Shown here in pieces: positions 1 through 64,000 of a stretch of 64,000 nucleotides of DNA. Positions within the stretch are counted from its first letter, which is position 1; each line of letters begins with the position of its first letter. This DNA is from Thioalkalivibrio sp. ALJ12 (GTDB lineage: Bacteria > Pseudomonadota > Gammaproteobacteria > Ectothiorhodospirales > Ectothiorhodospiraceae), in contig NZ_KB899539.1 in the NCBI RefSeq assembly GCF_000378305.1, positions 1 through 64,000 on the forward strand. The letters run 5' to 3'. The translations under genes and the position numbers were made by a program. Below the pieces are notes generated by a model, which searched no databases, was not told where the DNA came from, and saw nothing but the letters and a program-made list of their open reading frames with translations.

Positions 1-339
1 GCCAGGGCGGACGCGAGAGGTAGCGTTCGGAGATGGCCACGGCCCCTGCGGGACCTCGCCATGATGGCCAGAAAAAACTGGGTGTCCTCTCTATCCACCA
101 CTGGCAGAGGCAAACGTCAGGAGTTGCGTTCGGAGATTGCCACGCCCCCCGGGGCCTCGCTCTAACGGGCAATAGAATGATGCTATCGAGGTCCGAGCCC
201 TTTTCCCGCTGGTTTTCGCGTGTCGTTCAGGCGGAACCCGGATTCCTCGCAATGGTCCATCGGTATGTGTTCGGGGCAGGGGATCCGGCAGGCCGACAAA
301 CACCGGCTGTCAGCGCATCAAGTCGGAAGGACGGTGGAC
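1..339. repeat. non-coding leader region with short direct repeats
   Basis: No gene is recognised here. Two imperfect copies of a ~38-base GC-rich unit lie at 23-60 and 126-163, both starting GCGTTCGGAGAT. A GGGTGTCCTCT motif at 80-90 recurs at about 898, 949, 1359, 6239 and 6411. The string TATCGAGGTCCGA at 184-196 recurs exactly at 6561-6573. The pattern suggests debris of small dispersed repeats at the edge of an accessory region; the family is not identified. Confidence 0.5.
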
Positions 340-879
340 GTGATACGGAACAGGATCTGCGCATGCCCCATGGTTCTGGTGGCCGTGGCGCTTCTCGTGT
401 TCGGCCTGAGCGGCAACGCGGCCGCCGGGGAACGGGAGGCCGAGATCGTGCAACTGGTGGAAGGCCTGGACGAGGACGAGCTCATCGTCTTTGAGCCGGA
501 CGACGCCCAGTACACCGTGACGGTCTTTACCGACGTCAACTGCCCTTATTGCCGCGAGTTCCATCAGCAAATCGACGATTACCTCTTATGGGACATCCGC
601 ATTCGCTATGCGGCGTTCCCCGTCATCGGCAACGCCTTCGAGCAGATGGAGGCGTTGTGGTGCAGCGACGACCGGCAGGATGCCATCACCCGGGCCAAGC
701 TGGGCGAGACCATAAAGGCGGAAGACTGCCCGAACCCCGTGGCCGATCATCTGGCCATCGCCCGGGAGCAGCGGTTCCGGGGCACCCCCACCATCATCAC
801 CCCTCAGGGCCGGATCAGGTACGGCCTTGTCTCCGCCGCCGAACTCGTGGATATGCTGGAAGCCGAGGCGGCCCGGTAA
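340..879 (+). CDS. DsbC-like periplasmic thioredoxin-fold protein, short form
   Basis: Predicted exported thiol-disulfide protein of the DsbC/DsbG catalytic-domain type. The GTG at 340 follows a GGAAGGA box at 325-331 and gives 179 residues; GTG 334 and ATG 370 are alternatives. A hydrophobic signal segment (about residues 11-30, MVLVAVALLVFG) precedes a CPYC active site at 68-71. Further on are a second cysteine pair (in WCSDD and EDCPN), placed like the structural disulfide of DsbC, and the cis-proline loop GTPT near the C terminus. Full DsbC is about 235 residues; the N-terminal dimerisation domain is nearly absent, so it may act as a monomeric oxidase or reductase rather than an isomerase. 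It stands alone, with no DsbD partner in the window. Confidence 0.8.
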   Translation: MIRNRICACPMVLVAVALLVFGLSGNAAAGEREAEIVQLVEGLDEDELIVFEPDDAQYTVTVFTDVNCPYCREFHQQIDDYLLWDIRIRYAAFPVIGNAFEQMEALWCSDDRQDAITRAKLGETIKAEDCPNPVADHLAIAREQRFRGTPTIITPQGRIRYGLVSAAELVDMLEAEAAR

Positions 880-890
880 GCAGCGTCTCA

Positions 891-966
891 AGAAGGTGGG
901 TGTCCTCATCTTGACCTTGAACAACGAGTAGCCACCGCATCGAGAAGATGGGTGTCCTCTTGTTCC
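891..966. repeat. two copies of GGGTGTCCTC motif
   Basis: Downstream of the DsbC-like gene, the strings AGAAGGTGGGTGTCCTCATC (891-910) and GAGAAGATGGGTGTCCTCTT (942-961) form a 51-base-spaced pair. Related strings lie near 80, 1359, 6239 and 6411, always outside genes. No coding function is visible. Confidence 0.5.
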
Positions 967-993
967 TAAGCCGTTAGTGCGCGTTTTCTGCAG

Positions 994-1307
994 CTACGCG
1001 GCTGGCTGCCCGTTCTCTCTGTGCCCGTCGAACCGCATCGGCTGCACGGCGTCCAGCTTCACGCTCTTCCGTGCACACCAGAGGTCGTGCTGATCCTGCA
1101 TGGCCAGCCAGCTTTCCGGCGATCGGCCGAGCGTTTTGGACGCAGTGCCATCTCGGGACTCACCCCGCTGCGTCCCTGCAGGACGCGCCCCAGGGTGGAA
1201 GGCGAGACATCGAGCTTGCTGGCCAGCTGGCGGGCACTCAGCCGAAACGGTTCCAGATAGACCTCGCGAATGAACGCGCCCGGATGCGGAGGGTTGTGCA
1301 TGGTCAT
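994..1307 (-). pseudogene. HigA-type XRE antitoxin, frameshifted
   Basis: The N terminus reads MTMHNPPHPGAFIREVYL and continues through a helix-turn-helix (SARQLASKLDVSPSTLGRVL), typical of HigA/VapI antitoxins. After EMALR (around position 1150) the frame becomes nonsense. A one-base shift restores a typical HigA tail (SKTLGRSPESWLAMQDQHDL, then WCARKSV) that runs to a stop at 994-996. The gene has therefore probably lost one base, or four. The intact frame alone would give an 82-residue protein that still contains the DNA-binding helices, so residual repressor activity cannot be excluded. Confidence 0.75.
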
Positions 1308-1325
1308 CAGTGGTAATCCTCGAAG
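1307..1325 (-). pseudogene. last codons of a deleted HigB-type toxin
   Basis: Directly upstream of the antitoxin start, the minus strand reads F-E-D-Y-H-stop, and its TGA overlaps the antitoxin ATG (ATGA). HigB/RelE-like toxins that precede HigA usually end in this way. No toxin body lies further upstream; the sequence passes into a GCGTCCTCTT repeat motif at 1361-1370. The toxin therefore appears deleted down to its last residues. The match is short, so this rests on context. Confidence 0.45.
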
Positions 1326-1350
1326 CCTACGGCAGTCGTCGCCACAGCGA

Positions 1351-1370
1351 AGGAAGATGGGCGTCCTCTT
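1351..1370. repeat. GGAAGATGGGCGTCCTCTT motif
   Basis: A variant of the dispersed GGGTGTCCTCT motif, located where the upstream part of the HigBA locus breaks off. It may mark the deletion junction. Confidence 0.4.
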
Positions 1371-1395
1371 TTCCCCTTTTCCCGAGAGAGATTAC

Positions 1396-1426
1396 AAAAA
1401 AGGCCCGGTCCATTGAGACCGGGCCC
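1396..1426 (-). terminator. rho-independent terminator of phoX
   Basis: Stem GGCCCGGTC (1402-1410) pairs with GACCGGGCC (1417-1425), with a 6-base loop. On the minus strand a T-run (complement of the A-run 1396-1401) follows. It lies about 20 bases beyond the phoX stop codon. Confidence 0.85.
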
Positions 1427-1446
1427 TGGTGTCGACGCTGCCGAAA

Positions 1447-3426
1447 TCAGGTGCCGATCAGGCCGCCATCATTCTTGGTGACTACCACAGTGGCGGGACG
1501 GGGCCGGCCACCGCGGGCGCCATCGGGCCAGGAACTGATCGCCTTCGGCTCCTTCGGGTTGCTGTGGCGGTGATTGACGTAGTGGTCTCCACCGCCGCCT
1601 GGGTGCTGGATGTTTACGAACAGCGTCGTGCCATCGGGGCTAACGTGTGCGCCAGTGATTTCCGAGCCGACGGGCCCGGTCAGGAATCTGCGCACTTCGC
1701 CAGTTTCCGTATCGGCGGCCATCAGCATGTTGTTTCCAAAGGCTTCATAGGCGCCACCCTTGCGCGGATAGATGCCCCCGCCACCCATGTCCGTATTGAT
1801 CCAGAGAATGCCCCTCGGGTCGAACGCCATCCCGTCGGGTTGTGCAAACATGTCGCCGCGAATGTTTCCGCGTCGGTTGGGGGATTCGTCATTCGGGTTG
1901 CCGGCCATGACGAAGATATCCCAGCGGAAGGTATCGGCGGCCGGGTCGTTGCCCGTTTCTTTCCAGCGCAGGATATGGCCCATTACGTTGTCCTCGCGCG
2001 GGTTCGGGGCATTCGGGTCCTTGCTGCCGAAGTCGCGGCGAGTTAGTGACCCTTCATCGCCCCGGCGGCCGTTCTGGGTCAGTGCAACGTAGGCCTGACG
2101 GGTTTCCGGATGTACGGCGATCCACTCGGGTCGATCCATGGGCGTGGCACCGACGACGTCGGCAGCCTTGCGCGCGTGTACCAGGACGTCGGCCTGGTCC
2201 TTGAAGCCGTTTGCCTCGGTCAGCCCGTTTTGTCCGTAGACCAGCGGGATCCATTCGCCGCCACCTTGATCATCGTAGCGAGCGACATACAGGGTGCCAT
2301 CGTCGAGCAGATCGCGATTGGCCTCGCGGTCCATCGGCTGCCACGGTTTGCTGGAGACGAACTTGTAAACATATTCGAACCAGTCATCGTCGCCCATGTA
2401 GTAAACCACTCGACCATCCTTGGCGAGCGTGAACGCCGCATTTTCGTGCTTGAAACGGCCTAGCGCTGTCCGCTTCACAGGCGTGGAGTTCGGGTCGTAA
2501 GGATCGATTTCCACCACATAGCCGAAGCGGTTCGGTTCGTTCGGGTTCTTGCCGGTGTCGAAGCGTTCATCCGCATCGGCCCAGCGCCATCGGGGGTTGT
2601 CACTGACGCCGTAGCGCTTGTAGGCCTCGGGCACTTCGGCTGTCGGGTGGCGGAAGTAGACATCCCAGTTTTCTTCACAGGCGAGATAGGTGCCCCAGGG
2701 GGTGTAACCGTGTGCACAGTTATGAAAGGTGCCAAGGATCTCGCGGCCTTCAGGGTCAGCTTCCGTCTTGAGCAGTTCGGACCCGGCAGCAGGGCCACCG
2801 ACTCGCATCGGAGTGTATGCAGTCACTCGACGTCCGTATTTGGACGGACGCACGACTTCCCACTGGCCGTCTACCTTGCGCACCTCGATGACCGACACGC
2901 CGTGAGCAGCCTGAGATTTGCGGACCTTCTCCGCGGTCAGATTGGCCTGGCCATCTGGACCCTCGCCGTCCCCGTGCAACAGGCCTTCATCGGTGAATTC
3001 GTGGTTCATGACCAGCAGGCCGTGGTCAGCGTTGTCCGAACCCAGAGGCAGCGGGAAGAACTGCATGCCGTCGTGGTTCATGCCCGCCTGCTGAGCCTGT
3101 TCCTCGGCGGTATTCAGGCCATCCTGGCGGAAGGCCGGGCCGTCGGAAACGGGGTCGCCCCACGCGTAGAGAACGCGTGCGGTGTAGTTCAGCGGTACTC
3201 GCACCTGGTCAGCGGTCGAGGTCGAGATGGCGTCAAAACCGAGGCGCCCGCCCCCGGCTGCTTGTGAAGCCACGCCGATCGCGGACGCGGATGCACTCCC
3301 CGGGGCAGCGAGGGCGGTGCCGCCTAGGAAGGCGGCGGACGCCAGGCCGATTCCGCCGGCCATAAAGTCTCGGCGCGAAACCCGGCGTTCAATGAGCGTG
3401 TCGATCGATTCGTTTTTGTGGCGCAT
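1447..3426 (-). CDS. phoX: PhoX-family alkaline phosphatase (DUF839), Tat-exported
   Basis: Predicted periplasmic phosphatase releasing phosphate from organic esters; PhoX enzymes use iron and calcium. The 659-residue product begins with a twin-arginine signal (SRRDFM, Arg18-Arg19) followed by a hydrophobic, alanine-rich segment. DUF839 hallmarks follow: NCAHGYTPWGTYLACEENW in the first half, and later MGDDDWFEYVYKF, PDGMAFDPRGILW and TGAHVSPDGTTLFVNIQHPG, which form the propeller and metal sites of the family. Length fits PhoX (about 600-690 residues). It is a single-gene unit with its own terminator. Distant DUF839 members have uncertain substrates, so the exact ester range is open. Confidence 0.88.
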   Translation of the reverse strand: MRHKNESIDTLIERRVSRRDFMAGGIGLASAAFLGGTALAAPGSASASAIGVASQAAGGGRLGFDAISTSTADQVRVPLNYTARVLYAWGDPVSDGPAFRQDGLNTAEEQAQQAGMNHDGMQFFPLPLGSDNADHGLLVMNHEFTDEGLLHGDGEGPDGQANLTAEKVRKSQAAHGVSVIEVRKVDGQWEVVRPSKYGRRVTAYTPMRVGGPAAGSELLKTEADPEGREILGTFHNCAHGYTPWGTYLACEENWDVYFRHPTAEVPEAYKRYGVSDNPRWRWADADERFDTGKNPNEPNRFGYVVEIDPYDPNSTPVKRTALGRFKHENAAFTLAKDGRVVYYMGDDDWFEYVYKFVSSKPWQPMDREANRDLLDDGTLYVARYDDQGGGEWIPLVYGQNGLTEANGFKDQADVLVHARKAADVVGATPMDRPEWIAVHPETRQAYVALTQNGRRGDEGSLTRRDFGSKDPNAPNPREDNVMGHILRWKETGNDPAADTFRWDIFVMAGNPNDESPNRRGNIRGDMFAQPDGMAFDPRGILWINTDMGGGGIYPRKGGAYEAFGNNMLMAADTETGEVRRFLTGPVGSEITGAHVSPDGTTLFVNIQHPGGGGDHYVNHRHSNPKEPKAISSWPDGARGGRPRPATVVVTKNDGGLIGT

Positions 3427-3478
3427 GGTCGTCTCCCGTTAGTACGTACTTGAACGTAACGGGAACGCTAATTGGGGA

Positions 3479-3496
3479 CTGTTTCAGGCCTGTTTC
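3479..3496. promoter_or_regulatory. possible PhoB-box-like tandem repeat upstream of phoX
   Basis: Two identical heptamers CTGTTTC (3479-3485 and 3490-3496) are separated by 4 bases, the 11-base period of Pho boxes, about 53 bases upstream of the phoX start. They match the enteric heptamer CTGTCAT at only four of seven bases and point away from phoX, so this is weak evidence. Confidence 0.2.
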
Positions 3497-3672
3497 CGCC
3501 AGGCGAAGAATGTGTGACTTGATTGGCAACGAGAGTCCGTCAGCCGAAGGGACCGGGCGGCGACAGGAAGGTAGCGGTTGTCCCGTTCTTCTATTCGTTG
3601 CGCTTCCAAGCGGGAATGACCGTCGTGGTTTCAGAAGGCCATCGAGGTACGGCCCCGATTTGTCCGACATAG

Positions 3673-4176
3673 CTATCCACTTGAGTCCTTGTCATCGCCC
3701 TCGTCGCTTTCCTCCAGCCCCAGCCGTTGGTGCCACTCGGCGATGCTTTCCTCCGGGAAACCGGAGAAGCATTGACTGGTGTCGTCTGCCTCCACATCCA
3801 CCCAGTTGGCCTTGCTGTCGAGCAGGATATGGACGTGCTCGGGCGGGGTCGGCAGTTCGCTGTCGATGGCGGAGGCAAAGGGGTGGACGAGGTCGGGCCA
3901 GCGCGGATCATAGACCCAGAGAGCACTGGCGCAGTGGCGGCAGAAATGGCGCTCGCCGACGCTCGGCTCGCCGTCGATCACTGCATGGTAGATACCCGTG
4001 TGCTCGGCGCCCTCGACCTCCAGCGTCTCGGCGCGTCCGCTCAGGTTGATGGCATAGCCGCCGCCCCCGGCGGTCTTGCGGCATATCGAGCAGTAGCAGC
4101 GCTGGTAGGGATACGGATGCGGCGATTCCACGCGAAAACGCACCACGCCGCAGTGACAGGACCCTTCGAGCAGCAT
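3673..4176 (-). CDS. GFA-family (CENP-V/GFA) zinc protein
   Basis: A 167-residue member of the family named after glutathione-dependent formaldehyde-activating enzyme. The zinc cysteines are visible: C7-x-C9, the cluster C27-x-C29-x-x-C32 (CYCSIC) and C79-x-x-C82 (FCRHC), with a conserved GGGGYAINL segment after the central cluster. Most family members have no proven reaction; formaldehyde-glutathione condensation is established for very few. The C-terminal ~20 residues are acidic. No formaldehyde-oxidation genes are nearby and the gene is monocistronic, so function is left at family level. Confidence 0.82.
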   Translation of the reverse strand: MLLEGSCHCGVVRFRVESPHPYPYQRCYCSICRKTAGGGGYAINLSGRAETLEVEGAEHTGIYHAVIDGEPSVGERHFCRHCASALWVYDPRWPDLVHPFASAIDSELPTPPEHVHILLDSKANWVDVEADDTSQCFSGFPEESIAEWHQRLGLEESDEGDDKDSSG

Positions 4177-4320
4177 GTCCTCTTCTCCCGATGTGGGGGC
4201 TTACTGTGAGTCTAGTGCAGGCTCACGACACCCAATAGAAAGCCCGTGGAGCGGTTCCTTGGCCGTTACCAATCGGGTCTGGCGCCATGCGCTCGGATCA
4301 GGTGCAAGGGCCGTCCCTCG

Positions 4321-4384
4321 TTTGTCCTGTGCGGACAAAGCAGCCAAACCGGGCACTTTGGCCGACAAAGTGCTGAATTGTCGG
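4321..4384. promoter_or_regulatory. cluster of three inverted repeats upstream of fccAB (candidate operator)
   Basis: The 357-base gap upstream of fccA holds three dyads built from related half-sites: TTTGTCC-N5-GGACAAA (4321-4339), GCACTTTG-N5-CAAAGTGC (4353-4373) and CCGACAA-N9-TTGTCGG (4362-4384, overlapping the second). The spacing and the shared GACAAA/TTTGTC core suggest a cooperative repressor or activator site controlling sulfide oxidation genes. The regulator is not known and no transcription factor gene is adjacent. The rest of 4177-4533 shows nothing recognisable. Confidence 0.45.
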
Positions 4385-4533
4385 TTTGTTACGACGACGG
4401 TTATGGCCTGTATGCGGCGAAAACGGCCGTAGCAAAGGGCGGCGAGGCTCTTGGCGCGCTTTCTGCAATGGGGTTGGGTGGGCCGGCTGAATGCCGGGGA
4501 ACCATGAACCCCAACCGTCAGGAGTTCGTTCGC

Positions 4534-4848
4534 ATGAAGCACTCACGCTTGTTCGCGGCGGGGCTTGCCGCCTCGCTGGCGATGGCCGGTACCGCATCCC
4601 AGGCTGTCGCCGACAATGACGAAATCACCCGTGGCCAGCTAATGGCCGCTTCCTGTATGGCCTGCCACAACGCGGCCGCGGCCGAAAAAGGTGTTCCGGA
4701 TCTCGGCCGTGTCTCGGCGGGTGTCATCCAGAGCCAGATGCGCGCATTCCGCGATGGCGAGCGTGAGGCGACCATCATGGATCGTCACGCCAGGGGCTAC
4801 ACCGACGAGGAGATAGAAGCCATGTCGGTCTACTTCGCGCGCTTCTGA
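4534..4848 (+). CDS. fccA: sulfide dehydrogenase cytochrome c subunit (single heme)
   Basis: Small periplasmic c-type cytochrome that takes electrons from the FccB flavoprotein during sulfide oxidation. The ATG at 4534 follows GGAG at 4521-4524 and gives 104 residues: a signal peptide (about 1-26, cut after SQAVA), heme-binding CMACH at 41-45, and a likely distal ligand Met82 (ATIMDR). Only one CXXCH is present. The Allochromatium partner is a diheme protein of about 20 kDa, so this is the short, single-heme type. It is 18 bases upstream of fccB in the same direction, which supports the assignment. Confidence 0.88.
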   Translation: MKHSRLFAAGLAASLAMAGTASQAVADNDEITRGQLMAASCMACHNAAAAEKGVPDLGRVSAGVIQSQMRAFRDGEREATIMDRHARGYTDEEIEAMSVYFARF

Positions 4849-4866
4849 TCACGGGGGATAACAACA

Positions 4867-6162
4867 ATGCATAACTTTACGCGACGTCACTTCCTCAAGG
4901 CCTTCGGGATCACCAGCGCGGCCGCCCTGACCGGTATCGGTTTAACCCCTCTTGCTGCGCACAGCGCTGGCAAGGCCCATGTAGTCGTGGTCGGGGGCGG
5001 CACCGGCGGTGCCACCGCGGCGCGCTACCTGAAACAACTTTCGCCTGACATGGCCGTCACGCTGATCGAACCCAACGCCACCTACGTCACCTGCTACGGC
5101 AGTAACTGGGTGCTTGGCGGCTTCGAGAGCATCGAGGCGATCACGCACGGCTACGACAACCTGCGCGACCGCGACGGAGTCGATGTCATACAGGACAAGG
5201 TCATTGGCGTAGACGCCGACAGCCGCACCGTCCGCCTCGAAAGCGGTGACAGCCTGCAATACGACAAGCTGGTCATGTCGCCGGGCATCGACTTCAAGTA
5301 CGAGGACATGCCCGGCATCGAAGAGGCCGATGCCGAGACGATCCCGCACGCCTGGAAGGCCGGCTCGCAGACCGAGCTGCTGCGGGCGCAGTTACAGGCC
5401 ATGCCCAATGGCGGGGTCTACGTCATGGTCGCCCCACCCAACCCGTACCGTTGTCCGCCGGGGCCGTACGAGCGCGTCTCGATGGTGGCGTACTACCTCA
5501 AGACCCACAAACCACGCTCCAAGGTCATCGTCCTCGACCCCAAGGAGAACTTCGCCAAGCAGGGCCTGTTCGAGGAGGGGTGGGCCGAGCACTACGGAGA
5601 CATGATCGAATGGCGGGGCGGCGCCAACGGTGGGCGCGTCGAGGAGATCGACGTCAGCGGCAAGACCGCCCACGCGGACGGTGGCCAGGAGCGTGTCCGC
5701 GCGGACGTGATGAACTTCGTCCCCGCACAGCGCGCCGGGCAGATCGCCCACGATGCGGGCCTCACCAACGAACAAGGCTGGGCCTCGGTCGATCAGCGGA
5801 CCTTCAAGTCCGTCATGGACGACAACATCTACGTGATCGGGGATGCCAGCGTGGCGGGTGCCATGCCCAAGTCCGGTCATGCGGCCAACAACCAGGGCAA
5901 GATCGTCGCGGCGGCCATCCTGCGCGAGCTATCGGGCCAGGAGCCACTAGAGCCATCCTCGGCCAGCACCTGCTACGGCCTGATCACCCCGGACTACGGC
6001 GTCAGCATCGCCGCCGTGTACCAGTACCAAAACGGCGCTCAGGCGGCAGTCGAAGGCTCCGGTGGCGTCAGTCCCCTCGGCCAGACTTCAACCTTCCGCC
6101 GCCAGGAGGCCGAACACACCCGCGCCTGGTACGCCGGCATCACCCAGGACATCTGGGGCTAG
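4867..6162 (+). CDS. fccB: flavocytochrome c sulfide dehydrogenase, FAD subunit
   Basis: Periplasmic flavoprotein oxidising sulfide to sulfur or polysulfide and passing electrons to FccA. The 431-residue product has a Tat signal (RRHFLKAFG), a dinucleotide-binding GGGTGG at 43-48 and a cysteine in YVTCYGSN (C76), at the place of the covalent FAD cysteine of FccB. A redox-active pair is expected from C196 (in PYRCPPGPYE) and C369 (in STCYGLI). The conserved C-terminal domain follows. SQR-type quinone reductases share the fold, but the Tat signal and the adjacent cytochrome favour FccB. Transcription probably ends at the hairpin 6191-6208. Confidence 0.93.
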   Translation: MHNFTRRHFLKAFGITSAAALTGIGLTPLAAHSAGKAHVVVVGGGTGGATAARYLKQLSPDMAVTLIEPNATYVTCYGSNWVLGGFESIEAITHGYDNLRDRDGVDVIQDKVIGVDADSRTVRLESGDSLQYDKLVMSPGIDFKYEDMPGIEEADAETIPHAWKAGSQTELLRAQLQAMPNGGVYVMVAPPNPYRCPPGPYERVSMVAYYLKTHKPRSKVIVLDPKENFAKQGLFEEGWAEHYGDMIEWRGGANGGRVEEIDVSGKTAHADGGQERVRADVMNFVPAQRAGQIAHDAGLTNEQGWASVDQRTFKSVMDDNIYVIGDASVAGAMPKSGHAANNQGKIVAAAILRELSGQEPLEPSSASTCYGLITPDYGVSIAAVYQYQNGAQAAVEGSGGVSPLGQTSTFRRQEAEHTRAWYAGITQDIWG

Positions 6163-6232
6163 CACCCAGCACTTTCCCAACCACTCTGATCGGCGCCTCC
6201 GGGCGCCGAGTTCGTTTACGGGCAAGCCCGCA
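6148..6232 (+). repeat. 85-bp direct repeat, copy 1 (fccB 3' end plus terminator)
   Basis: Covers the last fccB codons (ACATCTGGGGCTAG) and the terminator hairpin. It recurs 442 bases downstream at 6590-6674 with about ten mismatches. Confidence 0.85.
6191..6219 (+). terminator. fccB terminator
   Basis: Perfect 7-bp stem CGGCGCC (6191-6197) and GGCGCCG (6202-6208) with a TCCG tetraloop. The downstream TTCGTTT tract is short, so it is a moderately strong intrinsic terminator 28 bases after the stop codon. Confidence 0.65.
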
Positions 6233-6589
6233 GAAAGTGGGTGTTCTCTACTCGGGGCGAACCGGTAATGGGCGCGCGAGGGATTGACGGGAGAGAACCA
6301 CGCCAGGGTCACACGCATGGAGCGAGCAAGCCTCTCTCCGGATAAGGACGGCGGCACTGGAAGCCTGAAAATTTGCGCGCCATCCTTGCGGATTGAACCC
6401 TGGAAAATCATGGGTGTCCTCTTCTTTATCGGTCCGCAGCGTAATCCCCGGGTCCAACGACCACTGCGTTCTTCTTTCGGCACTTTTTAGGCCGGAAATT
6501 GGCCGTTTAAGCGCCTGTGTTGCCTCGTACTAGGAGGCTAACGCTCTATATTCCGCGATTTATCGAGGTCCGACCCCGTTTTGCACTTG
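6233..6589. repeat. non-coding spacer with dispersed motifs
   Basis: No gene is seen between the two fccB-end repeats. The spacer contains AAAGTGGGTGTTCTCT (6234-6249), ATGGGTGTCCTCTTC (about 6410-6424) and TATCGAGGTCCGACCCCGTT (6561-6580). These are the same motif types found at 80-1370, so the two regions share a repeat family. Confidence 0.5.
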
Positions 6590-6674
6590 GACATCTGGGG
6601 CTAGGCCCCGGCACTCTCCCAACCACTTCGATCGGCGCCTCCGGGCGCCGAGTTCGTTTCCGGGCAGGTCCGCA
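6590..6674 (+). repeat. 85-bp direct repeat, copy 2 (orphan fccB 3' end plus terminator)
   Basis: Repeats 6148-6232, including GACATCTGGGGCTAG and a perfect copy of the hairpin (CGGCGCC 6633-6639, GGCGCCG 6644-6650), but no fccB coding sequence precedes it. It is probably the scar of a duplication followed by deletion. The hairpin could still act as a terminator for transcription from either side. Confidence 0.8.
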
Positions 6675-6690
6675 TTTGGCTTGTAAGCCG

Positions 6691-8307
6691 TTACCTCCCT
6701 GGTAGCGGAAGGTGTTTGCCGCAATGCCCTATCAGCACGCGCGTTGCCTCTTGGTCGATCTCAAAATGAACGCGTATTGTCGAAGTCGGATCGTCAGCCA
6801 CTCCAACCTTGAGGTGCTTAAGCATTTCGATCTCCCGACCGTCAAAATCAAATCTTCGATAAGCTAAATACTGTTTGTTGTTTGTCACTGTGTCAGACTC
6901 CCTTGCCGCGAACTCATTGTTCGTAAAAATGGACCGCGCAGCAGTATCTCCGCCCTGAGTGAAGGCCGATAGATAATCGGTAACGAGTCGCCTGAGCATG
7001 TCCAGTAGACGTCGATTCTGCGCAAAATTCCGAACTTCTCTTGCGCTTTCGATTGCCGACGGTAATACGGCCACTCGTTCGGGGTATATCTCGCGTATTA
7101 GCTCTAGGCACTCCTCGGGGTTTGGTCCCTTAGGGTCTGCTGTAAAGTGAATCAGCTTGTCGGCTATCTCATTTTCTTCCGCTAATTCGATGGATGGCTC
7201 GTTCCTATGGTTGCTGATGTAAACGCTTTGCTTTAATTGCTTCTCGAGCTCCTGTATCTTTTCTTCGCTTTCTAGTAGCGTTAACTCTAACCCTTCTCTT
7301 TGCGTGTGCGCTTCATCGAGGTTCGATGTTAGCTCTGACAGCTCTTCATATACCATTCCAAGCTCATCACGTAGTGTATTATCTGGCTTTTCTGCTAGGC
7401 CTGCGATACGTTTTTCGAGCCTTATTTTTGCTGATAGGGTTCTAACTCCCTCTGGCCGAATTCTGTTTCGCTGTCTTGGAATGTTGGTGTTGTGGCTTAC
7501 ACGCCCTAATATGAAACTCTCTTTCTTGTGAGGCGTGTCGAGCTCTACGGGTAAGTCTTTCCGTAGAATTCGGTGAGTAAAAATGCGTCCATCACTGTGT
7601 GGAACCCTGATTATGTTTATCGCTCCAGCCCAGGCGGCATTTTCTCTCCCAAGAGTCTCCGTCATGTCGTAACGGTTATAATTCTCGGTTGCACCTACAA
7701 CCTGCGCCAGACCAAATAATATGTTTTGAAGTCTTTCGGGTTGTACTGGGTAATTGCCTTCGTTATCGGGGCTAACAAGGATCAGGGGGTAGTTTCGTGA
7801 TGGGTTGTTTATGTCGGCTAAGAGCCCTCGGTATGAATCTACGTCGTTGCCAACCCATTTAACGTAAGATCCAATGCTTCCTGGCGCGAATTGTACGTTC
7901 GGTTCTTCCTGAACGTTTTGAAAAATGAATTTCACTACTCGGGGTTGGCTAGCTTGTACGGGGTCAGAGACGAGGATGCTTTTTTCTTCTGTGTAGACGA
8001 CGCACGAAAATTGGGCGGAGCCTGTGCCGTCATCTTTTAGGCCGAGTTCTGTAACCCACTGCCGACCTGCGACTACTGGGTCGGGGTGCTTTAGGACCCA
8101 AGAATAAAGGTTTATATTATCGGTAATGGCTTTGTCAGTCCGCAGCCATGCGCTTGGGCTACCTCCGGAGCGTTCGCCGGTGGATGTCGAGTCACGTATC
8201 GTAATTCGTTCTCCTAGTTTTTCTGACAGCCATCCCGATATTCCTCGAAGTACTTGGAGAGCTGGGTTGGATCCAACAATCTCAATTTCGTTTGCATAGA
8301 CAAGCAT
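6691..8307 (-). CDS. orphan protein of unknown function with central coiled coil
   Basis: I do not recognise this 538-residue protein. The start chosen is the ATG at 8307 (MLVYANEIEI), 7 bases after GGAGAG; an upstream ATG at 8322 would add five residues. No signal peptide or membrane segment is evident. An N-terminal globular part of about 290 residues includes a stretch around ENAAWAGAINII. A charged, Leu/Glu-rich coiled coil follows (SELTSNLDEAHTQREG, EEKIQELEKQLKQ; roughly residues 310-370). The C-terminal ~60-residue module ends in RVHFEIDQ and VLIGHCGKHL; similar endings occur, from memory, on other accessory proteins of unknown function. Base composition is clearly more AT-rich than the neighbours, suggesting horizontal acquisition. 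A defence or stress role is only a guess from context. Confidence 0.7.
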   Translation of the reverse strand: MLVYANEIEIVGSNPALQVLRGISGWLSEKLGERITIRDSTSTGERSGGSPSAWLRTDKAITDNINLYSWVLKHPDPVVAGRQWVTELGLKDDGTGSAQFSCVVYTEEKSILVSDPVQASQPRVVKFIFQNVQEEPNVQFAPGSIGSYVKWVGNDVDSYRGLLADINNPSRNYPLILVSPDNEGNYPVQPERLQNILFGLAQVVGATENYNRYDMTETLGRENAAWAGAINIIRVPHSDGRIFTHRILRKDLPVELDTPHKKESFILGRVSHNTNIPRQRNRIRPEGVRTLSAKIRLEKRIAGLAEKPDNTLRDELGMVYEELSELTSNLDEAHTQREGLELTLLESEEKIQELEKQLKQSVYISNHRNEPSIELAEENEIADKLIHFTADPKGPNPEECLELIREIYPERVAVLPSAIESAREVRNFAQNRRLLDMLRRLVTDYLSAFTQGGDTAARSIFTNNEFAARESDTVTNNKQYLAYRRFDFDGREIEMLKHLKVGVADDPTSTIRVHFEIDQEATRVLIGHCGKHLPLPGR

Positions 8308-8575
8308 AATGGCTCTCTCCACTGGTCCGGAGACGTTGATGGTTCATCGATTTTGGGAACGGCGAACGCTAAGGCTCGTGGTGAGGGTCGCCTGAGTGTG
8401 GTTGGGTGGTTCGCATGTATAACTGGCCATTCGATTTCTAAAGGTGTTTTGAGTGGGGAGGGTTCGTATCGGTGTAGGCCGTGGTTGGCTCGTGTGATCT
8501 GATGGTGGCACGACGAGTTTGGGGTGGCGAGCAGATCGGTCGATGGATGCGCAGTTCTCGTCCGGAGTTGGCGCA

Positions 8576-9682
8576 TCAGGCGAGAAAGGCGACCGATTTA
8601 ACGAGGGCGTGGGCGCGTAGGCCGGCGCTGAGACGGAGCCGCTCGGTGGAGAGCTGGGTCAACTCCGCCATCAACGTCTGCCCATCGTCCTGGCGGCACA
8701 CTGCGAGTACGCGTGCGGGCCCGTGATGTCCGGGCGCCTCGTCCAGAGACTCGATGGTGACAGGGATGATGTTGAGAATGGAAACGTCCTGGGGCGGCGA
8801 CAGGGCGATGGAGACGTCCCGGGCGTCGATGCGCAGGCGGGCCGGGCGGCCGGCGCCGTTGATGGCGCCGGGGGTAGACGGTACGCGGTAGCGGGCCTCG
8901 GGCGGGCCGAACGGATGCAGGCCGTGGGCATCGGCCGGGCCCAGTTCGCCTTGCAGGACGGAGACGGCGCCTTCGTCGCGGAACAGGGGGGAGTCGGCGC
9001 GGGCCAGCGCCTCGCGCAGGGGTTCCAGGCGTTCGAGCTGGCCGTCGTGCATGAAGGCGACGCGGGTGGCGAGGCGTTCGACCTCGTCCGGGGCGTGGGT
9101 GACGAGCAGGCTGGGGATGCCGGTCTCCTCGGACAGGCGGGCGAGGAAGGGCATGATCTCGCGCTTGGTCTGGGTGTCCAGGGCGTTGAGCGGTTCGTCG
9201 AGTAGCAGCAGGTCCGGGCTGGTGAGCAGGGCGCGGCCGAGGGCGACGCGCTGGCGCTGGCCGCCGGAGAGCTGGTCGGCGCGGCGCTCCAGCAGGTCGT
9301 CGATGCCGAGCAGGCGGGCGACCTCGTCCAGGTGCAGGCGGCGTAGGGGCTCGGGCGTGCGCTTGTAGCCGTAGAGCAGGTTGCCGCGTACGGACAGGTG
9401 CGGGAGCAGGGTGGATTCCTGGAACACGAGGCCGACGCGGCGGCGGTGCAACGGGACGAAGGTCTTGCCGGATTGCCAGGCGGTATCGCGAAAGTGCACC
9501 TCGCCGCCGGGCGGGCGTTCCAGCCCGGCGATGATGCGCAGCAGCGTGGTCTTGCCGCAGCCGGAGCGGCCGAACAGGGCGGTGACGCCCTCCAGCGGGA
9601 AGGCGGCGTCCACGTCCAGCGCGAAGCCGGGGCGTTCCAGCCGGGCCTTGATGCGCAGCGTGTCGGGCTCGGGCCGGGTCAC
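8576..9682 (-). CDS. modC: molybdate ABC transporter ATP-binding protein
   Basis: ATPase of the molybdate importer. It starts at GTG 9682, which overlaps the modB stop (GTGA), giving 368 residues. Walker A GRSGCGKTT, the ABC signature LSGGQRQR, Walker B LLLLDEP and the H-loop THAPDE are all present. The C-terminal third (from about residue 290) fits the TOBE/molybdate-binding domain of ModC. Reading in the same frame upstream of 9682 gives only a low-complexity antisense-like translation inside modB and is not part of the protein. Confidence 0.92.
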   Translation of the reverse strand: MTRPEPDTLRIKARLERPGFALDVDAAFPLEGVTALFGRSGCGKTTLLRIIAGLERPPGGEVHFRDTAWQSGKTFVPLHRRRVGLVFQESTLLPHLSVRGNLLYGYKRTPEPLRRLHLDEVARLLGIDDLLERRADQLSGGQRQRVALGRALLTSPDLLLLDEPLNALDTQTKREIMPFLARLSEETGIPSLLVTHAPDEVERLATRVAFMHDGQLERLEPLREALARADSPLFRDEGAVSVLQGELGPADAHGLHPFGPPEARYRVPSTPGAINGAGRPARLRIDARDVSIALSPPQDVSILNIIPVTIESLDEAPGHHGPARVLAVCRQDDGQTLMAELTQLSTERLRLSAGLRAHALVKSVAFLA

Positions 9683-10371
9683 AGGCGCACCGTGTCGAAG
9701 CGGCGGTTGATCGCGTAGACGATGAACAGCACGGCGAAGGCGAAGATGAGCAACCCGAAGGACAGGCGGTGGGCGGAGTCGAAGTCCATCGCCTCGGCGT
9801 GGTCGTAGATCAGGATGGACAGCACCTGGGTCTCGCCGGGGATGGCGCCGCCCAGCATCAGGATCACGCCGAACTCGCCGAGGGTGTGGGCAAAGGCGAG
9901 CGTGGCGGCGACGATGAAGCCGCCGCGGGTCATCGGCAGGATCACGGTCACGAAGCGGTCGATGCGCCCGGCGCCGAGCGAGCCGGCGATCTCCACCGGG
10001 CGGCGGCCGAGGTTGGCGAAGGCCTGCTGCAGCGGCTGCACCGCGAACGGCAGGGAGTAGATCACCGAGCCGATCAGGATGCCCTGAAAGGTAAAGGCCA
10101 GGTGGTTCAGGCCCCAGCTCTCCAGCGTGCTGCCGACCGGCCCGGCCGGGCCGAGCAGCACCAGCAGGTAGAAGCCGAGCACGGTGGGCGGCAGCACCAG
10201 CGGCAGGGCGACGAGGGCCTGCACCGCGGTGCGCACGCCGGGGGAGCCGCGCCCGTTGGCCAGCCACCAGGCGATCGGCGTGGCGATCACCAGCAGGATC
10301 AGCGTGGTGTAGAGCGCGAGCTTGAGGGTGACCTCGATCGCCATCCAGTCCGTGGGGCTCAGGTCCAGCAT
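9679..10371 (-). CDS. modB: molybdate ABC transporter permease
   Basis: Inner-membrane channel of the molybdate importer, 230 residues, with about five hydrophobic segments. The EAA-type cytoplasmic loop (EIAGSLGAGRIDRFVTVILP) contacts ModC. Length fits ModB (about 225-230). It starts 4 bases after modA and overlaps modC by 4 bases, so the three genes are translationally coupled. Confidence 0.92.
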   Translation of the reverse strand: MLDLSPTDWMAIEVTLKLALYTTLILLVIATPIAWWLANGRGSPGVRTAVQALVALPLVLPPTVLGFYLLVLLGPAGPVGSTLESWGLNHLAFTFQGILIGSVIYSLPFAVQPLQQAFANLGRRPVEIAGSLGAGRIDRFVTVILPMTRGGFIVAATLAFAHTLGEFGVILMLGGAIPGETQVLSILIYDHAEAMDFDSAHRLSFGLLIFAFAVLFIVYAINRRFDTVRL

Positions 10372-10375
10372 TCTG

Positions 10376-11134
10376 CTATCCGCTCCCGGGCATCTCGAAG
10401 CCGTAACGCTGCATGATCTCGCGGGCGGTGTCGCGGCCCATAAACCCGGCGAAGCGGTGTGCGGTGTCCTTGTCCGCGCCGCGGCGGGTGATCACGAAGC
10501 CCTGGGTCAGCGGTTCGTGCAGCGCGTCGTCGATCAGGTAGTGCGGGTGCTCGGCGAGATCGGGGAACTCCGCGAGCGACAGCGCGATGATGCCGATGTC
10601 CGCGCCGCCGGCCTGCACCATGCGCGCGGTCTGGGCGATGTTGTCGCCGTTGACGATCTTCGGCTGCAGCGCGTCCCAGACGCCGGCGGCCTTTAGCGCC
10701 TCCTGCGCGCGCACGCCGTAGGGGGCGTGGGTGGGCGAGGCGATGGCCACGCGGCGGATGTCGTCGCGCGTCAGGTCCTCCAGCGTCAGCTCCGAGGCAT
10801 CCATGCGGTTGCTCCACAGCACGATGCGGCCGATCGCGTAGACGGACGGCTCGGTGACGGCGGCACCCTCCGCGTGGAGCCGCTTCGGGTAGGCGATGTC
10901 GGCGGAGAAGAAGATGTCGTAGGGCGCGCCGTTCAGGATCTGTGTGGTCATGCGCCCGGAGGAGCCGTAGGTCACGCGCACGCGGTCGTCCGGATAGGCC
11001 TCGCGGTAGGCCTCCACGATCTCGTCCAGGGCGAAGCGCAGGTCGGAGGCGGCGGCGATGGTCAGCGGGCCGGAGGCGTGCGCCAGGCCGGGCAGCAGCA
11101 GGACGAGGGTCAGGAGGAGGGCGCGCAGGTGCAT
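10376..11134 (-). CDS. modA: molybdate-binding periplasmic protein
   Basis: Substrate-binding protein of the ModABC importer. The ATG at 11134 gives 252 residues with a clean signal peptide (MHLRALLLTLVLLLPGLAHA). The mature part opens with the ModA hallmark TIAAASDLRFAL; YGSSGRMTTQI and PYDIFFSAD are the other oxyanion-site segments. A reading that starts further upstream would add 17 proline-rich residues before the signal peptide and is unlikely. First gene of the modABC operon; molybdenum is needed for molybdopterin enzymes. Confidence 0.92.
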   Translation of the reverse strand: MHLRALLLTLVLLLPGLAHASGPLTIAAASDLRFALDEIVEAYREAYPDDRVRVTYGSSGRMTTQILNGAPYDIFFSADIAYPKRLHAEGAAVTEPSVYAIGRIVLWSNRMDASELTLEDLTRDDIRRVAIASPTHAPYGVRAQEALKAAGVWDALQPKIVNGDNIAQTARMVQAGGADIGIIALSLAEFPDLAEHPHYLIDDALHEPLTQGFVITRRGADKDTAHRFAGFMGRDTAREIMQRYGFEMPGSG

Positions 11135-11186
11135 GCTGTGGGGGCTTCCCGGTGGTTGGGTCCAGGTGGGTTCGGGTGGTTCCATT

Positions 11187-11284
11187 CGCGATTACTCGCT
11201 GCGCTCGCCCTTCGGGCCGGCCTTCGGCCGTTCAACGCAGCTTCGCTGCTTTTGTGCTTCGTCGCGGTGCTCCTCGCAGTGACG
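11187..11284. repeat. palindromic dispersed repeat between modA and nupC
   Basis: GC-rich hairpin-forming DNA (GCCGGCCTTCGGCC, AGCTTCGCTGC) ends in TGCTTCGTCGCGGTGCTCCT, which continues into CGCAGTGACG. This is a diverged copy of the repeat unit found perfectly at 33789-33821 and 34481-34513. Confidence 0.65.
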
Positions 11285-11394
11285 GTGAAGCTGGGGATAT
11301 GCGGGTCGTTATATTTCAGTTTGCATATCGCCAGACAGAAGCCTACACCGGAACGGCCTCCGGCTGCCAACGGTTTGGCAGACCCCGCCGCGTG

Positions 11395-12648
11395 TCAGGC
11401 GATATGCACGATGCCGACCACGGCGCCGGTCATCAGCGTGGCCAGCGTGCCGGCGACGATGGCGCGGATGCCCAGGCTCACGATCTCGCTGCGCCGCTCC
11501 GGCACCAGCGCGCCGAGGCCGCCGATCAGGATGCCGAGGCTGCCCAGGTTGGCGAAGCCGCTCAGCGCATAGATCAGGATCAGCTCGCTGCGCGCGGACA
11601 GCGCATCGTCCCCCAGCTCCGCCATCTGCAGGAAGGCGACCATCTCGTTGAGGATGGTCTTGACCCCCAGCAGCGAGCCGGCGGTGGTGGCCTCGGCCCA
11701 GGGGATGCCCATCAGCCAGGCCAGCGGGGCGAAGACCCAGCCCAGGATGCGCTCCAGACTCAGCGCGGCCCCGGCGACCTCGGGCAGCGCACCCAGCATC
11801 ACGTTGACCAGCGCGACCAGGGCGATCACCACGATCAGCAGCGCGATGATCTGCAGCAGCAGTTCCAACCCGCGCAGGGTGCCGCGGGTAATCGCGTCCA
11901 TGGCGCTGGTCGCGCCCTCGGTCTCGGGGAGCAGATCGCCGGCGGTGGAGGGCGCGGTCGGCGGGATCATCACGGTGGCGATCAGCAGCGCGGCCGGCAG
12001 GCTGATCAGCGAGGCGACGATCAGGTGGCCCAGCGCATCGTCCAGCACCGTGCCGATGATGGTCGAGTACAGCACCAGCATCGTGCCGGCGAGCGTCGCC
12101 ATGCCCACGCTCATCAGCGCGAACAGCTCGCTGCGGTTCATCTGGCGCAGATACGGGCGGATTACCAGCGGCGATTCGACCATGGAGAGGAACACGTTCG
12201 ACGCCGTGCCCACGCCCAGGGCACCGCCAATGCCGAACGCCCGCTGCAGCACCAGCGAGGCCCCGCGGATCAGCACCGGCAGCACGCGCCAGTAGAACAG
12301 CAACGCCGACAGGGCCGAGAGCACCAGCACCAGCGGCAGCGCCTGGAACGCGAGGATGAAGTTGTTGGCCGGGTCGTCGACCGCGAACGGCGGGTCGTCC
12401 CCGCCGATATAGCCGAACACGAATGAGGTGCCGGCCTGGGTGGCATCGGTTAGCGCGATCACGACCTGGTTCAGCCACAGGAACGCATGCTGTGCGCCGG
12501 GGACGCTCAACAGCAGTACGGCAATACCGAACTGCAGCGCCAGCCCGGCCAGCACCTCGCGCCAGGGGAAGCGTGTCTTGTGTTCGCTCAGCAGCCAGGC
12601 GATGGCCACGAATACGAGCAGTCCCAGCCCGGCTTGCAGTGCGAGCAT
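11395..12648 (-). CDS. nupC: CNT-family nucleoside transporter NupC
   Basis: Concentrative nucleoside:cation symporter in the inner membrane, 417 residues with many hydrophobic helices. CNT signatures are present: GVGTASNVFLSMVESPL (family motif with the Glu of the substrate/cation site), NEMVAFLQM, and the C-terminal YALSGFANLGSLGI with the conserved FAN segment. It is monocistronic and divergent from recC. Confidence 0.9.
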   Translation of the reverse strand: MLALQAGLGLLVFVAIAWLLSEHKTRFPWREVLAGLALQFGIAVLLLSVPGAQHAFLWLNQVVIALTDATQAGTSFVFGYIGGDDPPFAVDDPANNFILAFQALPLVLVLSALSALLFYWRVLPVLIRGASLVLQRAFGIGGALGVGTASNVFLSMVESPLVIRPYLRQMNRSELFALMSVGMATLAGTMLVLYSTIIGTVLDDALGHLIVASLISLPAALLIATVMIPPTAPSTAGDLLPETEGATSAMDAITRGTLRGLELLLQIIALLIVVIALVALVNVMLGALPEVAGAALSLERILGWVFAPLAWLMGIPWAEATTAGSLLGVKTILNEMVAFLQMAELGDDALSARSELILIYALSGFANLGSLGILIGGLGALVPERRSEIVSLGIRAIVAGTLATLMTGAVVGIVHIA

Positions 12649-12794
12649 GCGCCTTCCTTTATTCTGTGACGGCGTTCAAAAACCGCACAGGATACCGGCT
12701 TTGGGCCGGATGCCAATGGGGGCGGGCGCAGGGGCGTGCACATTGGTAGGGTAGGCCCATTACACGGCGCTCACATGGGGCACAAGGAGCAGGG

Positions 12795-15700
12795 GTGACG
12801 CAGTCCGGCGAGCTAGAGCCAGGGATGGTGGTGCTGCACGGCAACCATCTGGAGTCGCTGCGTGCCCTGGTGGTCGAGTGGATGCAGCGTGCGCCGCTCG
12901 GCCCACTGGAGAACGAGACCCTGCTGGTGCAGAGCAACGGCATGGCGCAGTGGCTGCGCTATGCCCTGGCCGCGCACCCGGATGCCGACCCGCCCGGCTG
13001 CGGCATCGCCGCCGCGCTGGATATGCAGTTGCCGTCGCGCTTTGTCTGGTCGGCCTATCGCGCGGTGCTCGGGCTCGAGGCCGTGCCGCTGGAATCCCCG
13101 TATGCCAAGCGCCCGCTGATCTGGCGTCTGATGCGTCTGCTGCCGGAGTGTCTGACGCGCCCCGAGTTCGCCCCGCTGGCGCGCTTTCTCGCCGATGACG
13201 ACCCGCGCGACGGCGGCGATCTGCGCAAGCGCCACCAGCTCGCCGAGCGCCTGGCCGACCTGTTCGACCAGTATCAGGTCTACCGCGCCGACTGGCTGAC
13301 CTCCTGGGCCGCCGGGCGCGATGTCCTGCGCGACGCGCGTGGCCGCGAGACGCCGCTTTCGGAGGACGACCGCTGGCAGGCCGCGCTGTGGCGCCTGCTG
13401 CGCGAGGACATCGGCGAGGGCGCGGCCGACACCAGCCGGGCCACGGTCCACGCCCGCTACCGCGAGGCCGTGCAGAGCCTGAGCGAGCGCCCGGCGGGGC
13501 TGCCGCGGCGGCTGATCGTGTTCGGTATCTCCTCGATGCCCGGGCAGATCCTGGAGGCCCTGGAGGGGCTGGCCGGCGTGTGCCAGATCCTCGTCTGCGT
13601 GCACAACCCCTGCGAGCACTACTGGGCCGATATCGTCGCCGACAAGGACCTGCTGCGCGCGACGCGCCAGCGTCAGGCACGCAAGGCCGGCATGCCCAGC
13701 GTGCTGGACGACGCCGAGCTGCACCAGCACGCGCACCCGCTGCTGGCCGCCTGGGGCAAACAGGGCCGCGACTACATCGGCCTGCTGGACGAACACGACG
13801 ACCCCACCGCCTACGACGCCGTGCTGCAGACCCTCGCCTGGAAACGGGTCGACTACTTCGAGCCGCACGGCGGCGACTGCCTGCTGCACCAGTTGCAGGA
13901 GGACATCCGCGAGCTGCGCCCGCTGGGCGAGACCCGCGAGGCCTGGCCGGCGGTGGCGACGGACGATGACTCCATCCAGTTCCATATCGCCCATGGCCCG
14001 CTGCGCGAGGTGGAGATCCTGCACGACCGCCTGCTCGCGCACTTCGACGCCGACCCGGACCTGCGCCCGCGCGACGTGATCGTGATGGTCCCGGACATCG
14101 ACGCCTACGCCCCGCATATCGAGGCCGTGTTCGGCCAGCTGCCGCCGGACGACCCGCGCTACATCCCCTACACCCTGTCCGACCAGGGGCCGCGCGGGCG
14201 CGACCCGGTGCTGATCGCGCTGGAGCGCCTGCTGTCGCTGCCGGAGAGCCGGATGGGCGTGGCCGAGGTGCTGGACCTGCTGGACGTGCCCGCGCTGCGC
14301 CGACGCTTCGGGATTGCGGAAGAAGACCTGACCACGCTGCACCGCTGGGCCGAGGGCTCGGGCGTGCGCTGGGGGCTGGATGCCGAACAGCGCGCGGGGC
14401 TCGGCCTGCCGGAGGGGCTGGAGCAGAACACCTGGCGCTTCGGCCTGCGGCGGATGTTGCTGGGCTATGCGTCCGGGGGCGCCGGGGCCTGGCAGGGGCT
14501 GGAGCCGTTCGACGAGATCGGCGGGCTGGATGCCGTGCTGCTGGGGCCGATGGATGACCTGATCACCGCGCTGGCCGATGCCTGGGGCTGGCTGCGCCAC
14601 GCCCATACCCCCGGCGAATGGAACACCCGGCTGCGCGAGCTGCTGGATACCTTCTTCGCCGGCGAGACCGATGCCGAGCTGTTCACGCTGGGGCGCCTGC
14701 GCGAGGCGCTGGACCAGTGGCAGGCCGACTGCGCAGAGGCGGAACTGGACGACTCCCTGCCGCTGGGCGTCGTGCGCGAGCAGTGGCTGGCCAGCCAGGA
14801 GGACAGCGGGCTGGGCCAGCGCTTCCTGGCCGGTTCGGTCAACTTCGGCACGTTGATGCCGATGCGCGCGATCCCGTTTCGCATCGTCTGCCTGCTGGGC
14901 ATGAACGACGGCGACTATCCGCGCAGCCCGACGCCGGTGGACTTCGACCTGATGCGCCGCGACTACCGCCCCGGCGATCGCTCGCGGCGCGAGGACGATC
15001 GCTACCTGTTCCTGGAGGCGCTTCTGTCCGCGCGGCGGCAGCTGCATGTCAGCTGGGTCGGCCACAGCGCGCGCGACAACGAGTCGCAGCCGCCCTCGGT
15101 GCTGGTCGCGCAGCTGCGCGATCACCTGGCCGCTGGCTGGCGGCTCCAGGGCGCGGAGGAGGTCGATGAGCCGACCAAGGACGACCCACTACTGGGCCAC
15201 CTGACTACCGTGCACACCCTGCAGCCGTTCTCGCCGGCCAACTTCCCGCCCGACCCGGCACACGCCCGGCACTACACCTACGCGCGCGAGTGGGAGGCGG
15301 TCCACCACGCCGACGAGACCCCGGCGCAGGACGCACTCGAATTGCCGCCGCCGGACGAAGCCGACGACGAACGTGTGCTGGGCCCGGATACGCTGATGCG
15401 CTTCCTGCGCGACCCGGCGGAGGCGTTCTTCCGCCACCGGCTGGGCGTGGTGTTCGATCGCGAGGAGGCCCCGAGCGAGGACCTCGAGCCGTTCACCCTG
15501 GCCGGGCTGGAACAGTGGCAGGTGCGCGAGGCCCTGGTCGCGGCCGCGCTGGATCATGGCGAGGACCCCGAGACCTGGGGCCCGGTGCTGGAGGCCGAGG
15601 CCGCGCGGCTGCAGCGTGCCGGCGCGCTGCCGCTGGGTGCGGCCGGCGAGCTGGAACGCGAGGCGATGATCGCCGAGGCCGCGCGTCTGCTGGAGCGCAT

Positions 15701-16316
15701 CGGCCTGCGTCTGGCCGCCTGGCCGGAACGGCTGCCGCCATCGCCCGCCGTGCGTCTGGGGCAGGGTGGCTGGACGCTGGAGGGTGCCGCCCCGCCCCTG
15801 CGCGGCGGGGCCGGGCAGGCCGTGCTGCTGGACTACACCGTGAGCCGGCTGAAACAGAAAAAGGACTGGCGCGTGGACAAGGTGGCCAAGCCCTGGCTCG
15901 AACACCTGCTGGCAAACCAGGGCGCGGGCGCAGGCGGCCCGGTCGCCACCGAGGTGATCGGGCTGGATACCGGGATGCGCCTGCCGGGCGTGGGGCCGGA
16001 GCAGGCCCGCGAGCACCTCGGGGCCCTGGTCGAAGGCTGGATGGCCGGGCTGGAACGCCCGCTGCCGGTGGCCTGCGCCACCGCCTTCGCCTGGCTGCAG
16101 GCCGAGGCGAAGGACGACCCCGATCCGCTGGCGCGGGCGCGCAAGGTGCTGGTCGGGGACGACTTCAGCCCCGGTGAATGGGCGCGCAGCCCGGCCCTGG
16201 CGCGTGCCTGGCCGGACCCGGAGGCGCTGCTGCAGGATCCGGCGTTCGGGCACTGGCGCGATCGGCTGTACCGGCCGCTGTTCGAGGCGCTGGCCGCCGG
16301 GGAGGAGATGGAATGA
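12795..16316 (+). CDS. recC: exodeoxyribonuclease V subunit gamma (RecC)
   Basis: Chi-recognition subunit of the RecBCD helicase-nuclease that processes double-strand breaks. The GTG at 12795 follows AAGGAG (12784-12789); the product has 1173 residues, close to the usual 1120-1200. The N-terminal helicase-like part contains LVQSNGMAQWLRYALA, typical of RecC, and the central motif IPFRIVCLLGMNDGDYPR is conserved. The C-terminal domain resembles the inactive RecB-like nuclease fold. The TGA overlaps the recB ATG (ATGA). Confidence 0.92.
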   Translation: MTQSGELEPGMVVLHGNHLESLRALVVEWMQRAPLGPLENETLLVQSNGMAQWLRYALAAHPDADPPGCGIAAALDMQLPSRFVWSAYRAVLGLEAVPLESPYAKRPLIWRLMRLLPECLTRPEFAPLARFLADDDPRDGGDLRKRHQLAERLADLFDQYQVYRADWLTSWAAGRDVLRDARGRETPLSEDDRWQAALWRLLREDIGEGAADTSRATVHARYREAVQSLSERPAGLPRRLIVFGISSMPGQILEALEGLAGVCQILVCVHNPCEHYWADIVADKDLLRATRQRQARKAGMPSVLDDAELHQHAHPLLAAWGKQGRDYIGLLDEHDDPTAYDAVLQTLAWKRVDYFEPHGGDCLLHQLQEDIRELRPLGETREAWPAVATDDDSIQFHIAHGPLREVEILHDRLLAHFDADPDLRPRDVIVMVPDIDAYAPHIEAVFGQLPPDDPRYIPYTLSDQGPRGRDPVLIALERLLSLPESRMGVAEVLDLLDVPALRRRFGIAEEDLTTLHRWAEGSGVRWGLDAEQRAGLGLPEGLEQNTWRFGLRRMLLGYASGGAGAWQGLEPFDEIGGLDAVLLGPMDDLITALADAWGWLRHAHTPGEWNTRLRELLDTFFAGETDAELFTLGRLREALDQWQADCAEAELDDSLPLGVVREQWLASQEDSGLGQRFLAGSVNFGTLMPMRAIPFRIVCLLGMNDGDYPRSPTPVDFDLMRRDYRPGDRSRREDDRYLFLEALLSARRQLHVSWVGHSARDNESQPPSVLVAQLRDHLAAGWRLQGAEEVDEPTKDDPLLGHLTTVHTLQPFSPANFPPDPAHARHYTYAREWEAVHHADETPAQDALELPPPDEADDERVLGPDTLMRFLRDPAEAFFRHRLGVVFDREEAPSEDLEPFTLAGLEQWQVREALVAAALDHGEDPETWGPVLEAEAARLQRAGALPLGAAGELEREAMIAEAARLLERIGLRLAAWPERLPPSPAVRLGQGGWTLEGAAPPLRGGAGQAVLLDYTVSRLKQKKDWRVDKVAKPWLEHLLANQGAGAGGPVATEVIGLDTGMRLPGVGPEQAREHLGALVEGWMAGLERPLPVACATAFAWLQAEAKDDPDPLARARKVLVGDDFSPGEWARSPALARAWPDPEALLQDPAFGHWRDRLYRPLFEALAAGEEME

Positions 16317-19300
16317 GTACAGGCGCGCAGCCGCTGGAGCTGATGGAACTGCCGCTGCACGGCAGCCGCCTGATCGAGGCCAGTGCCGGCACCGGCAAGA
16401 CCTACACCATCGCCGCGCTGTATCTGCGCCTGGTGCTGGGCCACGGCGAGCTGCCGGAGGGCACCGGCGAGCTGACCCCGCCGCAGATCCTGGTGATGAC
16501 CTTTACCGAGGCGGCCACCCGCGAGCTGCGCGAGCGCATCCGCGCGGTGCTCGCGCGCGGGGCGCGCATCCTGCGCGGCGAGCCGGCCCCGGCCCACGAG
16601 GCGTTGTGGCCGGCGCTGCTGGACGCCTACCCGGAGCCGGCCGCACGCGCCGGGGCCGCGCGGCGGCTGGAGCTGGCCGCCGAGTGGATGGACGAGGCGG
16701 CGGTCTCGACCATCCACTCGTGGTGCTATCGCATGCTGCGCGAGCATGCGTTCGACAGCGGAAGCCTGTTCAACCAGCGCCTGGAGGCGGACCAGAGCGA
16801 GCTTCAGGCCGAGGCGGCACGCGACTACTGGCGCCGCTTTGTCTACCCGCAGCCGGCGGATCACCTGAAGCTGCTGCGCCAGGCCTTTGGCGAGGGGCCT
16901 GACGAACTGCAGGCCCGGGTGCGGCCGCTCCTGGGCCACCTGACGGACACGGCGGGGCTGGAGCCCTACCGCACGCCGGACGGGCTGTATGCGGAGCTGG
17001 CCACGCGCCTCGCACGCCTGGCCGAGCTGAAGGCCGTCTGGCGCGAGGATGCCGCCGAGGTGGAGCGACAGTTCCGCGAGTTGCTGGCGAACGTGCTGCT
17101 CGGCACGAAGTACCAGAAGCCGGACGAGTTGATCGAAGTGATGCGCGCCTGGGCCGAGGACCCGGCCGCACTGCTGCCGGACAAGGTCGGCACGACGCCT
17201 GTGCTGGAGCGCATGTGCGCGGCGGGGATGGCCGAGCGGCTGAAGAAGGGCAAGTCCCTGCCGGACGACCTGCACCCGGCGTTTACCGCGCTCAATGCCG
17301 CCGCCGAGGTCTGCGCGGACGACAGCGAACGCCTGCTGCAGGCGGCGGCGGTGGAGATCGATCTCCAGTTCCGCCAGGCCCAGCGCGTGCGGGTGCAGAT
17401 GGGGTTCAACGACCTGCTGCTGCGCCTGCGCGATGCCCTGGAGGGGCCCGGCGGCGAGGCGCTGGCCGAGACGCTGCGGCGTCAGTTCCCGGTCGCCCTG
17501 GTGGACGAATTCCAGGACACCGACCCGGTGCAGTACCGCATCCTCGAACGCGTCTACCGCATCGAGGACAACCCGTCCGAGCAGGGCCTGCTGCTGATCG
17601 GCGATCCGAAGCAGGCGATCTACGGCTTTCGCGGCGCGGACATCCACAGCTACCTGAAGGCGCGTCGCGCGACCGCCGGGCGTCACTACACGCTGCCGCG
17701 CAACTTCCGCTCGACCGCGCGCCTGGTCGGCGCGGTGAACCGCCTGTTTGCCCATGCCGACGGCTGGTCGGAGGGGGCGTTCCTGTTTGGCCAGGGCGAT
17801 GACGGCGAGCTGCCGTTCCACGCGGTGGATGCCCAGGATCGCGGCGAGCGCCTGGAACAGGACGGCGCCGAGGTGACGGCGCTGACCCTGTGGTGCATGG
17901 ACCCGGGCACACCGGTCGGCACCGGTGTCTATCGCGAACAGATGGCCACGGCCGCGGCCGAGCAGATGGTGCGCCTGCTCACTGGCGGGACGGACGGGAC
18001 CTGCGGCTTTCGGGATTCAGACGCGCTGCGGCCGGTGCGTCCGCGGGATATCGCCGTGCTGGTGCGCAGCAAGGTGGAGGCCCGCATCATGCAGGAGGCG
18101 CTGCGCGCGCGGGGGGTGCGCAGCGTGTACCTGTCCGAGGGCGAATCGGTGTTCGTGACCCCGGAGGCGGGCGACCTGCTGCGCTGGCTGCGGGCCTGTG
18201 CCGAGCCGACCAGCGAGCGCCTGCTGCGCGCGGCGCTGGCGACCCCGACACTGGGGCAGTCGCTGGCCGACTTGCACCGGCTGACCACCGACGAACTGCG
18301 CTGGGAGCACCGCGTCGAGCAGTTCCGCGAGTATCGCCGCCTGTGGCAGACGCGTGGTGTGCTGCCGATGCTGCGCCGCCTGCTGCATGACTTCGACGTG
18401 CCGCGCCGGCTGCTGGCCAGTGCCGACGGCGAGCGCGCGCTGACTAACCTGCTGCACCTGAGCGAACTCCTGCAGCGCGCGGCCGCGGAGCTGGATGGCG
18501 AGCAGGCCCTGATTCGGCATCTGGTGGAGCACCGCGAGGGCGAGCGCGCGACCGCGGAGGAGCAGGTGCTGCGCCTGGAGAGTGATGAGGACCTGGTCAA
18601 GGTGGTCACGCTGCACAAGTCCAAGGGGCTGGAGTACCCGCTGGTGTTCCTGCCGTTTGTCTGCGCGTTTCGCGCGGTCGACCCGAAGAAGGATGTGCCG
18701 CGTATCGATCGCCCGCCGGGCGGCAGGCCGCGCTGGATCTTTCGTATGGATACACGTGCCCAGGAGCGCGCCGATCGCGAGCGCCTGGCCGAGGACCTGC
18801 GCCTGCTGTATGTGGGCATGACCCGTGCGCGCCACGCCTGCTGGATGGGGCTGGTGCCGATCGTGTCGGGGCGAAGCAAGGAGAACGAGCTGCACCGCAG
18901 TGCGGTCGGCTATCTGCTGAATGGCCCGGAACCGATGCCGAACGGCGAGCTGGAGGACCGGCTGCAGGCGGCCCGTGGCGACGAGGCGGCCATTGCGATC
19001 GAACCCCTGCCCGAGATCACGGGCGCGGGCGTGCGGCTGGCACAGCAGACGGCCGCCCCCGGGCGGGCGCGTACCCCGACACGCCCGGTACGCGAGCCCT
19101 GGTGGGTGGCCAGCTACAGCGCCATTGCGCACCCGGACGAGGCGGATGCGCCGGCGCCGCTGGTCGCCGACCCGGTGGCCCCGGATTCCGCGCTGGAGGA
19201 CATGCTGCGCGAGAGCGCAGTCGGCTCCGGGGCCGGGTCCCAGGCCGGGCACGACCCGACTCGGGCGCTGCCGCTGCCCGAGGTACCGGTGGCTGGAGGG

Positions 19301-20047
19301 CTGCACGACTTCCCGCGCGGGCCGGCGCCGGGGACCTTCCTGCACGGCCTGCTGGAGTGGGCGGCCGAGCAGGGCTGGTCGGCCGTCGTCGCCGATCGCG
19401 CCCGGCTGGACGACGAGGTGCAAAAGCGCTGCGAACAACGCGACTGGGGCGACTGGACCCCCGTCGTGCAGGACTGGATGCGGCGGCTGATCACGGCCGA
19501 GTACGCGCTGGCCTCCGGTGGCGCGTTCCGCCTGGACGGACTGGGCGTGTATCAGCCGGAGCTCGAGTTCCTGTTCGAGACGCGCTGGCTGCAGAGCCGC
19601 CGGCTGGATGCCGCCGTGCGCGAGCAGTTGCTGCCCGGACAGCCCCGGCCGTCGGCGGGCGACCGGTTGCTGAACGGGATGCTCAAGGGCTTTGTCGATC
19701 TCGTCTTCGAGCACGAGGGCCGCTATTACGTGGCCGACTACAAGTCCAACTGGCTGGGGCCCGGCCCCGAGGCCTATGTGCCCGAGCGCCTGCGCGACGC
19801 CGTGCTGGAACACCGCTACGACCTGCAGCTGGTGATCTACACCCTGGCCCTGCATCGCCAGTTGCAGGCGCGGATGCCGGGATACGACTACGACCGCCAC
19901 ATGGGGGGCGGGGTGTACCTGTTTCTGCGCGGGATCGATGCGCCGGGGCGCGGTGTGTTCCATGACTGCCCGCCGCGGGCGCTAATCGAGCAGCTGGACG
20001 GCTGGTTTGCCGAGGGGCCGGACCGGCCGCAGGAGGCCCGGGCATGA
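16313..20047 (+). CDS. recB: exodeoxyribonuclease V subunit beta (RecB)
   Basis: 3'-5' SF1 helicase and nuclease of RecBCD. The ATG at 16313 overlaps the recC stop and is preceded by GGAGGAG, giving 1244 residues. Helicase motifs include Walker A EASAGTGKTYTI (22-33), VDEFQDTDPVQY (motif II), GDPKQAIYGFRGAD (motif III), VVTLHKSKGLEYPLVF (motif V) and LLYVGMTRARH (motif VI). The C-terminal nuclease has GFVDLVF and VADYKSNWLG, including the Asp and Lys of the metal site. It overlaps recD by 4 bases, so the three subunits are probably made in fixed ratio. Confidence 0.95.
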   Translation: MSTGAQPLELMELPLHGSRLIEASAGTGKTYTIAALYLRLVLGHGELPEGTGELTPPQILVMTFTEAATRELRERIRAVLARGARILRGEPAPAHEALWPALLDAYPEPAARAGAARRLELAAEWMDEAAVSTIHSWCYRMLREHAFDSGSLFNQRLEADQSELQAEAARDYWRRFVYPQPADHLKLLRQAFGEGPDELQARVRPLLGHLTDTAGLEPYRTPDGLYAELATRLARLAELKAVWREDAAEVERQFRELLANVLLGTKYQKPDELIEVMRAWAEDPAALLPDKVGTTPVLERMCAAGMAERLKKGKSLPDDLHPAFTALNAAAEVCADDSERLLQAAAVEIDLQFRQAQRVRVQMGFNDLLLRLRDALEGPGGEALAETLRRQFPVALVDEFQDTDPVQYRILERVYRIEDNPSEQGLLLIGDPKQAIYGFRGADIHSYLKARRATAGRHYTLPRNFRSTARLVGAVNRLFAHADGWSEGAFLFGQGDDGELPFHAVDAQDRGERLEQDGAEVTALTLWCMDPGTPVGTGVYREQMATAAAEQMVRLLTGGTDGTCGFRDSDALRPVRPRDIAVLVRSKVEARIMQEALRARGVRSVYLSEGESVFVTPEAGDLLRWLRACAEPTSERLLRAALATPTLGQSLADLHRLTTDELRWEHRVEQFREYRRLWQTRGVLPMLRRLLHDFDVPRRLLASADGERALTNLLHLSELLQRAAAELDGEQALIRHLVEHREGERATAEEQVLRLESDEDLVKVVTLHKSKGLEYPLVFLPFVCAFRAVDPKKDVPRIDRPPGGRPRWIFRMDTRAQERADRERLAEDLRLLYVGMTRARHACWMGLVPIVSGRSKENELHRSAVGYLLNGPEPMPNGELEDRLQAARGDEAAIAIEPLPEITGAGVRLAQQTAAPGRARTPTRPVREPWWVASYSAIAHPDEADAPAPLVADPVAPDSALEDMLRESAVGSGAGSQAGHDPTRALPLPEVPVAGGLHDFPRGPAPGTFLHGLLEWAAEQGWSAVVADRARLDDEVQKRCEQRDWGDWTPVVQDWMRRLITAEYALASGGAFRLDGLGVYQPELEFLFETRWLQSRRLDAAVREQLLPGQPRPSAGDRLLNGMLKGFVDLVFEHEGRYYVADYKSNWLGPGPEAYVPERLRDAVLEHRYDLQLVIYTLALHRQLQARMPGYDYDRHMGGGVYLFLRGIDAPGRGVFHDCPPRALIEQLDGWFAEGPDRPQEARA

Positions 20048-22083
20048 CGGCGGATCGCGCATTGCAGGACACCGGGGCGCTGCTGGATCTGCTCGAGGAG
20101 TGGGAGCATGCGGGCTGGCTGCGCGGCGTCGACCGCGTGCTGGTGCGTTTTCTGCGCGAACAGGTGCCCGCCGCACCGCCACTGACACTGCTGCTGGCGG
20201 CGCTGACCAGCCACCAGGCCGGGCGCGGGCATGTCTGTCTGGACCTCGACGGCCTGCTGGAGGCCCCGGACCGGATGCTGTCGTTGCCGCCGGAGGGCGC
20301 GGAGCGGGGACTGCCGCGGCCCTCGGATGTCCTGCGCGGCCTGGACCGTGCGGCACTCGACACCGCGCTGGAAGGCCATCGAATCTGCGGCGTCGACGCG
20401 GACACGGGGACCCCCCTCGTGCGGGCACAGGACCGGCTGTACCTGCGCCGCTACCGCGAGGCCGAACGCCGGATCGGGGAGGCGGTGGCCGGACGCCTGC
20501 GCGAGCAGCCCGCCTGGCGCGACGGGCTGGATACGGATGCGCTGCGCACCTGGCTCGATCGGCTGTTCGGTCCGGCCGAGGAGGGCGACGGCGAACCGGA
20601 CTGGCAGCGTCTGGCCTGCGTACTGGCGGCCGGGTCCGCGTTCAGCGTGATCACCGGCGGGCCGGGTACCGGCAAGACCTACACGGTGTTGCAACTGCTC
20701 GCGCTGTTGCAGGGCCTGCAGGGGGAGGGCGAGCCGCTGCGCATCCGCCTGGCGGCGCCGACCGGCAAGGCCGCCGCGCGGCTGAATGCCTCGGTCGCGG
20801 GGGCGGTGGATGCGCTGGGGCTGGAACGCTTCCCCGGTGGCGAGCGCCTGCGCGCCGCGATCCCGCGCGAGGTAGTCACGCTCCACCGCCTGCTGGGCGC
20901 GCGACCCGATACCCGGCGCTTCCGCCACGATGCGCGCAATCCGCTGCCGGTGGATGTGCTGGTGGTGGACGAGGCCTCGATGGTGGATCTGGAGCTGATG
21001 GCCAGCCTGATGGCCGCGGTGCCGGCGCATGCGCGGCTGGTCCTGCTGGGGGATCGCGACCAGCTCGCCTCGGTAGAGGCCGGGGCGGTGCTGGGCGAGC
21101 TGTGCGCGCGGGCGGACGGCGGGCATTACACACCGCAGACGGCGGCCTGGCTGCGCGAGGTAGCCGGGCTGGCGCTGCCGGCCGGCTACGTGGACGAGGA
21201 CGGGCGGGCACTGGACCAGCACGTGGCGATGCTGCGCCGCAGCCGGCGATTCGGCGCGGACAGCGGGATCGGTCGTCTGGCCGCGGCGGTGAACGACGGC
21301 ACGGCCGAGGTGGCGGGCCACCCGGGCGAGGATGTACACGCGGCGGTGCTGCAGGGCCCGGACGATCCAGCCCTGCTGCGGCGCGCGCTGGACGGGGCCG
21401 GGCATGCCGAGGCGGCACCGTTCGGGGTCGTCCGCTATCTGGAGCATTTGACGGCCGGACGCCCGGCATCCCGCGATGCGCGCGGCACGTGGGAGGAATG
21501 GGCGCGCGGCACGCTGCGCGAGCACGGGCGCTTCCAGTTGCTGTGCGCCGTGCGCGAGGGCCCCTGGGGCGTGGACCGGATGAACCGCCGCGTTGCCGGG
21601 GCGCTGACGGCGAGGGGTGTATTGCAGGCGGAGGGCGTCTGGTACGAGGGGCGCCCGGTGATCGTCACGCGCAACGACTACGCGCTGGGACTGATCAACG
21701 GCGACATCGGCGTGACCCTGCGCGTGCCCGCCTGGCTGGCCCGGGGTGATGCCGAACCGGGCGCGGACGATGCGGCGGAAACCGCCCTGCGGGTCGCCTT
21801 TGTCGCGGCGGACGGGCATGTGCGCTGGATGATCCCGCAGCGCCTGGAGTCCGTGGAGACGGCGTTCGCGCTGACGGTGCACAAGTCCCAGGGCTCGGAG
21901 TTCGAGCATGTGGCCTTCCTGCTGCCCCCGCCGGAGAGCCCGCTGCTGACGCGCGAGCTGGCCTACACCGCGATCACGCGCGCGAGCGGCTGGCTGAGCC
22001 TGTTCGAGCCACAGGCGGGGGTGCTGCAGCAGGCGAGCCGGCAACCGACCCGGCGCAGTGGCGGCTTGCTGACCTGGCTGTAG
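20044..22083 (+). CDS. recD: exodeoxyribonuclease V subunit alpha (RecD)
   Basis: 5'-3' helicase of RecBCD. The ATG at 20044 lies in ATGA with the recB stop; 679 residues, slightly longer than E. coli RecD (608). Walker A GGPGTGKT is at about 205-212, followed by APTGKAAARLN (motif Ia), VDEASMVDL (Walker B), LGDRDQL (motif III) and TVHKSQGSEF (motif V) with AYTAITRA (motif VI). The N-terminal ~190 residues form the RecB-contacting domain. Last gene of the recCBD operon. Confidence 0.94.
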   Translation: MTADRALQDTGALLDLLEEWEHAGWLRGVDRVLVRFLREQVPAAPPLTLLLAALTSHQAGRGHVCLDLDGLLEAPDRMLSLPPEGAERGLPRPSDVLRGLDRAALDTALEGHRICGVDADTGTPLVRAQDRLYLRRYREAERRIGEAVAGRLREQPAWRDGLDTDALRTWLDRLFGPAEEGDGEPDWQRLACVLAAGSAFSVITGGPGTGKTYTVLQLLALLQGLQGEGEPLRIRLAAPTGKAAARLNASVAGAVDALGLERFPGGERLRAAIPREVVTLHRLLGARPDTRRFRHDARNPLPVDVLVVDEASMVDLELMASLMAAVPAHARLVLLGDRDQLASVEAGAVLGELCARADGGHYTPQTAAWLREVAGLALPAGYVDEDGRALDQHVAMLRRSRRFGADSGIGRLAAAVNDGTAEVAGHPGEDVHAAVLQGPDDPALLRRALDGAGHAEAAPFGVVRYLEHLTAGRPASRDARGTWEEWARGTLREHGRFQLLCAVREGPWGVDRMNRRVAGALTARGVLQAEGVWYEGRPVIVTRNDYALGLINGDIGVTLRVPAWLARGDAEPGADDAAETALRVAFVAADGHVRWMIPQRLESVETAFALTVHKSQGSEFEHVAFLLPPPESPLLTRELAYTAITRASGWLSLFEPQAGVLQQASRQPTRRSGGLLTWL

Positions 22084-22310
22084 CGGCCCTTTCTGGAGTG
22101 GGTGCGCAATAACAAGGGTTGTTTACGTGCGACATCGGGGCACGCTACCGTGGTTCCAAGCACCGTCATGGCGCCGTTTCGGCCGGGTAACGATCGTATG
22201 CCGGCCCATATTTTCGACGACTGCGACTTTTTGGCGTGACGGAAATCACAGTTTTGCGCCCCTGACGGGGGTGGACTCCGGGCGCGCCCGGATCAGCGGG
22301 AGAAGCATTC

Positions 22311-23615
22311 ATGCACCACCTGCGACTGGCCGCCCCCCTTTCGGCCCTGAGCATTCCTCTACTGGCCCTTTTGCTGGCCCTTGTCCTGCCCGGTTGCGCG
22401 GCGGAATCCGACGACGAAGACGATGCTGAACCCGAGGCGGTCGAGGTGCCGGTACGGGAGATGGAGAGCGAACTGGTCTCGATCTCCCGAACCTATACGG
22501 CGCGCACCCGCAGCCCGCGCGAGGTGGAGGTGCGCGCGCGGGTCGCGGGCGTGCTGGAGAGCCGGCGCTACGAAGAGGGCGAGATGGTGGAGCGCGGTAC
22601 CGAGCTGTTCCGCATCGACCCCTCGCCCTATGCCGTCCAGGTGCGCAGCGCGCAGGCCAGCCTTGAACGCGCCGAGGCCGAGAAGCGCCAGGCCGAGCGC
22701 GAGTGGGAGCGCGTGCTGGACCTGTACGAGGACAACGCCGCCAGTGGCCGTGAGCGCGATGAGGCCCGCTCGCAACTGGAGCTGGGTGACGCCGCGGTCG
22801 CTGAGGCCGAGGCGGCGCTGGCGGAGGCCCAGCTGGATCTCGACTACACCTCCGTGACGGCGCCGCTGGAAGGGGTTGCGGGGCTGGAGGAGCGCCCGGA
22901 AGGCAGCCTGTTGCAGGCGGGTGACCTGCTGACCACCGTGACCCAACTCGACCCCATCCGTACCGACTTCGCGATCCCCGAGGGCCATCTGACGGCCTAT
23001 GGGCCGCAGATCCGTTCCGGCGTTGGCCTGACCGTAGTGCTGACCCTGCCGGATGGCTCGTTGTACCCGCATCAGGGGCAGATCGACGTGACCGAGGCCG
23101 CGGTGGACGAGGCCACGGGCATGGTCGAGGTACGCGCGCTGTTCCCCAACCGCGAGGTCCAGTTGCTGCCGGGGCAGTTCGTGCGCGTGACCCTGAGCGG
23201 GCTGATGGCGGGGCATGGCATGCGCGTGCCGCATGCCGCGGTCATCGAGGGCTCTGACGGGGCCGCGGTGTATGTCGTCGACGCCGATGACATCCCGCAT
23301 GTGCGGCCGATCCAGATTGGCATGGACCTCGACGAGGACTTTCTGGTCACCGCCGGGCTGAGCGATGGCGACCGGATTGTGGTCCGGGGCGTTGAGGGCG
23401 TCGAGGAGGGCGAACGGATCGATCCCCGGGACGCCCCGCGCGAGACGGAAGAACCCGTGTCGCCGGGCGTGCTGCCGGAGGTGGCGCCGGATCTGCTGGA
23501 CGAGGTGATGGATCCGGAGACCGAGGCCGATGCGGTCGAGGAGATCCTGGATGGGCTGGGCAATGGCGCCGAGCCGGGTCTGGATGATTCTGACGCCGAC
23601 GAGGCGTCCGACTAA
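22311..23615 (+). CDS. RND efflux periplasmic adaptor (membrane fusion lipoprotein)
   Basis: Adaptor joining the inner-membrane pump to the outer-membrane channel. It has 434 residues and a good GGGAGAAG ribosome site. A lipobox LPGC puts the lipidated cysteine at residue 29. Lipoyl half-motifs VRARVAGVLESRRYEEGEMV and LDYTSVTAPLEGVAG flank an alpha-hairpin rich in Glu/Arg, and a beta-barrel domain follows. The last ~60 residues form an unusually acidic tail (PETEADAVEE, DDSDADEASD), absent from AcrA. The acidic bias fits a halophile. The stop overlaps the next start (TAATG). Confidence 0.9.
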   Translation: MHHLRLAAPLSALSIPLLALLLALVLPGCAAESDDEDDAEPEAVEVPVREMESELVSISRTYTARTRSPREVEVRARVAGVLESRRYEEGEMVERGTELFRIDPSPYAVQVRSAQASLERAEAEKRQAEREWERVLDLYEDNAASGRERDEARSQLELGDAAVAEAEAALAEAQLDLDYTSVTAPLEGVAGLEERPEGSLLQAGDLLTTVTQLDPIRTDFAIPEGHLTAYGPQIRSGVGLTVVLTLPDGSLYPHQGQIDVTEAAVDEATGMVEVRALFPNREVQLLPGQFVRVTLSGLMAGHGMRVPHAAVIEGSDGAAVYVVDADDIPHVRPIQIGMDLDEDFLVTAGLSDGDRIVVRGVEGVEEGERIDPRDAPRETEEPVSPGVLPEVAPDLLDEVMDPETEADAVEEILDGLGNGAEPGLDDSDADEASD

Positions 23616-26600
23616 TGCTGCGCTTCTTCATCGGCCGGCCGGTACTGGCCTCGGTCATCTCGATCCTGTTCGTGCTGGCCGGGCTGTCTTCGGCCCTGCT
23701 GCTGCCGGTGGATCAGTATCCGGACATCCTGCCGCCGAAGGTGATCGTGACCGCCAGTTATCCGGGCGCGAGCGCCGAGGCGGTGGCGGAGACGGTGGCC
23801 GCCCCGATCGAGGCGACGGTCGATGGCGTGGACAACATGGCGTACATGCGCTCGAAGTCCACCGATGATGGCGACATGGAGCTGATCGTCACCTTCGAGG
23901 TGGGGACCGACCCCGACATCGCCGCGATCAACGTCAGTAACGAAGTCGAGGGCGCGATGGGGCGCCTGCCGGAGACGGTGACCGGCGCCGGGATCGCGGT
24001 GGAGAAACGTGCCCCGTCGATGCTGCAGATGATCACGTTCACCTCGTCGGACGGCAGCCTCGACAACCGCTTTATCAGTGACTACGTCTGGCGCAACGTC
24101 TATGCCGAGCTGCGGCGCGCGCCGGGGGTTGGCGACCAGACCTTCTTTGGCGCGCAGATCTATTCGATGCGGATCTGGCTGCAGCCGGACCAGATGGCGG
24201 AGTACGACCTGACCGCCAGTGACATCCGCTCCGCGATCCAGGAGCAGAACGAGCAGTACGCAGCCGGCCAGTTCGGGGCCGAGCCGATGGACAACGCGAT
24301 CGACTTTACCTACGCGGTGACGACCCCCGAACGGTTCTCCGAGGAGGAGGAGTTCGAGCAGGTGATCCTGCGCAGCGCACCGGACGGCTCCGCGTTGCGG
24401 CTAGGGGATGTGGCGCGCGTGGAGCTGGGCGCGCACTTCTACAACTTCGAGGCCAAGCACAACGGCCAGTCCACGGTGCCGGTGGGGATCTACCTGGAGC
24501 CCGGCGCCAACGCGCTGGAGACGGCGCGCGGGGTGCGCGAGATCCTGGAGGAGCTGGAGCCACGTTTCCCGGACTCGCTGGAATACTCGATCCCGTTCGA
24601 TACCACGATCTTCATCGATCAGTCGGTGCAGCGCGTACTGCTGACCCTGGTGCAGGCGCTGATCCTGGTGGTCGCGGTGGTGTATCTGTTCCTGCAGACG
24701 TTCCGGGCCACGGCCGTCCCGATTATCGCGGTACCGGTGTCGCTGATCGGTACGCTGGCTGGAATGTACGTGCTCGGCTTCTCCGCGAACATGCTGACGC
24801 TGTTCGGGCTGGTGCTGGCGATCGGGATCGTGGTGGACAACGCGATCATTGTGCTCGAGAACACCGAACGGCTGATGCGCGAGCAGGGGATGAAGGCGGT
24901 CGATGCGGCCTATCAGACCGTGGACGAGGTGGCCACGCCGATTATCGCGATGACGCTGGTCACCATCGCGGTGTTCGTGCCGGTGGCCTTTATCGGCGGC
25001 TTCAGCGGCCAGATGTACCAGCAGTTCGCGATCACCATCGCCGTGTCGGTGGGGATCTCGGGGATCGTCGCGCTGACCTTGAGCCCGGCGATGTGCGCGC
25101 GGCTGTTGTCCGACAAGCCACGCCGCCCGGCCTTTCCGTTTCGCTGGTTCAACAGCGCGTTCGACCGCTTCACCGCCGCCTACATGGTGGGGGTGCGCTT
25201 CCTGCTGCGGCGCAATTTCGTCGGCATGGGCCTGTTCGCGCTGCTGCTGGTGGCGATCGTGGTGCTGTTCCGGATCGTGCCGGGCGGGCTGGTGCCGCAG
25301 GAGGACCAGGGCTATGTGTTCGCGGCCGCCGAACTGCCCGCTGCGGCCTCGCTGCAGCGTACCCGTGACGTCATGGATCGCCTGGGCGAGGAGGCGCTGG
25401 AGTACGACGACACCGCGGATGTCGTGGCCTTCTCCGGGATGGACCTGCTGTCGGACGGCATGAAGACCTATGCCGGTGCGGCCTATGTGACGCTCAATGA
25501 CTGGTCCGAGCGTCGCGGCGATGATCAGAGCAGCGATGCGGTGATCGACCGTCTGGTCGCCGATGGCGAGCGCCAGCCGGAGGCGACGATCCGCGCGTTC
25601 AATCCGCCGCCGATTTCCGGGATCTCCACTACCGGCGGATTCGAGGCCTACCTGCAAAGCCGGGTCGGGGATGACTCGGAGACCATGCGGGCGCGGGCCG
25701 AAGAGATCATTGAGGCAGCCGCGGAGCGCCCGGAGCTGGCGGATGTGCGTACCTCGCTTAATGTCGAGGTGCCTCGTTACGACGCCGATGTGGATCGCGA
25801 ACGCGCCTTTGCGGCCGGAGTGCCACTCGGAGACGTGTTCGATGCGATGCAGAGCACCTTTGGTGCGGTCTACATCAACGACTTCTCGCTGTTCGGCCGG
25901 GTGATGCAGGTGCAGATGCAGGCCGAGGCCGATTATCGCCGCAGCCCGGATGACCTGGACCGCATCTTTGTGCGCTCGGATGCCGGCGACCTGGTGCCGC
26001 TGTCCAGCCTGGTGTCGGTCGAGCGGGTACAGGGGCCGGACGAGGTGGAGCGCTTCAACGTGTTCCCGGCCGCGCGGATCATGGGCGATCCGGGACCCGG
26101 CTACAGCTCGGGCGATGCGATACAGGCGCTGGAGGAGGTGGTCGACGAGACCCTGTCGGACGACTACCTGCTGAGCTGGACTGGCGCGGAATATCTGGAG
26201 CAGCAGGCGGCCGGGACCTCGGTGCTGGCCTTCGTGCTGGGCGTGGTCTTCGTGGTGTTGATCCTTGCCGCACAGTACGAGCGGTGGAGCCTGCCGCTGG
26301 CGGTCTTGATGGCCGTGCCCTTTGCGGTCTTCGGGGCCCTGGTGGCGATCTGGCTGACCGGGCAGGAGAACGGGATCTACTTCCAGATCGGCCTGCTGGT
26401 GCTGATCTCGCTGGCGGCCAAGAACGCGATCCTGATCGTCGAGTTTGCGCAGAACAAGCGCGAAGAGGGACTGAGCCTGTTCGATGCCTCGGTGGAGGCG
26501 GCCCGGCTGCGTTTCCGGCCGATCATGATGACGGCGATGTCGTTCATCCTTGGCGCGGTGCCGCTGGCGCTGGCCTCCGGGGCGGGGGCGAACAGCCAGC

Positions 26601-26761
26601 ACGCGATCGGTATCGGCATCATCGGCGGCATGCTGAGCGCGACCTTCCTCGCGCTGCTGTTCGTACCCCTGTTCTATTTCGTCATTTCCAGTGGCCTGGA
26701 GCGCCTGCACAAGCGCCCGCGCGACACGGACGACTCGAAGGAGGCCGGAACGCATGCGTAG
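23615..26761 (+). CDS. RND multidrug efflux transporter (HAE1 type)
   Basis: Proton-driven trimeric pump of the AcrB/MexB type, 1048 residues with two sets of TM segments and large periplasmic loops. FFIGRPVLASVISI is the usual N terminus; TM4 reads IGIVVDNAIIVLENTER and TM10 LAAKNAILIVEFAQ. The twin aspartate of AcrB TM4 is here Asp408-Asn409, so only one acidic residue remains, as in heavy-metal pumps of the family, whereas the TM10 lysine is kept. Overall sequence is still drug-pump-like. It is translationally coupled to the adaptor upstream and overlaps the channel gene downstream. Confidence 0.9.
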   Translation: MLRFFIGRPVLASVISILFVLAGLSSALLLPVDQYPDILPPKVIVTASYPGASAEAVAETVAAPIEATVDGVDNMAYMRSKSTDDGDMELIVTFEVGTDPDIAAINVSNEVEGAMGRLPETVTGAGIAVEKRAPSMLQMITFTSSDGSLDNRFISDYVWRNVYAELRRAPGVGDQTFFGAQIYSMRIWLQPDQMAEYDLTASDIRSAIQEQNEQYAAGQFGAEPMDNAIDFTYAVTTPERFSEEEEFEQVILRSAPDGSALRLGDVARVELGAHFYNFEAKHNGQSTVPVGIYLEPGANALETARGVREILEELEPRFPDSLEYSIPFDTTIFIDQSVQRVLLTLVQALILVVAVVYLFLQTFRATAVPIIAVPVSLIGTLAGMYVLGFSANMLTLFGLVLAIGIVVDNAIIVLENTERLMREQGMKAVDAAYQTVDEVATPIIAMTLVTIAVFVPVAFIGGFSGQMYQQFAITIAVSVGISGIVALTLSPAMCARLLSDKPRRPAFPFRWFNSAFDRFTAAYMVGVRFLLRRNFVGMGLFALLLVAIVVLFRIVPGGLVPQEDQGYVFAAAELPAAASLQRTRDVMDRLGEEALEYDDTADVVAFSGMDLLSDGMKTYAGAAYVTLNDWSERRGDDQSSDAVIDRLVADGERQPEATIRAFNPPPISGISTTGGFEAYLQSRVGDDSETMRARAEEIIEAAAERPELADVRTSLNVEVPRYDADVDRERAFAAGVPLGDVFDAMQSTFGAVYINDFSLFGRVMQVQMQAEADYRRSPDDLDRIFVRSDAGDLVPLSSLVSVERVQGPDEVERFNVFPAARIMGDPGPGYSSGDAIQALEEVVDETLSDDYLLSWTGAEYLEQQAAGTSVLAFVLGVVFVVLILAAQYERWSLPLAVLMAVPFAVFGALVAIWLTGQENGIYFQIGLLVLISLAAKNAILIVEFAQNKREEGLSLFDASVEAARLRFRPIMMTAMSFILGAVPLALASGAGANSQHAIGIGIIGGMLSATFLALLFVPLFYFVISSGLERLHKRPRDTDDSKEAGTHA

Positions 26762-28241
26762 GACGTTGTTGGGGGTTTCTGCGGCCGCGCTGCTGGCGGG
26801 CTGTGCAGTCGGGCCGGATTACGAGCGCCCGGAGGTCACGCTCCCGGACGAGTGGCCGGAGGAGATCGGTGACCAGATGGATGCCGACTACGCCGATGCC
26901 GAGTTCTGGTGGGAGATGTTCGAGGACCCGCTGCTGGATCGTCTGGTGCGCGAGGCGCTGGAGAACAACGTGGATGCCGAGATCGCCGCGGCGCGGGTGG
27001 TACAGGCACGCGCGGTGCTGGGCCTGAGCCGTGCCGAGCAGTTTCCCCAACTGGAAGGCATGGCGTCGGTCGAGCGCGACTACCCCGCGGGGGATGCCGA
27101 CCCGGAGACCGAGATGACGATTGGGGCCCTGCTAAGCTACGAGGTCGATCTCTGGGGCCGGCTGTCGCGTTCGGAAGAAGCGGCCCGCGCGCAGCTGCTG
27201 AACACCGCGTTTACCCGTGATGCCACCCGTTTGGCGGTCGTGAGTGATGTGGTCAGTACCTATTTCGACTATCGCGCCACGCAGGAGCAGATCGAGACCA
27301 CCGAGGCGACGATCCTGTCCCAGATCGAGGCCCTGGAGCTGGAGCGCTCGCGCCTCGAGAGCGGTGCCACGACGGATCTGACCGTGCGCCAGGCTCAGGC
27401 CGAGCTGGAGACCAGCCGCGCGGGCCTGCCCGACCTACGCGCCGATGCCGCACAGCAGCGCCGGGCGCTGGCAGTCCTGGTGGGGGATACCGAGGCGGTG
27501 GTCGAGGGCCTGGAAGGGCTCGGTGACGAGGGCCTGGAGGATCTGCCGGACACGATCTCCGGACTGCCGCACTCGGTGCCGTCGGACCTGATGATCCGCC
27601 GGCCGGATATCCGCGCGGCGGAAGCCAGCCTGATTGCGGCCAATGCCGATATCGGTGTGGCCCGCGCGGAATGGCTGCCCAGCCTGAACCTGGCCGCGCT
27701 GTTCGGGCAGGAGGTCAGCCGGGTCAGTCAGTTTTCCTCCAGTGATTCGTTCTTCTGGGAGTTCCTGGCGGAGTCCACGGTGCCGATTCTCGATTTCGGC
27801 CGTCGGCGCGCCACCATTGAAGGCGTGGAGGCCGAGCGCGATATCGCCGAGCTGGAATACCGCGCGGCGATTCAGGAGGCCCTGGAGGAGGTCGCCAACA
27901 CCTGGAGCGTGCTGAATGCAGCGCACGAACGGGTGGAGGTGCGCCAGCGCGAGGTCGGGGCGCGGGTCGAGGTCCTGGATCTCGCGGAGCGCCGCTATCT
28001 GGGCGGGTTCGTGGGGTATCTGGAGGTGCTGGATGCGCGGCGGGCCCTGCTGGATGCGCGCCTGACGCTGACCGAGGCCTCGCGCGATCGCCTGGCGGCC
28101 ACCGCGACACTGTTCCGCGCCCTGGGCGGTGGCTGGGATAGCGCCGCCATTCCGCATGATGTGCTGGAGGACGGCGATCCGGATGTCGCCGAGGCGGAGG
28201 CCGAGGAACAAATCATCGTTCCGGCCGATTCGGAAGACTGA
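26754..28241 (+). CDS. outer-membrane efflux channel lipoprotein (OprM/NodT family)
   Basis: TolC-type channel completing the tripartite pump. The ATG at 26754 follows AAGGAGG at 26739-26745 and gives 495 residues. The signal peptide ends in lipobox LLAGC (Cys17), followed by VGPDYERPEV, typical of OprM/NodT lipoproteins. Two repeats of the outer-membrane efflux domain include PDLMIRRPDIRAAEASL, a family hallmark. The C terminus is acidic. The gene overlaps the pump gene by 8 bases; only 12 bases separate its end from the convergent mutS. Confidence 0.9.
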   Translation: MRRTLLGVSAAALLAGCAVGPDYERPEVTLPDEWPEEIGDQMDADYADAEFWWEMFEDPLLDRLVREALENNVDAEIAAARVVQARAVLGLSRAEQFPQLEGMASVERDYPAGDADPETEMTIGALLSYEVDLWGRLSRSEEAARAQLLNTAFTRDATRLAVVSDVVSTYFDYRATQEQIETTEATILSQIEALELERSRLESGATTDLTVRQAQAELETSRAGLPDLRADAAQQRRALAVLVGDTEAVVEGLEGLGDEGLEDLPDTISGLPHSVPSDLMIRRPDIRAAEASLIAANADIGVARAEWLPSLNLAALFGQEVSRVSQFSSSDSFFWEFLAESTVPILDFGRRRATIEGVEAERDIAELEYRAAIQEALEEVANTWSVLNAAHERVEVRQREVGARVEVLDLAERRYLGGFVGYLEVLDARRALLDARLTLTEASRDRLAATATLFRALGGGWDSAAIPHDVLEDGDPDVAEAEAEEQIIVPADSED

Positions 28242-28253
28242 CCGCCAGGACGC

Positions 28254-30896
28254 CTATTGCCGATCGCGCAGGGCATCCTTCATGCGGTAGAGGGCGTCCA
28301 GGGCCTCGCGCGGGCTCATCTCGTCCGGCTCCAGGGTGTCGAACAGGGCCTTCAGGGCTCGTTCTTCCGAGGGCCAGTCTTCGGCAACCGACTCGGGGGC
28401 CGCGGTCGCGGTGTCCGGGGCGGCGGCGAACAGCCCCAGTTGCGGCGAGTCCGTCGCGGCCGCCCGATCCTCCAGTTCGCGCAGGTGTTCCCGCGCGAGC
28501 TTGAGTACGTCGGCCGGGACGCCGGCCAGCTGCGCGACCTGCAACCCGTAACTCTGATTCGCCGGACCCTCACGGACCTGGTGCAGGAACACGATGCTGT
28601 GTTCGTGCTCCATGGCGTCCGTGTGCACGTTGGCCACGGCCGGCTCGCGCTCGGCCAGCGCGGTCAGTTCGAAGTAATGCGTGGCGAACAGGGTCAGCGC
28701 GCGGTTGTGGCGCGTCAGGCGCTCGGCGCAGGCCAGGGCGAGCGCCAGCCCGTCGAAGGTGCTGGTGCCGCGGCCGATCTCGTCCATCAGCACCAGGCTC
28801 TCGGGGCCCGCGTTGTGCAGGATGTTCGCGGCCTCGGTCATCTCCACCATGAAGGTCGAGCGTCCGGAGGTCAGGTCGTCGGAGGCGCCGATGCGGGTGA
28901 AGATGCGGTCCACGGGGCCGATCTGCGCACGCGCGGCCGGCACGAAGCTGCCCATGCAGGCGAGCAGCACGATCAGCGCCGTCTGGCGCATGTAGGTGGA
29001 CTTGCCGCCCATGTTGGGGCCGGTGATCACCAGCAGCCGCCGCGTCTCCGGGTCCAGCTCGGTGTCGTTGGCGACGAACGGGGTGTCGAGCCCGGACTCG
29101 ACCACCGGATGCCGGCCCTGCTCGATCTGGATGCCGGGTTCGCCGACCAGCTCCGGGCAGTGCCAGTCGAGGCGGGCCGCACGCTCGGCCAGGCAGGCGA
29201 GCACGTCCAGTTCGGCCACGGCGTCCGCGATCGTACGCAGACGCGGCGCACGCGCCTGCAGGTCGGCGATCAGGTCGTCAAACAGCGCGCGCTCGCGGAG
29301 CATGGCCTGTTCGCGGGCGGAGAGGATCTCGTCCTCGAAGCGCTTGAGCTCCTCGGTGGTATAGCGCTCGGTGTTCTTCAGCGTCTGGCGGCGCATGAAG
29401 CGGCCGGGGAGCTCGGCCGAGCGGCTGCGCGAGACCTCGATGTAGTACCCGTGCACGCGGTTGTAGGCGACCTTCAGCGTGGGGATGCCGGTGGCCTCGC
29501 GCTCGCGGGCCTCGATCTCGCGCAGGAAGGTGTCGCCGTCGCTTTCCAGCGCGCGCAGGCGATCCAGCTCGGGGTCGTAGCCCGCGCGGATCATGCCGCC
29601 GTCGGTCACCCGCAGCGGTGGTTCCTCCACCAGGGCCGCGGCGAGCCGCGCGGTCAGCTCATCCTCCGGCGCGAGCGCGGCATGCAGCGCGGACAGGCGC
29701 TCGGCGGCATCGGCCAGCGGCGCCAGGGCGGTGTGCAGGGCCGGCAGGCGCTCCAGGCTGGCGAGCAGGGCGGTCAGGTCGCGCGGGCGCGCGCTGCCCA
29801 GCACGATGCGCGAGAGGATGCGCTCGCTGTCGGCGCTGCCGGCCAGGGCGTCGCGGATCGGGGTGACGGCCTCCTGCTCCAGCAGGGCGGTGATCGCGGT
29901 CTGGCGCTCGCGGATGATCGCTCGCTCGCGCAGCGGCTGGTGCAGCCACTGCATCAGGCGGCGGGCGCCCATCGCGGACTGGGTCGTGTCCAGCAGGGCG
30001 AGCAGGGAGCCGCGGCGTTCGCCCGTCAGGGTGCGCGTGAGTTCGAGATTGCGGCGGGTGGCCGGGTCCAACACCAGCATCTGGCTGCGCTGCTCGTGCG
30101 CCAGGCTGGTGATGTGGGCGAGATCGCCGCGATGGCGGTTCTGCACGTAGGCGAGCAGGGCCCCGGCGGCAGCGATGCCCAGGTCCAGCCCCTCGCAGCC
30201 AAAGCCGGACAGGTCGCGGGTGCCGAAATGGGTGATCAGCAGGCGATGGGCGGACACGGCGTCGAAATGCCAGTCGGCGTGGCGCTGGGGGGCGAAGGAC
30301 TCGGTGCCCGGGATCGCGCCCGCCTGATCCGGCATCAGCAGCTCCACCGGGTCGAGCCGCGCCAGTTCGGCGGCCAGCTCGGTTTCGTCGCCGACCTCCA
30401 GTACGCGGAACTGGCCGCTGGCGAACTCCAGGCTGGCGATGCCGTAGCCGGTCTTGCGGCCCTTTACGGCGGCGGAGGCGGCCGGGCAGACGGCGACCAG
30501 GCGGTTCACCTGGCGGGCATCCAGCAGGGCCTCCTCGGTAACCGTGCCCGGAGTCACGATGCGCACGACTTCGCGCTTGACCGGGCCCTTTTGCGCGCCC
30601 ACCGCACCGGTCTGCTCGCAGATCGCCACGCTCTCGCCCATCTTCAGCAGGCGGGCCAGGTAGCTCTCCAGCGTGTGCACGGGGATCCCGGCCATCGGGA
30701 TGGGCGCCCCGGCTGATTCGCCGCGCCGGGTCAGGGTAATGTCGAGCAGCCCCGCGGCGCGCTCGGCGTCGTCGTAGAACAGCTCGTAGAAATCCCCCAT
30801 GCGGTAGAGCAGCAACGTATTCGGGTACTCGGCCTTGATGGCCAGGTACTGCTGCATCATCGGGGTATGGGCGGAGAGGGGCTCGGCGGTGCTCAT
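28254..30896 (-). CDS. mutS: DNA mismatch repair protein MutS
   Basis: Mismatch-recognition ATPase. The ATG at 30896 ([17 protein letters not shown]) gives 880 residues, near the usual 850-880. The mismatch-contacting Phe-x-Glu lies in [11 protein letters not shown]; Walker A is [14 protein letters not shown], followed by [16 protein letters not shown] (Walker B) and ATHYFELT. The same frame stays open for 28 codons upstream but these translate the adjacent miniature element and are not conserved MutS sequence. The element ends 29 bases upstream of this start, so it probably supplies or interrupts the promoter. Confidence 0.95.
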
Positions 30897-30924
30897 CGGT
30901 TCGGCTGCGGTCGATCCGGGCTTG

Positions 30925-31191
30925 GGGAAACACTGATTAATGTACACGTTCGCGCTCGAGTCGCTTTTGCGTGCGAACAAGGCGCGGTGACTGCCGTGCA
31001 GTCATTCTGCACAAGGGAACCGCAACGCCGTTCCCACGCAAAAGCGGCCGAGCCCCTTGGGGTTGGCACCCCAGGTTCCCCGATTCTGCGTTGCGCCGCT
31101 TGCGGGTAGAACCACTACCCGCTGCACGACGCGCCTTGTCTCGGAAAACCTGGGGTACCAACGCGAGCGTGTACATTAATCAGTGTTTCCC
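30925..31191. mobile_element. 267-bp miniature inverted-repeat element, copy 1
   Basis: The two ends are identical inverted repeats over 24 bases, beginning GGGAAACACTGATTAATGTA (30925-30944) and ending with its complement at 31191; the similarity extends imperfectly to about 30 bases. An inner inverted repeat (31062-31083 with 31141-31162, 19 of 22 paired) encloses a perfect 8-bp hairpin (31102-31122, loop AACCA). No protein is encoded and no clear target duplication is seen. A second, inverted copy lies at 50261-50558. It has the form of a MITE; the autonomous parent is not in the window. Confidence 0.85.
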
Positions 31192-31285
31192 TGCCGTGCA
31201 GTATACGGATGCGCGGGCCCGTGTGGCAGGTGCACCATCACGAGACGTGATGTGCCACACTCGGGTGGAGTCATGGAGGATGCGC

Positions 31286-31585
31286 ATGCTGGGAGAAGAT
31301 GACCGCCGGGGCTTCCGGCGCATGCAGGTCGACACCCCCGCACGAGTGACCTGGATGGCGACTGGTGCGGCGGACGAGGTGCGGCTGGAGGACCTTTCGG
31401 CCAGCGGCTGTGCCTTTCGCTGGCCGCATGCACCGCAGGCGGGCGAGCGTGTGAGCATCGCGGTCAACAGCCCGGACGGGCGACTGCCCTCCCTGGAGCG
31501 GGCCGGCCAGGTGGTGCGCAGCGAGCCCCTGGGCGAAGAGCGGGTGATCTGGCGTGTGGCCATAGCCTTTGACAGCGAGGGATGA
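31286..31585 (+). CDS. PilZ-domain protein
   Basis: Small 99-residue protein with a PilZ domain, the c-di-GMP binding fold. The start is the ATG at 31286, 6 bases after GGAGG (31275-31279). The binding motifs are present: an arginine cluster DRRGFRR near the N terminus and DLSASG (the D/NxSxxG motif) about 30 residues later. It may link c-di-GMP to a partner protein. The next gene begins 8 bases downstream, so the two are probably cotranscribed. Confidence 0.85.
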   Translation: MLGEDDRRGFRRMQVDTPARVTWMATGAADEVRLEDLSASGCAFRWPHAPQAGERVSIAVNSPDGRLPSLERAGQVVRSEPLGEERVIWRVAIAFDSEG

Positions 31586-31592
31586 TCCGGAC

Positions 31593-32123
31593 ATGGAAGC
31601 GGAATCGACTCTGATTGCAAGCCCGCGCGAGGCTGATCTGGCCGGGCTCTCGGCGCTGGTCTACGACCTGGGCGAGCGGCTGCTCGCCAGCGAACGCAAG
31701 CTGTGCACCATCGAGTCCTGTACCGGCGGCGGGATTGCCCAGGCGATTACCGATGTCCCGGGCAGCTCGGGCTGGTTCGAGTGCGGCTGGGTGGCGTACT
31801 CCAACGCGGCCAAGACGCGGATGGTCGGGGTGCCGGCCGAACTGATCGAGCAGCATGGCGCGGTCAGCGAGGCCGTGGCGCGCGCGATGGTCGAGGGCGG
31901 GCTTGCCCACTGCGATGCCGACCTGGCGCTGTCGGTGACCGGCATCGCCGGGCCCGGTGGCGGCAGCGCGGACAAGCCGGTGGGTACGGTCTGCTTCGGC
32001 TGGCAGGAGCGCGGGCGGGACGCGCGCGTCGAGACCCTCCATTTCGATGGCGAGCGCCACGATGTACGCCTGCAGGCGATGCTGCACGCGCTCAGTGCGT
32101 TGCTGGCGCACGAGGCGGCCTGA
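31593..32123 (+). CDS. pncC: nicotinamide-nucleotide amidohydrolase (CinA C-terminal type)
   Basis: Deamidates nicotinamide mononucleotide to nicotinate mononucleotide in pyridine-nucleotide recycling. The ATG at 31593 gives 176 residues. CinA/PncC signatures are the catalytic region TIESCTGGGIAQAITDVPGSS, interrupted here only by normal variation, the segment GWVAYSNAAKTRMVGV, and SVTGIAGPGGGS. It is the short, single-domain form. Position directly before recA is conserved in gammaproteobacteria. Confidence 0.92.
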   Translation: MEAESTLIASPREADLAGLSALVYDLGERLLASERKLCTIESCTGGGIAQAITDVPGSSGWFECGWVAYSNAAKTRMVGVPAELIEQHGAVSEAVARAMVEGGLAHCDADLALSVTGIAGPGGGSADKPVGTVCFGWQERGRDARVETLHFDGERHDVRLQAMLHALSALLAHEAA

Positions 32124-32139
32124 CGCGTCGACCATTCCC

Positions 32140-32158
32140 CGGGGCATCGCGCCCCGGT
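32140..32158 (+). terminator. GC-rich hairpin after pncC
   Basis: Stem CCGGGGC/GCCCCGG with a 5-base loop, 16 bases after the pncC stop. No T-tract follows, so it may be a weak or factor-dependent terminator. Confidence 0.35.
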
Positions 32159-32184
32159 GATCCCCTTCGAGCCGTGAACCCGGG

Positions 32185-32227
32185 TTGGGTCGCTCCCCGC
32201 CCTGTGGGATACTGCGGCCCCGTATCC
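32185..32227 (+). promoter_or_regulatory. candidate recA promoter with overlapping dyad
   Basis: TTGGGT (32185-32190), a 17-base spacer and GATACT (32208-32213) form a moderate sigma-70 promoter. The -10 lies inside the dyad GGATAC-N9-GTATCC (32207-32227). No E. coli-type LexA site (CTG-N10-CAG) is seen in 32124-32276. Confidence 0.4.
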
Positions 32228-32276
32228 GCCCCGCAACGGATCGGAAACCATCGCTGCAAGTATCGGGAGGCATACC

Positions 32277-33297
<1,021 letters not shown>

Positions 33298-33323
<26 letters not shown>

Positions 33324-33786
33324 CCCGGCTGATCCGGACGCCGCACTGGAGGCCGGGCTCCGGCTGCTGGTGCGGCGCGAGCACTCCGCGCTGGAGCTCG
33401 CGCGCAAGCTGGCCGAGCGCGGGTTCGAGCGCGACGCGGTGGATGCCGCTCTTGAGCGTGCGCGCGAGCTCGATTACCTGAGCGACACCCGCTACGCGGA
33501 CTTCATCGCCCGCCACCGCACCGAGCAGGGCTACGGCGAGCAGCGCATCCGTGCCGAACTCGCCCATAACGGCATCGGCAGCGACACCGTCAATGCCGCC
33601 ATCGACGCCCTGGAGGTCGACTGGACCGACCAGGCCCGCGGCCAGCTCGAACGCCACTTCCGCCACCCCCCCGAGACCCGCGAGGACGAGGCCCGCTACC
33701 TGCGCCACCTCGCCGGGCGCGGTTTCCCCGGCGGTGTCGCCCACCAGGCCCTCGCCGCCTGGAAAGACGACGCTGGTGGTTCCTGA
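33298..33786 (+). CDS. recX: regulatory protein RecX
   Basis: Modulator of RecA filaments. The ATG at 33298 lies inside the recA 3' end, giving 162 residues; later starts are possible. The all-helical RecX repeats are visible ([44 protein letters not shown]). The overlap with recA implies translational coupling. A perfect palindrome begins just after the stop. Confidence 0.9.
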
Positions 33787-33788
33787 CC

Positions 33789-33866
33789 GATTGCTTCGTC
33801 GCGTTGCTCCTCGCAATGACGTTCCTCCAAACCCGTCATTGCGAGGAGCAACGCGACGAAGCAATC
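33789..33866. repeat. perfect palindromic repeat, 33-bp arms
   Basis: The arm beginning GATTGCTTCGTCGCGTTGCT (33789-33821) and its exact complement (33834-33866) are separated by 12 bases, 2 bases after the recX stop. The unit recurs at 34357-34389 and 34481-34552. It would form a strong hairpin and may terminate recAX transcription. Confidence 0.9.
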
Positions 33867-33882
33867 TGTGTCCAGAACCACC

Positions 33883-33945
33883 CGGCCCAGACGCCGAGTG
33901 ATCCACCAGCGGTTGCCACTGCCCCTTCAGGCCGTCGCAATGACG
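33883..33945. repeat. diverged repeat arm, longer type
   Basis: About 60 bases running from CGCCGAGTGATCCACCAGCG to CGTCGCAATGACG. Its complement is recognisable, diverged, at 34402-34455. It belongs to the same family as the adjacent palindrome but carries a longer insert. The remaining sequence to 34042 shows nothing else except the GGAGG box of the next gene. Confidence 0.6.
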
Positions 33946-34042
33946 TGCTGGTATCGAGGACACGCGAGTGTCACCGGTGGTGAAGGGCCGAAAGGATTCT
34001 CGGCCGCTGAGTACCAATGTGCAGTCGCCCACGGAGGGAGCG

Positions 34043-34333
34043 ATGAAACAACCCTGTGTCTACATGATGAGCAACCGTCGTGACGGGACCCTCTACGTGG
34101 GTGTGACCAGTAACCTTGTGCAGCGGGTCTGGCAGCATCGTTCGGGAGAGGTATCCGGGTTCACCAGCCGCTACGGTCTGCATCGGCTCGTCTGGTTCGA
34201 GCAATGCGTGGAGATGGAATCCGCGATCGAACGCGAAAAGCAGTTGAAGGCGGGTCCGCGGCGCAGGAAGGTTGCGCTGATCGAGCAGGTGAATCCCGGG
34301 TGGCGGGATTTGTTCGACGACATTGTGGGTTGA
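34043..34333 (+). CDS. small GIY-YIG nuclease-domain protein
   Basis: A 96-residue single-domain protein; the ATG at 34043 follows GGAGG (34033-34037). The GIY-YIG signature appears as CVYMMSN (first strand) and LYVGVTSNLVQRVWQHR, with the catalytic Tyr and Arg. Downstream are YGLHRLVWFE and ESAIEREKQLK with the metal-binding Glu. Family members of this size (UPF0213-like) are mostly uncharacterised. It sits between recX and alaS, a pair usually adjacent, with palindromic repeats on both sides, which suggests insertion together with them. Confidence 0.85.
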   Translation: MKQPCVYMMSNRRDGTLYVGVTSNLVQRVWQHRSGEVSGFTSRYGLHRLVWFEQCVEMESAIEREKQLKAGPRRRKVALIEQVNPGWRDLFDDIVG

Positions 34334-34356
34334 ACGCGGCTGGGGAGGTACTTGCC

Positions 34357-34552
34357 GATTGCTTCGTCGCCACGCTCCTCGCAATGACCGCGATCATGGT
34401 GCGTCATTGCGAGGCGTTGGAGGGGCCGTGGCAGTCGTTGGTGGGTCACTCGGCGCTCGGATCAGGTGGCCGTGGATGCCGATTGCTTCGTCGCGTTGCT
34501 CCTCGCAATGACGTCGTCATTGTCCCGTCATTGCGAGCGCAGCGAAGCAATC
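34357..34552. repeat. cluster of palindromic repeat arms downstream of the GIY-YIG gene
   Basis: Four arms are seen: 34357-34389 (variant), 34402-34455 (long inverted type), 34481-34513 (identical to 33789-33821) and 34526-34552 (inverted, shortened). The rest of the 390-base gap to alaS (34553-34723) holds weak further similarity around 34597-34640 and no gene. Confidence 0.8.
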
Positions 34553-34723
34553 GCTCTACGGAACCACCTGATCCCGATTCTGGCCAGGCTCAGCCGATTG
34601 CCACACCCTCTTCGGAGCCTGGTGATGATAGGCAACATGGCCCGAAGGCGGGGGCGGCAATACGCGGGTTGGGGGCTTGCGTGATAGGATTCCGGTTTTG
34701 ACCCCATATTCAATCGGAACCGC

Positions 34724-37333
34724 ATGAAAAGCGCCGACATTCGCCGGAGTTTCCTCGAATTCTTTGAAGGGCATGGTCATACGATCGTGTCTTCCAGCCC
34801 ACTGGTACCGGGCAACGATCCCACGCTGCTGTTCACCAACGCGGGGATGGTGCAGTTCAAGGATGTGTTCCTCGGCCGCGAGAAGCGTTCGTACAACCGC
34901 GCGGTGTCCAGCCAGCGCTGCGTGCGCGCCGGCGGCAAACACAACGATCTGGAAAACGTCGGCTATACCGCGCGGCATCACACCTTCTTCGAGATGCTGG
35001 GCAACTTCAGCTTCGGCGACTACTTCAAGCGCGATGCCATCCACTACGCCTGGCAGTTCCTGACCGAGACCATCGGTCTGCCGCCGGAAAAGCTGTGGGT
35101 CACGGTCTACGAGACCGACGACGACGCCTACAACGTCTGGGCGAACGAGATCCAGGTTCCAGCCGAGCGCATCGTGCGCATCGGCGACAAGCCAGGCGGC
35201 GGTTCCGACAACTTCTGGCAGATGGGCGACACCGGCCCCTGTGGCCCCTGCACCGAGGTCTTCTATGACCACGGCCCGGAGGTCGAGGGCGGCCCGCCCG
35301 GTTCCCCGGACGAGGACGGCGACCGCTATATCGAGATCTGGAACCTCGTGTTCATGCAGTACGACCGCGACGCGGACGGCACGCTGAACCCGCTGCCGCG
35401 CCCGTCGGTGGATACCGGCATGGGCCTCGAGCGCTTGGCCGCGGTGCTGCAGGGCGTGCACTCCAACTACGAGATCGACCTGTTCCAGGACCTGATCGCG
35501 GCCGCCGCGCGAGTGACCGGGGCAAAGGAGCAGGACTCCGCCTCGCTGCGCGTGATCGCCGACCACATCCGTTCTATCGCCTTCCTGATCACCGACGGCG
35601 TGCTGCCGTCGAACGAGGGCCGCGGCTACGTGTTGCGCCGCATCATCCGCCGCGCCGCACGCCACGGGTTCAAGATGGGCGCGCAGGACGCCTTCCTCTA
35701 CCAGATGGTCGGCGATTTGGTGCGCGCGATGGGCGAGGCCTTCCCGGAGCTGGCAGAGGCACAGGCCCGGGTCGAGCAGGTGCTGGAGAAGGAAGAGCGC
35801 AAGTTCCTGGAGACGCTCGACAAGGGCATGAAGATCCTGGAAGACGATCTGCGTGACCTGAAGGGCACGGTGATCCCGGGCGAGACCATCTTCCTGCTGT
35901 ATGACACCTACGGCTTCCCGGTGGATCTGACCGGTGACATCGCCCGCGAGCGCGGTCTGGAGCTGGACATGGCGGGCTTCGAGTCCGCGATGGCGGATCA
36001 GCGCGCCCGCGCCCGTGCGGCCAGCCACTTCTCCATGGACGACGGCGGCCTGCCGCAAGTCGACGTCGAAACCACATTCTCCGGCTACGAGACCGTCGAC
36101 GACGAGGGTCGCGTGGTCGCGCTGTACCAGAACGGCGAGCCGGTCGAACGACTCGAGGTCGGCGCCGAAGGCCTGGTGGTACTGGACCGCACGCCGTTCT
36201 ACGGCGAGTCCGGCGGCCAGGTGGGCGATGTCGGCACGCTCAGTGGCTCCGGCGTGCGCTTCCAGGTCGCCGACACCCGCAAGCAGGGCGCGGCACATAT
36301 CCACGTGGGCCAGGTGCGTGCCGGCACGCTGGAGGTCGACCAGACGCTGCAGGCCGCGGTCGAAGGCCCGCGTCGCGAGAACATTCGCCGCCATCACTCG
36401 GCGACCCACCTGCTGCACAAGGCCTTGCGCGACCAGCTGGGCGACCACGTCCAGCAGAAGGGCTCGCTGGTGGACCCCGATCGGCTGCGCTTCGACTTCA
36501 CCCACATGGAGCCGCTGACCGACGAGCAGCTGCGCTCCATCGAGGCCCAGGTGAACGCGGAGATCCTGGCCAACGACGCCACCGATACCCGCGTGATGGA
36601 CATCGAGTCGGCGATGGAGTCCGGCGCGGTCGCGCTGTTCGGCGAGAAGTACGGCGATCAGGTCCGGGTGCTGAAGATCGGCACCTCCGTGGAGTTGTGC
36701 GGCGGCACGCATGTGGACCGCACCGGGGACATCGGGTTGTTCCGCATCACCTCCGAGGGCGGGGTGGCCGCCGGTATCCGCCGCATCGAGGCGGTCGCCG
36801 GCGAGGTCGCGCTGCGCTGGGTCGACCAGCAGCTCGGGTATCTGGATGCGATCGCCGACCGCCTGCGCGCCGGGCGTGGCGAGGCGGCCGACAAGGTCGC
36901 TCAGCTGCAGGAGCGCTCGCGCGAACTGGAAAAGCAGATCGAACAGCTCAAGGGCAAGCTGGCCAGCCAGGCCGGCAGCGATCTGGCCTCGCAGGCGCAG
37001 GAGGTCGGCGGCGTGCAGGTGCTGGCCGCGAAGGTCGAGGGCGTGGAGCCCAAGGCCCTGCGCGACATGGTCGACCAACTCAAGCAGAAACTCGGCAAGG
37101 CGGTGGTGGTCCTGGGTACCGCGACCGGCGAGGGCAAGGTCAGCCTGGTGGCGGGTGTCACCAAGGCCGAGACCGGCCAGTTCAAGGCCGGCGATCTGGT
37201 CGGTCATGTCGCCGCGCAGGTGGACGGCAAGGGCGGTGGCCGCCCGGACATGGCGATGGCCGGCGGCCAAAGCCCGGACAAGCTTGAGGCCGCGCTGGCC
37301 TCGGTCGCCGACTGGGTACGCGAGCGCGCCTGA
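34724..37333 (+). CDS. alaS: alanyl-tRNA synthetase
   Basis: Charges tRNA-Ala. 869 residues, close to the usual 875. Class II core motifs are present ([46 protein letters not shown]). The editing domain has [12 protein letters not shown] with the zinc-site histidines and [13 protein letters not shown]. The C-terminal domain (from about residue 740) completes a full-length enzyme. The recX-alaS pair is conserved but is here separated by the GIY-YIG insertion. Confidence 0.97.
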
Positions 37334-37484
37334 AGACCATCCGTCACCGCGGGGCCAGCGCCGCGGGGATGTCTGTCCGCCACCCTCGGGGCGCTTTACG
37401 CGCGTGCCCGTGGGTTCTCGCAATGAAGAACTGAATGATGTTTAATGCGCCGCCTTTCCGGGTGGCGGTGAATGGAATCGTGCA

Positions 37485-38729
37485 ATGGCGTTGCTGGTAC
37501 TGAAATTCGGGGGCACCTCGGTGGGCACCACCGAGCGCATCCAGGCGGTCGCGGAGCGGGCGCTGAAGCTGCGCGAGGAGGGCCACCAGGTGGTGATCGT
37601 CGTCTCCGCGATGAGTGGCGAGACGGATCGTCTGCTGGGGCTCGCGCATGCGCTGAACCCGCGGGCCGATGGCCGCGAGCTGGACGTACTCCTATCCACC
37701 GGCGAGCAGGTGACGATTGCCCTCCTGTCGATGGCGCTGGAGGCGCATGGTTGCCCGGCGCGATCCTATACCGGCGCCCAGGTCACGATTCGCACCGACA
37801 GCGCGCATAACAAGGCGCGTATCCGCAGTATTGACGATGCCCGTGTGCGCGCGGATCTGGAGGCCGGCCGTATCGTCGTTGTGGCCGGTTTCCAGGGCGT
37901 GGACGAGCACGGCGCGATCACCACGCTGGGCCGCGGCGGATCGGATACCACGGCGGTCGCGCTCGCGGCCGCGCTGAAGGCCGACGAGTGCCGGATCTAT
38001 ACGGATGTCGATGGTGTGTACACCACCGACCCGCGCCTGGTGCCGAATGCGCGACGCCTGCACAGCATCACCTTCGAGGAGATGCTGGAGATGGCGAGCC
38101 TCGGGTCCAAGGTGCTGCAGATCCGCGCGGTGGAATTTGCGGGCAAGTACAACGTCCCTCTCAGAGTGCTGTCCTCGTTCGAGGAAGGACCGGGGACCCT
38201 GATTACCACGGAGGAGGATGCGCAGGTGGAACAGGCGCTGGTTGCGGGTATCGCGTTCAATCAGAACGAGGCCCAGCTGACGGTTCAGGGCGTCCCCGAT
38301 CAACCGGGGGTCGCGCATCGCATCCTCGGCCCGATCGCGGACGCCAACATCGAGGTGGACATGATCGTGCAGAACGTGGGCGCGGATCAGACCACCGACT
38401 TCACCTTTACGGTTCATCGCAACGACTACGACAAGGCGCTGGCGATTCTGCAGGATGCCTGCAGGGCGCTGAGTGCGCGTGAGGTCTCCGGGGACACCCA
38501 CATCGTGAAGATCTCGGTGGTCGGCGTCGGTATGCGCTCGCACGCGGGGATTGCCAGCAAGATGTTTGAGGCGCTCTCGCGTGAGACGATCAACATTCGG
38601 ATGATTTCGACCTCCGAGATCAAGATCTCGGTGGTCGTGGATGAGAAGTACCTCGAACTTGCAGTACGCGCTCTGCATGATGCCTTTGAACTTGAGCAGG
38701 AACCTGTCGGTCAACAGGAGGACGGTTAA
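37485..38729 (+). CDS. lysC: aspartate kinase
   Basis: Phosphorylates aspartate, the first step to lysine, threonine and methionine. 414 residues, monofunctional type. The N-terminal KFGGTSVG is the kinase signature; [12 protein letters not shown] and [14 protein letters not shown] follow. Two C-terminal ACT domains (from about residue 265) are expected to bind lysine/threonine. The order alaS-lysC-csrA matches Pseudomonas. The 151-base gap after alaS shows no other feature. Confidence 0.95.
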
Positions 38730-38797
38730 GGATGACAGACCGTAAAACGGTTACCGGACGACCGACTGCGTCCGACACAGGCACTGCGGAGAAGAGC

Positions 38798-39046
38798 ATG
38801 CTCATTTTGACTCGACGTGTGGGCGAGACCCTCATGATCGGCGAGGACGTTTCCGTCACCGTCCTGGGGGTCAAGGGCAATCAGGTTCGTATCGGGATCA
38901 ACGCGCCTCAGGACGTTGCTGTCCACCGCGAGGAGATTTTCCAGCGCATCCAGCGCGAATCCAACGTAGCGGGCGACGATCAGGGTTCGTCCGGCGGTGG
39001 GTCCGCCCCGGGGGGGAGCGTGGCCGCTTCCTCGCGCGACGACTGA
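38798..39046 (+). CDS. csrA: carbon storage regulator CsrA
   Basis: RNA-binding translational regulator acting on GGA-containing leaders. The ATG at 38798 gives the canonical [18 protein letters not shown], 6 bases after GGAG; 82 residues. The RNA-contacting end of the core ([11 protein letters not shown]) is normal. A Gly/Ser-rich tail of about 20 residues ([10 protein letters not shown]) makes it longer than E. coli CsrA (61). An in-frame ATG at 38732, 2 bases after lysC, would add 22 unconserved residues and is less likely. It ends at a strong terminator. Confidence 0.95.
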
Positions 39047-39058
39047 CAGAGGTTGCCA

Positions 39059-39095
39059 GGCCCGGCGGCCCCAGTGGCCGCCGGGCCTTTTCTTT
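39059..39095 (+). terminator. csrA terminator
   Basis: Twelve-base-pair stem GGCCCGGCGGCC/GGCCGCCGGGCC (39059-39070 and 39076-39087), loop CCAGT, followed by TTTTCTTT. Confidence 0.95.
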
Positions 39096-39130
39096 ATGGG
39101 CACAAGTCCGTATCCTGTGCCGCGCATTCC

Positions 39131-39221
39131 GGAGAGTTGGCCGAGTGGTCGAAGGCGCTCCCCTGCTAAGGGAGTATGGGTCAAAAGCCCATCGAGGGTT
39201 CGAATCCCTCACTCTCCGCCA
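39131..39221 (+). tRNA. tRNA-Ser (GCT)
   Basis: 91 bases including the encoded CCA, with acceptor GGAGAGT/ACTCTCC, a long variable arm typical of serine tRNAs, T-loop GGTTCGAATCC and anticodon GCT at 39165-39167. It lies downstream of csrA as in E. coli and Pseudomonas. Confidence 0.97.
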
Positions 39222-39389
39222 GATCCAGAAAGGGGCCCGAGTGGCCCCTTTCGCACGTCTGGCCCCCGCGGGTTCGGGATTCGAACCCGAGATATCGAAA
39301 ATGATGGTTCGACGGGTGACGCGTAGCGGCACCCGAACGTCGCCGCAGGCGACGGCCCGAAGGGCGAGGCGCGCGTCGCGCCGAGTAAT
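39207..39389. repeat. tandem repeat unit 1, starting in the tRNA-Ser 3' end
   Basis: A 183-base unit made of the last 15 bases of tRNA-Ser, the terminator hairpin, a T-arm-like sequence on the minus strand (39272-39288), and a GC-rich tail with short hairpins such as GTCGCCGCAGGCGAC. It is repeated directly downstream at about 85-90% identity. Confidence 0.85.
39229..39253 (+). terminator. tRNA-Ser terminator
   Basis: Stem AAAGGGGCC (39229-39237) and GGCCCCTTT (39243-39251), loop CGAGT. It is duplicated exactly at 39412-39434. Confidence 0.85.
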
Positions 39390-39553
39390 CCTCACTCTCC
39401 GCCAGATCCAGAAAGGGGCCCGAGTGGCCCCTTTCGCACGTCTGGTCCCCGAGGTATCGGGATTCGGACCCGAGATACAGAAAAGGTGGTTCGACGGGTG
39501 ACGCGCAGCGGTACCCGAACGTCACCGCAGGTGACGGCCCGAAGGGCGAGGCG
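39390..39553. repeat. tandem repeat unit 2
   Basis: Begins CCTCACTCTCCGCCAGATCC, i.e. the tRNA 3' end without the tRNA, and follows unit 1 to GGGCGAGGCG. The first 56 bases are identical; the rest is diverged. The stretch 39554-39762 before arsR shows a small dyad CACGCT-CCCG-AGCGTG (39689-39704) and nothing else. Confidence 0.85.
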
Positions 39554-39762
39554 TATTGGTTGGGGGCTCTAAGGGGCGGAATGACGATAGTCGGCGCGCT
39601 GGAAGGCGTTTTCCGGGCTCAGTGACAGCGTGTACCGCCAAGCCCATCGCTGACGGTTTTGCTGAATGCCTGCACGCATTGGGGGTTCCACGCTCCCGAG
39701 CGTGCTAATCTTGTGCGAAATGGTCGACTTATAAAGGCCGGATCGGCCAAAGCGGATTTCCT

Positions 39763-40137
39763 ATGTCTCTGACCCCCACTGTCCTGTTCAGCCTGCTGGC
39801 GGACGACACCCGCTTGCGTTCGTTGCTGCTGATTCACATGGAGCGCGAGCTCTGTGTATGCGAGCTGATGACTGCGCTGGAGATCTCGCAGCCGAAGGTC
39901 TCGCGTCATCTGGCCGCGCTGCGCCAGCAGGACGTGGTGACGACCCGGCGCGAAAGCAACTGGATCTACTATCGGCTGCATCCGCAACTGCCGGAGTGGG
40001 CCCGCGAGGTGCTGGCGTCGACGGCCGAGGCTTCGCGCGTCAATGGCACGCTGCGCGAGGATCATGCGCGCCTGCAGACAATGTGGCGTGATGCCGATCT
40101 GGGGCTCCCGGTTTCCCGGCGCTCGTCGGAGGCCTGA
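39763..40137 (+). CDS. ArsR/SmtB-family metalloregulator
   Basis: 124-residue winged-helix repressor. ELCVCEL carries the CVC metal site of arsenic-responsive ArsR proteins, placed at the start of the alpha-3 helix as in E. coli ArsR. The recognition helix is SQPKVSRHLAALRQQ, followed by wing RESNWIYYRLH. No arsenic-resistance genes are adjacent, so it may act at a distance or control itself through the dyad at 39689-39704. Its end abuts the convergent maf gene. Confidence 0.88.
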   Translation: MSLTPTVLFSLLADDTRLRSLLLIHMERELCVCELMTALEISQPKVSRHLAALRQQDVVTTRRESNWIYYRLHPQLPEWAREVLASTAEASRVNGTLREDHARLQTMWRDADLGLPVSRRSSEA

Positions 40138-40731
40138 TCAGCGGTCTTCGGTGGGAGGCATGGCAATGCCGGCTTCCCGCAACCACTGACACAGGCGGAT
40201 CAGCGGAAGACCCACCAGGGCGGTAGGGTCCGAACCCTCCATGCGCTCGAACAGGCTGACCCCCAGGCCTTCCGACTTGAAACTGCCGGCGCAGTCCACG
40301 GGATTGTCCAGCGCGACATAGGCCCGAATCTCGGCGTCCGACAGCCGGCGGAAGCTGACGACGTATTCCACGTCCTCTACCTGCGCCTCGCCGCTGGAGG
40401 CATCCAGCAGGCACAGCCCGGTGTGAAAGGTGACCGTGCCGCCGGACAGCGAGGCCAGCTGTTCGCGGGCGCGCTCGGGATTGCCCGGCTTGCCGAGGAT
40501 GTGGTCCTGATGGCTGGCGCTCTGGTCGGAACCAATGATCAATGCGCCCGGGTGGGTGCCAGCGACTGCTCGGGCCTTGGCCTCGGCGAGGCGCTGCACG
40601 AGGGCCGCCGCGTCTTCGTCCGGGAGCCGCGTCTCGTCGACCTGCGGGGCCGCCGTCGCGAACGGCAGATGCAGCCGCTGCAACAGCTGGGCGCGATAGG
40701 GCGAGGTCGAGGCGAGGACGATTTCACGCAT
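40138..40731 (-). CDS. Maf/YceF nucleotide pyrophosphatase
   Basis: House-cleaning NTP pyrophosphatase, 197 residues. The N-terminal phosphate-binding motif ASTSPYRAQLL has the Tyr of the YceF (7-methyl-GTP) subgroup, VDET follows, and GSDQSA carries the catalytic Asp. Family context also fits: yceF usually neighbours yceD-rpmF-plsX, here about 3.4 kb away. It probably follows the carboxylase genes in one minus-strand unit (5-base gap). Confidence 0.88.
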   Translation of the reverse strand: MREIVLASTSPYRAQLLQRLHLPFATAAPQVDETRLPDEDAAALVQRLAEAKARAVAGTHPGALIIGSDQSASHQDHILGKPGNPERAREQLASLSGGTVTFHTGLCLLDASSGEAQVEDVEYVVSFRRLSDAEIRAYVALDNPVDCAGSFKSEGLGVSLFERMEGSDPTALVGLPLIRLCQWLREAGIAMPPTEDR

Positions 40732-40736
40732 GGGGC

Positions 40737-42569
40737 TTACGCATCCGGGCTGTCGATCTCGATCAGGGCATCGTCCGGGTTGGCGGCCGCACCCTTGGCC
40801 ACGTTTACCGCGCGCACGGTGCCGGCGATGGGCGCGGCGATCTCGGACTCCATCTTCATCGCCTCGAGCACCAGCACCGGCTGGCCGGCCTCCACGGTGT
40901 CGCCCTCGGCCACCAGGACGTCGATGATCGTGCCCGGCATGGACGTGGTGACATCCCCCGGGCGGGTGGCGCGGCGGGATTTCTTGCCCGTGCGCGGCGA
41001 CTCGGCGCCACCGCTACCGCCGCCGGCGGTGTCGATGGTGTCGAGCGTCTCGATCAGGACCTCTTCCGGCATGCCGTCGATGGTGACGTACATCGGCCGC
41101 GTGTCCTCGCGGTGGTGGCCGCTGCCATTCACGCGGATATGGTACGACTCCCCGTGGAAAGTGACGTTGAACTCGACCGGCGCCGGGCAGCCCGCCTGGG
41201 TGTTCTCGGGCAGGTTCAATGGTTCCGGTTCCAGTGTCCCGTCGCGGCGCTGCTCGAGGAAGGAACGTCCCACCTCGGGAAACAGCGCGAAGGTCAGTAC
41301 GTCCTCCGGCCCCTGCGCGAGGTCCCCGATCTCCCGGGTCAGGTGGTCCATCTCCGGCTTCAGGAGGTCCGCCGGGCGCACGTCGATGACCTCGGCGTTG
41401 CCGATCGCCTTGCGCTGGATCACGCGGTTGATCGGCCCCGGCGCGCGGCCGTAGTGCCCGGTCAGGTACTGCTTCACTTCGTTGGTGATGGTCTTGTAGC
41501 GCTCCCCGGCGAGGACGTTCATCACCGCCTGGGTGCCGACGATCTGCGAGGTCGGCGTGACCAGGGGCGGGTAGCCGAGGTCCTCGCGTACGCGCGGGAT
41601 CTCCTCCAGCACGGCATCAAAGCGATCCAGCGCGTTCTGGTCGCGCAGTTGATTGGCGAGGTTGGAGATCATGCCGCCCGGGACCTGGTTCACCTGCACC
41701 CGGGTGTCGACGCCGGTGTATTCGCTCTCGAAGCGCTGGTACTTCTTGCGCACCTGGTGGAAATACAGCCCGATCTTCTGCAGGGCCACGAGGTCCAGGC
41801 CGGTGTCGTGCCCGGTGCCGGACAACGCCGCGACCAGGCTCTCCGTGGGGGGGTGGCTGGTGCCCCCGGCGAAGGCGGAGATCGCGGTCTCGATGTGGCG
41901 GCAGCCCGCCTCGATCGCCTGCCAGTGGCACAGCTCGGACAGACCCGAGGTGGCATGCGCATGCAGGTGGATCGGGACATCCAGTGCGTCGACCAGCTCG
42001 GTTACCAGTTCGCGGGTGGCCGTCGGGGTCAGCAGCCCGGCCATGTCCTTGATCGCGATGCTCTGCGCCCCCATTGCCACCAGCTCGCGGCCGAGGGCAA
42101 CGAACTGGGCGGCGGAGTGTACCGGTCCGGTGGTGTAGCACAGCGTGCCCTGGGCATGGCCGCCGGCCTCGCGGGTGGCCTCGATCGCGGTGCGCAGGTT
42201 CCGGGCATCGTTCATCGCGTCGAAGATGCGGATGATGTCGATGCCACCGGCCACGGACCGCTCGACGAAGGCGCGCACGACATCATCGGCATAGTGGCGG
42301 TAGCCGAGCAGGTTCTGCCCGCGCAGGAGCATCTGCAGCGGGGTGTTGGGCAGCGCGGCCTTGAGCTGGTGCAGACGCTCCCACGGGTCTTCCTTGAGAA
42401 AGCGCACGCAGGCGTCGAACGTGGCCCCGCCCCAGGCCTCAAGGGAGTGGAAGCCGATCGCGTCCATCTGCTCGCAGATCGGCAGCATGTCCTCGGTGCG
42501 CATGCGCGTGGCGATCAGGCTCTGGTGGCCGTCGCGCAGGGTGACATCCGTAATGTGAACTCGATCCAT
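40737..42569 (-). CDS. pyruvate carboxylase subunit B / oxaloacetate decarboxylase alpha type
   Basis: Carboxyltransferase plus biotin carrier, 610 residues. The carboxyltransferase domain begins TDVTLRDGHQSL and includes LRGQNLLGYRHY, IRIFDAMND and IKDMAGLLTP with metal-binding residues (HLHAHATSG). A linker leads to a C-terminal biotinyl domain with LVLEAMKMESE, the lysine being biotinylated. No beta or gamma subunits of the sodium-pumping decarboxylase are present and a biotin carboxylase is next door, so a two-subunit pyruvate carboxylase making oxaloacetate is more likely. Confidence 0.85.
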   Translation of the reverse strand: MDRVHITDVTLRDGHQSLIATRMRTEDMLPICEQMDAIGFHSLEAWGGATFDACVRFLKEDPWERLHQLKAALPNTPLQMLLRGQNLLGYRHYADDVVRAFVERSVAGGIDIIRIFDAMNDARNLRTAIEATREAGGHAQGTLCYTTGPVHSAAQFVALGRELVAMGAQSIAIKDMAGLLTPTATRELVTELVDALDVPIHLHAHATSGLSELCHWQAIEAGCRHIETAISAFAGGTSHPPTESLVAALSGTGHDTGLDLVALQKIGLYFHQVRKKYQRFESEYTGVDTRVQVNQVPGGMISNLANQLRDQNALDRFDAVLEEIPRVREDLGYPPLVTPTSQIVGTQAVMNVLAGERYKTITNEVKQYLTGHYGRAPGPINRVIQRKAIGNAEVIDVRPADLLKPEMDHLTREIGDLAQGPEDVLTFALFPEVGRSFLEQRRDGTLEPEPLNLPENTQAGCPAPVEFNVTFHGESYHIRVNGSGHHREDTRPMYVTIDGMPEEVLIETLDTIDTAGGGSGGAESPRTGKKSRRATRPGDVTTSMPGTIIDVLVAEGDTVEAGQPVLVLEAMKMESEIAAPIAGTVRAVNVAKGAAANPDDALIEIDSPDA

Positions 42570-42603
42570 GGCTAGTCCGGTGTTCGGGCGGGGCAGTGTT
42601 TCC

Positions 42604-44022
42604 CTAAAGCCCGTGGTGGGCGGCGATTGCGGCGGCGATCGCGATGGCCAGATGGCGGTCGGAGCGCTTGGCCGGTAGCTCGGTCAGTTCTGGGTGCTCG
42701 GCGATGAAGCCGGTATTGAAATCCGCGCGGCGAAAATCCGGGTGGTTCACGATCGCCAGGTGATACGGGATGGTGGTCTTGACCCCGAACACGCCCATGT
42801 CGCGCAGGGCCCGGTTGCTGCGCGCCAGCAGGTCGTCCCACTCCAGCGCCCAGCAGATCAGCTTGGCGCACATCGAATCGTAGTGCGGCGGGATCTCGTA
42901 GCCGGTGTAGATCGCGCCGTCGGTGCGCACGCCCGGCCCACCCGGGGCAAAGTAGCGCGTGATGCGACCAAAGCTCGGCAGGAAGTCGTTGGTTGGGTCT
43001 TCCGCGTTGATGCGAAATTCCATGGCGAAGCCGCGCCGGGTGATCTGCGACTGGTTGTAACGCAGGGGTTCGCCACTGGCGATGCGCAACTGCTCCTGCA
43101 CGATGTCCACGCCGGTGATCATCTCGGTCACCGGATGCTCGACCTGCAGGCGCGTATTCATCTCCATGAAATAAAACGTGTCATCGCCGTCCATCAGGAA
43201 CTCGACGGTACCGGCGTTCTGGTAGCCGACGGCCTGGGCGGCGGTAACGGCCAGTGTGCCCAGGTGCTCGCGCTGGGCCTCGCTCAACTGCGGCGAGGGG
43301 GCGATCTCCACCAGTTTCTGGTGGCGCCGCTGCACGGAGCAGTCGCGCTCGTACAGGTGCACGGCATTGCCCTGCGTATCCGCGAGGATCTGTACCTCGA
43401 TGTGGCGCGGGTTGACCACGGCCTTTTCCAGGAAGATCTCGGTGCTGCCGAACGCACGGGTCGCCTCCGAACGCACGCGGTCGAAGTTGCGCCGCAGGGC
43501 GTCCGCGTCGTCGCACAGGCGAATGCCACGCCCGCCGCCGCCACTGGTCGCTTTGAGCATCACCGGATAGCCGATGGCCTCGGCGGCCTCCAGTGCGGCC
43601 TCCAGGGTTTCCAGGTTGCCCTCCGACCCTGGGGTGACCGGGACCCCGGCCTCGATCATTGCCTTTCGCGCGGCCACCTTGTCGCCCATGCGGCGGATGA
43701 CGCTGGCGTCCGGGCCGACCCAGGTGAGCCCGCGCGCGTCGCAGGCCGCGGCGAAATCCGCGTTCTCCGAGAGAAAGCCGTATCCCGGGTGTACGGCGTC
43801 GCATCCGGCCGCGCGGGCCACACTGAGCAGCCGGTGGATGCTCAGGTAGCCACCCATGCTGTCGGGGCCGATCGCGTAGGCCTCGTCCGCCTTTTTAACG
43901 TGCAGGGCGTGGCGGTCGGCGTCGGTATGCACCGCGACCGAGGTAATCCCCATCTCCGCGCAGGCCCGGATCAGGCGTACGGCGATCTCGCCCCGGTTGG
44001 CTATGAGCAGCTTGCGGATCAA
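42604..44022 (-). CDS. biotin carboxylase subunit (pyruvate carboxylase subunit A type)
   Basis: ATP-dependent biotin carboxylase, 472 residues, beginning MIRKLLIANRGEIAVRLIRA. The ATP-grasp domain shows the glycine loop KATSGGGGRGIR, FLEKAVVNPRHIEVQ and MEMNTRLQVEHPVTE. AccC is about 450 residues and similar; pairing with the downstream carboxyltransferase gene (34-base gap) favours anaplerotic pyruvate carboxylation. A separate accBC is expected elsewhere in the genome. Confidence 0.85.
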   Translation of the reverse strand: MIRKLLIANRGEIAVRLIRACAEMGITSVAVHTDADRHALHVKKADEAYAIGPDSMGGYLSIHRLLSVARAAGCDAVHPGYGFLSENADFAAACDARGLTWVGPDASVIRRMGDKVAARKAMIEAGVPVTPGSEGNLETLEAALEAAEAIGYPVMLKATSGGGGRGIRLCDDADALRRNFDRVRSEATRAFGSTEIFLEKAVVNPRHIEVQILADTQGNAVHLYERDCSVQRRHQKLVEIAPSPQLSEAQREHLGTLAVTAAQAVGYQNAGTVEFLMDGDDTFYFMEMNTRLQVEHPVTEMITGVDIVQEQLRIASGEPLRYNQSQITRRGFAMEFRINAEDPTNDFLPSFGRITRYFAPGGPGVRTDGAIYTGYEIPPHYDSMCAKLICWALEWDDLLARSNRALRDMGVFGVKTTIPYHLAIVNHPDFRRADFNTGFIAEHPELTELPAKRSDRHLAIAIAAAIAAHHGL

Positions 44023-44055
44023 ACGGAAGGCCTTGGGAAGGTCAGTGAAAGCCCG

Positions 44056-44084
44056 AGTATCGGCATGCAGTCGAAGGCCTGCAA
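44056..44084 (-). promoter_or_regulatory. candidate promoter for the carboxylase operon
   Basis: On the minus strand, TTGCAG (44084-44079), a 17-base spacer and GATACT (44061-44056), 34 bases upstream of the start codon. Confidence 0.45.
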
Positions 44085-44098
44085 GTTTCTGTTTCGCT

Positions 44099-44128
44099 TT
44101 GACAGAACGGCCCTCTCGCGCGTATATT
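44099..44128 (+). promoter_or_regulatory. sigma-70 promoter of yceD-rpmF-plsX-fabH
   Basis: TTGACA (44099-44104), an 18-base spacer and TATATT (44123-44128). The -35 is a perfect consensus and the -10 matches five of six, 25 bases upstream of the yceD ATG. Confidence 0.82.
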
Positions 44129-44153
44129 CCGCGCCCTTGTATTTGAGTGTTCT

Positions 44154-44675
44154 ATGAGTCGTATTCCCGTATCTCTCGACCCGTGGCAGCCACGGGCCCG
44201 GCACCAGGAATTCGAAGGCGATTTGTCTGCGGAGGACCTGCCGCGCCTGCGGGAAGAGGCGCTGGCCGAGCACCCGCTGCGAGTCCATGTCCGTTTCGGG
44301 CTGGAGCGCGGTGCGCTGGACGAGGTGCGGCTGGCCGGTGTGATCACCGGCGAGCTCTGGCAGACCTGCCAGCGCTGCCTGCAGCCGATGGCCTGGGAAT
44401 TCCGGCTGGAGACCGATGCGGTGATCCTGCCGGCGGGCGGCTCCGTAGAAGGCCTGGGCGCGGACGAGGACATCCTCGAACTCGAGGACGACGGACGGCT
44501 GCACCCGGCGGTCTGGGCCGAGGACGAGGTGCTGCTGGCCTGGCCGCTGGTGCCGCGCCACGTGGACTGCGAGCCCGCAGTGGAACCCGAGTTTGTTCCC
44601 GGGCAGCGCGAGGACAACCCGTTTGCGGTGCTCGAGCAGCTAAAGGGCAGTTCGAGCGACGGCGACGATCGGTAG
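44154..44675 (+). CDS. yceD: YceD/DUF177 family protein (23S rRNA accumulation)
   Basis: 173 residues. The family, always next to rpmF, is implicated in 23S rRNA accumulation; the biochemical role is not settled. The conserved CQRCLQPM motif is present; the second conserved part, WPLVPRH followed by NPFAVLEQLK, is near the C terminus. Its start is close to a consensus promoter (44099-44128), making it the first gene of the ribosomal-protein/lipid operon. Confidence 0.9.
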   Translation: MSRIPVSLDPWQPRARHQEFEGDLSAEDLPRLREEALAEHPLRVHVRFGLERGALDEVRLAGVITGELWQTCQRCLQPMAWEFRLETDAVILPAGGSVEGLGADEDILELEDDGRLHPAVWAEDEVLLAWPLVPRHVDCEPAVEPEFVPGQREDNPFAVLEQLKGSSSDGDDR

Positions 44676-44781
44676 GCCGGGCGGAGCAGGGCGCCGCCCG
44701 GCTCGAAACGCTATACTTGCGCCCGTTTTTGATTCGGGCTAACCCCGCACAGGCGGGATTTGATTAATCTGGAGATTCATC

Positions 44782-44979
44782 ATGGCTGTGCAACAACGCC
44801 GCAAGACCCGTTCCAAGCGCGATATGCGCCGTTCCCACGACGGGCTGAAGGGCGCGACCCTGTCCACCGATCCGACCACCGGAGAGGTCCATCGCCGGCA
44901 TCACGTGACCCCGGACGGGTTCTACCGTGGTCGTCAGGTGATCCAGCAGGACGTCGAAGTCGAAGACGACGAAGACTAA
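44782..44979 (+). CDS. rpmF: 50S ribosomal protein L32
   Basis: 65 residues. The basic N terminus [20 protein letters not shown] is characteristic of L32, followed by [14 protein letters not shown]. The C-terminal tail is unusually acidic (DVEVEDDED), in line with the acidic bias of other proteins here. Ribosome site GGAG is 6 bases upstream. Zinc cysteines are absent, the zinc-independent form. Confidence 0.96.
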
Positions 44980-45002
44980 GCTCGGCGTGATGACCTTGCT
45001 GG

Positions 45003-45033
45003 GGCCACGGCTGCGGCTGCACCGTGGCCTTTC
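45003..45033 (+). terminator. hairpin between rpmF and plsX
   Basis: Stem GGCCACGG (45003-45010) and CCGTGGCC (45022-45029) with an 11-base loop, followed by TTTCC. It probably attenuates read-through into plsX rather than ending the operon. Confidence 0.5.
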
Positions 45034-45078
45034 CGCGTTTAATCGGGCCCGGTCGTTGGGTGTCTCGCGGGCGCGCGC

Positions 45079-46107
45079 ATGAGCCGAGAATTCACCATCG
45101 CCCTGGACGTGATGGGTGGCGACCATGGGGCCCCCGTGGTGTTGCCGGCCGCCCGCCGTTCGCTGAAGGTGGCGGACGACTTCCGCCTGCTGCTGGTGGG
45201 GGACGAGGCGACGATCGAATCCGGTCTTGCCGACTGGACGCCTGCCGAGCGCGAGCGTGTGGAAATCGTGCATGCCAGCCAGGTAGTCGGCATGGAGGAG
45301 TCGCCGGCTGTCGCCCTGCGCACCAAGCGCGATTCCTCGATGCGGGTCGCCATCGATCAGGTCAAGAAAGGCACGGCCCAGGCTTGTGTGTCCGCCGGTA
45401 ACACCGGCGGGCTGATGGCCACTGCGCGCTATGTGCTGAAGACCCTGCCGGGGATCGATCGTCCGGCGATCGCGACCGCGCTGCCGTCGCTTTACGGCCA
45501 TACCCACATGCTGGATCTTGGCGCCAACGTGGACGTCGAGGCGGCACACCTGTACCAGTTCGCGGTGATGGGCTCGGTGCTGGCGAATGCGGTGGACGGG
45601 CTCGAGGCCCCCAAGGTGGGACTGCTCAATATCGGGTCGGAGGCCATCAAGGGTAACGATCGGGTACGCGAGGCCGGGCGCATGCTGGAGGAATCCAGTC
45701 TGAACTATGTCGGCTTCGTCGAGGGCAACGACGTCTACTGCAGTGATGTCGATGTGGTCGTCTGCGACGGCTTTGTCGGCAACGTCGCGCTGAAGGTCAG
45801 CGAGGGCGTGGCCAAGATGATCTCGACGAACATGAAGGCCGAATTCCGTGCCTCGCTGTACTCGCGTCTGGCCGGACTGTTTGCCCTGCCCGTGCTGCGC
45901 CGGTTGCGCCACCGCTTTGACCACCGACGCTATAACGGGGCCTCGCTGCTGGGGTTGCAGGGCGTGGTGATCAAGAGCCACGGCAGTGCCGATGCCCTGG
46001 CATTCGAATACGCGATCCGCATCGCCCGGGTCGAGGCGGAGGCGAACATCTCCAGCCGCATCGACAAGCAGCTGGGTCAGCTACTGGGGCAGGAGCACGC
46101 GCAGTGA
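45079..46107 (+). CDS. plsX: phosphate acyltransferase PlsX
   Basis: Makes acyl-phosphate from acyl-ACP for phospholipid synthesis at the membrane. 342 residues. Signatures: [12 protein letters not shown] at the N terminus, AGNTGGLMA, and LDLGANVD, with [13 protein letters not shown] later. The stop overlaps the fabH start (GTGA), so production is coupled to fatty-acid initiation. Confidence 0.95.
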
Positions 46108-47066
46108 AGCATGCACGCATCAGCGGGACCGGGAGCTACCTGCCCGAGAGGATCCTGACCAACGCCGATCTCGAGGCCATGGTGGATACCTCGGATGCGT
46201 GGATTCAGGAGCGCACCGGGATTCGCGAGCGCCACATCGTGGCCGAAAACCAGGTGACCTCCGACCTGGCGCTGAAGGCCGCCGAGCGCGCGCTGGATGC
46301 CGCGGGCATCCGCCCTGCCGACCTGGACCTGATCATCGTCGCCACCACGACCCCGGACCAGATTTTCCCCAGTACCGCCTGCATCCTGCAGGCGAAGCTG
46401 GGGATCGGCGGCTGTCCGGCATTCGACGTGCAGGCAGTGTGTTCCGGTTTTGTCTATGCACTCGCCACGGCCGATCGCTTCATGCAGAGCGATGAGATCC
46501 GGCATGTGCTGGTCGTCGGGGCCGAGACGCTCTCGCGCATCACCGACTACACCGACCGCGGCAACTGCATCCTGTGGGGCGATGGCGCGGGCGCGGTGGT
46601 GCTGTCGCGCTCGCCGGACCCGGGCATCATCTCCACCCACCTGCACGCGGATGGCCACCACAAGGGCCTGCTGGAGGTCCCGGGCGGGGTCTCGCAGCCC
46701 GGCGACAACCCGGATCTCGAGTTTATCCGCATGGAAGGCCGCGCGGTCTTCCGGGTCGCGGTCAACACCCTGGACCAGATCGTCGACGAGACACTGGAAT
46801 ACAACGGGATCGAGAAGTCCGAGCTGGACTGGCTGGTCCCGCACCAGGCCAACATCCGCATCATCCAGGCCACGGCCAAGAAGCTGAACATGTCCATGGA
46901 TAACGTCGTGGTCACGGTCGACCGGCATGGCAACACCTCCGCCGCGTCGATTCCGCTGGCGCTGGATACCGCCGTGCGCGACGGGCGTATCAAGAAGGGC
47001 GACCTGATCCTGACTGAGGCCTTTGGCGGCGGCTTTACCTGGGGCTCCGCGCTGATCCGGATGTAG
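46104..47066 (+). CDS. fabH: 3-oxoacyl-ACP synthase III (KASIII)
   Basis: Condenses acetyl-CoA with malonyl-ACP to start fatty-acid synthesis. GTG start at 46104 overlapping plsX; 320 residues. The catalytic triad is visible: Cys113 in VQAVCSGF, His in VPHQANIRI and Asn in [11 protein letters not shown]-terminal [14 protein letters not shown] is typical. fabD-fabG-acpP, which often follow, are not present here. Confidence 0.95.
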
Positions 47067-47090
47067 CGCGCGCCGCTTCGCGATTCCATT

Positions 47091-47117
47091 CCTGTGGGAG
47101 CCTGCTTGCAGGCGAAG
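47091..47117. repeat. REP-like palindrome
   Basis: CCTGTGGGAGCCTGCTTGCA, continuing GGCGAA, contains the palindrome GCCTGCTTGCAGGC (47100-47113). It resembles REP units known from Pseudomonas (GTGGGAGC...). A single copy lies 24 bases after the fabH stop. Confidence 0.65.
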
Positions 47118-47170
47118 CCCCTGCCAAAGACTGATACGAAGCGGTTCGCCGAAAGACGGGAGTCGACGAC

Positions 47171-47647
47171 ATGGGTCGCGAGATCGAACGCAAGTTTCTG
47201 CTGGCCAGTGATACCTGGCGCGAGGCCGTGGTGCGCTCGCAGCGCATGCGCCAGGGCTATCTGTGCGGCAATGATCGCGCCTCGATCCGCGTGCGCGTGG
47301 ACGAGGAGGGCGCGAACCTGAACATCAAGAGCGCGACCCTGGGGGTCGAGCGCGACGAGTACCAGTACGCGATCCCGGTCGAAGAGGCCCATCGCCTTCT
47401 CGACACCCTCGCGGGTCCGCAGGTCGAGAAGACGCGCTACTGGGTGGATGTGGACGGCTGGGAATACGAGATCGACGTGTTCGAGGGCGCCAATGCCGGC
47501 CTGATCGTCGCCGAGCTGGAATTGCCCGCAAGCGATGCCGACTTCCCGCGCCCCGAGTGGCTGGGCGAGGAGGTCTCGCACGACCCGCGCTACTACAACA
47601 CCGAGCTGGCCCGGAACCCCTACCGCGACTGGCCCGATGCAAGCTGA
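47171..47647 (+). CDS. CYTH-domain triphosphatase
   Basis: 158 residues. The N-terminal signature EIERKFL of the CYTH superfamily is followed by alternating charged beta strands (ASIRVRVDE, LNIKSATLG, EYQYAIPVEEA, WEYEIDVFEG, LIVAELELP) that build a triphosphate tunnel with Glu and basic residues. Close bacterial homologues hydrolyse inorganic tripolyphosphate; the natural substrate is uncertain. It overlaps the next gene by 11 bases. Confidence 0.88.
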   Translation: MGREIERKFLLASDTWREAVVRSQRMRQGYLCGNDRASIRVRVDEEGANLNIKSATLGVERDEYQYAIPVEEAHRLLDTLAGPQVEKTRYWVDVDGWEYEIDVFEGANAGLIVAELELPASDADFPRPEWLGEEVSHDPRYYNTELARNPYRDWPDAS

Positions 47648-48275
47648 TTCCTTTCCCGTGTTCGATCCGGACTGCCGGCGCTGCCCGCGCCTGGCCGGTT
47701 TTCTGGAAGACGTGCGGGCGAAGCACCCGGACTACCATGCCGCTCCGGTGCCCTCGTTTGGGCCGCTGGATGCCCGCCTGCTGATCGTTGGACTCGCCCC
47801 GGGGATGCACGGGGCCAACGCGACGGGGCGGCCCTTCACCGGGGACTACGCCGGGGTGCTGCTCTACGAGACCCTGCACCAGTACGGCTTTGCGACCGGC
47901 CCCGAGAGCGTGAGCGCGGACGACGGGCTGCAACTGCTGGACTGCCGGATCACCAATGCGGTCAAGTGCCTGCCGCCGCAGAACAAGCCCACCACCGAGG
48001 AAATCCGTACCTGCAACGGTTTCCTGGCCGCGGAGATGGATGCGATGCAGCCCCGGGTGATCCTGGCGCTGGGCAAGATCGCCCATGACGCGGTGCTGCG
48101 GGCCCGGGGTCTGCCGCTGTCCAGCCTGCGCTTTGCCCACGGCGCCGAGCATGCACTGGATGGCATGCGGCTGATCGACTCCTACCACTGCTCCCGCTAC
48201 AACACCCAGACCCGCCGCCTCACCCCGGCCATGTTCGGCGAACTCTTCGCCCGCATCCGTACCCACCTCGAGTAG
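47637..48275 (+). CDS. uracil-DNA glycosylase, family 5 (UDGb type)
   Basis: 212 residues from the ATG at 47637 inside the CYTH gene end. N-terminal CRRCPRLAGF supplies cysteines expected for an iron-sulfur cluster. Motif A reads VGLAPGMHGANATGRPFTGD, the family-5 form lacking the polar Asp/Asn of family 1. Other parts are TNAVKCLPPQNKP (with a further cysteine) and DSYHCSRYNTQT (motif 3). Thermophile UDGb enzymes act on uracil and some other deaminated bases; here this is inferred by family. Confidence 0.85.
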   Translation: MQADSFPVFDPDCRRCPRLAGFLEDVRAKHPDYHAAPVPSFGPLDARLLIVGLAPGMHGANATGRPFTGDYAGVLLYETLHQYGFATGPESVSADDGLQLLDCRITNAVKCLPPQNKPTTEEIRTCNGFLAAEMDAMQPRVILALGKIAHDAVLRARGLPLSSLRFAHGAEHALDGMRLIDSYHCSRYNTQTRRLTPAMFGELFARIRTHLE

Positions 48276-48437
48276 AAAAGCCTGTTTGGTCCGGCTGCTC
48301 GCGATGGCGTGGGGCCCAAAGGTGTCGAGGTACCAACGTGCGAAGGGCATTGAACGCCCTCTGCTGACATCTCTCACGCCCAGTTGCCCTGCAGGTTTGG
48401 CCGACTCCCTTGGCCGTTCCGGTATCCTGAAGCTGTC

Positions 48438-50261
48438 ATGAGTGCCTCCGACACCAGTTTCGATTCCAAGGCCTTCCTGAAGACGCTGACGCAGTCGCCC
48501 GGCGTCTATCAGATGCTGGATGCCAGCGGCGGCGTGCTGTACGTCGGCAAGGCGCGCAATCTCAGGAGCCGTGTGGCCAGCTACTTTCGCGGTTCGGATG
48601 ATCGCGGGCCGCGGATCCGGTCGATGGTGCGCCAGATCGCGGACATCCGCGTCGCGGTCACGCACACCGAGGCCGAGGCCCTGCTGCTCGAGGCCAACCT
48701 GATCAAGCGCCACCGGCCGCGCTACAACGTGCTGCTGCGCGACGATAAAAGCTACCCCTACATCTTCGTGTCCGGTCAGGAGTACCCGCGTCTGGGTTTT
48801 CACCGGGGCGCGAAAAAGAAGGGAGTGCGCTATTTCGGTCCGTACCCGTCGGCCGGGGCGGTGCGCGAGAGCCTGGCGCTGCTGCAGAAGCTGTTTCAGG
48901 TGCGTCAGTGCGAGGACAGCGTGTTCGCGCACCGCTCCCGGCCCTGCCTGCAGTATCAGATCGGGCGCTGTACGGCGCCCTGCGTGGGCTACATCACGCC
49001 CGAGGAGTATGCCCGCGACGTCGAGTCTTCCGTGCAGTTCCTGCAGGGCAAGAGCGAGGTGGTGATCGCCGATCTGATGCAGCGCATGGAGGCGGCCTCC
49101 GAGCGTCTCGACTTCGAGCATGCGGCCCGGCTGCGGGACCAGATCGCGCGGCTGCGCCAGATCTCCGAGCAGCAGTTTGTCTCCGGCGGCGAGGGCGATG
49201 CCGACGTGATTGCGCTGGCGCAGGAGGCGGGCGCGGTGGCTGTGGAGATCTTCTTCGTGCGCGGCGGCCAGAACCTGGGCAACCGCGAGCTGTTCCCGAA
49301 CGTGCCGGAGGCCACTGACACCGGGGAGATCATGGCGGCGGTGCTGGCGCAGTACTACGCCGAACGCGAACCGCCGGCGCGCGTGCTGCTGTCGCACGAG
49401 CCGGAAGGCGCGCCGGCGCTGGAGGCCTTCCTGATGGAGCGCCGCGGGGGCCGCAAGGTCCAGGTCGCCTGGTCGCTGCGCGGGGATCGCGCGCGCTGGC
49501 TGGATATGGCGCGGCGCAATGCCGAACTGGCGCTGAAGACCCGCATTGCCAGTCAGGCCGGACAGACCGCGCGCCTGGACGCCCTCGCCGCCGAACTGAA
49601 TCTGGAGAATCCCCCGAAGCGCATGGAGTGCTTCGACATCTCGCACACCGGCGGCGAGCGCACGGTCGCTTCTTGTGTGGTGTTCGGGCCCGAGGGGCCG
49701 ATCAAGTCCGACTACCGGCGGTTCAACATCGACGGCATCGAGCCCGGCGACGATTACGCCGCGATGCATCAGGCCCTGAGCCGGCGCTTCGCGCGGCTGA
49801 AGAAGGGGGAAGGGCAGGAGCCGGACATCCTGTTCATCGATGGTGGCAAGGGGCAGGTTACGCAGGCGCTCAATGTGCTGGCGGACCTCGGGCTGGATCA
49901 CATCCGCGTGATCGGCGTCGCCAAGGGCGAGGAACGCCGGCCGGGTATGGAAACTCTGATATTGAGCGGGGTGGAGGCCCCCTCTATACTCCCCGCGCAC
50001 TCGGGTGCGCTGCACCTGATCCAGCAGATTCGCGACGAGGCGCACCGATTCGCGATCACTGGGCACCGTGCGCGCCGTGCCAAGGCGCGCAAGGAATCGA
50101 CCCTGGAGTCGATCCCGGGGCTGGGGCCGAAGCGCCGCAGCGCGTTGCTGCGCCACTTCGGGGGGCTGCGCGGAGTGGCCCGGGCCGGCGTCGACGAGCT
50201 GACCAAGGTGCCGGGCATCCACCGGCGGCTCGCGCAGGCGATTTACGACCAGTTTCACTAG
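48438..50261 (+). CDS. uvrC: excinuclease ABC subunit C
   Basis: Dual-incision nuclease of nucleotide excision repair. ATG at 48438; 607 residues as usual. The N-terminal GIY-YIG domain (SPGVYQML, LYVGKARNLRSR) makes the 3' cut, a UVR domain follows near residue 205, and the RNase H-like 5' nuclease includes CFDISHTGG and LFIDGGKGQ. The C-terminal HhH repeats end in IPGLGPKRRSALL and VPGIHRRLAQAI. The last base of its TAG is also the first base of the miniature element. Confidence 0.96.
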   Translation: MSASDTSFDSKAFLKTLTQSPGVYQMLDASGGVLYVGKARNLRSRVASYFRGSDDRGPRIRSMVRQIADIRVAVTHTEAEALLLEANLIKRHRPRYNVLLRDDKSYPYIFVSGQEYPRLGFHRGAKKKGVRYFGPYPSAGAVRESLALLQKLFQVRQCEDSVFAHRSRPCLQYQIGRCTAPCVGYITPEEYARDVESSVQFLQGKSEVVIADLMQRMEAASERLDFEHAARLRDQIARLRQISEQQFVSGGEGDADVIALAQEAGAVAVEIFFVRGGQNLGNRELFPNVPEATDTGEIMAAVLAQYYAEREPPARVLLSHEPEGAPALEAFLMERRGGRKVQVAWSLRGDRARWLDMARRNAELALKTRIASQAGQTARLDALAAELNLENPPKRMECFDISHTGGERTVASCVVFGPEGPIKSDYRRFNIDGIEPGDDYAAMHQALSRRFARLKKGEGQEPDILFIDGGKGQVTQALNVLADLGLDHIRVIGVAKGEERRPGMETLILSGVEAPSILPAHSGALHLIQQIRDEAHRFAITGHRARRAKARKESTLESIPGLGPKRRSALLRHFGGLRGVARAGVDELTKVPGIHRRLAQAIYDQFH

Positions 50262-50558
50262 GGAAACACTGATTCATGTACACACTCGTGTTGGTACCCC
50301 AGGTTTTCCGAGACCAGGCGCGGTGCGCAGCCGATAGTGGTTCTACCGGCCCGTTATTGACCGATTCGGGCCGCAACGCAGGATCGGGGAACCTGGGGTG
50401 CCAAACCCGAAGGGGCTCGGCCTCCCGTTGTTATCAGAAACGGGCGCGCGCACGGCGTTGCGGCTCCCTTGTGCAGAATGACTGCACGGCAGTCACCGCG
50501 CCTTGTTCGCACGCAAAAGCGACTCGAGCACGAGCGTGTACATTGATCAGTGTTTCCC
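50261..50558. mobile_element. 298-bp miniature inverted-repeat element, copy 2 (inverted)
   Basis: Starts GGGAAACACTGATTCATGTA and ends with the complement of GGGAAACACTGATCAATGTA. Reverse-complemented, it aligns with 30925-31191 along its length, apart from indels, mainly in two blocks near the middle. Inner arms 50289-50310 and 50384-50405 enclose a hairpin at 50330-50350 whose stem has changed relative to copy 1 while the loop is constant. No protein is encoded and no target duplication is evident. Confidence 0.85.
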
Positions 50559-50574
50559 TGGGGCTGACCAGCAG

Positions 50575-51126
50575 ATGATCCGTGAACTCCCCAACTGGCT
50601 GACCTGGTCGCGGATCGTCATGATCCCGCTGCTGATCGTCGTGTTCTACGCGCTGCCGATGCCCACGGCCGGCATCGTCGCGGCGATCGTCTTTGCGCTC
50701 GCCGCGATCACCGACTGGGCGGACGGCTACCTGGCCCGGCGCTGGGAGGTGACCAGCCGCTTCGGTGCGTTCCTCGACCCGGTGGCGGACAAGTTGATCG
50801 TGGCCGCCGCGCTGGTCCTGGTCGTGGATCACAACCCGGGCGTGGGCTTGGCGCTGGCGGCGGTCGTCATTATCGGGCGCGAGATCGCGATCTCGGCCTT
50901 GCGCGAATGGATGGCCGAGGTCGGCGCCAGCGCGAAGGTGGCCGTATCCTGGGTCGGCAAGGTCAAGACCACCGCCCAGATGGTGGCGATCTTCCTCCTG
51001 CTGTGGGCGGAGCCGGTCGCCGGGCTGCCGATTTTCGCGATCGGTGAATGGCTGCTGTATCTGGCGGCCATCCTGACGTTGGTCTCGATGGTGCAGTACA
51101 TGCTGGCGGCTGCGCGCGGGCGCTGA
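50575..51126 (+). CDS. pgsA: CDP-diacylglycerol--glycerol-3-phosphate phosphatidyltransferase
   Basis: Inner-membrane enzyme making phosphatidylglycerol phosphate. ATG at 50575 (MIRELPNWLTWSRI), 183 residues, the normal size. The CDP-alcohol phosphotransferase motif is complete: DWADGYLARRW, then GAFLDPVADK. Several TM helices are present. Reading further upstream would enter the miniature element and give unconserved residues. The Shine-Dalgarno is weak, and the element ends 16 bases before the start. The order uvrC-pgsA-tRNA-Gly-tRNA-Cys is the E. coli one. Confidence 0.95.
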   Translation: MIRELPNWLTWSRIVMIPLLIVVFYALPMPTAGIVAAIVFALAAITDWADGYLARRWEVTSRFGAFLDPVADKLIVAAALVLVVDHNPGVGLALAAVVIIGREIAISALREWMAEVGASAKVAVSWVGKVKTTAQMVAIFLLLWAEPVAGLPIFAIGEWLLYLAAILTLVSMVQYMLAAARGR

Positions 51127-51154
51127 TTGGCCGCACGGAAACACCGGCGGGGTA

Positions 51155-51182
51155 TTGACGTTCGCCCCCGGTGCGGTAGAAT
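51155..51182 (+). promoter_or_regulatory. promoter of tRNA-Gly
   Basis: TTGACG (51155-51160), 16 bases, TAGAAT (51177-51182), ending 18 bases before the tRNA. Confidence 0.78.
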
Positions 51183-51200
51183 ACGCGCCGTTAACGAAGA

Positions 51201-51276
51201 GCGGGAATAGCTCAGCTGGTAGAGCACAACCTTGCCAAGGTTGGGGTCGCGAGTTCGAATCTCGTTTCCCGCTCCA
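51201..51276 (+). tRNA. tRNA-Gly (GCC)
   Basis: 76 bases including CCA; acceptor GCGGGAA/TTCCCGC, D-loop AGCTCAGCTGGTAGAGC, T-loop GTTCGAATC and anticodon GCC at 51234-51236. Confidence 0.97.
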
Positions 51277-51287
51277 ACAGATTCCTG

Positions 51288-51312
51288 AAACCCCGGTTCG
51301 GCCGGGGTTTTC
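51288..51312 (+). terminator. tRNA-Gly terminator
   Basis: Stem AAACCCCGG/CCGGGGTTT with loop TTCGG, then TTC. It lies between the two tRNA genes. Confidence 0.8.
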
Positions 51313-51374
51313 TGTTTCGGCCGCCGCCTGTCGCATCACGCGGGCATCATGCGGACCGGGACCCACCCGATACA

Positions 51375-51448
51375 GGCTGGGTGGCAGAGTGGTTATGCAG
51401 CGGACTGCAAATCCGTGTACGCCGGTTCGATTCCGACCCCAGCCTCCA
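51375..51448 (+). tRNA. tRNA-Cys (GCA)
   Basis: 74 bases including CCA; acceptor GGCTGGG/CCCAGCC, T-loop GGTTCGATTCC, anticodon GCA at 51407-51409. The tRNA-Leu that follows in E. coli is absent. Confidence 0.96.
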
Positions 51449-51467
51449 TCATCGCGCTTCGCGCCAG

Positions 51468-51493
51468 GGCCGCCTTCGGGCGGCCTTTTCTTT
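51468..51493 (+). terminator. tRNA-Cys terminator
   Basis: Stem GGCCGCC/GGCGGCC with a TTCG tetraloop, followed by TTTTCTTTT. Confidence 0.92.
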
Positions 51494-51606
51494 TGCCGGT
51501 CTGGCGTGCCAGCGCGGATCGAAATCAGTATGGAAATTCTCGTCCCAATAAGGGTTACAGGGTCTATGCTCTTAACTCGATAACCACAACGAGACGGGGA
51601 CGCGAG

Positions 51607-52968
51607 ATGCTGATTGTTGGCCTGATTATCGTCGTGGCGGCACTGGTGTTTGCCACCGTGAAGCTGCGAGTCCACCCCTTCCTTGCCCTGTTGCTGGCGG
51701 CCTTCGTGATGGCACTGATCGGGGGTATTGCCCCGAAAGAGGCGATCAGCGTCATCAACGACGGCTTCGGCGGTACGCTCGGCTATATCGGGATCGTGAT
51801 CGCGCTGGGTACGATCATCGGGGTGATCCTGGATCGCACCGGGGCGGCGATCGTGATGGCGGAGGCGATCATCCGGGCGCTGTCGGATCGATTCCCGAAC
51901 CTTACGGCCACGATCATCGGCTACATCGTGTCCATCCCGGTGTTCTGCGACTCCGGCTACGTAATCCTGAACTCCCTGAAGAACGCGCTGGCGAAGAAGG
52001 CGGGCGTGTCCCTGGTGGCGATGAGTGTGGCACTGGCGACGGGTCTGTTCGCCACGCACAACTTCGTCCCGCCGACCCCGGGTCCGATCGCCGCGGCCAG
52101 CAACATCGGGATCGCCGATGCGCTGGGGCTGGTGATCCTGTTCGGCCTGTTGGTGGCCGCCGTGGCGGCGGCAGTGGGCTGGCTCTGGGCGAGCCGCTAT
52201 ACCCACGCGAACGACGACGAACTGCTCGAGCCGGACCCGATCGAGGAGGCGACTGGCCAGGAGGTGAAGAAGCCGGAGCCCGATCTGGCCCATCGCCCGT
52301 CCACCCTGGCGGCATTCATGCCGATCCTGGCGCCGATTGTACTGATCTCCATCGGTTCGATCGCGTCGCTGGCCACGCGCGATGCCGATCCCGGCATGTT
52401 CGCGGAGGGGCTGATCTTCCTCGGCCAGCCGGTGGTCGCCTTGGCGATTGGCGTGGTGTTCGCCCTGCTGCTGGTCAAGGGTGGTGACAAGCGCGGGCGT
52501 TTCCACCAGATGACGGTCGATGCGGTCCTGCTCGCGGCGCCGATCCTGCTGATCACTGGGGCCGGCGGCGCGTTTGGCTCCGTGCTGCAGGAGACCCCGA
52601 TTGGTGACCAGCTCGGCGACATGCTGACCGGTCTTGGACTGGGGCTGTTGGTGCCGTTCCTGCTCGCGGCTGCGCTGAAGTCGGCCCAGGGTTCGTCGAC
52701 GGTTGCGCTGGTGGCCGCCTCGAGCATGGTGGCACCACTGCTGCCCTCGCTGGGCCTGGACTCCGACATGGGCATGGTGCTGGCGGTGATGGCTGTCGGT
52801 GCCGGCGCTATGACTGTCTCCCACGCGAACGACAGCTTCTTCTGGGTGGTGACCCAGTTCAGCCGCATGAAGGTGTCGACCGCCTACAAGGCCTATACGA
52901 CCGCCACGCTGTTGCAGGGTGTGAGCGCGATGATCGTGATCTACCTGCTGGGGCTCGTCTTTGTCTGA
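51607..52968 (+). CDS. GntP-family permease (gluconate/glycerate type)
   Basis: Inner-membrane proton symporter for sugar acids. ATG at 51607, 453 residues, about 12-14 hydrophobic segments. Family landmarks: VHPFLALLLAAFVMALIGG, SIPVFCDSGYVIL, ATHNFVPPTPGPIAAA, and near the C terminus VSHANDSFFWVV. The glycerate kinase gene overlaps its end, so D-glycerate is a likely substrate; gluconate is possible. Confidence 0.88.
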   Translation: MLIVGLIIVVAALVFATVKLRVHPFLALLLAAFVMALIGGIAPKEAISVINDGFGGTLGYIGIVIALGTIIGVILDRTGAAIVMAEAIIRALSDRFPNLTATIIGYIVSIPVFCDSGYVILNSLKNALAKKAGVSLVAMSVALATGLFATHNFVPPTPGPIAAASNIGIADALGLVILFGLLVAAVAAAVGWLWASRYTHANDDELLEPDPIEEATGQEVKKPEPDLAHRPSTLAAFMPILAPIVLISIGSIASLATRDADPGMFAEGLIFLGQPVVALAIGVVFALLLVKGGDKRGRFHQMTVDAVLLAAPILLITGAGGAFGSVLQETPIGDQLGDMLTGLGLGLLVPFLLAAALKSAQGSSTVALVAASSMVAPLLPSLGLDSDMGMVLAVMAVGAGAMTVSHANDSFFWVVTQFSRMKVSTAYKAYTTATLLQGVSAMIVIYLLGLVFV

Positions 52969-54112
52969 GCTGAGGCGGGTCGTGCTGTGTCCGGACAGCT
53001 TCAAGGGCAGTCTGGATGCGGCAGACGTGGCCCAGGCGATGGCTCGCGGTGTACATGCCGCGAGTCCATCCACCCGCATCCGGGCGTTGCCGATGGCGGA
53101 TGGAGGAGAAGGGACGGCGGAACTGGTCAGCCATACCATGGGTTGGGCCTGGCATTTGTCCGATGTCCGTGATCCGCGTGGGCAGCATGTCTCGGCGGGC
53201 TGGGGGTGCGATGCCGTCACCCGACGCGCGGTGATTGATGTCGCCTCGGCCTGTGGGCTGGGCCTGGTGCCCGAGGCCGAGCGCGATCCGTGGAGGCTCG
53301 ATACCCGCGGCGTGGGGCAGCTGATCCTTGCCGCCCTGGATGCCGGTGCCCGGCATGTGCTGATCGGCCTCGGGGGCAGCGGCACGGTGGATGGCGGTGC
53401 CGGGATGCTGCACGCACTGGGGGTCCGCTTTCGGGACCGAGAAGGGGCCGAGCTGGATCCTGTCCCGGACCGGCTGGAGCACCTGGAAAGTGCCGATTTC
53501 TCTGGTCTGGAGCCACGGCTTGCGGGACTCCGCATCACGGTGCTGAACGATGTCGACAACCCGTTGACGGGCAACCGGGGTGCTGCGGCGGTGTTCGGCC
53601 CGCAAAAGGGCCTGGCCACGAAAGACGTGCCACGCATGGATGCCTACATGGAGCGGCTGGAACGCGCGATTGACGAGGCGGGGGAGTTGCGCCGCCCGGG
53701 CGCCATGCCCGGGGCGGGGGCTGCCGGCGGACTGGGCTTTGCACTGGCCTGTGTCCTGCGCGGGCAGTCACGCATGGGGGCGGTGTACCTGGCGGATCTG
53801 ATCGATCTCGATGCGGCGATCGCCGGGAGCGATCTGGTGATCACGGGCGAGGGGCAGGTCGACGGCCAGACCGCGCATGGCAAGGTCGTGGCCGAGGTGG
53901 TTCGGCGGGCACGGCGCTGCTGTGTGCCGGTCGTCGCCGTGGCCGGTTCGATCGATGCCACCCCGGAGGAACTCGAGGCGGTGGGGCTCGTCGACGCGCG
54001 CGCCCTTTGTGATGGCACGATCACGCTGGAGCAGGCGATGGGCGAGCCCGGGCGCTGGATCATGGAGCGTACGCGCGCACTGGTGGAGGCGCGAGGGGCG
54101 CGATCGGTCTAA
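52961..54112 (+). CDS. glycerate kinase (GarK/GlxK family)
   Basis: Phosphorylates glycerate (2-phosphoglycerate in this family), feeding glycolysis or gluconeogenesis. The start appears to be TTG 52961, overlapping the permease stop; 383 residues, normal for the family. Signatures: CPDSFKGSLDA at the N terminus, MADGGEGTAE, GLGGSGTVDGGAGML, NDVDNPLTGNRGAA, and GEGQVDGQTAHGK. Together with the permease it forms a glycerate uptake and activation unit, perhaps serving photorespiratory glycerate in an autotroph (inference). Confidence 0.92.
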   Translation: MSELRRVVLCPDSFKGSLDAADVAQAMARGVHAASPSTRIRALPMADGGEGTAELVSHTMGWAWHLSDVRDPRGQHVSAGWGCDAVTRRAVIDVASACGLGLVPEAERDPWRLDTRGVGQLILAALDAGARHVLIGLGGSGTVDGGAGMLHALGVRFRDREGAELDPVPDRLEHLESADFSGLEPRLAGLRITVLNDVDNPLTGNRGAAAVFGPQKGLATKDVPRMDAYMERLERAIDEAGELRRPGAMPGAGAAGGLGFALACVLRGQSRMGAVYLADLIDLDAAIAGSDLVITGEGQVDGQTAHGKVVAEVVRRARRCCVPVVAVAGSIDATPEELEAVGLVDARALCDGTITLEQAMGEPGRWIMERTRALVEARGARSV

Positions 54113-54188
54113 CGAACGGATAACAACGGGCGGTCCGTGGCCTGGCCATCCATGGCACTATGCGGTACCGAACGCACAGGGGCGCGTC

Positions 54189-56774
54189 GTGCCTGATTGG
54201 AAACCCAGAACCAGGAGCAAATGGACGCGATGGCGCCGTGCGGTCATGCCTGTCCTGCTGGCGGTGTCCCTGTGCCTGCCCGCCGGGGCCGGCGCGGATG
54301 ACCCCCTGCGCATAGGGCTGTACGAGAACGTGCCCAAGGTCGGCACGGGTGACGATGGGGCGGCAGGGGGCGTGTTCGTCGAGTTGCTGGACGCCATCGC
54401 GCGACGCGAGCACTGGCGGCTGGAGTATGTCTCGTGCGAGTGGTCGGCCTGTCTGGAGGCCCTGGAGGCGGGCGAGATCGACCTGATGCCGGATGTCGCG
54501 CTGACGCCGGAGCGGCGCGAGAGCCTCGCGTTTCACTCGATCCCGGTGGCTCAGGCATGGAGCCAGGTGCTGGCGCCGATCGATTCGGGGCTGGATCGCA
54601 TCGAAGCGCTGGAAGGCCTCCGCCTTGCGGTGCTCGATGGATCGATTCAATACGACTACCTGCGCGAGTACGCACTGGACACCGGCCTGGACTGGACCCT
54701 TGTGACCCGTGGCGACATGGAATCCGTGCTGGCTGCTGTCGCGTCGGGCGATGCCGACGTGGCGATCACAAACAACTTCTATGCGCGGCGTCATGCACGC
54801 CAGCATATGCTGGTGGAAACCCCCGTCACCTTCGACCAGGTCGGTCTTTACTACGCCGCTGCTCCTGGGCGGCAGGATGACCGACTGGAGGTGATCGACG
54901 CCTACCTCCAGCGCTGGAAGGGCGACGCGGGGTCGCCCTATCAGCACGCGATGGAGCAGGCACTGGAACCACCCCTCGGGGAGGGGGAAATCCCGACGTG
55001 GGCCTGGTCGGCGCTGGCGTCCGCCGCAGTGATCGCACTCGTCCTGGGGCTGATGGCGGTCTGGTTGCGACGCACCGTGCGCGCGCAGACACGTGCCCTG
55101 CGCGAGGCCAACCAGCGTCTCGAACACCTGCTCGAGAGCGGCCCGGTCGTGCTGTACCAACTGAATGCGCTCGATTTCAAGCCGCTTTGGGTGAGTGGCA
55201 ACTTCGAGCGGCTGTTTGGATTCAATTCCAGGGTGGCGCTGCAGCCGGGCTGGTGGGAGCAGCAAGTCCATCCGGAGGACCGGGCCACGGCCATGCGCGA
55301 AAACCGGCGTTTGCAGGAGGAACGCCACATGGTCCGTGAACTGCGCCTGTTCGATGGCTGGGGCAAGCTGCGCCATATTCGCGACGAGATGCGGATCATT
55401 CCCGGCGGCAATCAGGGACAGCGCGGGGCCGAGGTGGTCGGCAGCTGGACGGATCTCACCGCCAGCATGGAGCAGAAAGAAGCGCTGCGGCAGATGGCCC
55501 ATTACGACGCGCGTACCGGCCTCCCGAACCGCGTGCTGTTGCACGACCGGCTGGGACACACCCTGGAACGCGCGATGGCCGATGGTCTTGCGCGCTGGGT
55601 GGTGCTGATCGACCTGGATCGCTTCCGCAATGTTAACGAGACCCTGGGAACATCGGCGGGCGACCGCGTGCTGGAAGGTTTGGCGGAACGGCTTGGGGGG
55701 TTACTGGGGCCGCATGATACGGTGTCTCGCGTAGGAGCAGACGAGTTCTGCCTGATTATCGAAAACCCGCCGATGGATGGCGGCGCCGAGGCCTTCCTCG
55801 AGCAGCTGCTGGAAACCTTGCGCGAACCCTGCGCTATCGGTGGGCGTACGCTGGTCACCACGGCGAGCGTCGGGCTGGCGACGTTCCCCGAACATGGCAA
55901 CACGCGTGACGAATTGTTGACCGCCGCGGAACTCGCAATGGCGGCCTCGCGCAGCGTTGGCGGGGACACCTGGCATGTCTACGAGCCCGGAATGGGGGCG
56001 CAGACGGAACATCGTCTGTTCCTGGAAAACGACCTGCGTAGCGCCATCGCCAACGACGAGCTGCTGCTCTACTTTCAGCCGCAGCTGGAGATGCAGTCGG
56101 GCCGGCTGGTGGGGATGGAGGCGCTGGTACGCTGGCGTCATCCCGTTCGCGGAATGGTGTCCCCCGCGGAGTTCATCCCGCTGGCGGAAGAGACGGGGAT
56201 GATCCAGGCCATTGATCGCTGGGTGTTGAACGCGGCCTGTGCCCAGCTGGCGCATTGGGACCAGGACGGCCGATGCGTGCCGACCGTGGCCGTGAACCTG
56301 TCCGCGCGCGAGCTGCATGACGAAACTCTGGTGGCGGCGATCCAGGAGATCCTGGAGCACCACGGTCTGGAGCCCGACCGGCTGGAGCTGGAACTGACCG
56401 AGACCATGATGATGGAGCAGCCAGAGCGGGCGCTGGCCGTGCTGCACCGCCTGGAAACGCTCGGCGTGACGCTGGCCATGGATGACTTCGGTGCGGGCTA
56501 TTCCAACCTGGCGCATCTGCGTCGCTTGCCGCTGCGGCGGCTGAAGATCGACCAGTCACTGGTCCGCGATATCGGGCACTCGCGCAACAACGAATCGATT
56601 ATCCGCGCCATCATTGCCCTGGCGGACGCACTGGGGCTGGACCTGATTGCCGAGGGTGTGGAAGAGGCGGGCCAGCAAGCGTTCCTGCTACGCGAGGGCT
56701 GCCGTTTCGGGCAGGGCTACCTGCTGGGCCGTCCGGCCCCGGCCGATAATGCCTTGCAAGGCATCGGCGCATAG
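54189..56774 (+). CDS. periplasmic-sensor PAS-GGDEF-EAL protein with degenerate GGDEF
   Basis: About 861 residues from GTG 54189 (ATG 54246 is the alternative, right at the signal sequence). The N-terminal solute-binding-protein family 3 domain (PLRIGLYENVPKVG; GEIDLMPDVALTPERRE) is exported by the signal MPVLLAVSLCLPAGAGA. A TM helix (ALASAAVIALVLGLMAVWL) lies near residue 285. PAS follows, then GGDEF with the signature altered to RVGADEF, so cyclase activity is doubtful. The EAL domain looks active: GMEALVRW, LELTETMMM, MDDFGAGYSN, KIDQSLVRDI, AEGVEE. It is probably a c-di-GMP phosphodiesterase controlled by a periplasmic ligand. Confidence 0.9.
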   Translation: MPDWKPRTRSKWTRWRRAVMPVLLAVSLCLPAGAGADDPLRIGLYENVPKVGTGDDGAAGGVFVELLDAIARREHWRLEYVSCEWSACLEALEAGEIDLMPDVALTPERRESLAFHSIPVAQAWSQVLAPIDSGLDRIEALEGLRLAVLDGSIQYDYLREYALDTGLDWTLVTRGDMESVLAAVASGDADVAITNNFYARRHARQHMLVETPVTFDQVGLYYAAAPGRQDDRLEVIDAYLQRWKGDAGSPYQHAMEQALEPPLGEGEIPTWAWSALASAAVIALVLGLMAVWLRRTVRAQTRALREANQRLEHLLESGPVVLYQLNALDFKPLWVSGNFERLFGFNSRVALQPGWWEQQVHPEDRATAMRENRRLQEERHMVRELRLFDGWGKLRHIRDEMRIIPGGNQGQRGAEVVGSWTDLTASMEQKEALRQMAHYDARTGLPNRVLLHDRLGHTLERAMADGLARWVVLIDLDRFRNVNETLGTSAGDRVLEGLAERLGGLLGPHDTVSRVGADEFCLIIENPPMDGGAEAFLEQLLETLREPCAIGGRTLVTTASVGLATFPEHGNTRDELLTAAELAMAASRSVGGDTWHVYEPGMGAQTEHRLFLENDLRSAIANDELLLYFQPQLEMQSGRLVGMEALVRWRHPVRGMVSPAEFIPLAEETGMIQAIDRWVLNAACAQLAHWDQDGRCVPTVAVNLSARELHDETLVAAIQEILEHHGLEPDRLELELTETMMMEQPERALAVLHRLETLGVTLAMDDFGAGYSNLAHLRRLPLRRLKIDQSLVRDIGHSRNNESIIRAIIALADALGLDLIAEGVEEAGQQAFLLREGCRFGQGYLLGRPAPADNALQGIGA

Positions 56775-56810
56775 TCTGCTGCGAGGGCGGGACGGGACCG
56801 TAAACCGGAT

Positions 56811-58931
56811 TCAGGATCGGGCAGTTCGACGCCCGAAGTCGGATTCCGCCTGTAGCAGGTCCGCGAGGGGGGAGGGGTGCCCGAACAGGAAGCCCTGCAT
56901 CATCGGGCAGCCAAGGCGGCGCAGATACTCCTGCTGGGCTGCGGTCTCCACGCCCTCCGCGACGATGTTCATCTGCAGGCCGCGCGCCATCGATACGATC
57001 GCGTTAACGATACAGGCCTCCCCGTCGGTACAGATGGTGAGGGTGAAGCTGCGATCAATCTTCAGGGTGTGGACCGGCAGCTTCTGCAGATAGCTCAGCG
57101 ACGAATAACCGGTGCCGAAGTCATCCACCGCCACCTGGACGCCGGCTTCGCACAGGCGGTTGAGTTTGGCCACGGTATCGTGGGTGTCGCTCATCAACAG
57201 GCTTTCGGTGATCTCGATCTCCAGCAGTTCTGCGGGGAAGCCGGTCTCGACCAGCAGTCCCAGTACGCCGTCGACAAAGTCGTCGCGCTCGATCAGCACC
57301 GGTGACAGGTTCACCGCCAGACGCAGGTTGGGTACGTGTTGATGGGCTTTGCGTATGTCGCTGAGGGCGTTGCGCAGGGTCGCGCGATCGAGGTCGACGA
57401 TCAGACGTGTGTCTTCGGCGACCGGGATGAATTCGGCTGGGCCCAGCATGCCGCGATCGGGGTGATTCCAGCGAACCAACGCCTCGACGCCCAGGAGCTG
57501 TCCTGTCTCGCCATCGACCTGCGGCTGGTAGAGGATGTGGAACTCTTCGCGCTCCAGGGCCTTGCGCAGGTCCTGCTCCAATTGCAGGCGGTGTGGCGTG
57601 TTGCCGTGCATCTCCGGTGCGAACAGGCGGATGCCGTTCTTGCCCGTGTTCTTTTCCCGGTACATCGCGATGTCGGCATGCCGGATCAGGGTCTCGAGCG
57701 TGTCGCCCCCCTCGGGGTAGATCGCGATCCCGATGCTGGCCCCGACATACAACTCGTGGTCGCCCCCCAGGTGGAACGGTTCATTGAGGCTTTCGAGGAT
57801 TTTTTCGGCTACATCAACCGCGGCCTCCTGGCGGCTGATCTGAGGGAGCAGCAGGGTAAATTCGTCGCCGCCGAAGCGCGACAGCGTATCCCCTTTGCGA
57901 ATGCAGCCCAGCAGGCGCTGGGCGACGGCCTGCAGCAGGCGGTCGCCGATGGTGTGCCCCAGCGAATCGTTGATGACCTTGAAGCGGTTGAGGTCGATGA
58001 ACATCACGGCCAGGGGGTGACCCTGGCGCTGTGCCTGGGCGATGGCCACATCGACCCGGTCGCGGAACAGGGCACGATTGGGCAGGCGCGTAAGCAGGTC
58101 GTGGTAGGCCTGAAAGTTGATGAAGGCTTCTGACTCTTTGCGGTCGGTGATGTCGCGGGCAGTCCCGTAGACCAGGGTCTCGCCTGTATCGTCGCTGGCC
58201 GCCGTCGGCCAGACCGCGACCTCGAAATAGCGCCGGGTGCGGGCCATCTCCCGCGGCTTGAGCGCGAGCTCCACGGAGCGGATGTGGGCATGGCTGCGCC
58301 CGGCCTGCTCGAAGAAGTACTCCGCCTTCTCGTGGTCGTCGGTTTCGACCAGATCCAGGACACGGGTGTCCAGCAGGTCCTGACGGGAATAGCCGAGCAA
58401 CTCGTGGACGCGCGAATTCACGAAACGAAACCGACCGTCGCGGTCCAGGATGAACACGATGTCCGGCGAGTTGTTGACGATCAGCCGGTGCAGGCGCTCG
58501 GAACGCTCCAGGCGTGCCCGCATGTGGCGGTTGGCGTCTTCCAGCTCTTTCTTGTGCAGGGCATTGCGGACGGTCGCCAGCAGCTCGTCGGGCTGGTAGG
58601 GCTTTTTCAGGTAGTCGGAGGCCCCGTCGCGCAGGGCGCCGGCGACATCGTCCACCGAGGTGTTGCCGCTGATGACCACCACAGGGACCGCGAGCCCGGC
58701 GGCCTGGATGAAGCGCAGGACATCACGCCCCCCCAGTTCCGGCATGCATAGATCGAGCAGCAGGAGATCGGGCGGATCCCGCCGCAGGGCCTCGATGGCG
58801 CTGCCGCCGCCCGGCGCGGTTTCCACGTTGAACGTTTGTAGTTCCAGCAGCTGGCGCACGCTTTCCAGAAGGCGCGGGTCGTCGTCGACGACGAGGATGC
58901 GAGGGGTCTGTGGTGTGCCGGGTTCGTTCAT
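56811..58931 (-). CDS. response regulator with PAS, GGDEF and EAL domains
   Basis: 706 residues from the ATG at 58931, preceded by GGGAG. The receiver domain (RILVVDDDPRLLES; phospho-acceptor Asp in LLLLDLCMPE; conserved Lys in YLKKPYQPDE) leads to PAS (IVNNSPDIVFILDRDGRF). An intact GGDEF (SRFGGDEF) and an intact EAL follow (GVEALVRW, EITESLLM, VDDFGTGYSS, KIDRSFT, AEGVET). Both c-di-GMP synthesis and hydrolysis are possible. It follows the HDOD-kinase by 37 bases on the same strand, suggesting a cognate pair. Confidence 0.93.
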   Translation of the reverse strand: MNEPGTPQTPRILVVDDDPRLLESVRQLLELQTFNVETAPGGGSAIEALRRDPPDLLLLDLCMPELGGRDVLRFIQAAGLAVPVVVISGNTSVDDVAGALRDGASDYLKKPYQPDELLATVRNALHKKELEDANRHMRARLERSERLHRLIVNNSPDIVFILDRDGRFRFVNSRVHELLGYSRQDLLDTRVLDLVETDDHEKAEYFFEQAGRSHAHIRSVELALKPREMARTRRYFEVAVWPTAASDDTGETLVYGTARDITDRKESEAFINFQAYHDLLTRLPNRALFRDRVDVAIAQAQRQGHPLAVMFIDLNRFKVINDSLGHTIGDRLLQAVAQRLLGCIRKGDTLSRFGGDEFTLLLPQISRQEAAVDVAEKILESLNEPFHLGGDHELYVGASIGIAIYPEGGDTLETLIRHADIAMYREKNTGKNGIRLFAPEMHGNTPHRLQLEQDLRKALEREEFHILYQPQVDGETGQLLGVEALVRWNHPDRGMLGPAEFIPVAEDTRLIVDLDRATLRNALSDIRKAHQHVPNLRLAVNLSPVLIERDDFVDGVLGLLVETGFPAELLEIEITESLLMSDTHDTVAKLNRLCEAGVQVAVDDFGTGYSSLSYLQKLPVHTLKIDRSFTLTICTDGEACIVNAIVSMARGLQMNIVAEGVETAAQQEYLRRLGCPMMQGFLFGHPSPLADLLQAESDFGRRTARS

Positions 58932-58968
58932 GTGCGGCTCCCGCCGTGGTCTCGCATCATCGCGGGGG

Positions 58969-61080
58969 CTATCCCTGTCCCGCCCCGAGGGCTCCGGTTT
59001 CGGCCTCGCGATGGGGGAGCCGAATCTCGAACCGCGTTCCTTCGCGGTCGCTGTCGCACTGGATGTGAGCGCCGATCTCGTCCGCCAGGCGGCGGACAAT
59101 ACTCAGGCCTAGCCCGGCGTGCCCCCCGCCCTTGGCGGATTCTACCGGGCGATAATGGGCCGCGCGGACCTCCGGTGGAAGCCCGGGGCCGTCGTCGGCG
59201 ACCACCAGTGCCACCACGCTGGTCCCATTGAAGCTCTCGGGGTCGCGGGTCTGCAGCCGAATGACGCCCCCCGGCTGCAGGGCCTCGGCGGCGTTTTTGA
59301 GCAGGTTCGTCAGAATCTGGCGCACATGGTCGCTGGAGACAGACAAGGGCGGATCGCCGGGTGCCAGATCCAGTTCCAGGCGGATGCCCCGCGTGTGGCA
59401 AAGAGAGCGGTCCACGATGTCGGCCACGTCCTGGACCAGCCGATTAAGCGAGGATGGCGGCCCGTCCACTGCCTGGTCGGGTTCCTTTAGACGCAGCAGG
59501 ATGCGGCCGACGCGATCAATCTCCTCCTTGATCAGGGCCAGTTCCTGGCTGGCCTCGTGCTCATCGCCCAGCTTTGTGTTCAACACACCCAGATAATTCT
59601 GGATGATGCTGAGGGGGTTGCCCGCCTCGTGCAGCGTCTCGCGGATTCGCTCCTGCGTCGTATCGTCGGTGTGCGCTTGCTCGGGCGGGTCGGACTGCGA
59701 GGTGCACAGCGCGCGTGCAATCTCTCGCGCCAGGGCCCGGACAAATCCGGTTCGGGGTTCCAGGGTCTGGGCACGTACTCGGTCCAGTCCCAGGATCAGC
59801 ACCCCTGCGGGCGAGGAGTTGGCATCCGCCAGCAGAGGGAATGCCCAGATCACCTCGGCACCGCAGAGCCGGAACAACTGCTGGTCGATGACCGGTGCAG
59901 GTGTCTCGCCATTGGGTTTGTGCTGGCGCATCTCGCGATCCAGCAGGGTGTCGGTCACAAGGCTCCGTCCCGGCAGCAGGGGCAGGGTGAAGTCGGGCTC
60001 GTCTTCCTCGCCGAGCCAAGCGGAGACCGATGCACCGTCCGCGTCTGTCAGGAACATCAGGCTGTGCTCGACACCCAGGGTGAGAAACAGCGTTCGCTGG
60101 GCGGCCAGAAAATGCTCTCGGGGGGTCCGCGAGGCGCGAAGCTCGCCGGACAGCCGCTCCAGCTCGGTGAGGTCGCGGACACGCATCCCCAGCGCCTCGC
60201 GCGCCGCCTGATCGGGGTGATGTGCCTCGATATTCGCGGTTTCGGCTCCCGCGTCCAGCTCGATGCCCAGGGAACCGGCAACCCGGGTGACATCGTCTTC
60301 GATGCGGTTGCGCAGTTCCCGGGTCAGGCCGTCATTGAGCCCAAACAGGTCGTGGGCGGCTGCCAGGGCCGGGTCGCCGATGGCGTCGGGTGGTTCGTCG
60401 CCAAGTCGGCTGGCGAGATGGACAATCTTGACCAGGTGGTGTGCATCGCGCACTTGTGCCGTGGGTTCGAGGTGGAAACGCACCGCATCGGTGACGAAGC
60501 CGTCCAGGCCCCATTGGTCCAGGTGTTCGGCGGCCAGTTCTGCATGGTGTTGACCGTAGGTCGCCTGTTCGCGGGAGACCAGCTCGCGGTGGTCGCTGCT
60601 GGCCTCGAGCAGCGGCCAGTAGCGCGCTTCGTCGGACGCCAGTCGCATCAGCTTGCCGAGATCAACCAGAAGCCCTGACAGATACGCCTCTTCGGGCCGT
60701 GGGTGGCGTGTCAGGGAGGCGAGGACCTGGCCGAGCATGGCGGTGGTCAGCGCACGGCGCCAGATGGTCCGAAGCGTGCTGGTGCGCTTGGGCTGGTAGC
60801 GGCCGAAAAGCTGCTGGATCGCGGCGGTCAGGGCGAGGCTGCGCACGGTGTCCAGCCCCAGGCTGAAAAGGGCTCTATCGATGGTGCGACACGGCGAGCC
60901 GCGGTAATAGAACGGGGAGTTGGCTGCCGCGAGGAGGCGTGTGGTCATGCCGGTGTCGCGCAGAATGGCACGGCTGAGGGCCTCGAAATCGGCCTCCGCC
61001 GCCTGGCCCGCATCGAGAACGGACGTCAGGGCCTGTGGCAGGCTGGGGATGGTTTCGGTTGCCGTATGCGCCGTGGCCAT
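58969..61080 (-). CDS. HDOD-domain sensor histidine kinase
   Basis: 703 residues. The N-terminal HDOD domain (SLPQALTSVLD, LLAAANSPFYY, AYLSGLLVDLGKLMRLA) is fused to a GAF-like region (residues about 300-450) and a cytoplasmic histidine kinase: H-box ETLHEAGNPLSIIQNYL, N-box QILTNLLKNAAEAL, G1 VADDGPGLP and G2 HAGLGLSIVRRLA. No TM segments are evident, so it senses an internal cue. First gene of the kinase-regulator pair, divergent from the MinD-like gene (190-base gap). Confidence 0.9.
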   Translation of the reverse strand: MATAHTATETIPSLPQALTSVLDAGQAAEADFEALSRAILRDTGMTTRLLAAANSPFYYRGSPCRTIDRALFSLGLDTVRSLALTAAIQQLFGRYQPKRTSTLRTIWRRALTTAMLGQVLASLTRHPRPEEAYLSGLLVDLGKLMRLASDEARYWPLLEASSDHRELVSREQATYGQHHAELAAEHLDQWGLDGFVTDAVRFHLEPTAQVRDAHHLVKIVHLASRLGDEPPDAIGDPALAAAHDLFGLNDGLTRELRNRIEDDVTRVAGSLGIELDAGAETANIEAHHPDQAAREALGMRVRDLTELERLSGELRASRTPREHFLAAQRTLFLTLGVEHSLMFLTDADGASVSAWLGEEDEPDFTLPLLPGRSLVTDTLLDREMRQHKPNGETPAPVIDQQLFRLCGAEVIWAFPLLADANSSPAGVLILGLDRVRAQTLEPRTGFVRALAREIARALCTSQSDPPEQAHTDDTTQERIRETLHEAGNPLSIIQNYLGVLNTKLGDEHEASQELALIKEEIDRVGRILLRLKEPDQAVDGPPSSLNRLVQDVADIVDRSLCHTRGIRLELDLAPGDPPLSVSSDHVRQILTNLLKNAAEALQPGGVIRLQTRDPESFNGTSVVALVVADDGPGLPPEVRAAHYRPVESAKGGGHAGLGLSIVRRLADEIGAHIQCDSDREGTRFEIRLPHREAETGALGAGQG

Positions 61081-61270
61081 GCTTCTCCCCGGGACCCGAG
61101 GGGGTGCCCTTGTATTGCCCCGATCCGTTGCTGCGTCGCGGCTTCTCGCCCTGGTTCCCGACTATACTGCTGGGACTTGCGTTGCGCCAGCGATTCCAGT
61201 AGACGAGACGTTAGGCGTGCGTGAGGCCTATCCCGTGAGGCCACTTCGGAGGCAGGAAGCTTTGAAGCCC

Positions 61271-62830
61271 ATGATCGACAGGCAGTCTGGCACGGCTCGC
61301 GTCCAGTCAGCTCAGCCGCGTGTCCTGACAGTGACCAGCGGCAAGGGGGGCGTGGGCAAGTCCAGTATCGCGGTTAACCTCGGGATTACCCTGGCCCGGG
61401 CGGGGCGCCGGGTCTGCATCCTGGATGCCGACACGGGGCTTGCCAATGTGAATATCCTGCTGGGGCTGCACCCGCAAAAGGGGCTGGCCGAGGTCCTGAC
61501 GGGGGAGTGTCCGGTCGAGGATGTCCTTCTCGAGGGCCCCCATGGCCTGAAAGTCATTCCGGGGGCCTCGGGTATCCGCGATTGCGTGGAGTTGTCGGCG
61601 GCCCGACAGCGGCGGCTGGTGACCGAGCTGGCGCGGATCGAGCAGCATTTCGATGACCTGATCCTGGATACCGCCGCGGGGATTGGCGATACCACCCTGG
61701 ATTTCGTCGCCGCCGGACATCAAGTGCTCCTGGTCATTACGCCGGAGCCGACCTCGCTCACCGATGCCTTTTCGTTATTGAAGGTCGCCCTGCGCAGGTA
61801 TCCGCTGGACTGTCAGGTGGTCGTGAACATGGTGGCCGACATCAGTGAGGCGCGGGCGGTGTATCAGCGCTTCAGTGGTGCGGTGGAGAAGTATCTGAAG
61901 ATCTCGGTGGGCTTTCTCGGGTTCATTCAGCGCGACGAGAGTCTGCGTGCGGCGGTGACCCTGCAGCACCCCGTGGCGATGTTCTCGGAGCATGATCCGT
62001 CAGTACGTCCGTTTCAGCGGCTGGCACAGGCCTTGAACGATCTCTCCTGGGACCCCTCGAACCAGGCCTCGTTCAGCCGTTTCTGGTTCCGGCATCTATT
62101 GCGCAAACCCGCATCGAGCGAGCCAGTGGCGGTTGACGCCGGGGCGGATGAGACACCGTCGGAGCCGCCGCTTGCCGAACGGGGTGGCACTCCGGATGTG
62201 GAAGTCCCGGCACCGGAGTCCGGCAGTGAGGTGAAGAAGCGGTTCGAGGCCCTGAGGCGGGAGTTCCGTGCCCTGGCGAGCGCGGTCGACGAGCCCTGTG
62301 CGCTGGCCGAGTGGATCCAGACGCTGGAGGCCGACTATCGCGATCGCTTTGGCATCCCCGCGGTAGAGCCGGAGGCGCTGATCGAATGGCTGATCGAGCA
62401 CCCCGCGACTTCCGAAGGCGTACTTAAGCGCATCGGCGCGCGCCTGGAACAGGCAACCCGCGGAGAGGATGCCGCTTGCCCGGAGCCGCCCGAAAACGTG
62501 GTGACGCCCGACTTTGGCCGCTACGGCCCGCTGGCGGCGAGCGAGCGCCCAACGCCGATCCCGAAACCCGATGCCATACACCGGGTGGATGTGGCGGTGT
62601 TCGGCTCGCAGCAGGACCTGTTGCAGTGGTTGCGCGATTCCCGCGACGAGGGACAGCTACTGATCGAGCAGCTCGAACGGCGCGGGGACGGTGTAGCCCC
62701 GTCCCCGCCCATCGGCAACCCGAACGGCGATGATTCGACCGATCCGTCTTCCGGGCTACTTGGGCCCGAGGAGGAGCCAGGCGATCAGCCCCGCCACTGG
62801 CAGGAACAGCAGGATCAGAATCCACAGTAG
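61271..62830 (+). CDS. FlhG/MinD-like ParA-family ATPase with C-terminal extension
   Basis: 519 residues from the ATG at 61271; TTG 61262, 9 bases after GGAGG, is an alternative. The first ~270 residues match FlhG/FleN-type ATPases: deviant Walker A TSGKGGVGKSS, LDADTGLANVNILLGL, LDTAAGIGD and TPEPTSLTDAF. FlhG proteins are usually 270-300 residues. The extra ~230 residues contain a helical block (EVKKRFEALRREFRALAS) and Pro/Asp-rich linkers, unrecognised. No flagellar genes are near, so the target could be another polar or membrane system. The last 75 bases overlap the convergent small gene. Confidence 0.85.
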   Translation: MIDRQSGTARVQSAQPRVLTVTSGKGGVGKSSIAVNLGITLARAGRRVCILDADTGLANVNILLGLHPQKGLAEVLTGECPVEDVLLEGPHGLKVIPGASGIRDCVELSAARQRRLVTELARIEQHFDDLILDTAAGIGDTTLDFVAAGHQVLLVITPEPTSLTDAFSLLKVALRRYPLDCQVVVNMVADISEARAVYQRFSGAVEKYLKISVGFLGFIQRDESLRAAVTLQHPVAMFSEHDPSVRPFQRLAQALNDLSWDPSNQASFSRFWFRHLLRKPASSEPVAVDAGADETPSEPPLAERGGTPDVEVPAPESGSEVKKRFEALRREFRALASAVDEPCALAEWIQTLEADYRDRFGIPAVEPEALIEWLIEHPATSEGVLKRIGARLEQATRGEDAACPEPPENVVTPDFGRYGPLAASERPTPIPKPDAIHRVDVAVFGSQQDLLQWLRDSRDEGQLLIEQLERRGDGVAPSPPIGNPNGDDSTDPSSGLLGPEEEPGDQPRHWQEQQDQNPQ

Positions 62831-62932
62831 CTTGACCATCGGCCCAGCCGGGCTTTGCGCGGTACGGACGATGGCCCAGATCACGATGATCAGCCAGATC
62901 AGACCGAGAATTCCGGTAACTTCGATACCCAT
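62756..62932 (-). CDS. small membrane protein with PLD-nuclease N-terminal-like domain
   Basis: 58 residues from the ATG at 62932, behind a GGAG box: two hydrophobic helices ([15 protein letters not shown] and [21 protein letters not shown]) with a short polar hairpin [12 protein letters not shown], ending LLGPK. This is the pattern of the PLDc_N domain found as a stand-alone protein in many bacteria; function unknown. Its 3' end overlaps the ATPase gene tail to tail. Confidence 0.75.
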
Positions 62933-63084
62933 GGGGGCTCCTTGTCGGCTCGAGTGCCGTGTCCGTTGAGCGTAGCACCATGGCACGCGGCGGGGGCACG
63001 GCCAATCGAAAAGCGGTGGAGTGTGTTGCGCTTCGCCGAACCGGCTATGCTGCGGAACTTCTCTCGAATCGACGATCGGTGAGC

Positions 63085-63540
63085 ATGAAGATATGGGTAG
63101 ACGCGGACGCCTGTCCCGCGGTGATCAAGGAGATTCTTTTCCGGGCGGCCAACCGCACTCAGGTGCCGCTGACCCTGGTGGCCAATCAGCCGCTGCGCAC
63201 CCCACCGTCGAAATGGATCGATGCCATTCAGGTGGGTGCCGGCTTCGACGTGGCCGACAACGAGATCGTGCGGCGGCTGGAGTCGGGGGACCTGGTGATC
63301 ACCGCCGACATCCCGCTGGCGGCCGAGGCCATTGCCAAGGGCGCCCAGGCCCTGAATCCGCGCGGCGAGCTGTATACCGAGGGGACGATCCGCGAGCGCC
63401 TCAGCATGCGCGACTTCATGGAGACCCTGCGCTCCAGCGGCGTGGATACGGGCGGTCCCGCCGCCTTCAGCCAGGCCGATCGCCAGGCCTTCGCCAACCA
63501 GCTCGACCGCTTGCTGACCCGTCAGGCAAAAGCCCGGTAG
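63085..63540 (+). CDS. UPF0178 (YaiI/YqxD) family protein
   Basis: 151 residues from the ATG at 63085. [18 protein letters not shown] is the family signature; [15 protein letters not shown] and the C-terminal [16 protein letters not shown] complete it. The fold is related to PIN/NYN-like nucleases and the aspartates WVDAD suggest metal binding, but no activity is established. Conserved [10 protein letters not shown] segment present. Confidence 0.9.
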
Positions 63541-63549
63541 GCGGCTCGT

Positions 63550-64000
63550 TCAGCGTTTCCCAAGTGGGGTCGGCAGGTCGTCGATGCTGACCGCATTCTT
63601 TTCCTCCCAGTAGCGTTCCAGGCCCTCGGGGCCCTTGCGTTCGCTCCACTCGGTCAGGGTGGGGCGTGGCTGGAGTTCGCCTTCGGGTACGCCGAAGCCA
63701 CAGGAGGTCTGAATGCGGTGGATCTCGATGTCGATGATCTGCCGCGTTCCCGGATGTGCAGGGAACGCGCTGTACAGGGATTCCCAGTCGCCATCGGTCG
63801 GGAGCACGGTTCGCCCGCGGCCGTATAGCCGGAGAATCTTCGGTTTTCCGGAAAAGGCACAGAACATCAGCGTAATGCGGCCGTTTTCGGCCAGATGGGC
63901 GGAGGTCTCGTTGCCGGAGCCGGTCAGGTCGAGATAGGCCGCGCGGCGAGGACCCAGGACGCGCAGGGTGTCCAGCCCCTTGGGAGACAGGTTCACGTGG
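63550..64000 (-). CDS. pyridoxamine 5'-phosphate oxidase-family protein, N terminus cut by window
   Basis: The minus-strand frame is still open at base 64000, where it reads HVNLSPKGLDTLRVLG, an internal FMN-binding segment of PPOX-like split-barrel proteins; around 30-40 N-terminal residues are missing. ENGRITLMFCAFSGKPKILR and YGRGRTVLP are further family features. The C-terminal ERKGPEGLERYWEEKN is common in this uncharacterised subgroup. It ends 9 bases from the UPF0178 stop. Confidence 0.85.
   Translation of the reverse strand, partial: HVNLSPKGLDTLRVLGPRRAAYLDLTGSGNETSAHLAENGRITLMFCAFSGKPKILRLYGRGRTVLPTDGDWESLYSAFPAHPGTRQIIDIEIHRIQTSCGFGVPEGELQPRPTLTEWSERKGPEGLERYWEEKNAVSIDDLPTPLGKR

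Follow-up and report, generated by a model that had tools for sequence, protein, structure and literature searches.

The AT-rich gene at positions 6691..8307 (minus strand) of the window, the 64,000-nucleotide stretch of Thioalkalivibrio sp. ALJ12 DNA that was analysed, encodes a horizontally moving protein of the HEC-07 family, and its product is probably anti-phage. As a whole, we read it with a probability of roughly 60% as a self-contained, horizontally transferred HEC-07 immune protein in which an N-terminal sensor is joined to a toxin domain of RelE/YafQ fold, leading to abortive infection. The computed support comprises an intact conserved gene, family membership, mobility, a defence context, the domain plan, a RelE-like fold, a C-terminal domain homologous to that of NsnC, and three residues (His/Arg/His) that recur in it.

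An earlier note on this DNA had described an AT-rich orphan of 538 residues without giving its strand. The frame is indeed intact over 538 codons (ATG 8305-8307, stop 6691-6693, from the ORF and its translation), and its start, MLVYAN, is the majority start among 30 aligned relatives. A copy in Thauera retains 76% amino acid identity, with changes at 13.6% of nonsynonymous and 82.8% of synonymous sites, so the frame is no chance ORF. The contrast in composition is equally clear, at 48.4% GC versus 62.9% in the 5 kb to the left, 69.8% in the 5 kb to the right and 66.7% across the window; all 1.6-kb stretches below 52% GC (in steps of 100) start at 6200-7200, and no other stretch of the window is as low in GC as the gene. 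A search of 6100-8800 gave no sigma-70-like promoter. The protein has cysteines at positions 102, 400 and 529 only.

The word orphan did not hold. PADLOC profile PDLC04161 (HEC-07) matches residues 62-533 of 538 on profile positions 86-548 of 553 (E 6.4e-36), three more HEC-07 profiles match at E 9e-12, 6e-7 and 6e-6, and full-length relatives occur in genomes, plasmids and viral contigs; PDLC04161 is matched by 30/30 aligned relatives, as is the NsnC profile PDLC03912. The same note's statement that no known domain could be recognised is correct for Pfam-A, NCBIfam and PHROGs, which gave weak coiled-coil or chance matches only, and fails for PADLOC and for the C-terminal domain, where a toxin fold can be recognised. 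PDB profile searches with the protein likewise returned coiled coils or chance matches and no RelE-type match, and tblastn against phages gave no match. Single-sequence scans of genome and viral contigs found no relatives, whereas alignment queries did recover them. One match below 0.001 in a viral structure library (E 1.7e-4) was set aside, its rmsd being 25.7. With HEC-07 (Hma-embedded candidate 07 of PADLOC-DB) the protein shares a single-gene arrangement and a profile alignment that spans most of the chain; it differs in standing alone in a slot beside modC, outside any Hma locus. The PADLOC entry states no mechanism, and the fold assignment given here is added by the present analysis. The HECs were reportedly named in a 2024 preprint by Payne et al., and HEC-07 is not known to have been tested against phages in any publication. 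The literature searched contained neither a mechanism for HEC-07 nor a paper naming it in the defence sense.

The AlphaFold2 model (pLDDT 85.7) bears out the plan proposed earlier, of a globular part, a coiled coil and a small C-terminal module, with a long helix at residues 310-368. Residues 1-137 (7897..8307, minus strand) are predicted to form a helix-grip domain (START/SRPBCC/PR-10-like; VIA matches 5yqj, Z 8.8 over 129 aa, 6cay, Z 8.6, and 7uql, Z 8.2) and residues 138-278 (7474..7896, minus strand) a thioredoxin-like fold lacking a CxxC motif (9epc_O, Z 10.5 over 110 aa with rmsd 3.7, and 7asw, Z 9.7), the Z values of these N-terminal matches being middling. Residues 285-368 (7204..7455, minus strand) are modelled as long helices (285-304 and 310-368) and have weak coiled-coil profile matches, suggesting a coiled-coil-like linker.

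The C-terminal domain (residues 378-538; 6694..7176, minus strand), shared with Menshen NsnC according to hhalign, is predicted by AlphaFold2 and PDB fold searches to fold like the RNA-cutting toxins YafQ and RelE. When residues 374-538 were modelled alone, pLDDT was 92.8 and pTM 0.88. The best 50 of the 101 VIA rows with Z of at least 2 are all toxins of the RelE/ParE superfamily, complexes of these, or Cami1 (highest Z 8.2), including about six whose titles name no toxin family and which we take to be of RelE/ParE type. Within these 50, YafQ and Helicobacter pylori toxins are on top and ParE lower, YafQ aligning to the predicted model at Z 8.1 with rmsd 2.6-2.7 over 87 of ~90 residues. The first 22 Foldseek rows are likewise of RelE/ParE type, with a weak best E-value of 0.025. 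A Z of about 8 falls within the range of models lacking a clear match; only the uniformity of the VIA list speaks strongly. Sequence-profile similarity to YafQ was absent when 48 C-terminal domains were compared with 13 YafQ-type sequences by hhalign (probability 0.4), and NsnC versus YafQ gave a probability of 0.04.

Three residues recur in this domain and are candidates for an active site: His498 (codon 6814..6816, minus strand), in 60/60 domain copies and in 12/12 of those found without a C-terminal pattern; Arg512 (6772..6774, minus strand), in 58/60 and 11/12; and His532 (6712..6714, minus strand), in 58/60, partly by construction, and 10/12. Nearly all of 48 of the 60 rows were found by searches with a pattern in the last residues ([RKV][IV]xIG[HY]CG[KER]H in the genome scan), the other 12 being found by HMM, and the conservation of Gly527, Cys529, Gly530 and His532 among the pattern-found rows is therefore partly built in; Cys529 is absent from 12/12 rows found without the pattern. 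The last His is missing in two NsnC copies, and the Arg in one HEC-07-like protein and one other carrier. The three candidates may correspond to a RelE-type active site; for YafQ, one report lists His50, His63, Asp67, Arg83 and His87 for the toxin pocket (PMC7584586). The same C-terminal domain also occurs in other proteins: in two cyanobacterial ones it is joined to HIRAN, a DNA-binding domain, and long megaplasmid proteins carry it as well.

The PADLOC profile of NsnC, the effector of Menshen, matches the window protein at E 1.1e-15 over positions 147-313 of 316 only, leaving the N-terminal part of NsnC unmatched, and hhalign of the C-terminal domain against NsnC gives a probability of 97.6 (E 2.6e-12). 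The two proteins thus share a homologous C-terminal domain, with the His/Arg/His set in most copies, whereas NsnC has another N-terminal part, is 311-344 aa long (7 full-length copies) and is encoded after a DUF262-type gene and an ATPase gene (4 loci). In the window protein, the proposed sensor half and the toxin-fold domain form a single chain, and partner genes are absent: the NsnA (DUF262) and NsnB (ATPase) pair was not found by PADLOC among 10 flanking genes, where ModC gave a marginal NsnB match (0.0026) through its ATPase, and the immediate neighbours, read from their ORFs, are a flavocytochrome-type gene and modC. PtuZ of ptuXYZ ends in a BECR-fold domain, according to Gerdes 2025 (PMC11980606), and PtuZ and NsnC are presumably the same protein. 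In predicted fold, the window protein resembles the YafQ and RelE toxins of type II toxin-antitoxin modules; it differs from them in its 370-residue N-terminal extension, the lack of a YafQ profile match and the lack of a recognised antitoxin. No antitoxin gene was recognised beside the HEC-07 gene, the gap to modC holding short ORFs only and the E. coli satellite copies standing alone between psu and integrase; the longest ORF of the gap on the gene's strand (120 aa, 8214-8576) overlaps the gene start and had no tblastn match at E 0.1 among the other loci compared. Cami1, the CARF-RelE ribonuclease of type III CRISPR, offers a parallel as an immune effector that combines a sensor and a RelE domain, and its cA4-bound chain with the 70S ribosome (8phj_X) is among the best 50 VIA rows at Z 5.1. 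Its CARF sensor is fed by CRISPR signalling, whereas the N-terminal half of the window protein resembles helix-grip and thioredoxin folds. Cami1 inhibits translation, to judge from the title of a cited reference.

On our reading, the N-terminal half (helix-grip-like and thioredoxin-like) would sense an infection cue or bind a phage product, and the long helix would link this sensor to the effector; the assembly is probably dimeric or of higher order. The protein would be autoinhibited and silent in uninfected cells, so that no antitoxin gene would be needed. Once the sensor is engaged by its trigger, the RelE-like domain would act as a nuclease on RNA. Its likeliest substrate would be ribosome-bound mRNA, by analogy with its structural relatives; translation would stop and the phage would be unable to finish, giving an anti-phage effect by abortive infection. 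A more specific proposal is possible and is offered tentatively: HEC-07 might be a one-chain immune receptor whose START/SRPBCC-like and thioredoxin-like sensor reads a cue (perhaps a small molecule, perhaps a protein of the phage) and frees the RelE-fold ribonuclease directly, with no antitoxin, ATPase or second messenger, the effector having been swapped onto other sensors (HIRAN, NsnC and the long megaplasmid proteins) as a general plug-in module. The RelE-like tail gives HEC-07 a concrete, testable mechanism, and the existence of full-length homologues in P4-like satellites of E. coli itself makes it testable in that host. If the mechanism is true, infection would be coupled to translation arrest in a very simple way, by a RelE-like effector joined to its own sensor, and one shared effector domain would link HEC-07 with Menshen and with the proteins that carry HIRAN.

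It is also conceivable, and in our view rather unlikely, that the protein is defensive and its RelE-like domain is not an RNase, acting instead on DNA gyrase as ParE does, cutting DNA, or merely binding nucleic acid or the ribosome while the working part lies elsewhere. ParE entries share the fold and are present in the same VIA list, ParE inhibiting gyrase (PMC11980606), and RNase as well as DNase activity has been described for a toxin of the YafQ family (PMC7584586). The fusion to HIRAN points the same way. Against this, the recurring His/Arg/His set suits acid-base catalysis better than pure binding, and it is YafQ and the H. pylori toxins, not ParE, that head the VIA rows.

The gene is patchily distributed. 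None of the 29 other genomes of the genus has a match (22 of the 29 are at least 90% complete), and 12/370 genomes of the class do, counting the gene's own genome and partial matches. The closest match is the Thauera copy (76%); an Ectothiorhodospira relative is at 74%, and these close relatives point to horizontal transfer. In 20/22 loci the GC content of the gene is below that of its flanks. Relatives are carried on plasmids of 4.8 kb to >600 kb, in P4-like satellites and on other viral contigs, where loci from the viral collection are mobile by definition and several of the P4-like ones appear to be near-duplicates (L168, L169 and L176; L170 and L177). In E. coli, a copy is present in 10/5426 complete genomes, and the P4-like-satellite homologues are full-length and 30% identical to the window protein.

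The neighbourhoods of these relatives, a check that the earlier note had proposed, include Hma, BREX and type I RM loci and the psu-int interval of P4. One locus (L026, genome G122) has the order HmaA, HEC-07, HmaB, HmaC, with PADLOC E-values of 0 for all three Hma genes; in another (L131) the relative precedes BrxL and a gene that is PglZ-like by eye. Type I hsd genes precede the relative in L114 and follow it in L117 (by eye), the Thauera relative adjoins SIR2, and the relative in L029 has a HEC-01A ATPase nearby. In both E. coli strains examined, the homologue (protein WP_047657979.1) is the only gene between psu and integrase in a P4-like satellite at ssrA. The psu-int interval of such satellites is a hotspot of anti-phage systems, according to PMC9122126. 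The 41 full-length loci divide into the window (1), defence (11), mobile (17, of which 11 are from the viral collection) and neither (12), a tally read by eye except in the PADLOC-cited cases, made without a matched control and including weak assignments (L127, phage-like; L128, Mrr-like). Homologues are therefore not consistently found in non-defence contexts, though 12/29 full-length loci (viral collection and window left out) have no recognised defence or mobile neighbour.

The position of the gene within Thioalkalivibrio agrees with this picture. The variable slot from the boundary element to the modC stop (6675..8575) contains the HEC-07 gene as its only recognised gene, those of the surrounding short ORFs that were searched having no match among the compared loci, and comparison with 14 congener loci gave recognised defence genes in 5/7 of those tested, other species of the genus having SIR2-HerA, retron, DRT or type I restriction genes there. 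Eight of 10 congener slot proteins (7 loci) have PADLOC matches with E no higher than 2e-12 (SIR2, HerA, retron RT_V, DRT UG14, HsdR, DUF262, AbiJ and PDC-S34), versus 1/10 flanking genes (ModC, a P-loop ATPase); the ten were picked by eye from the ORF list, so that 8/10 is no unbiased rate, and some of the seven other loci are contig ends. Together with the PADLOC listing as a defence candidate and the contexts of relatives, these slots support the earlier suggestion of a single-gene defence or cargo system in a rearranged spot, its function being predicted. The modC-side slot is a place to seek new defence genes in the genus.

A gene found on plasmids, in satellites and on other viral contigs, and with a toxin fold lacking a recognised antitoxin, could instead serve the fitness of the mobile elements themselves, by stabilising a plasmid or satellite, keeping rival elements out or acting in counter-defence, and not defend the host. 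We consider this improbable, as copies on chromosomes occur in Hma, BREX-like and type I RM contexts and in a chromosomal slot that is occupied by SIR2-HerA, retron or DRT genes in other species. Fitness of the element and defence against rival phages may also go together. That the gene is an AT-rich passenger lacking any conflict role, or a housekeeping protein acquired by chance, would suit the 12/29 loci with neither kind of neighbour and is very unlikely given the strong constraint (nonsynonymous 0.136 versus synonymous 0.828), the patchy spread and the repeated defence contexts.

The repeat debris reported beside the gene is an 86-bp direct repeat whose two copies (6147..6232 and 6589..6674, both plus strand) are 90% identical and are made up of the closing codons of the flavocytochrome-type gene upstream and of its hairpin. 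Copy 1 is the 3' end of that gene with its terminator-like hairpin (6190-6209), while copy 2 lies directly before the cargo and is 95% identical to the element of one congener (G001). A boundary element of this kind is present in 6/14 congener loci. The repeats were considered as att sites flanking the cargo and ruled out, as the two copies are found on the same side of it. Copy 2 resembles the elements of three congeners more closely than it resembles copy 1, a pattern better explained by recombinational exchange than by att sites.

The AT-rich gene at 6691–8307 (minus strand; ATG at 8305–8307) is intact, with 538 codons, and its product is a new member of a candidate defence family already listed, matching the PADLOC profile for HEC-07 (PDLC04161) at E 6.4e-36 over residues 62–533. 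The earlier note's 'orphan' label is therefore not borne out, given this match and relatives in genomes, plasmids and viral contigs, but its hunch of a defence gene was right in kind, and we put the probability of a defence role at about 0.85. Antiviral activity has been seen for several Hma-embedded candidates (HECs), including HEC-06, while most related PDC candidates still await validation, according to PMC12988326. HEC-05 and HEC-06 are mentioned in PMC11411939, and no paper on HEC-07 in the Hma-embedded-candidate sense was found in the literature searched. Added here are what we read as a slot hotspot in the genus, the occurrence of relatives between psu and int in P4-like elements, and the prediction of a RelE-type effector domain that Menshen shares.

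At 48.4% GC, the gene is the lowest in the 64 kb (flanking 5 kb: 62.9% left, 69.8% right), in line with the composition contrast first noticed, and in 20 of the 22 loci compared (two of 24 were dropped for short flanks; viral loci excluded) the HEC-07 gene had lower GC than the DNA on either side. To the left lies a flavocytochrome c sulfide-dehydrogenase-type gene (4867–6162; named from reading of the sequence) and to the right modC ends (stop at 8576; identified by eye from its ATPase motifs and mod neighbours). The 'repeat debris' reported beside the gene is real: an 86-bp direct repeat (6147–6232 and 6589–6674), comprising the flavocytochrome-type gene's last codons and a terminator-like hairpin, separates that gene from the HEC-07 stop. 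Only short ORFs were noted between the HEC-07 gene and modC, the longest on the same strand (120 aa) overlapping the HEC-07 start, and neither it nor the gap DNA had a counterpart in the other fetched loci. A short repeat-like stretch ahead of the second repeat copy (6483–6588) is 72–75% similar to slot-region stretches of three congeners (G025, G005 and G004).

The modC side was fetched for 14 congeners, and the 86-bp boundary element was present in 6 of these loci. The slot between this element and the modC stop (6675–8575 in the window) was occupied in G005 by SIR2 and HerA, in G022 by a retron reverse transcriptase (RT_V), in G029 by a DRT UG14 reverse transcriptase (type I RM-like genes, recognised by eye, lie right past the boundary element), in G004 by type I RM and a DUF262 protein, and in G025 by AbiJ-like and PDC-S34-like proteins. 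Ten slot proteins were chosen from seven loci; eight, from five loci, matched PADLOC at 2e-12 or better, one marginally (0.008) and one not at all, compared with 1/10 genes flanking the window slot (ModC, via its ATPase). The second window copy of the element is nearer to those of congeners (95% identity to G001, 94% to G022 and 93% to G029) than to the first (90%), which, together with the recurring borders, we read as cargo exchange by recombination at common borders. We likewise read the modC-side slot as a defence hotspot, with the HEC-07 gene alone as its current occupant. Further candidates are a lone 377-aa gene without a PADLOC match in the G001 slot (L095:1510–2643) and a 493-aa gene in the G023 slot (L099:201–1682) with a P-loop-like motif and a marginal match to PifA (0.008). 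In G011 (L103), a second modC 3′ end ~2.7 kb further on brackets an AT-rich 306-aa gene, so that the slot's other border is duplicated.

Defence genes also occur beside HEC-07 relatives elsewhere. For example, a relative lies between HmaA and HmaB in L026 (PADLOC E 0 for all three Hma genes), precedes a PglZ-like gene (by eye) and BrxL (E 7e-293) in Pseudoxanthomonas (L131), follows hsdR, hsdS and hsdM in Marinicella (L114; by eye) and stands ahead of hsdM and hsdS in L117 (by eye). Similarly, a SIR2 protein follows the relative in Thauera (L112), a PDC-S59-type protein follows it in G045, and a HEC-01A ATPase lies near it in L029. Full-length loci read by eye numbered 41 (the window, 6 from comparison genomes, 23 from genome contigs and 11 viral; a few copies were broken), and among the 40 besides the window, without a matched control, a recognised defence gene was nearby in 11, the context was mobile in 17 (11 from the viral collection) and neither applied in 12. 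In E. coli, 10/5426 genomes carried a copy 99.6–99.8% identical to that in L170; the E. coli protein is 30% identical to the window protein over its full length. In the two genomes opened (GCF_010669025 and GCF_037269235), the gene was carried by a P4-like element at ssrA, with the polarity suppression gene on one side and the integrase on the other, an interval that PMC9122126 describes as a hotspot for antiviral systems and probably a reservoir of them. In L128 (6773–9970), a relative begins 30 bp behind an uncharacterised 1065-aa gene on the same strand, possibly a multi-gene form.

The spread of the family is patchy. At E 1e-3, matches among the 96 nearest genomes came from its own genome and two others, one a whole protein split over two contig ends (G045) and one the C-terminal domain only (G038), and the genus's 29 others, 22 of them at least 90% complete, gave none. 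The HEC-07 profile matched 12/370 genomes of the class, counting the own genome and several partial matches. Relatives were found at 55 genome-contig loci (C-terminal-only ones counted), on 12 viral contigs and in 153 plasmid records, of which 18 covered at least 80% of the query and 127, full-length ones counted, were from Pseudomonas; tblastn against 50,697 phage records found none. The nearest relatives, both on genome contigs, are in the betaproteobacterium Thauera terpenica (76%) and Ectothiorhodospira shaposhnikovii (74%), which points to horizontal transfer of the gene. Between the window and Thauera copies, 13.6% of nonsynonymous versus 82.8% of synonymous sites have changed, indicating that the protein is under selection.

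The full-length AlphaFold2 model (30-sequence alignment) had a mean pLDDT of 85.7 and a pTM of 0.60. In structure-alignment (VIA) searches with it, residues 1–137 matched helix-grip folds (Z 8.2–8.8) and residues ~133–276 thioredoxin folds (Z up to 10.5), the latter part having zero cysteines and being followed by a predicted 59-residue helix (310–368); these middling matches suggest an arrangement rather than a function. The C-terminal domain modelled alone (48 sequences) reached pLDDT 92.8 and pTM 0.88, and the structural check proposed in the earlier note matched it to RelE/ParE-type toxins. The best 50 of 101 VIA rows from the PDB (Z at least 2) were all toxins of this superfamily, their complexes or Cami1 (8phj, Z 5.1), led by 4ltt (Z 8.2) and YafQ (4mmj and 4mmg; Z 8.1, rmsd 2.6–2.7, 87 residues). 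About six of these rows have titles naming no family and are presumed members (three S. pneumoniae toxin–antitoxin entries, PrpAT, PfiAT and SO_1444–SO_1445). The first 22 Foldseek rows were also RelE/ParE-type, with weak E-values (from 0.025). As sequence profiles gave no link to YafQ (hhalign probability 0.4), the fold assignment rests on the predicted structure and the uniform match list, and a RelE-like effector is probable.

With no antitoxin or partner recognised, this plan of sensor half, long helix and toxin domain is consistent with an abortive-infection switch on a single chain. An infection cue would most likely engage the N-terminal half, whereupon the RelE-like domain would cut RNA, probably mRNA on ribosomes; RNA as the substrate is somewhat favoured.

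The C-terminal domain is also linked to the Menshen effector NsnC, as the PADLOC NsnC profile was matched by 30/30 aligned relatives and the domain aligned with NsnC of seven genomes (hhalign probability 97.6, E 2.6e-12). The domain may already have been described in a 2025 Menshen paper. At each of the four NsnC loci opened (L248–L251), the order was DUF262-type protein, ATPase, NsnC (by eye), and the ptuXYZ operon of Gerdes (PMC11980606) comprises a DUF262 protein, a PtuA-like ATPase and PtuZ, a PIN′–BECR protein (section 26) that ends in a domain of HigB/YoeB-like BECR fold. The published ptuXYZ looks like nsnABC under another name, and we infer that PtuZ is a protein of the NsnC kind, in which case the toxin fold is independently supported. 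Many multidomain proteins were omitted from that paper, one since no antitoxin was identifiable (section 20), and its main text contains none of the words HEC, Menshen and coiled-coil.

In a 60-row alignment of the domain, drawn from HEC-07, NsnC and further carriers, all 60 rows had His498 and Gly527, 58 had each of Arg512, Gly530 and His532, and 55 had Glu470. Because nearly all of 48 of these rows had been retrieved with patterns at the extreme C-terminus, conservation of His532 and Gly527 is judged more fairly from the 12 rows found otherwise (His498 12, Gly527 12, Arg512 11, His532 10, Glu470 10). The YafQ active site comprises His50, His63, Asp67, Arg83, His87 and Phe91 (PMC7584586).

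Other carriers suggest that the C-terminal domain is a plug-in effector. For example, proteins of 532 and 539 aa on cyanobacterial genome contigs (L137 and L141) carry it behind a HIRAN domain at the N terminus (E 3e-10 and 1e-7), which may be a different sensor on the same RelE-like effector. On large Pseudomonas and Vibrio-group plasmids (L009, L108–L111), including one whose protein had an N-terminal part without identity in a Pfam scan (L110), the same domain ends proteins of roughly 675–792 aa.
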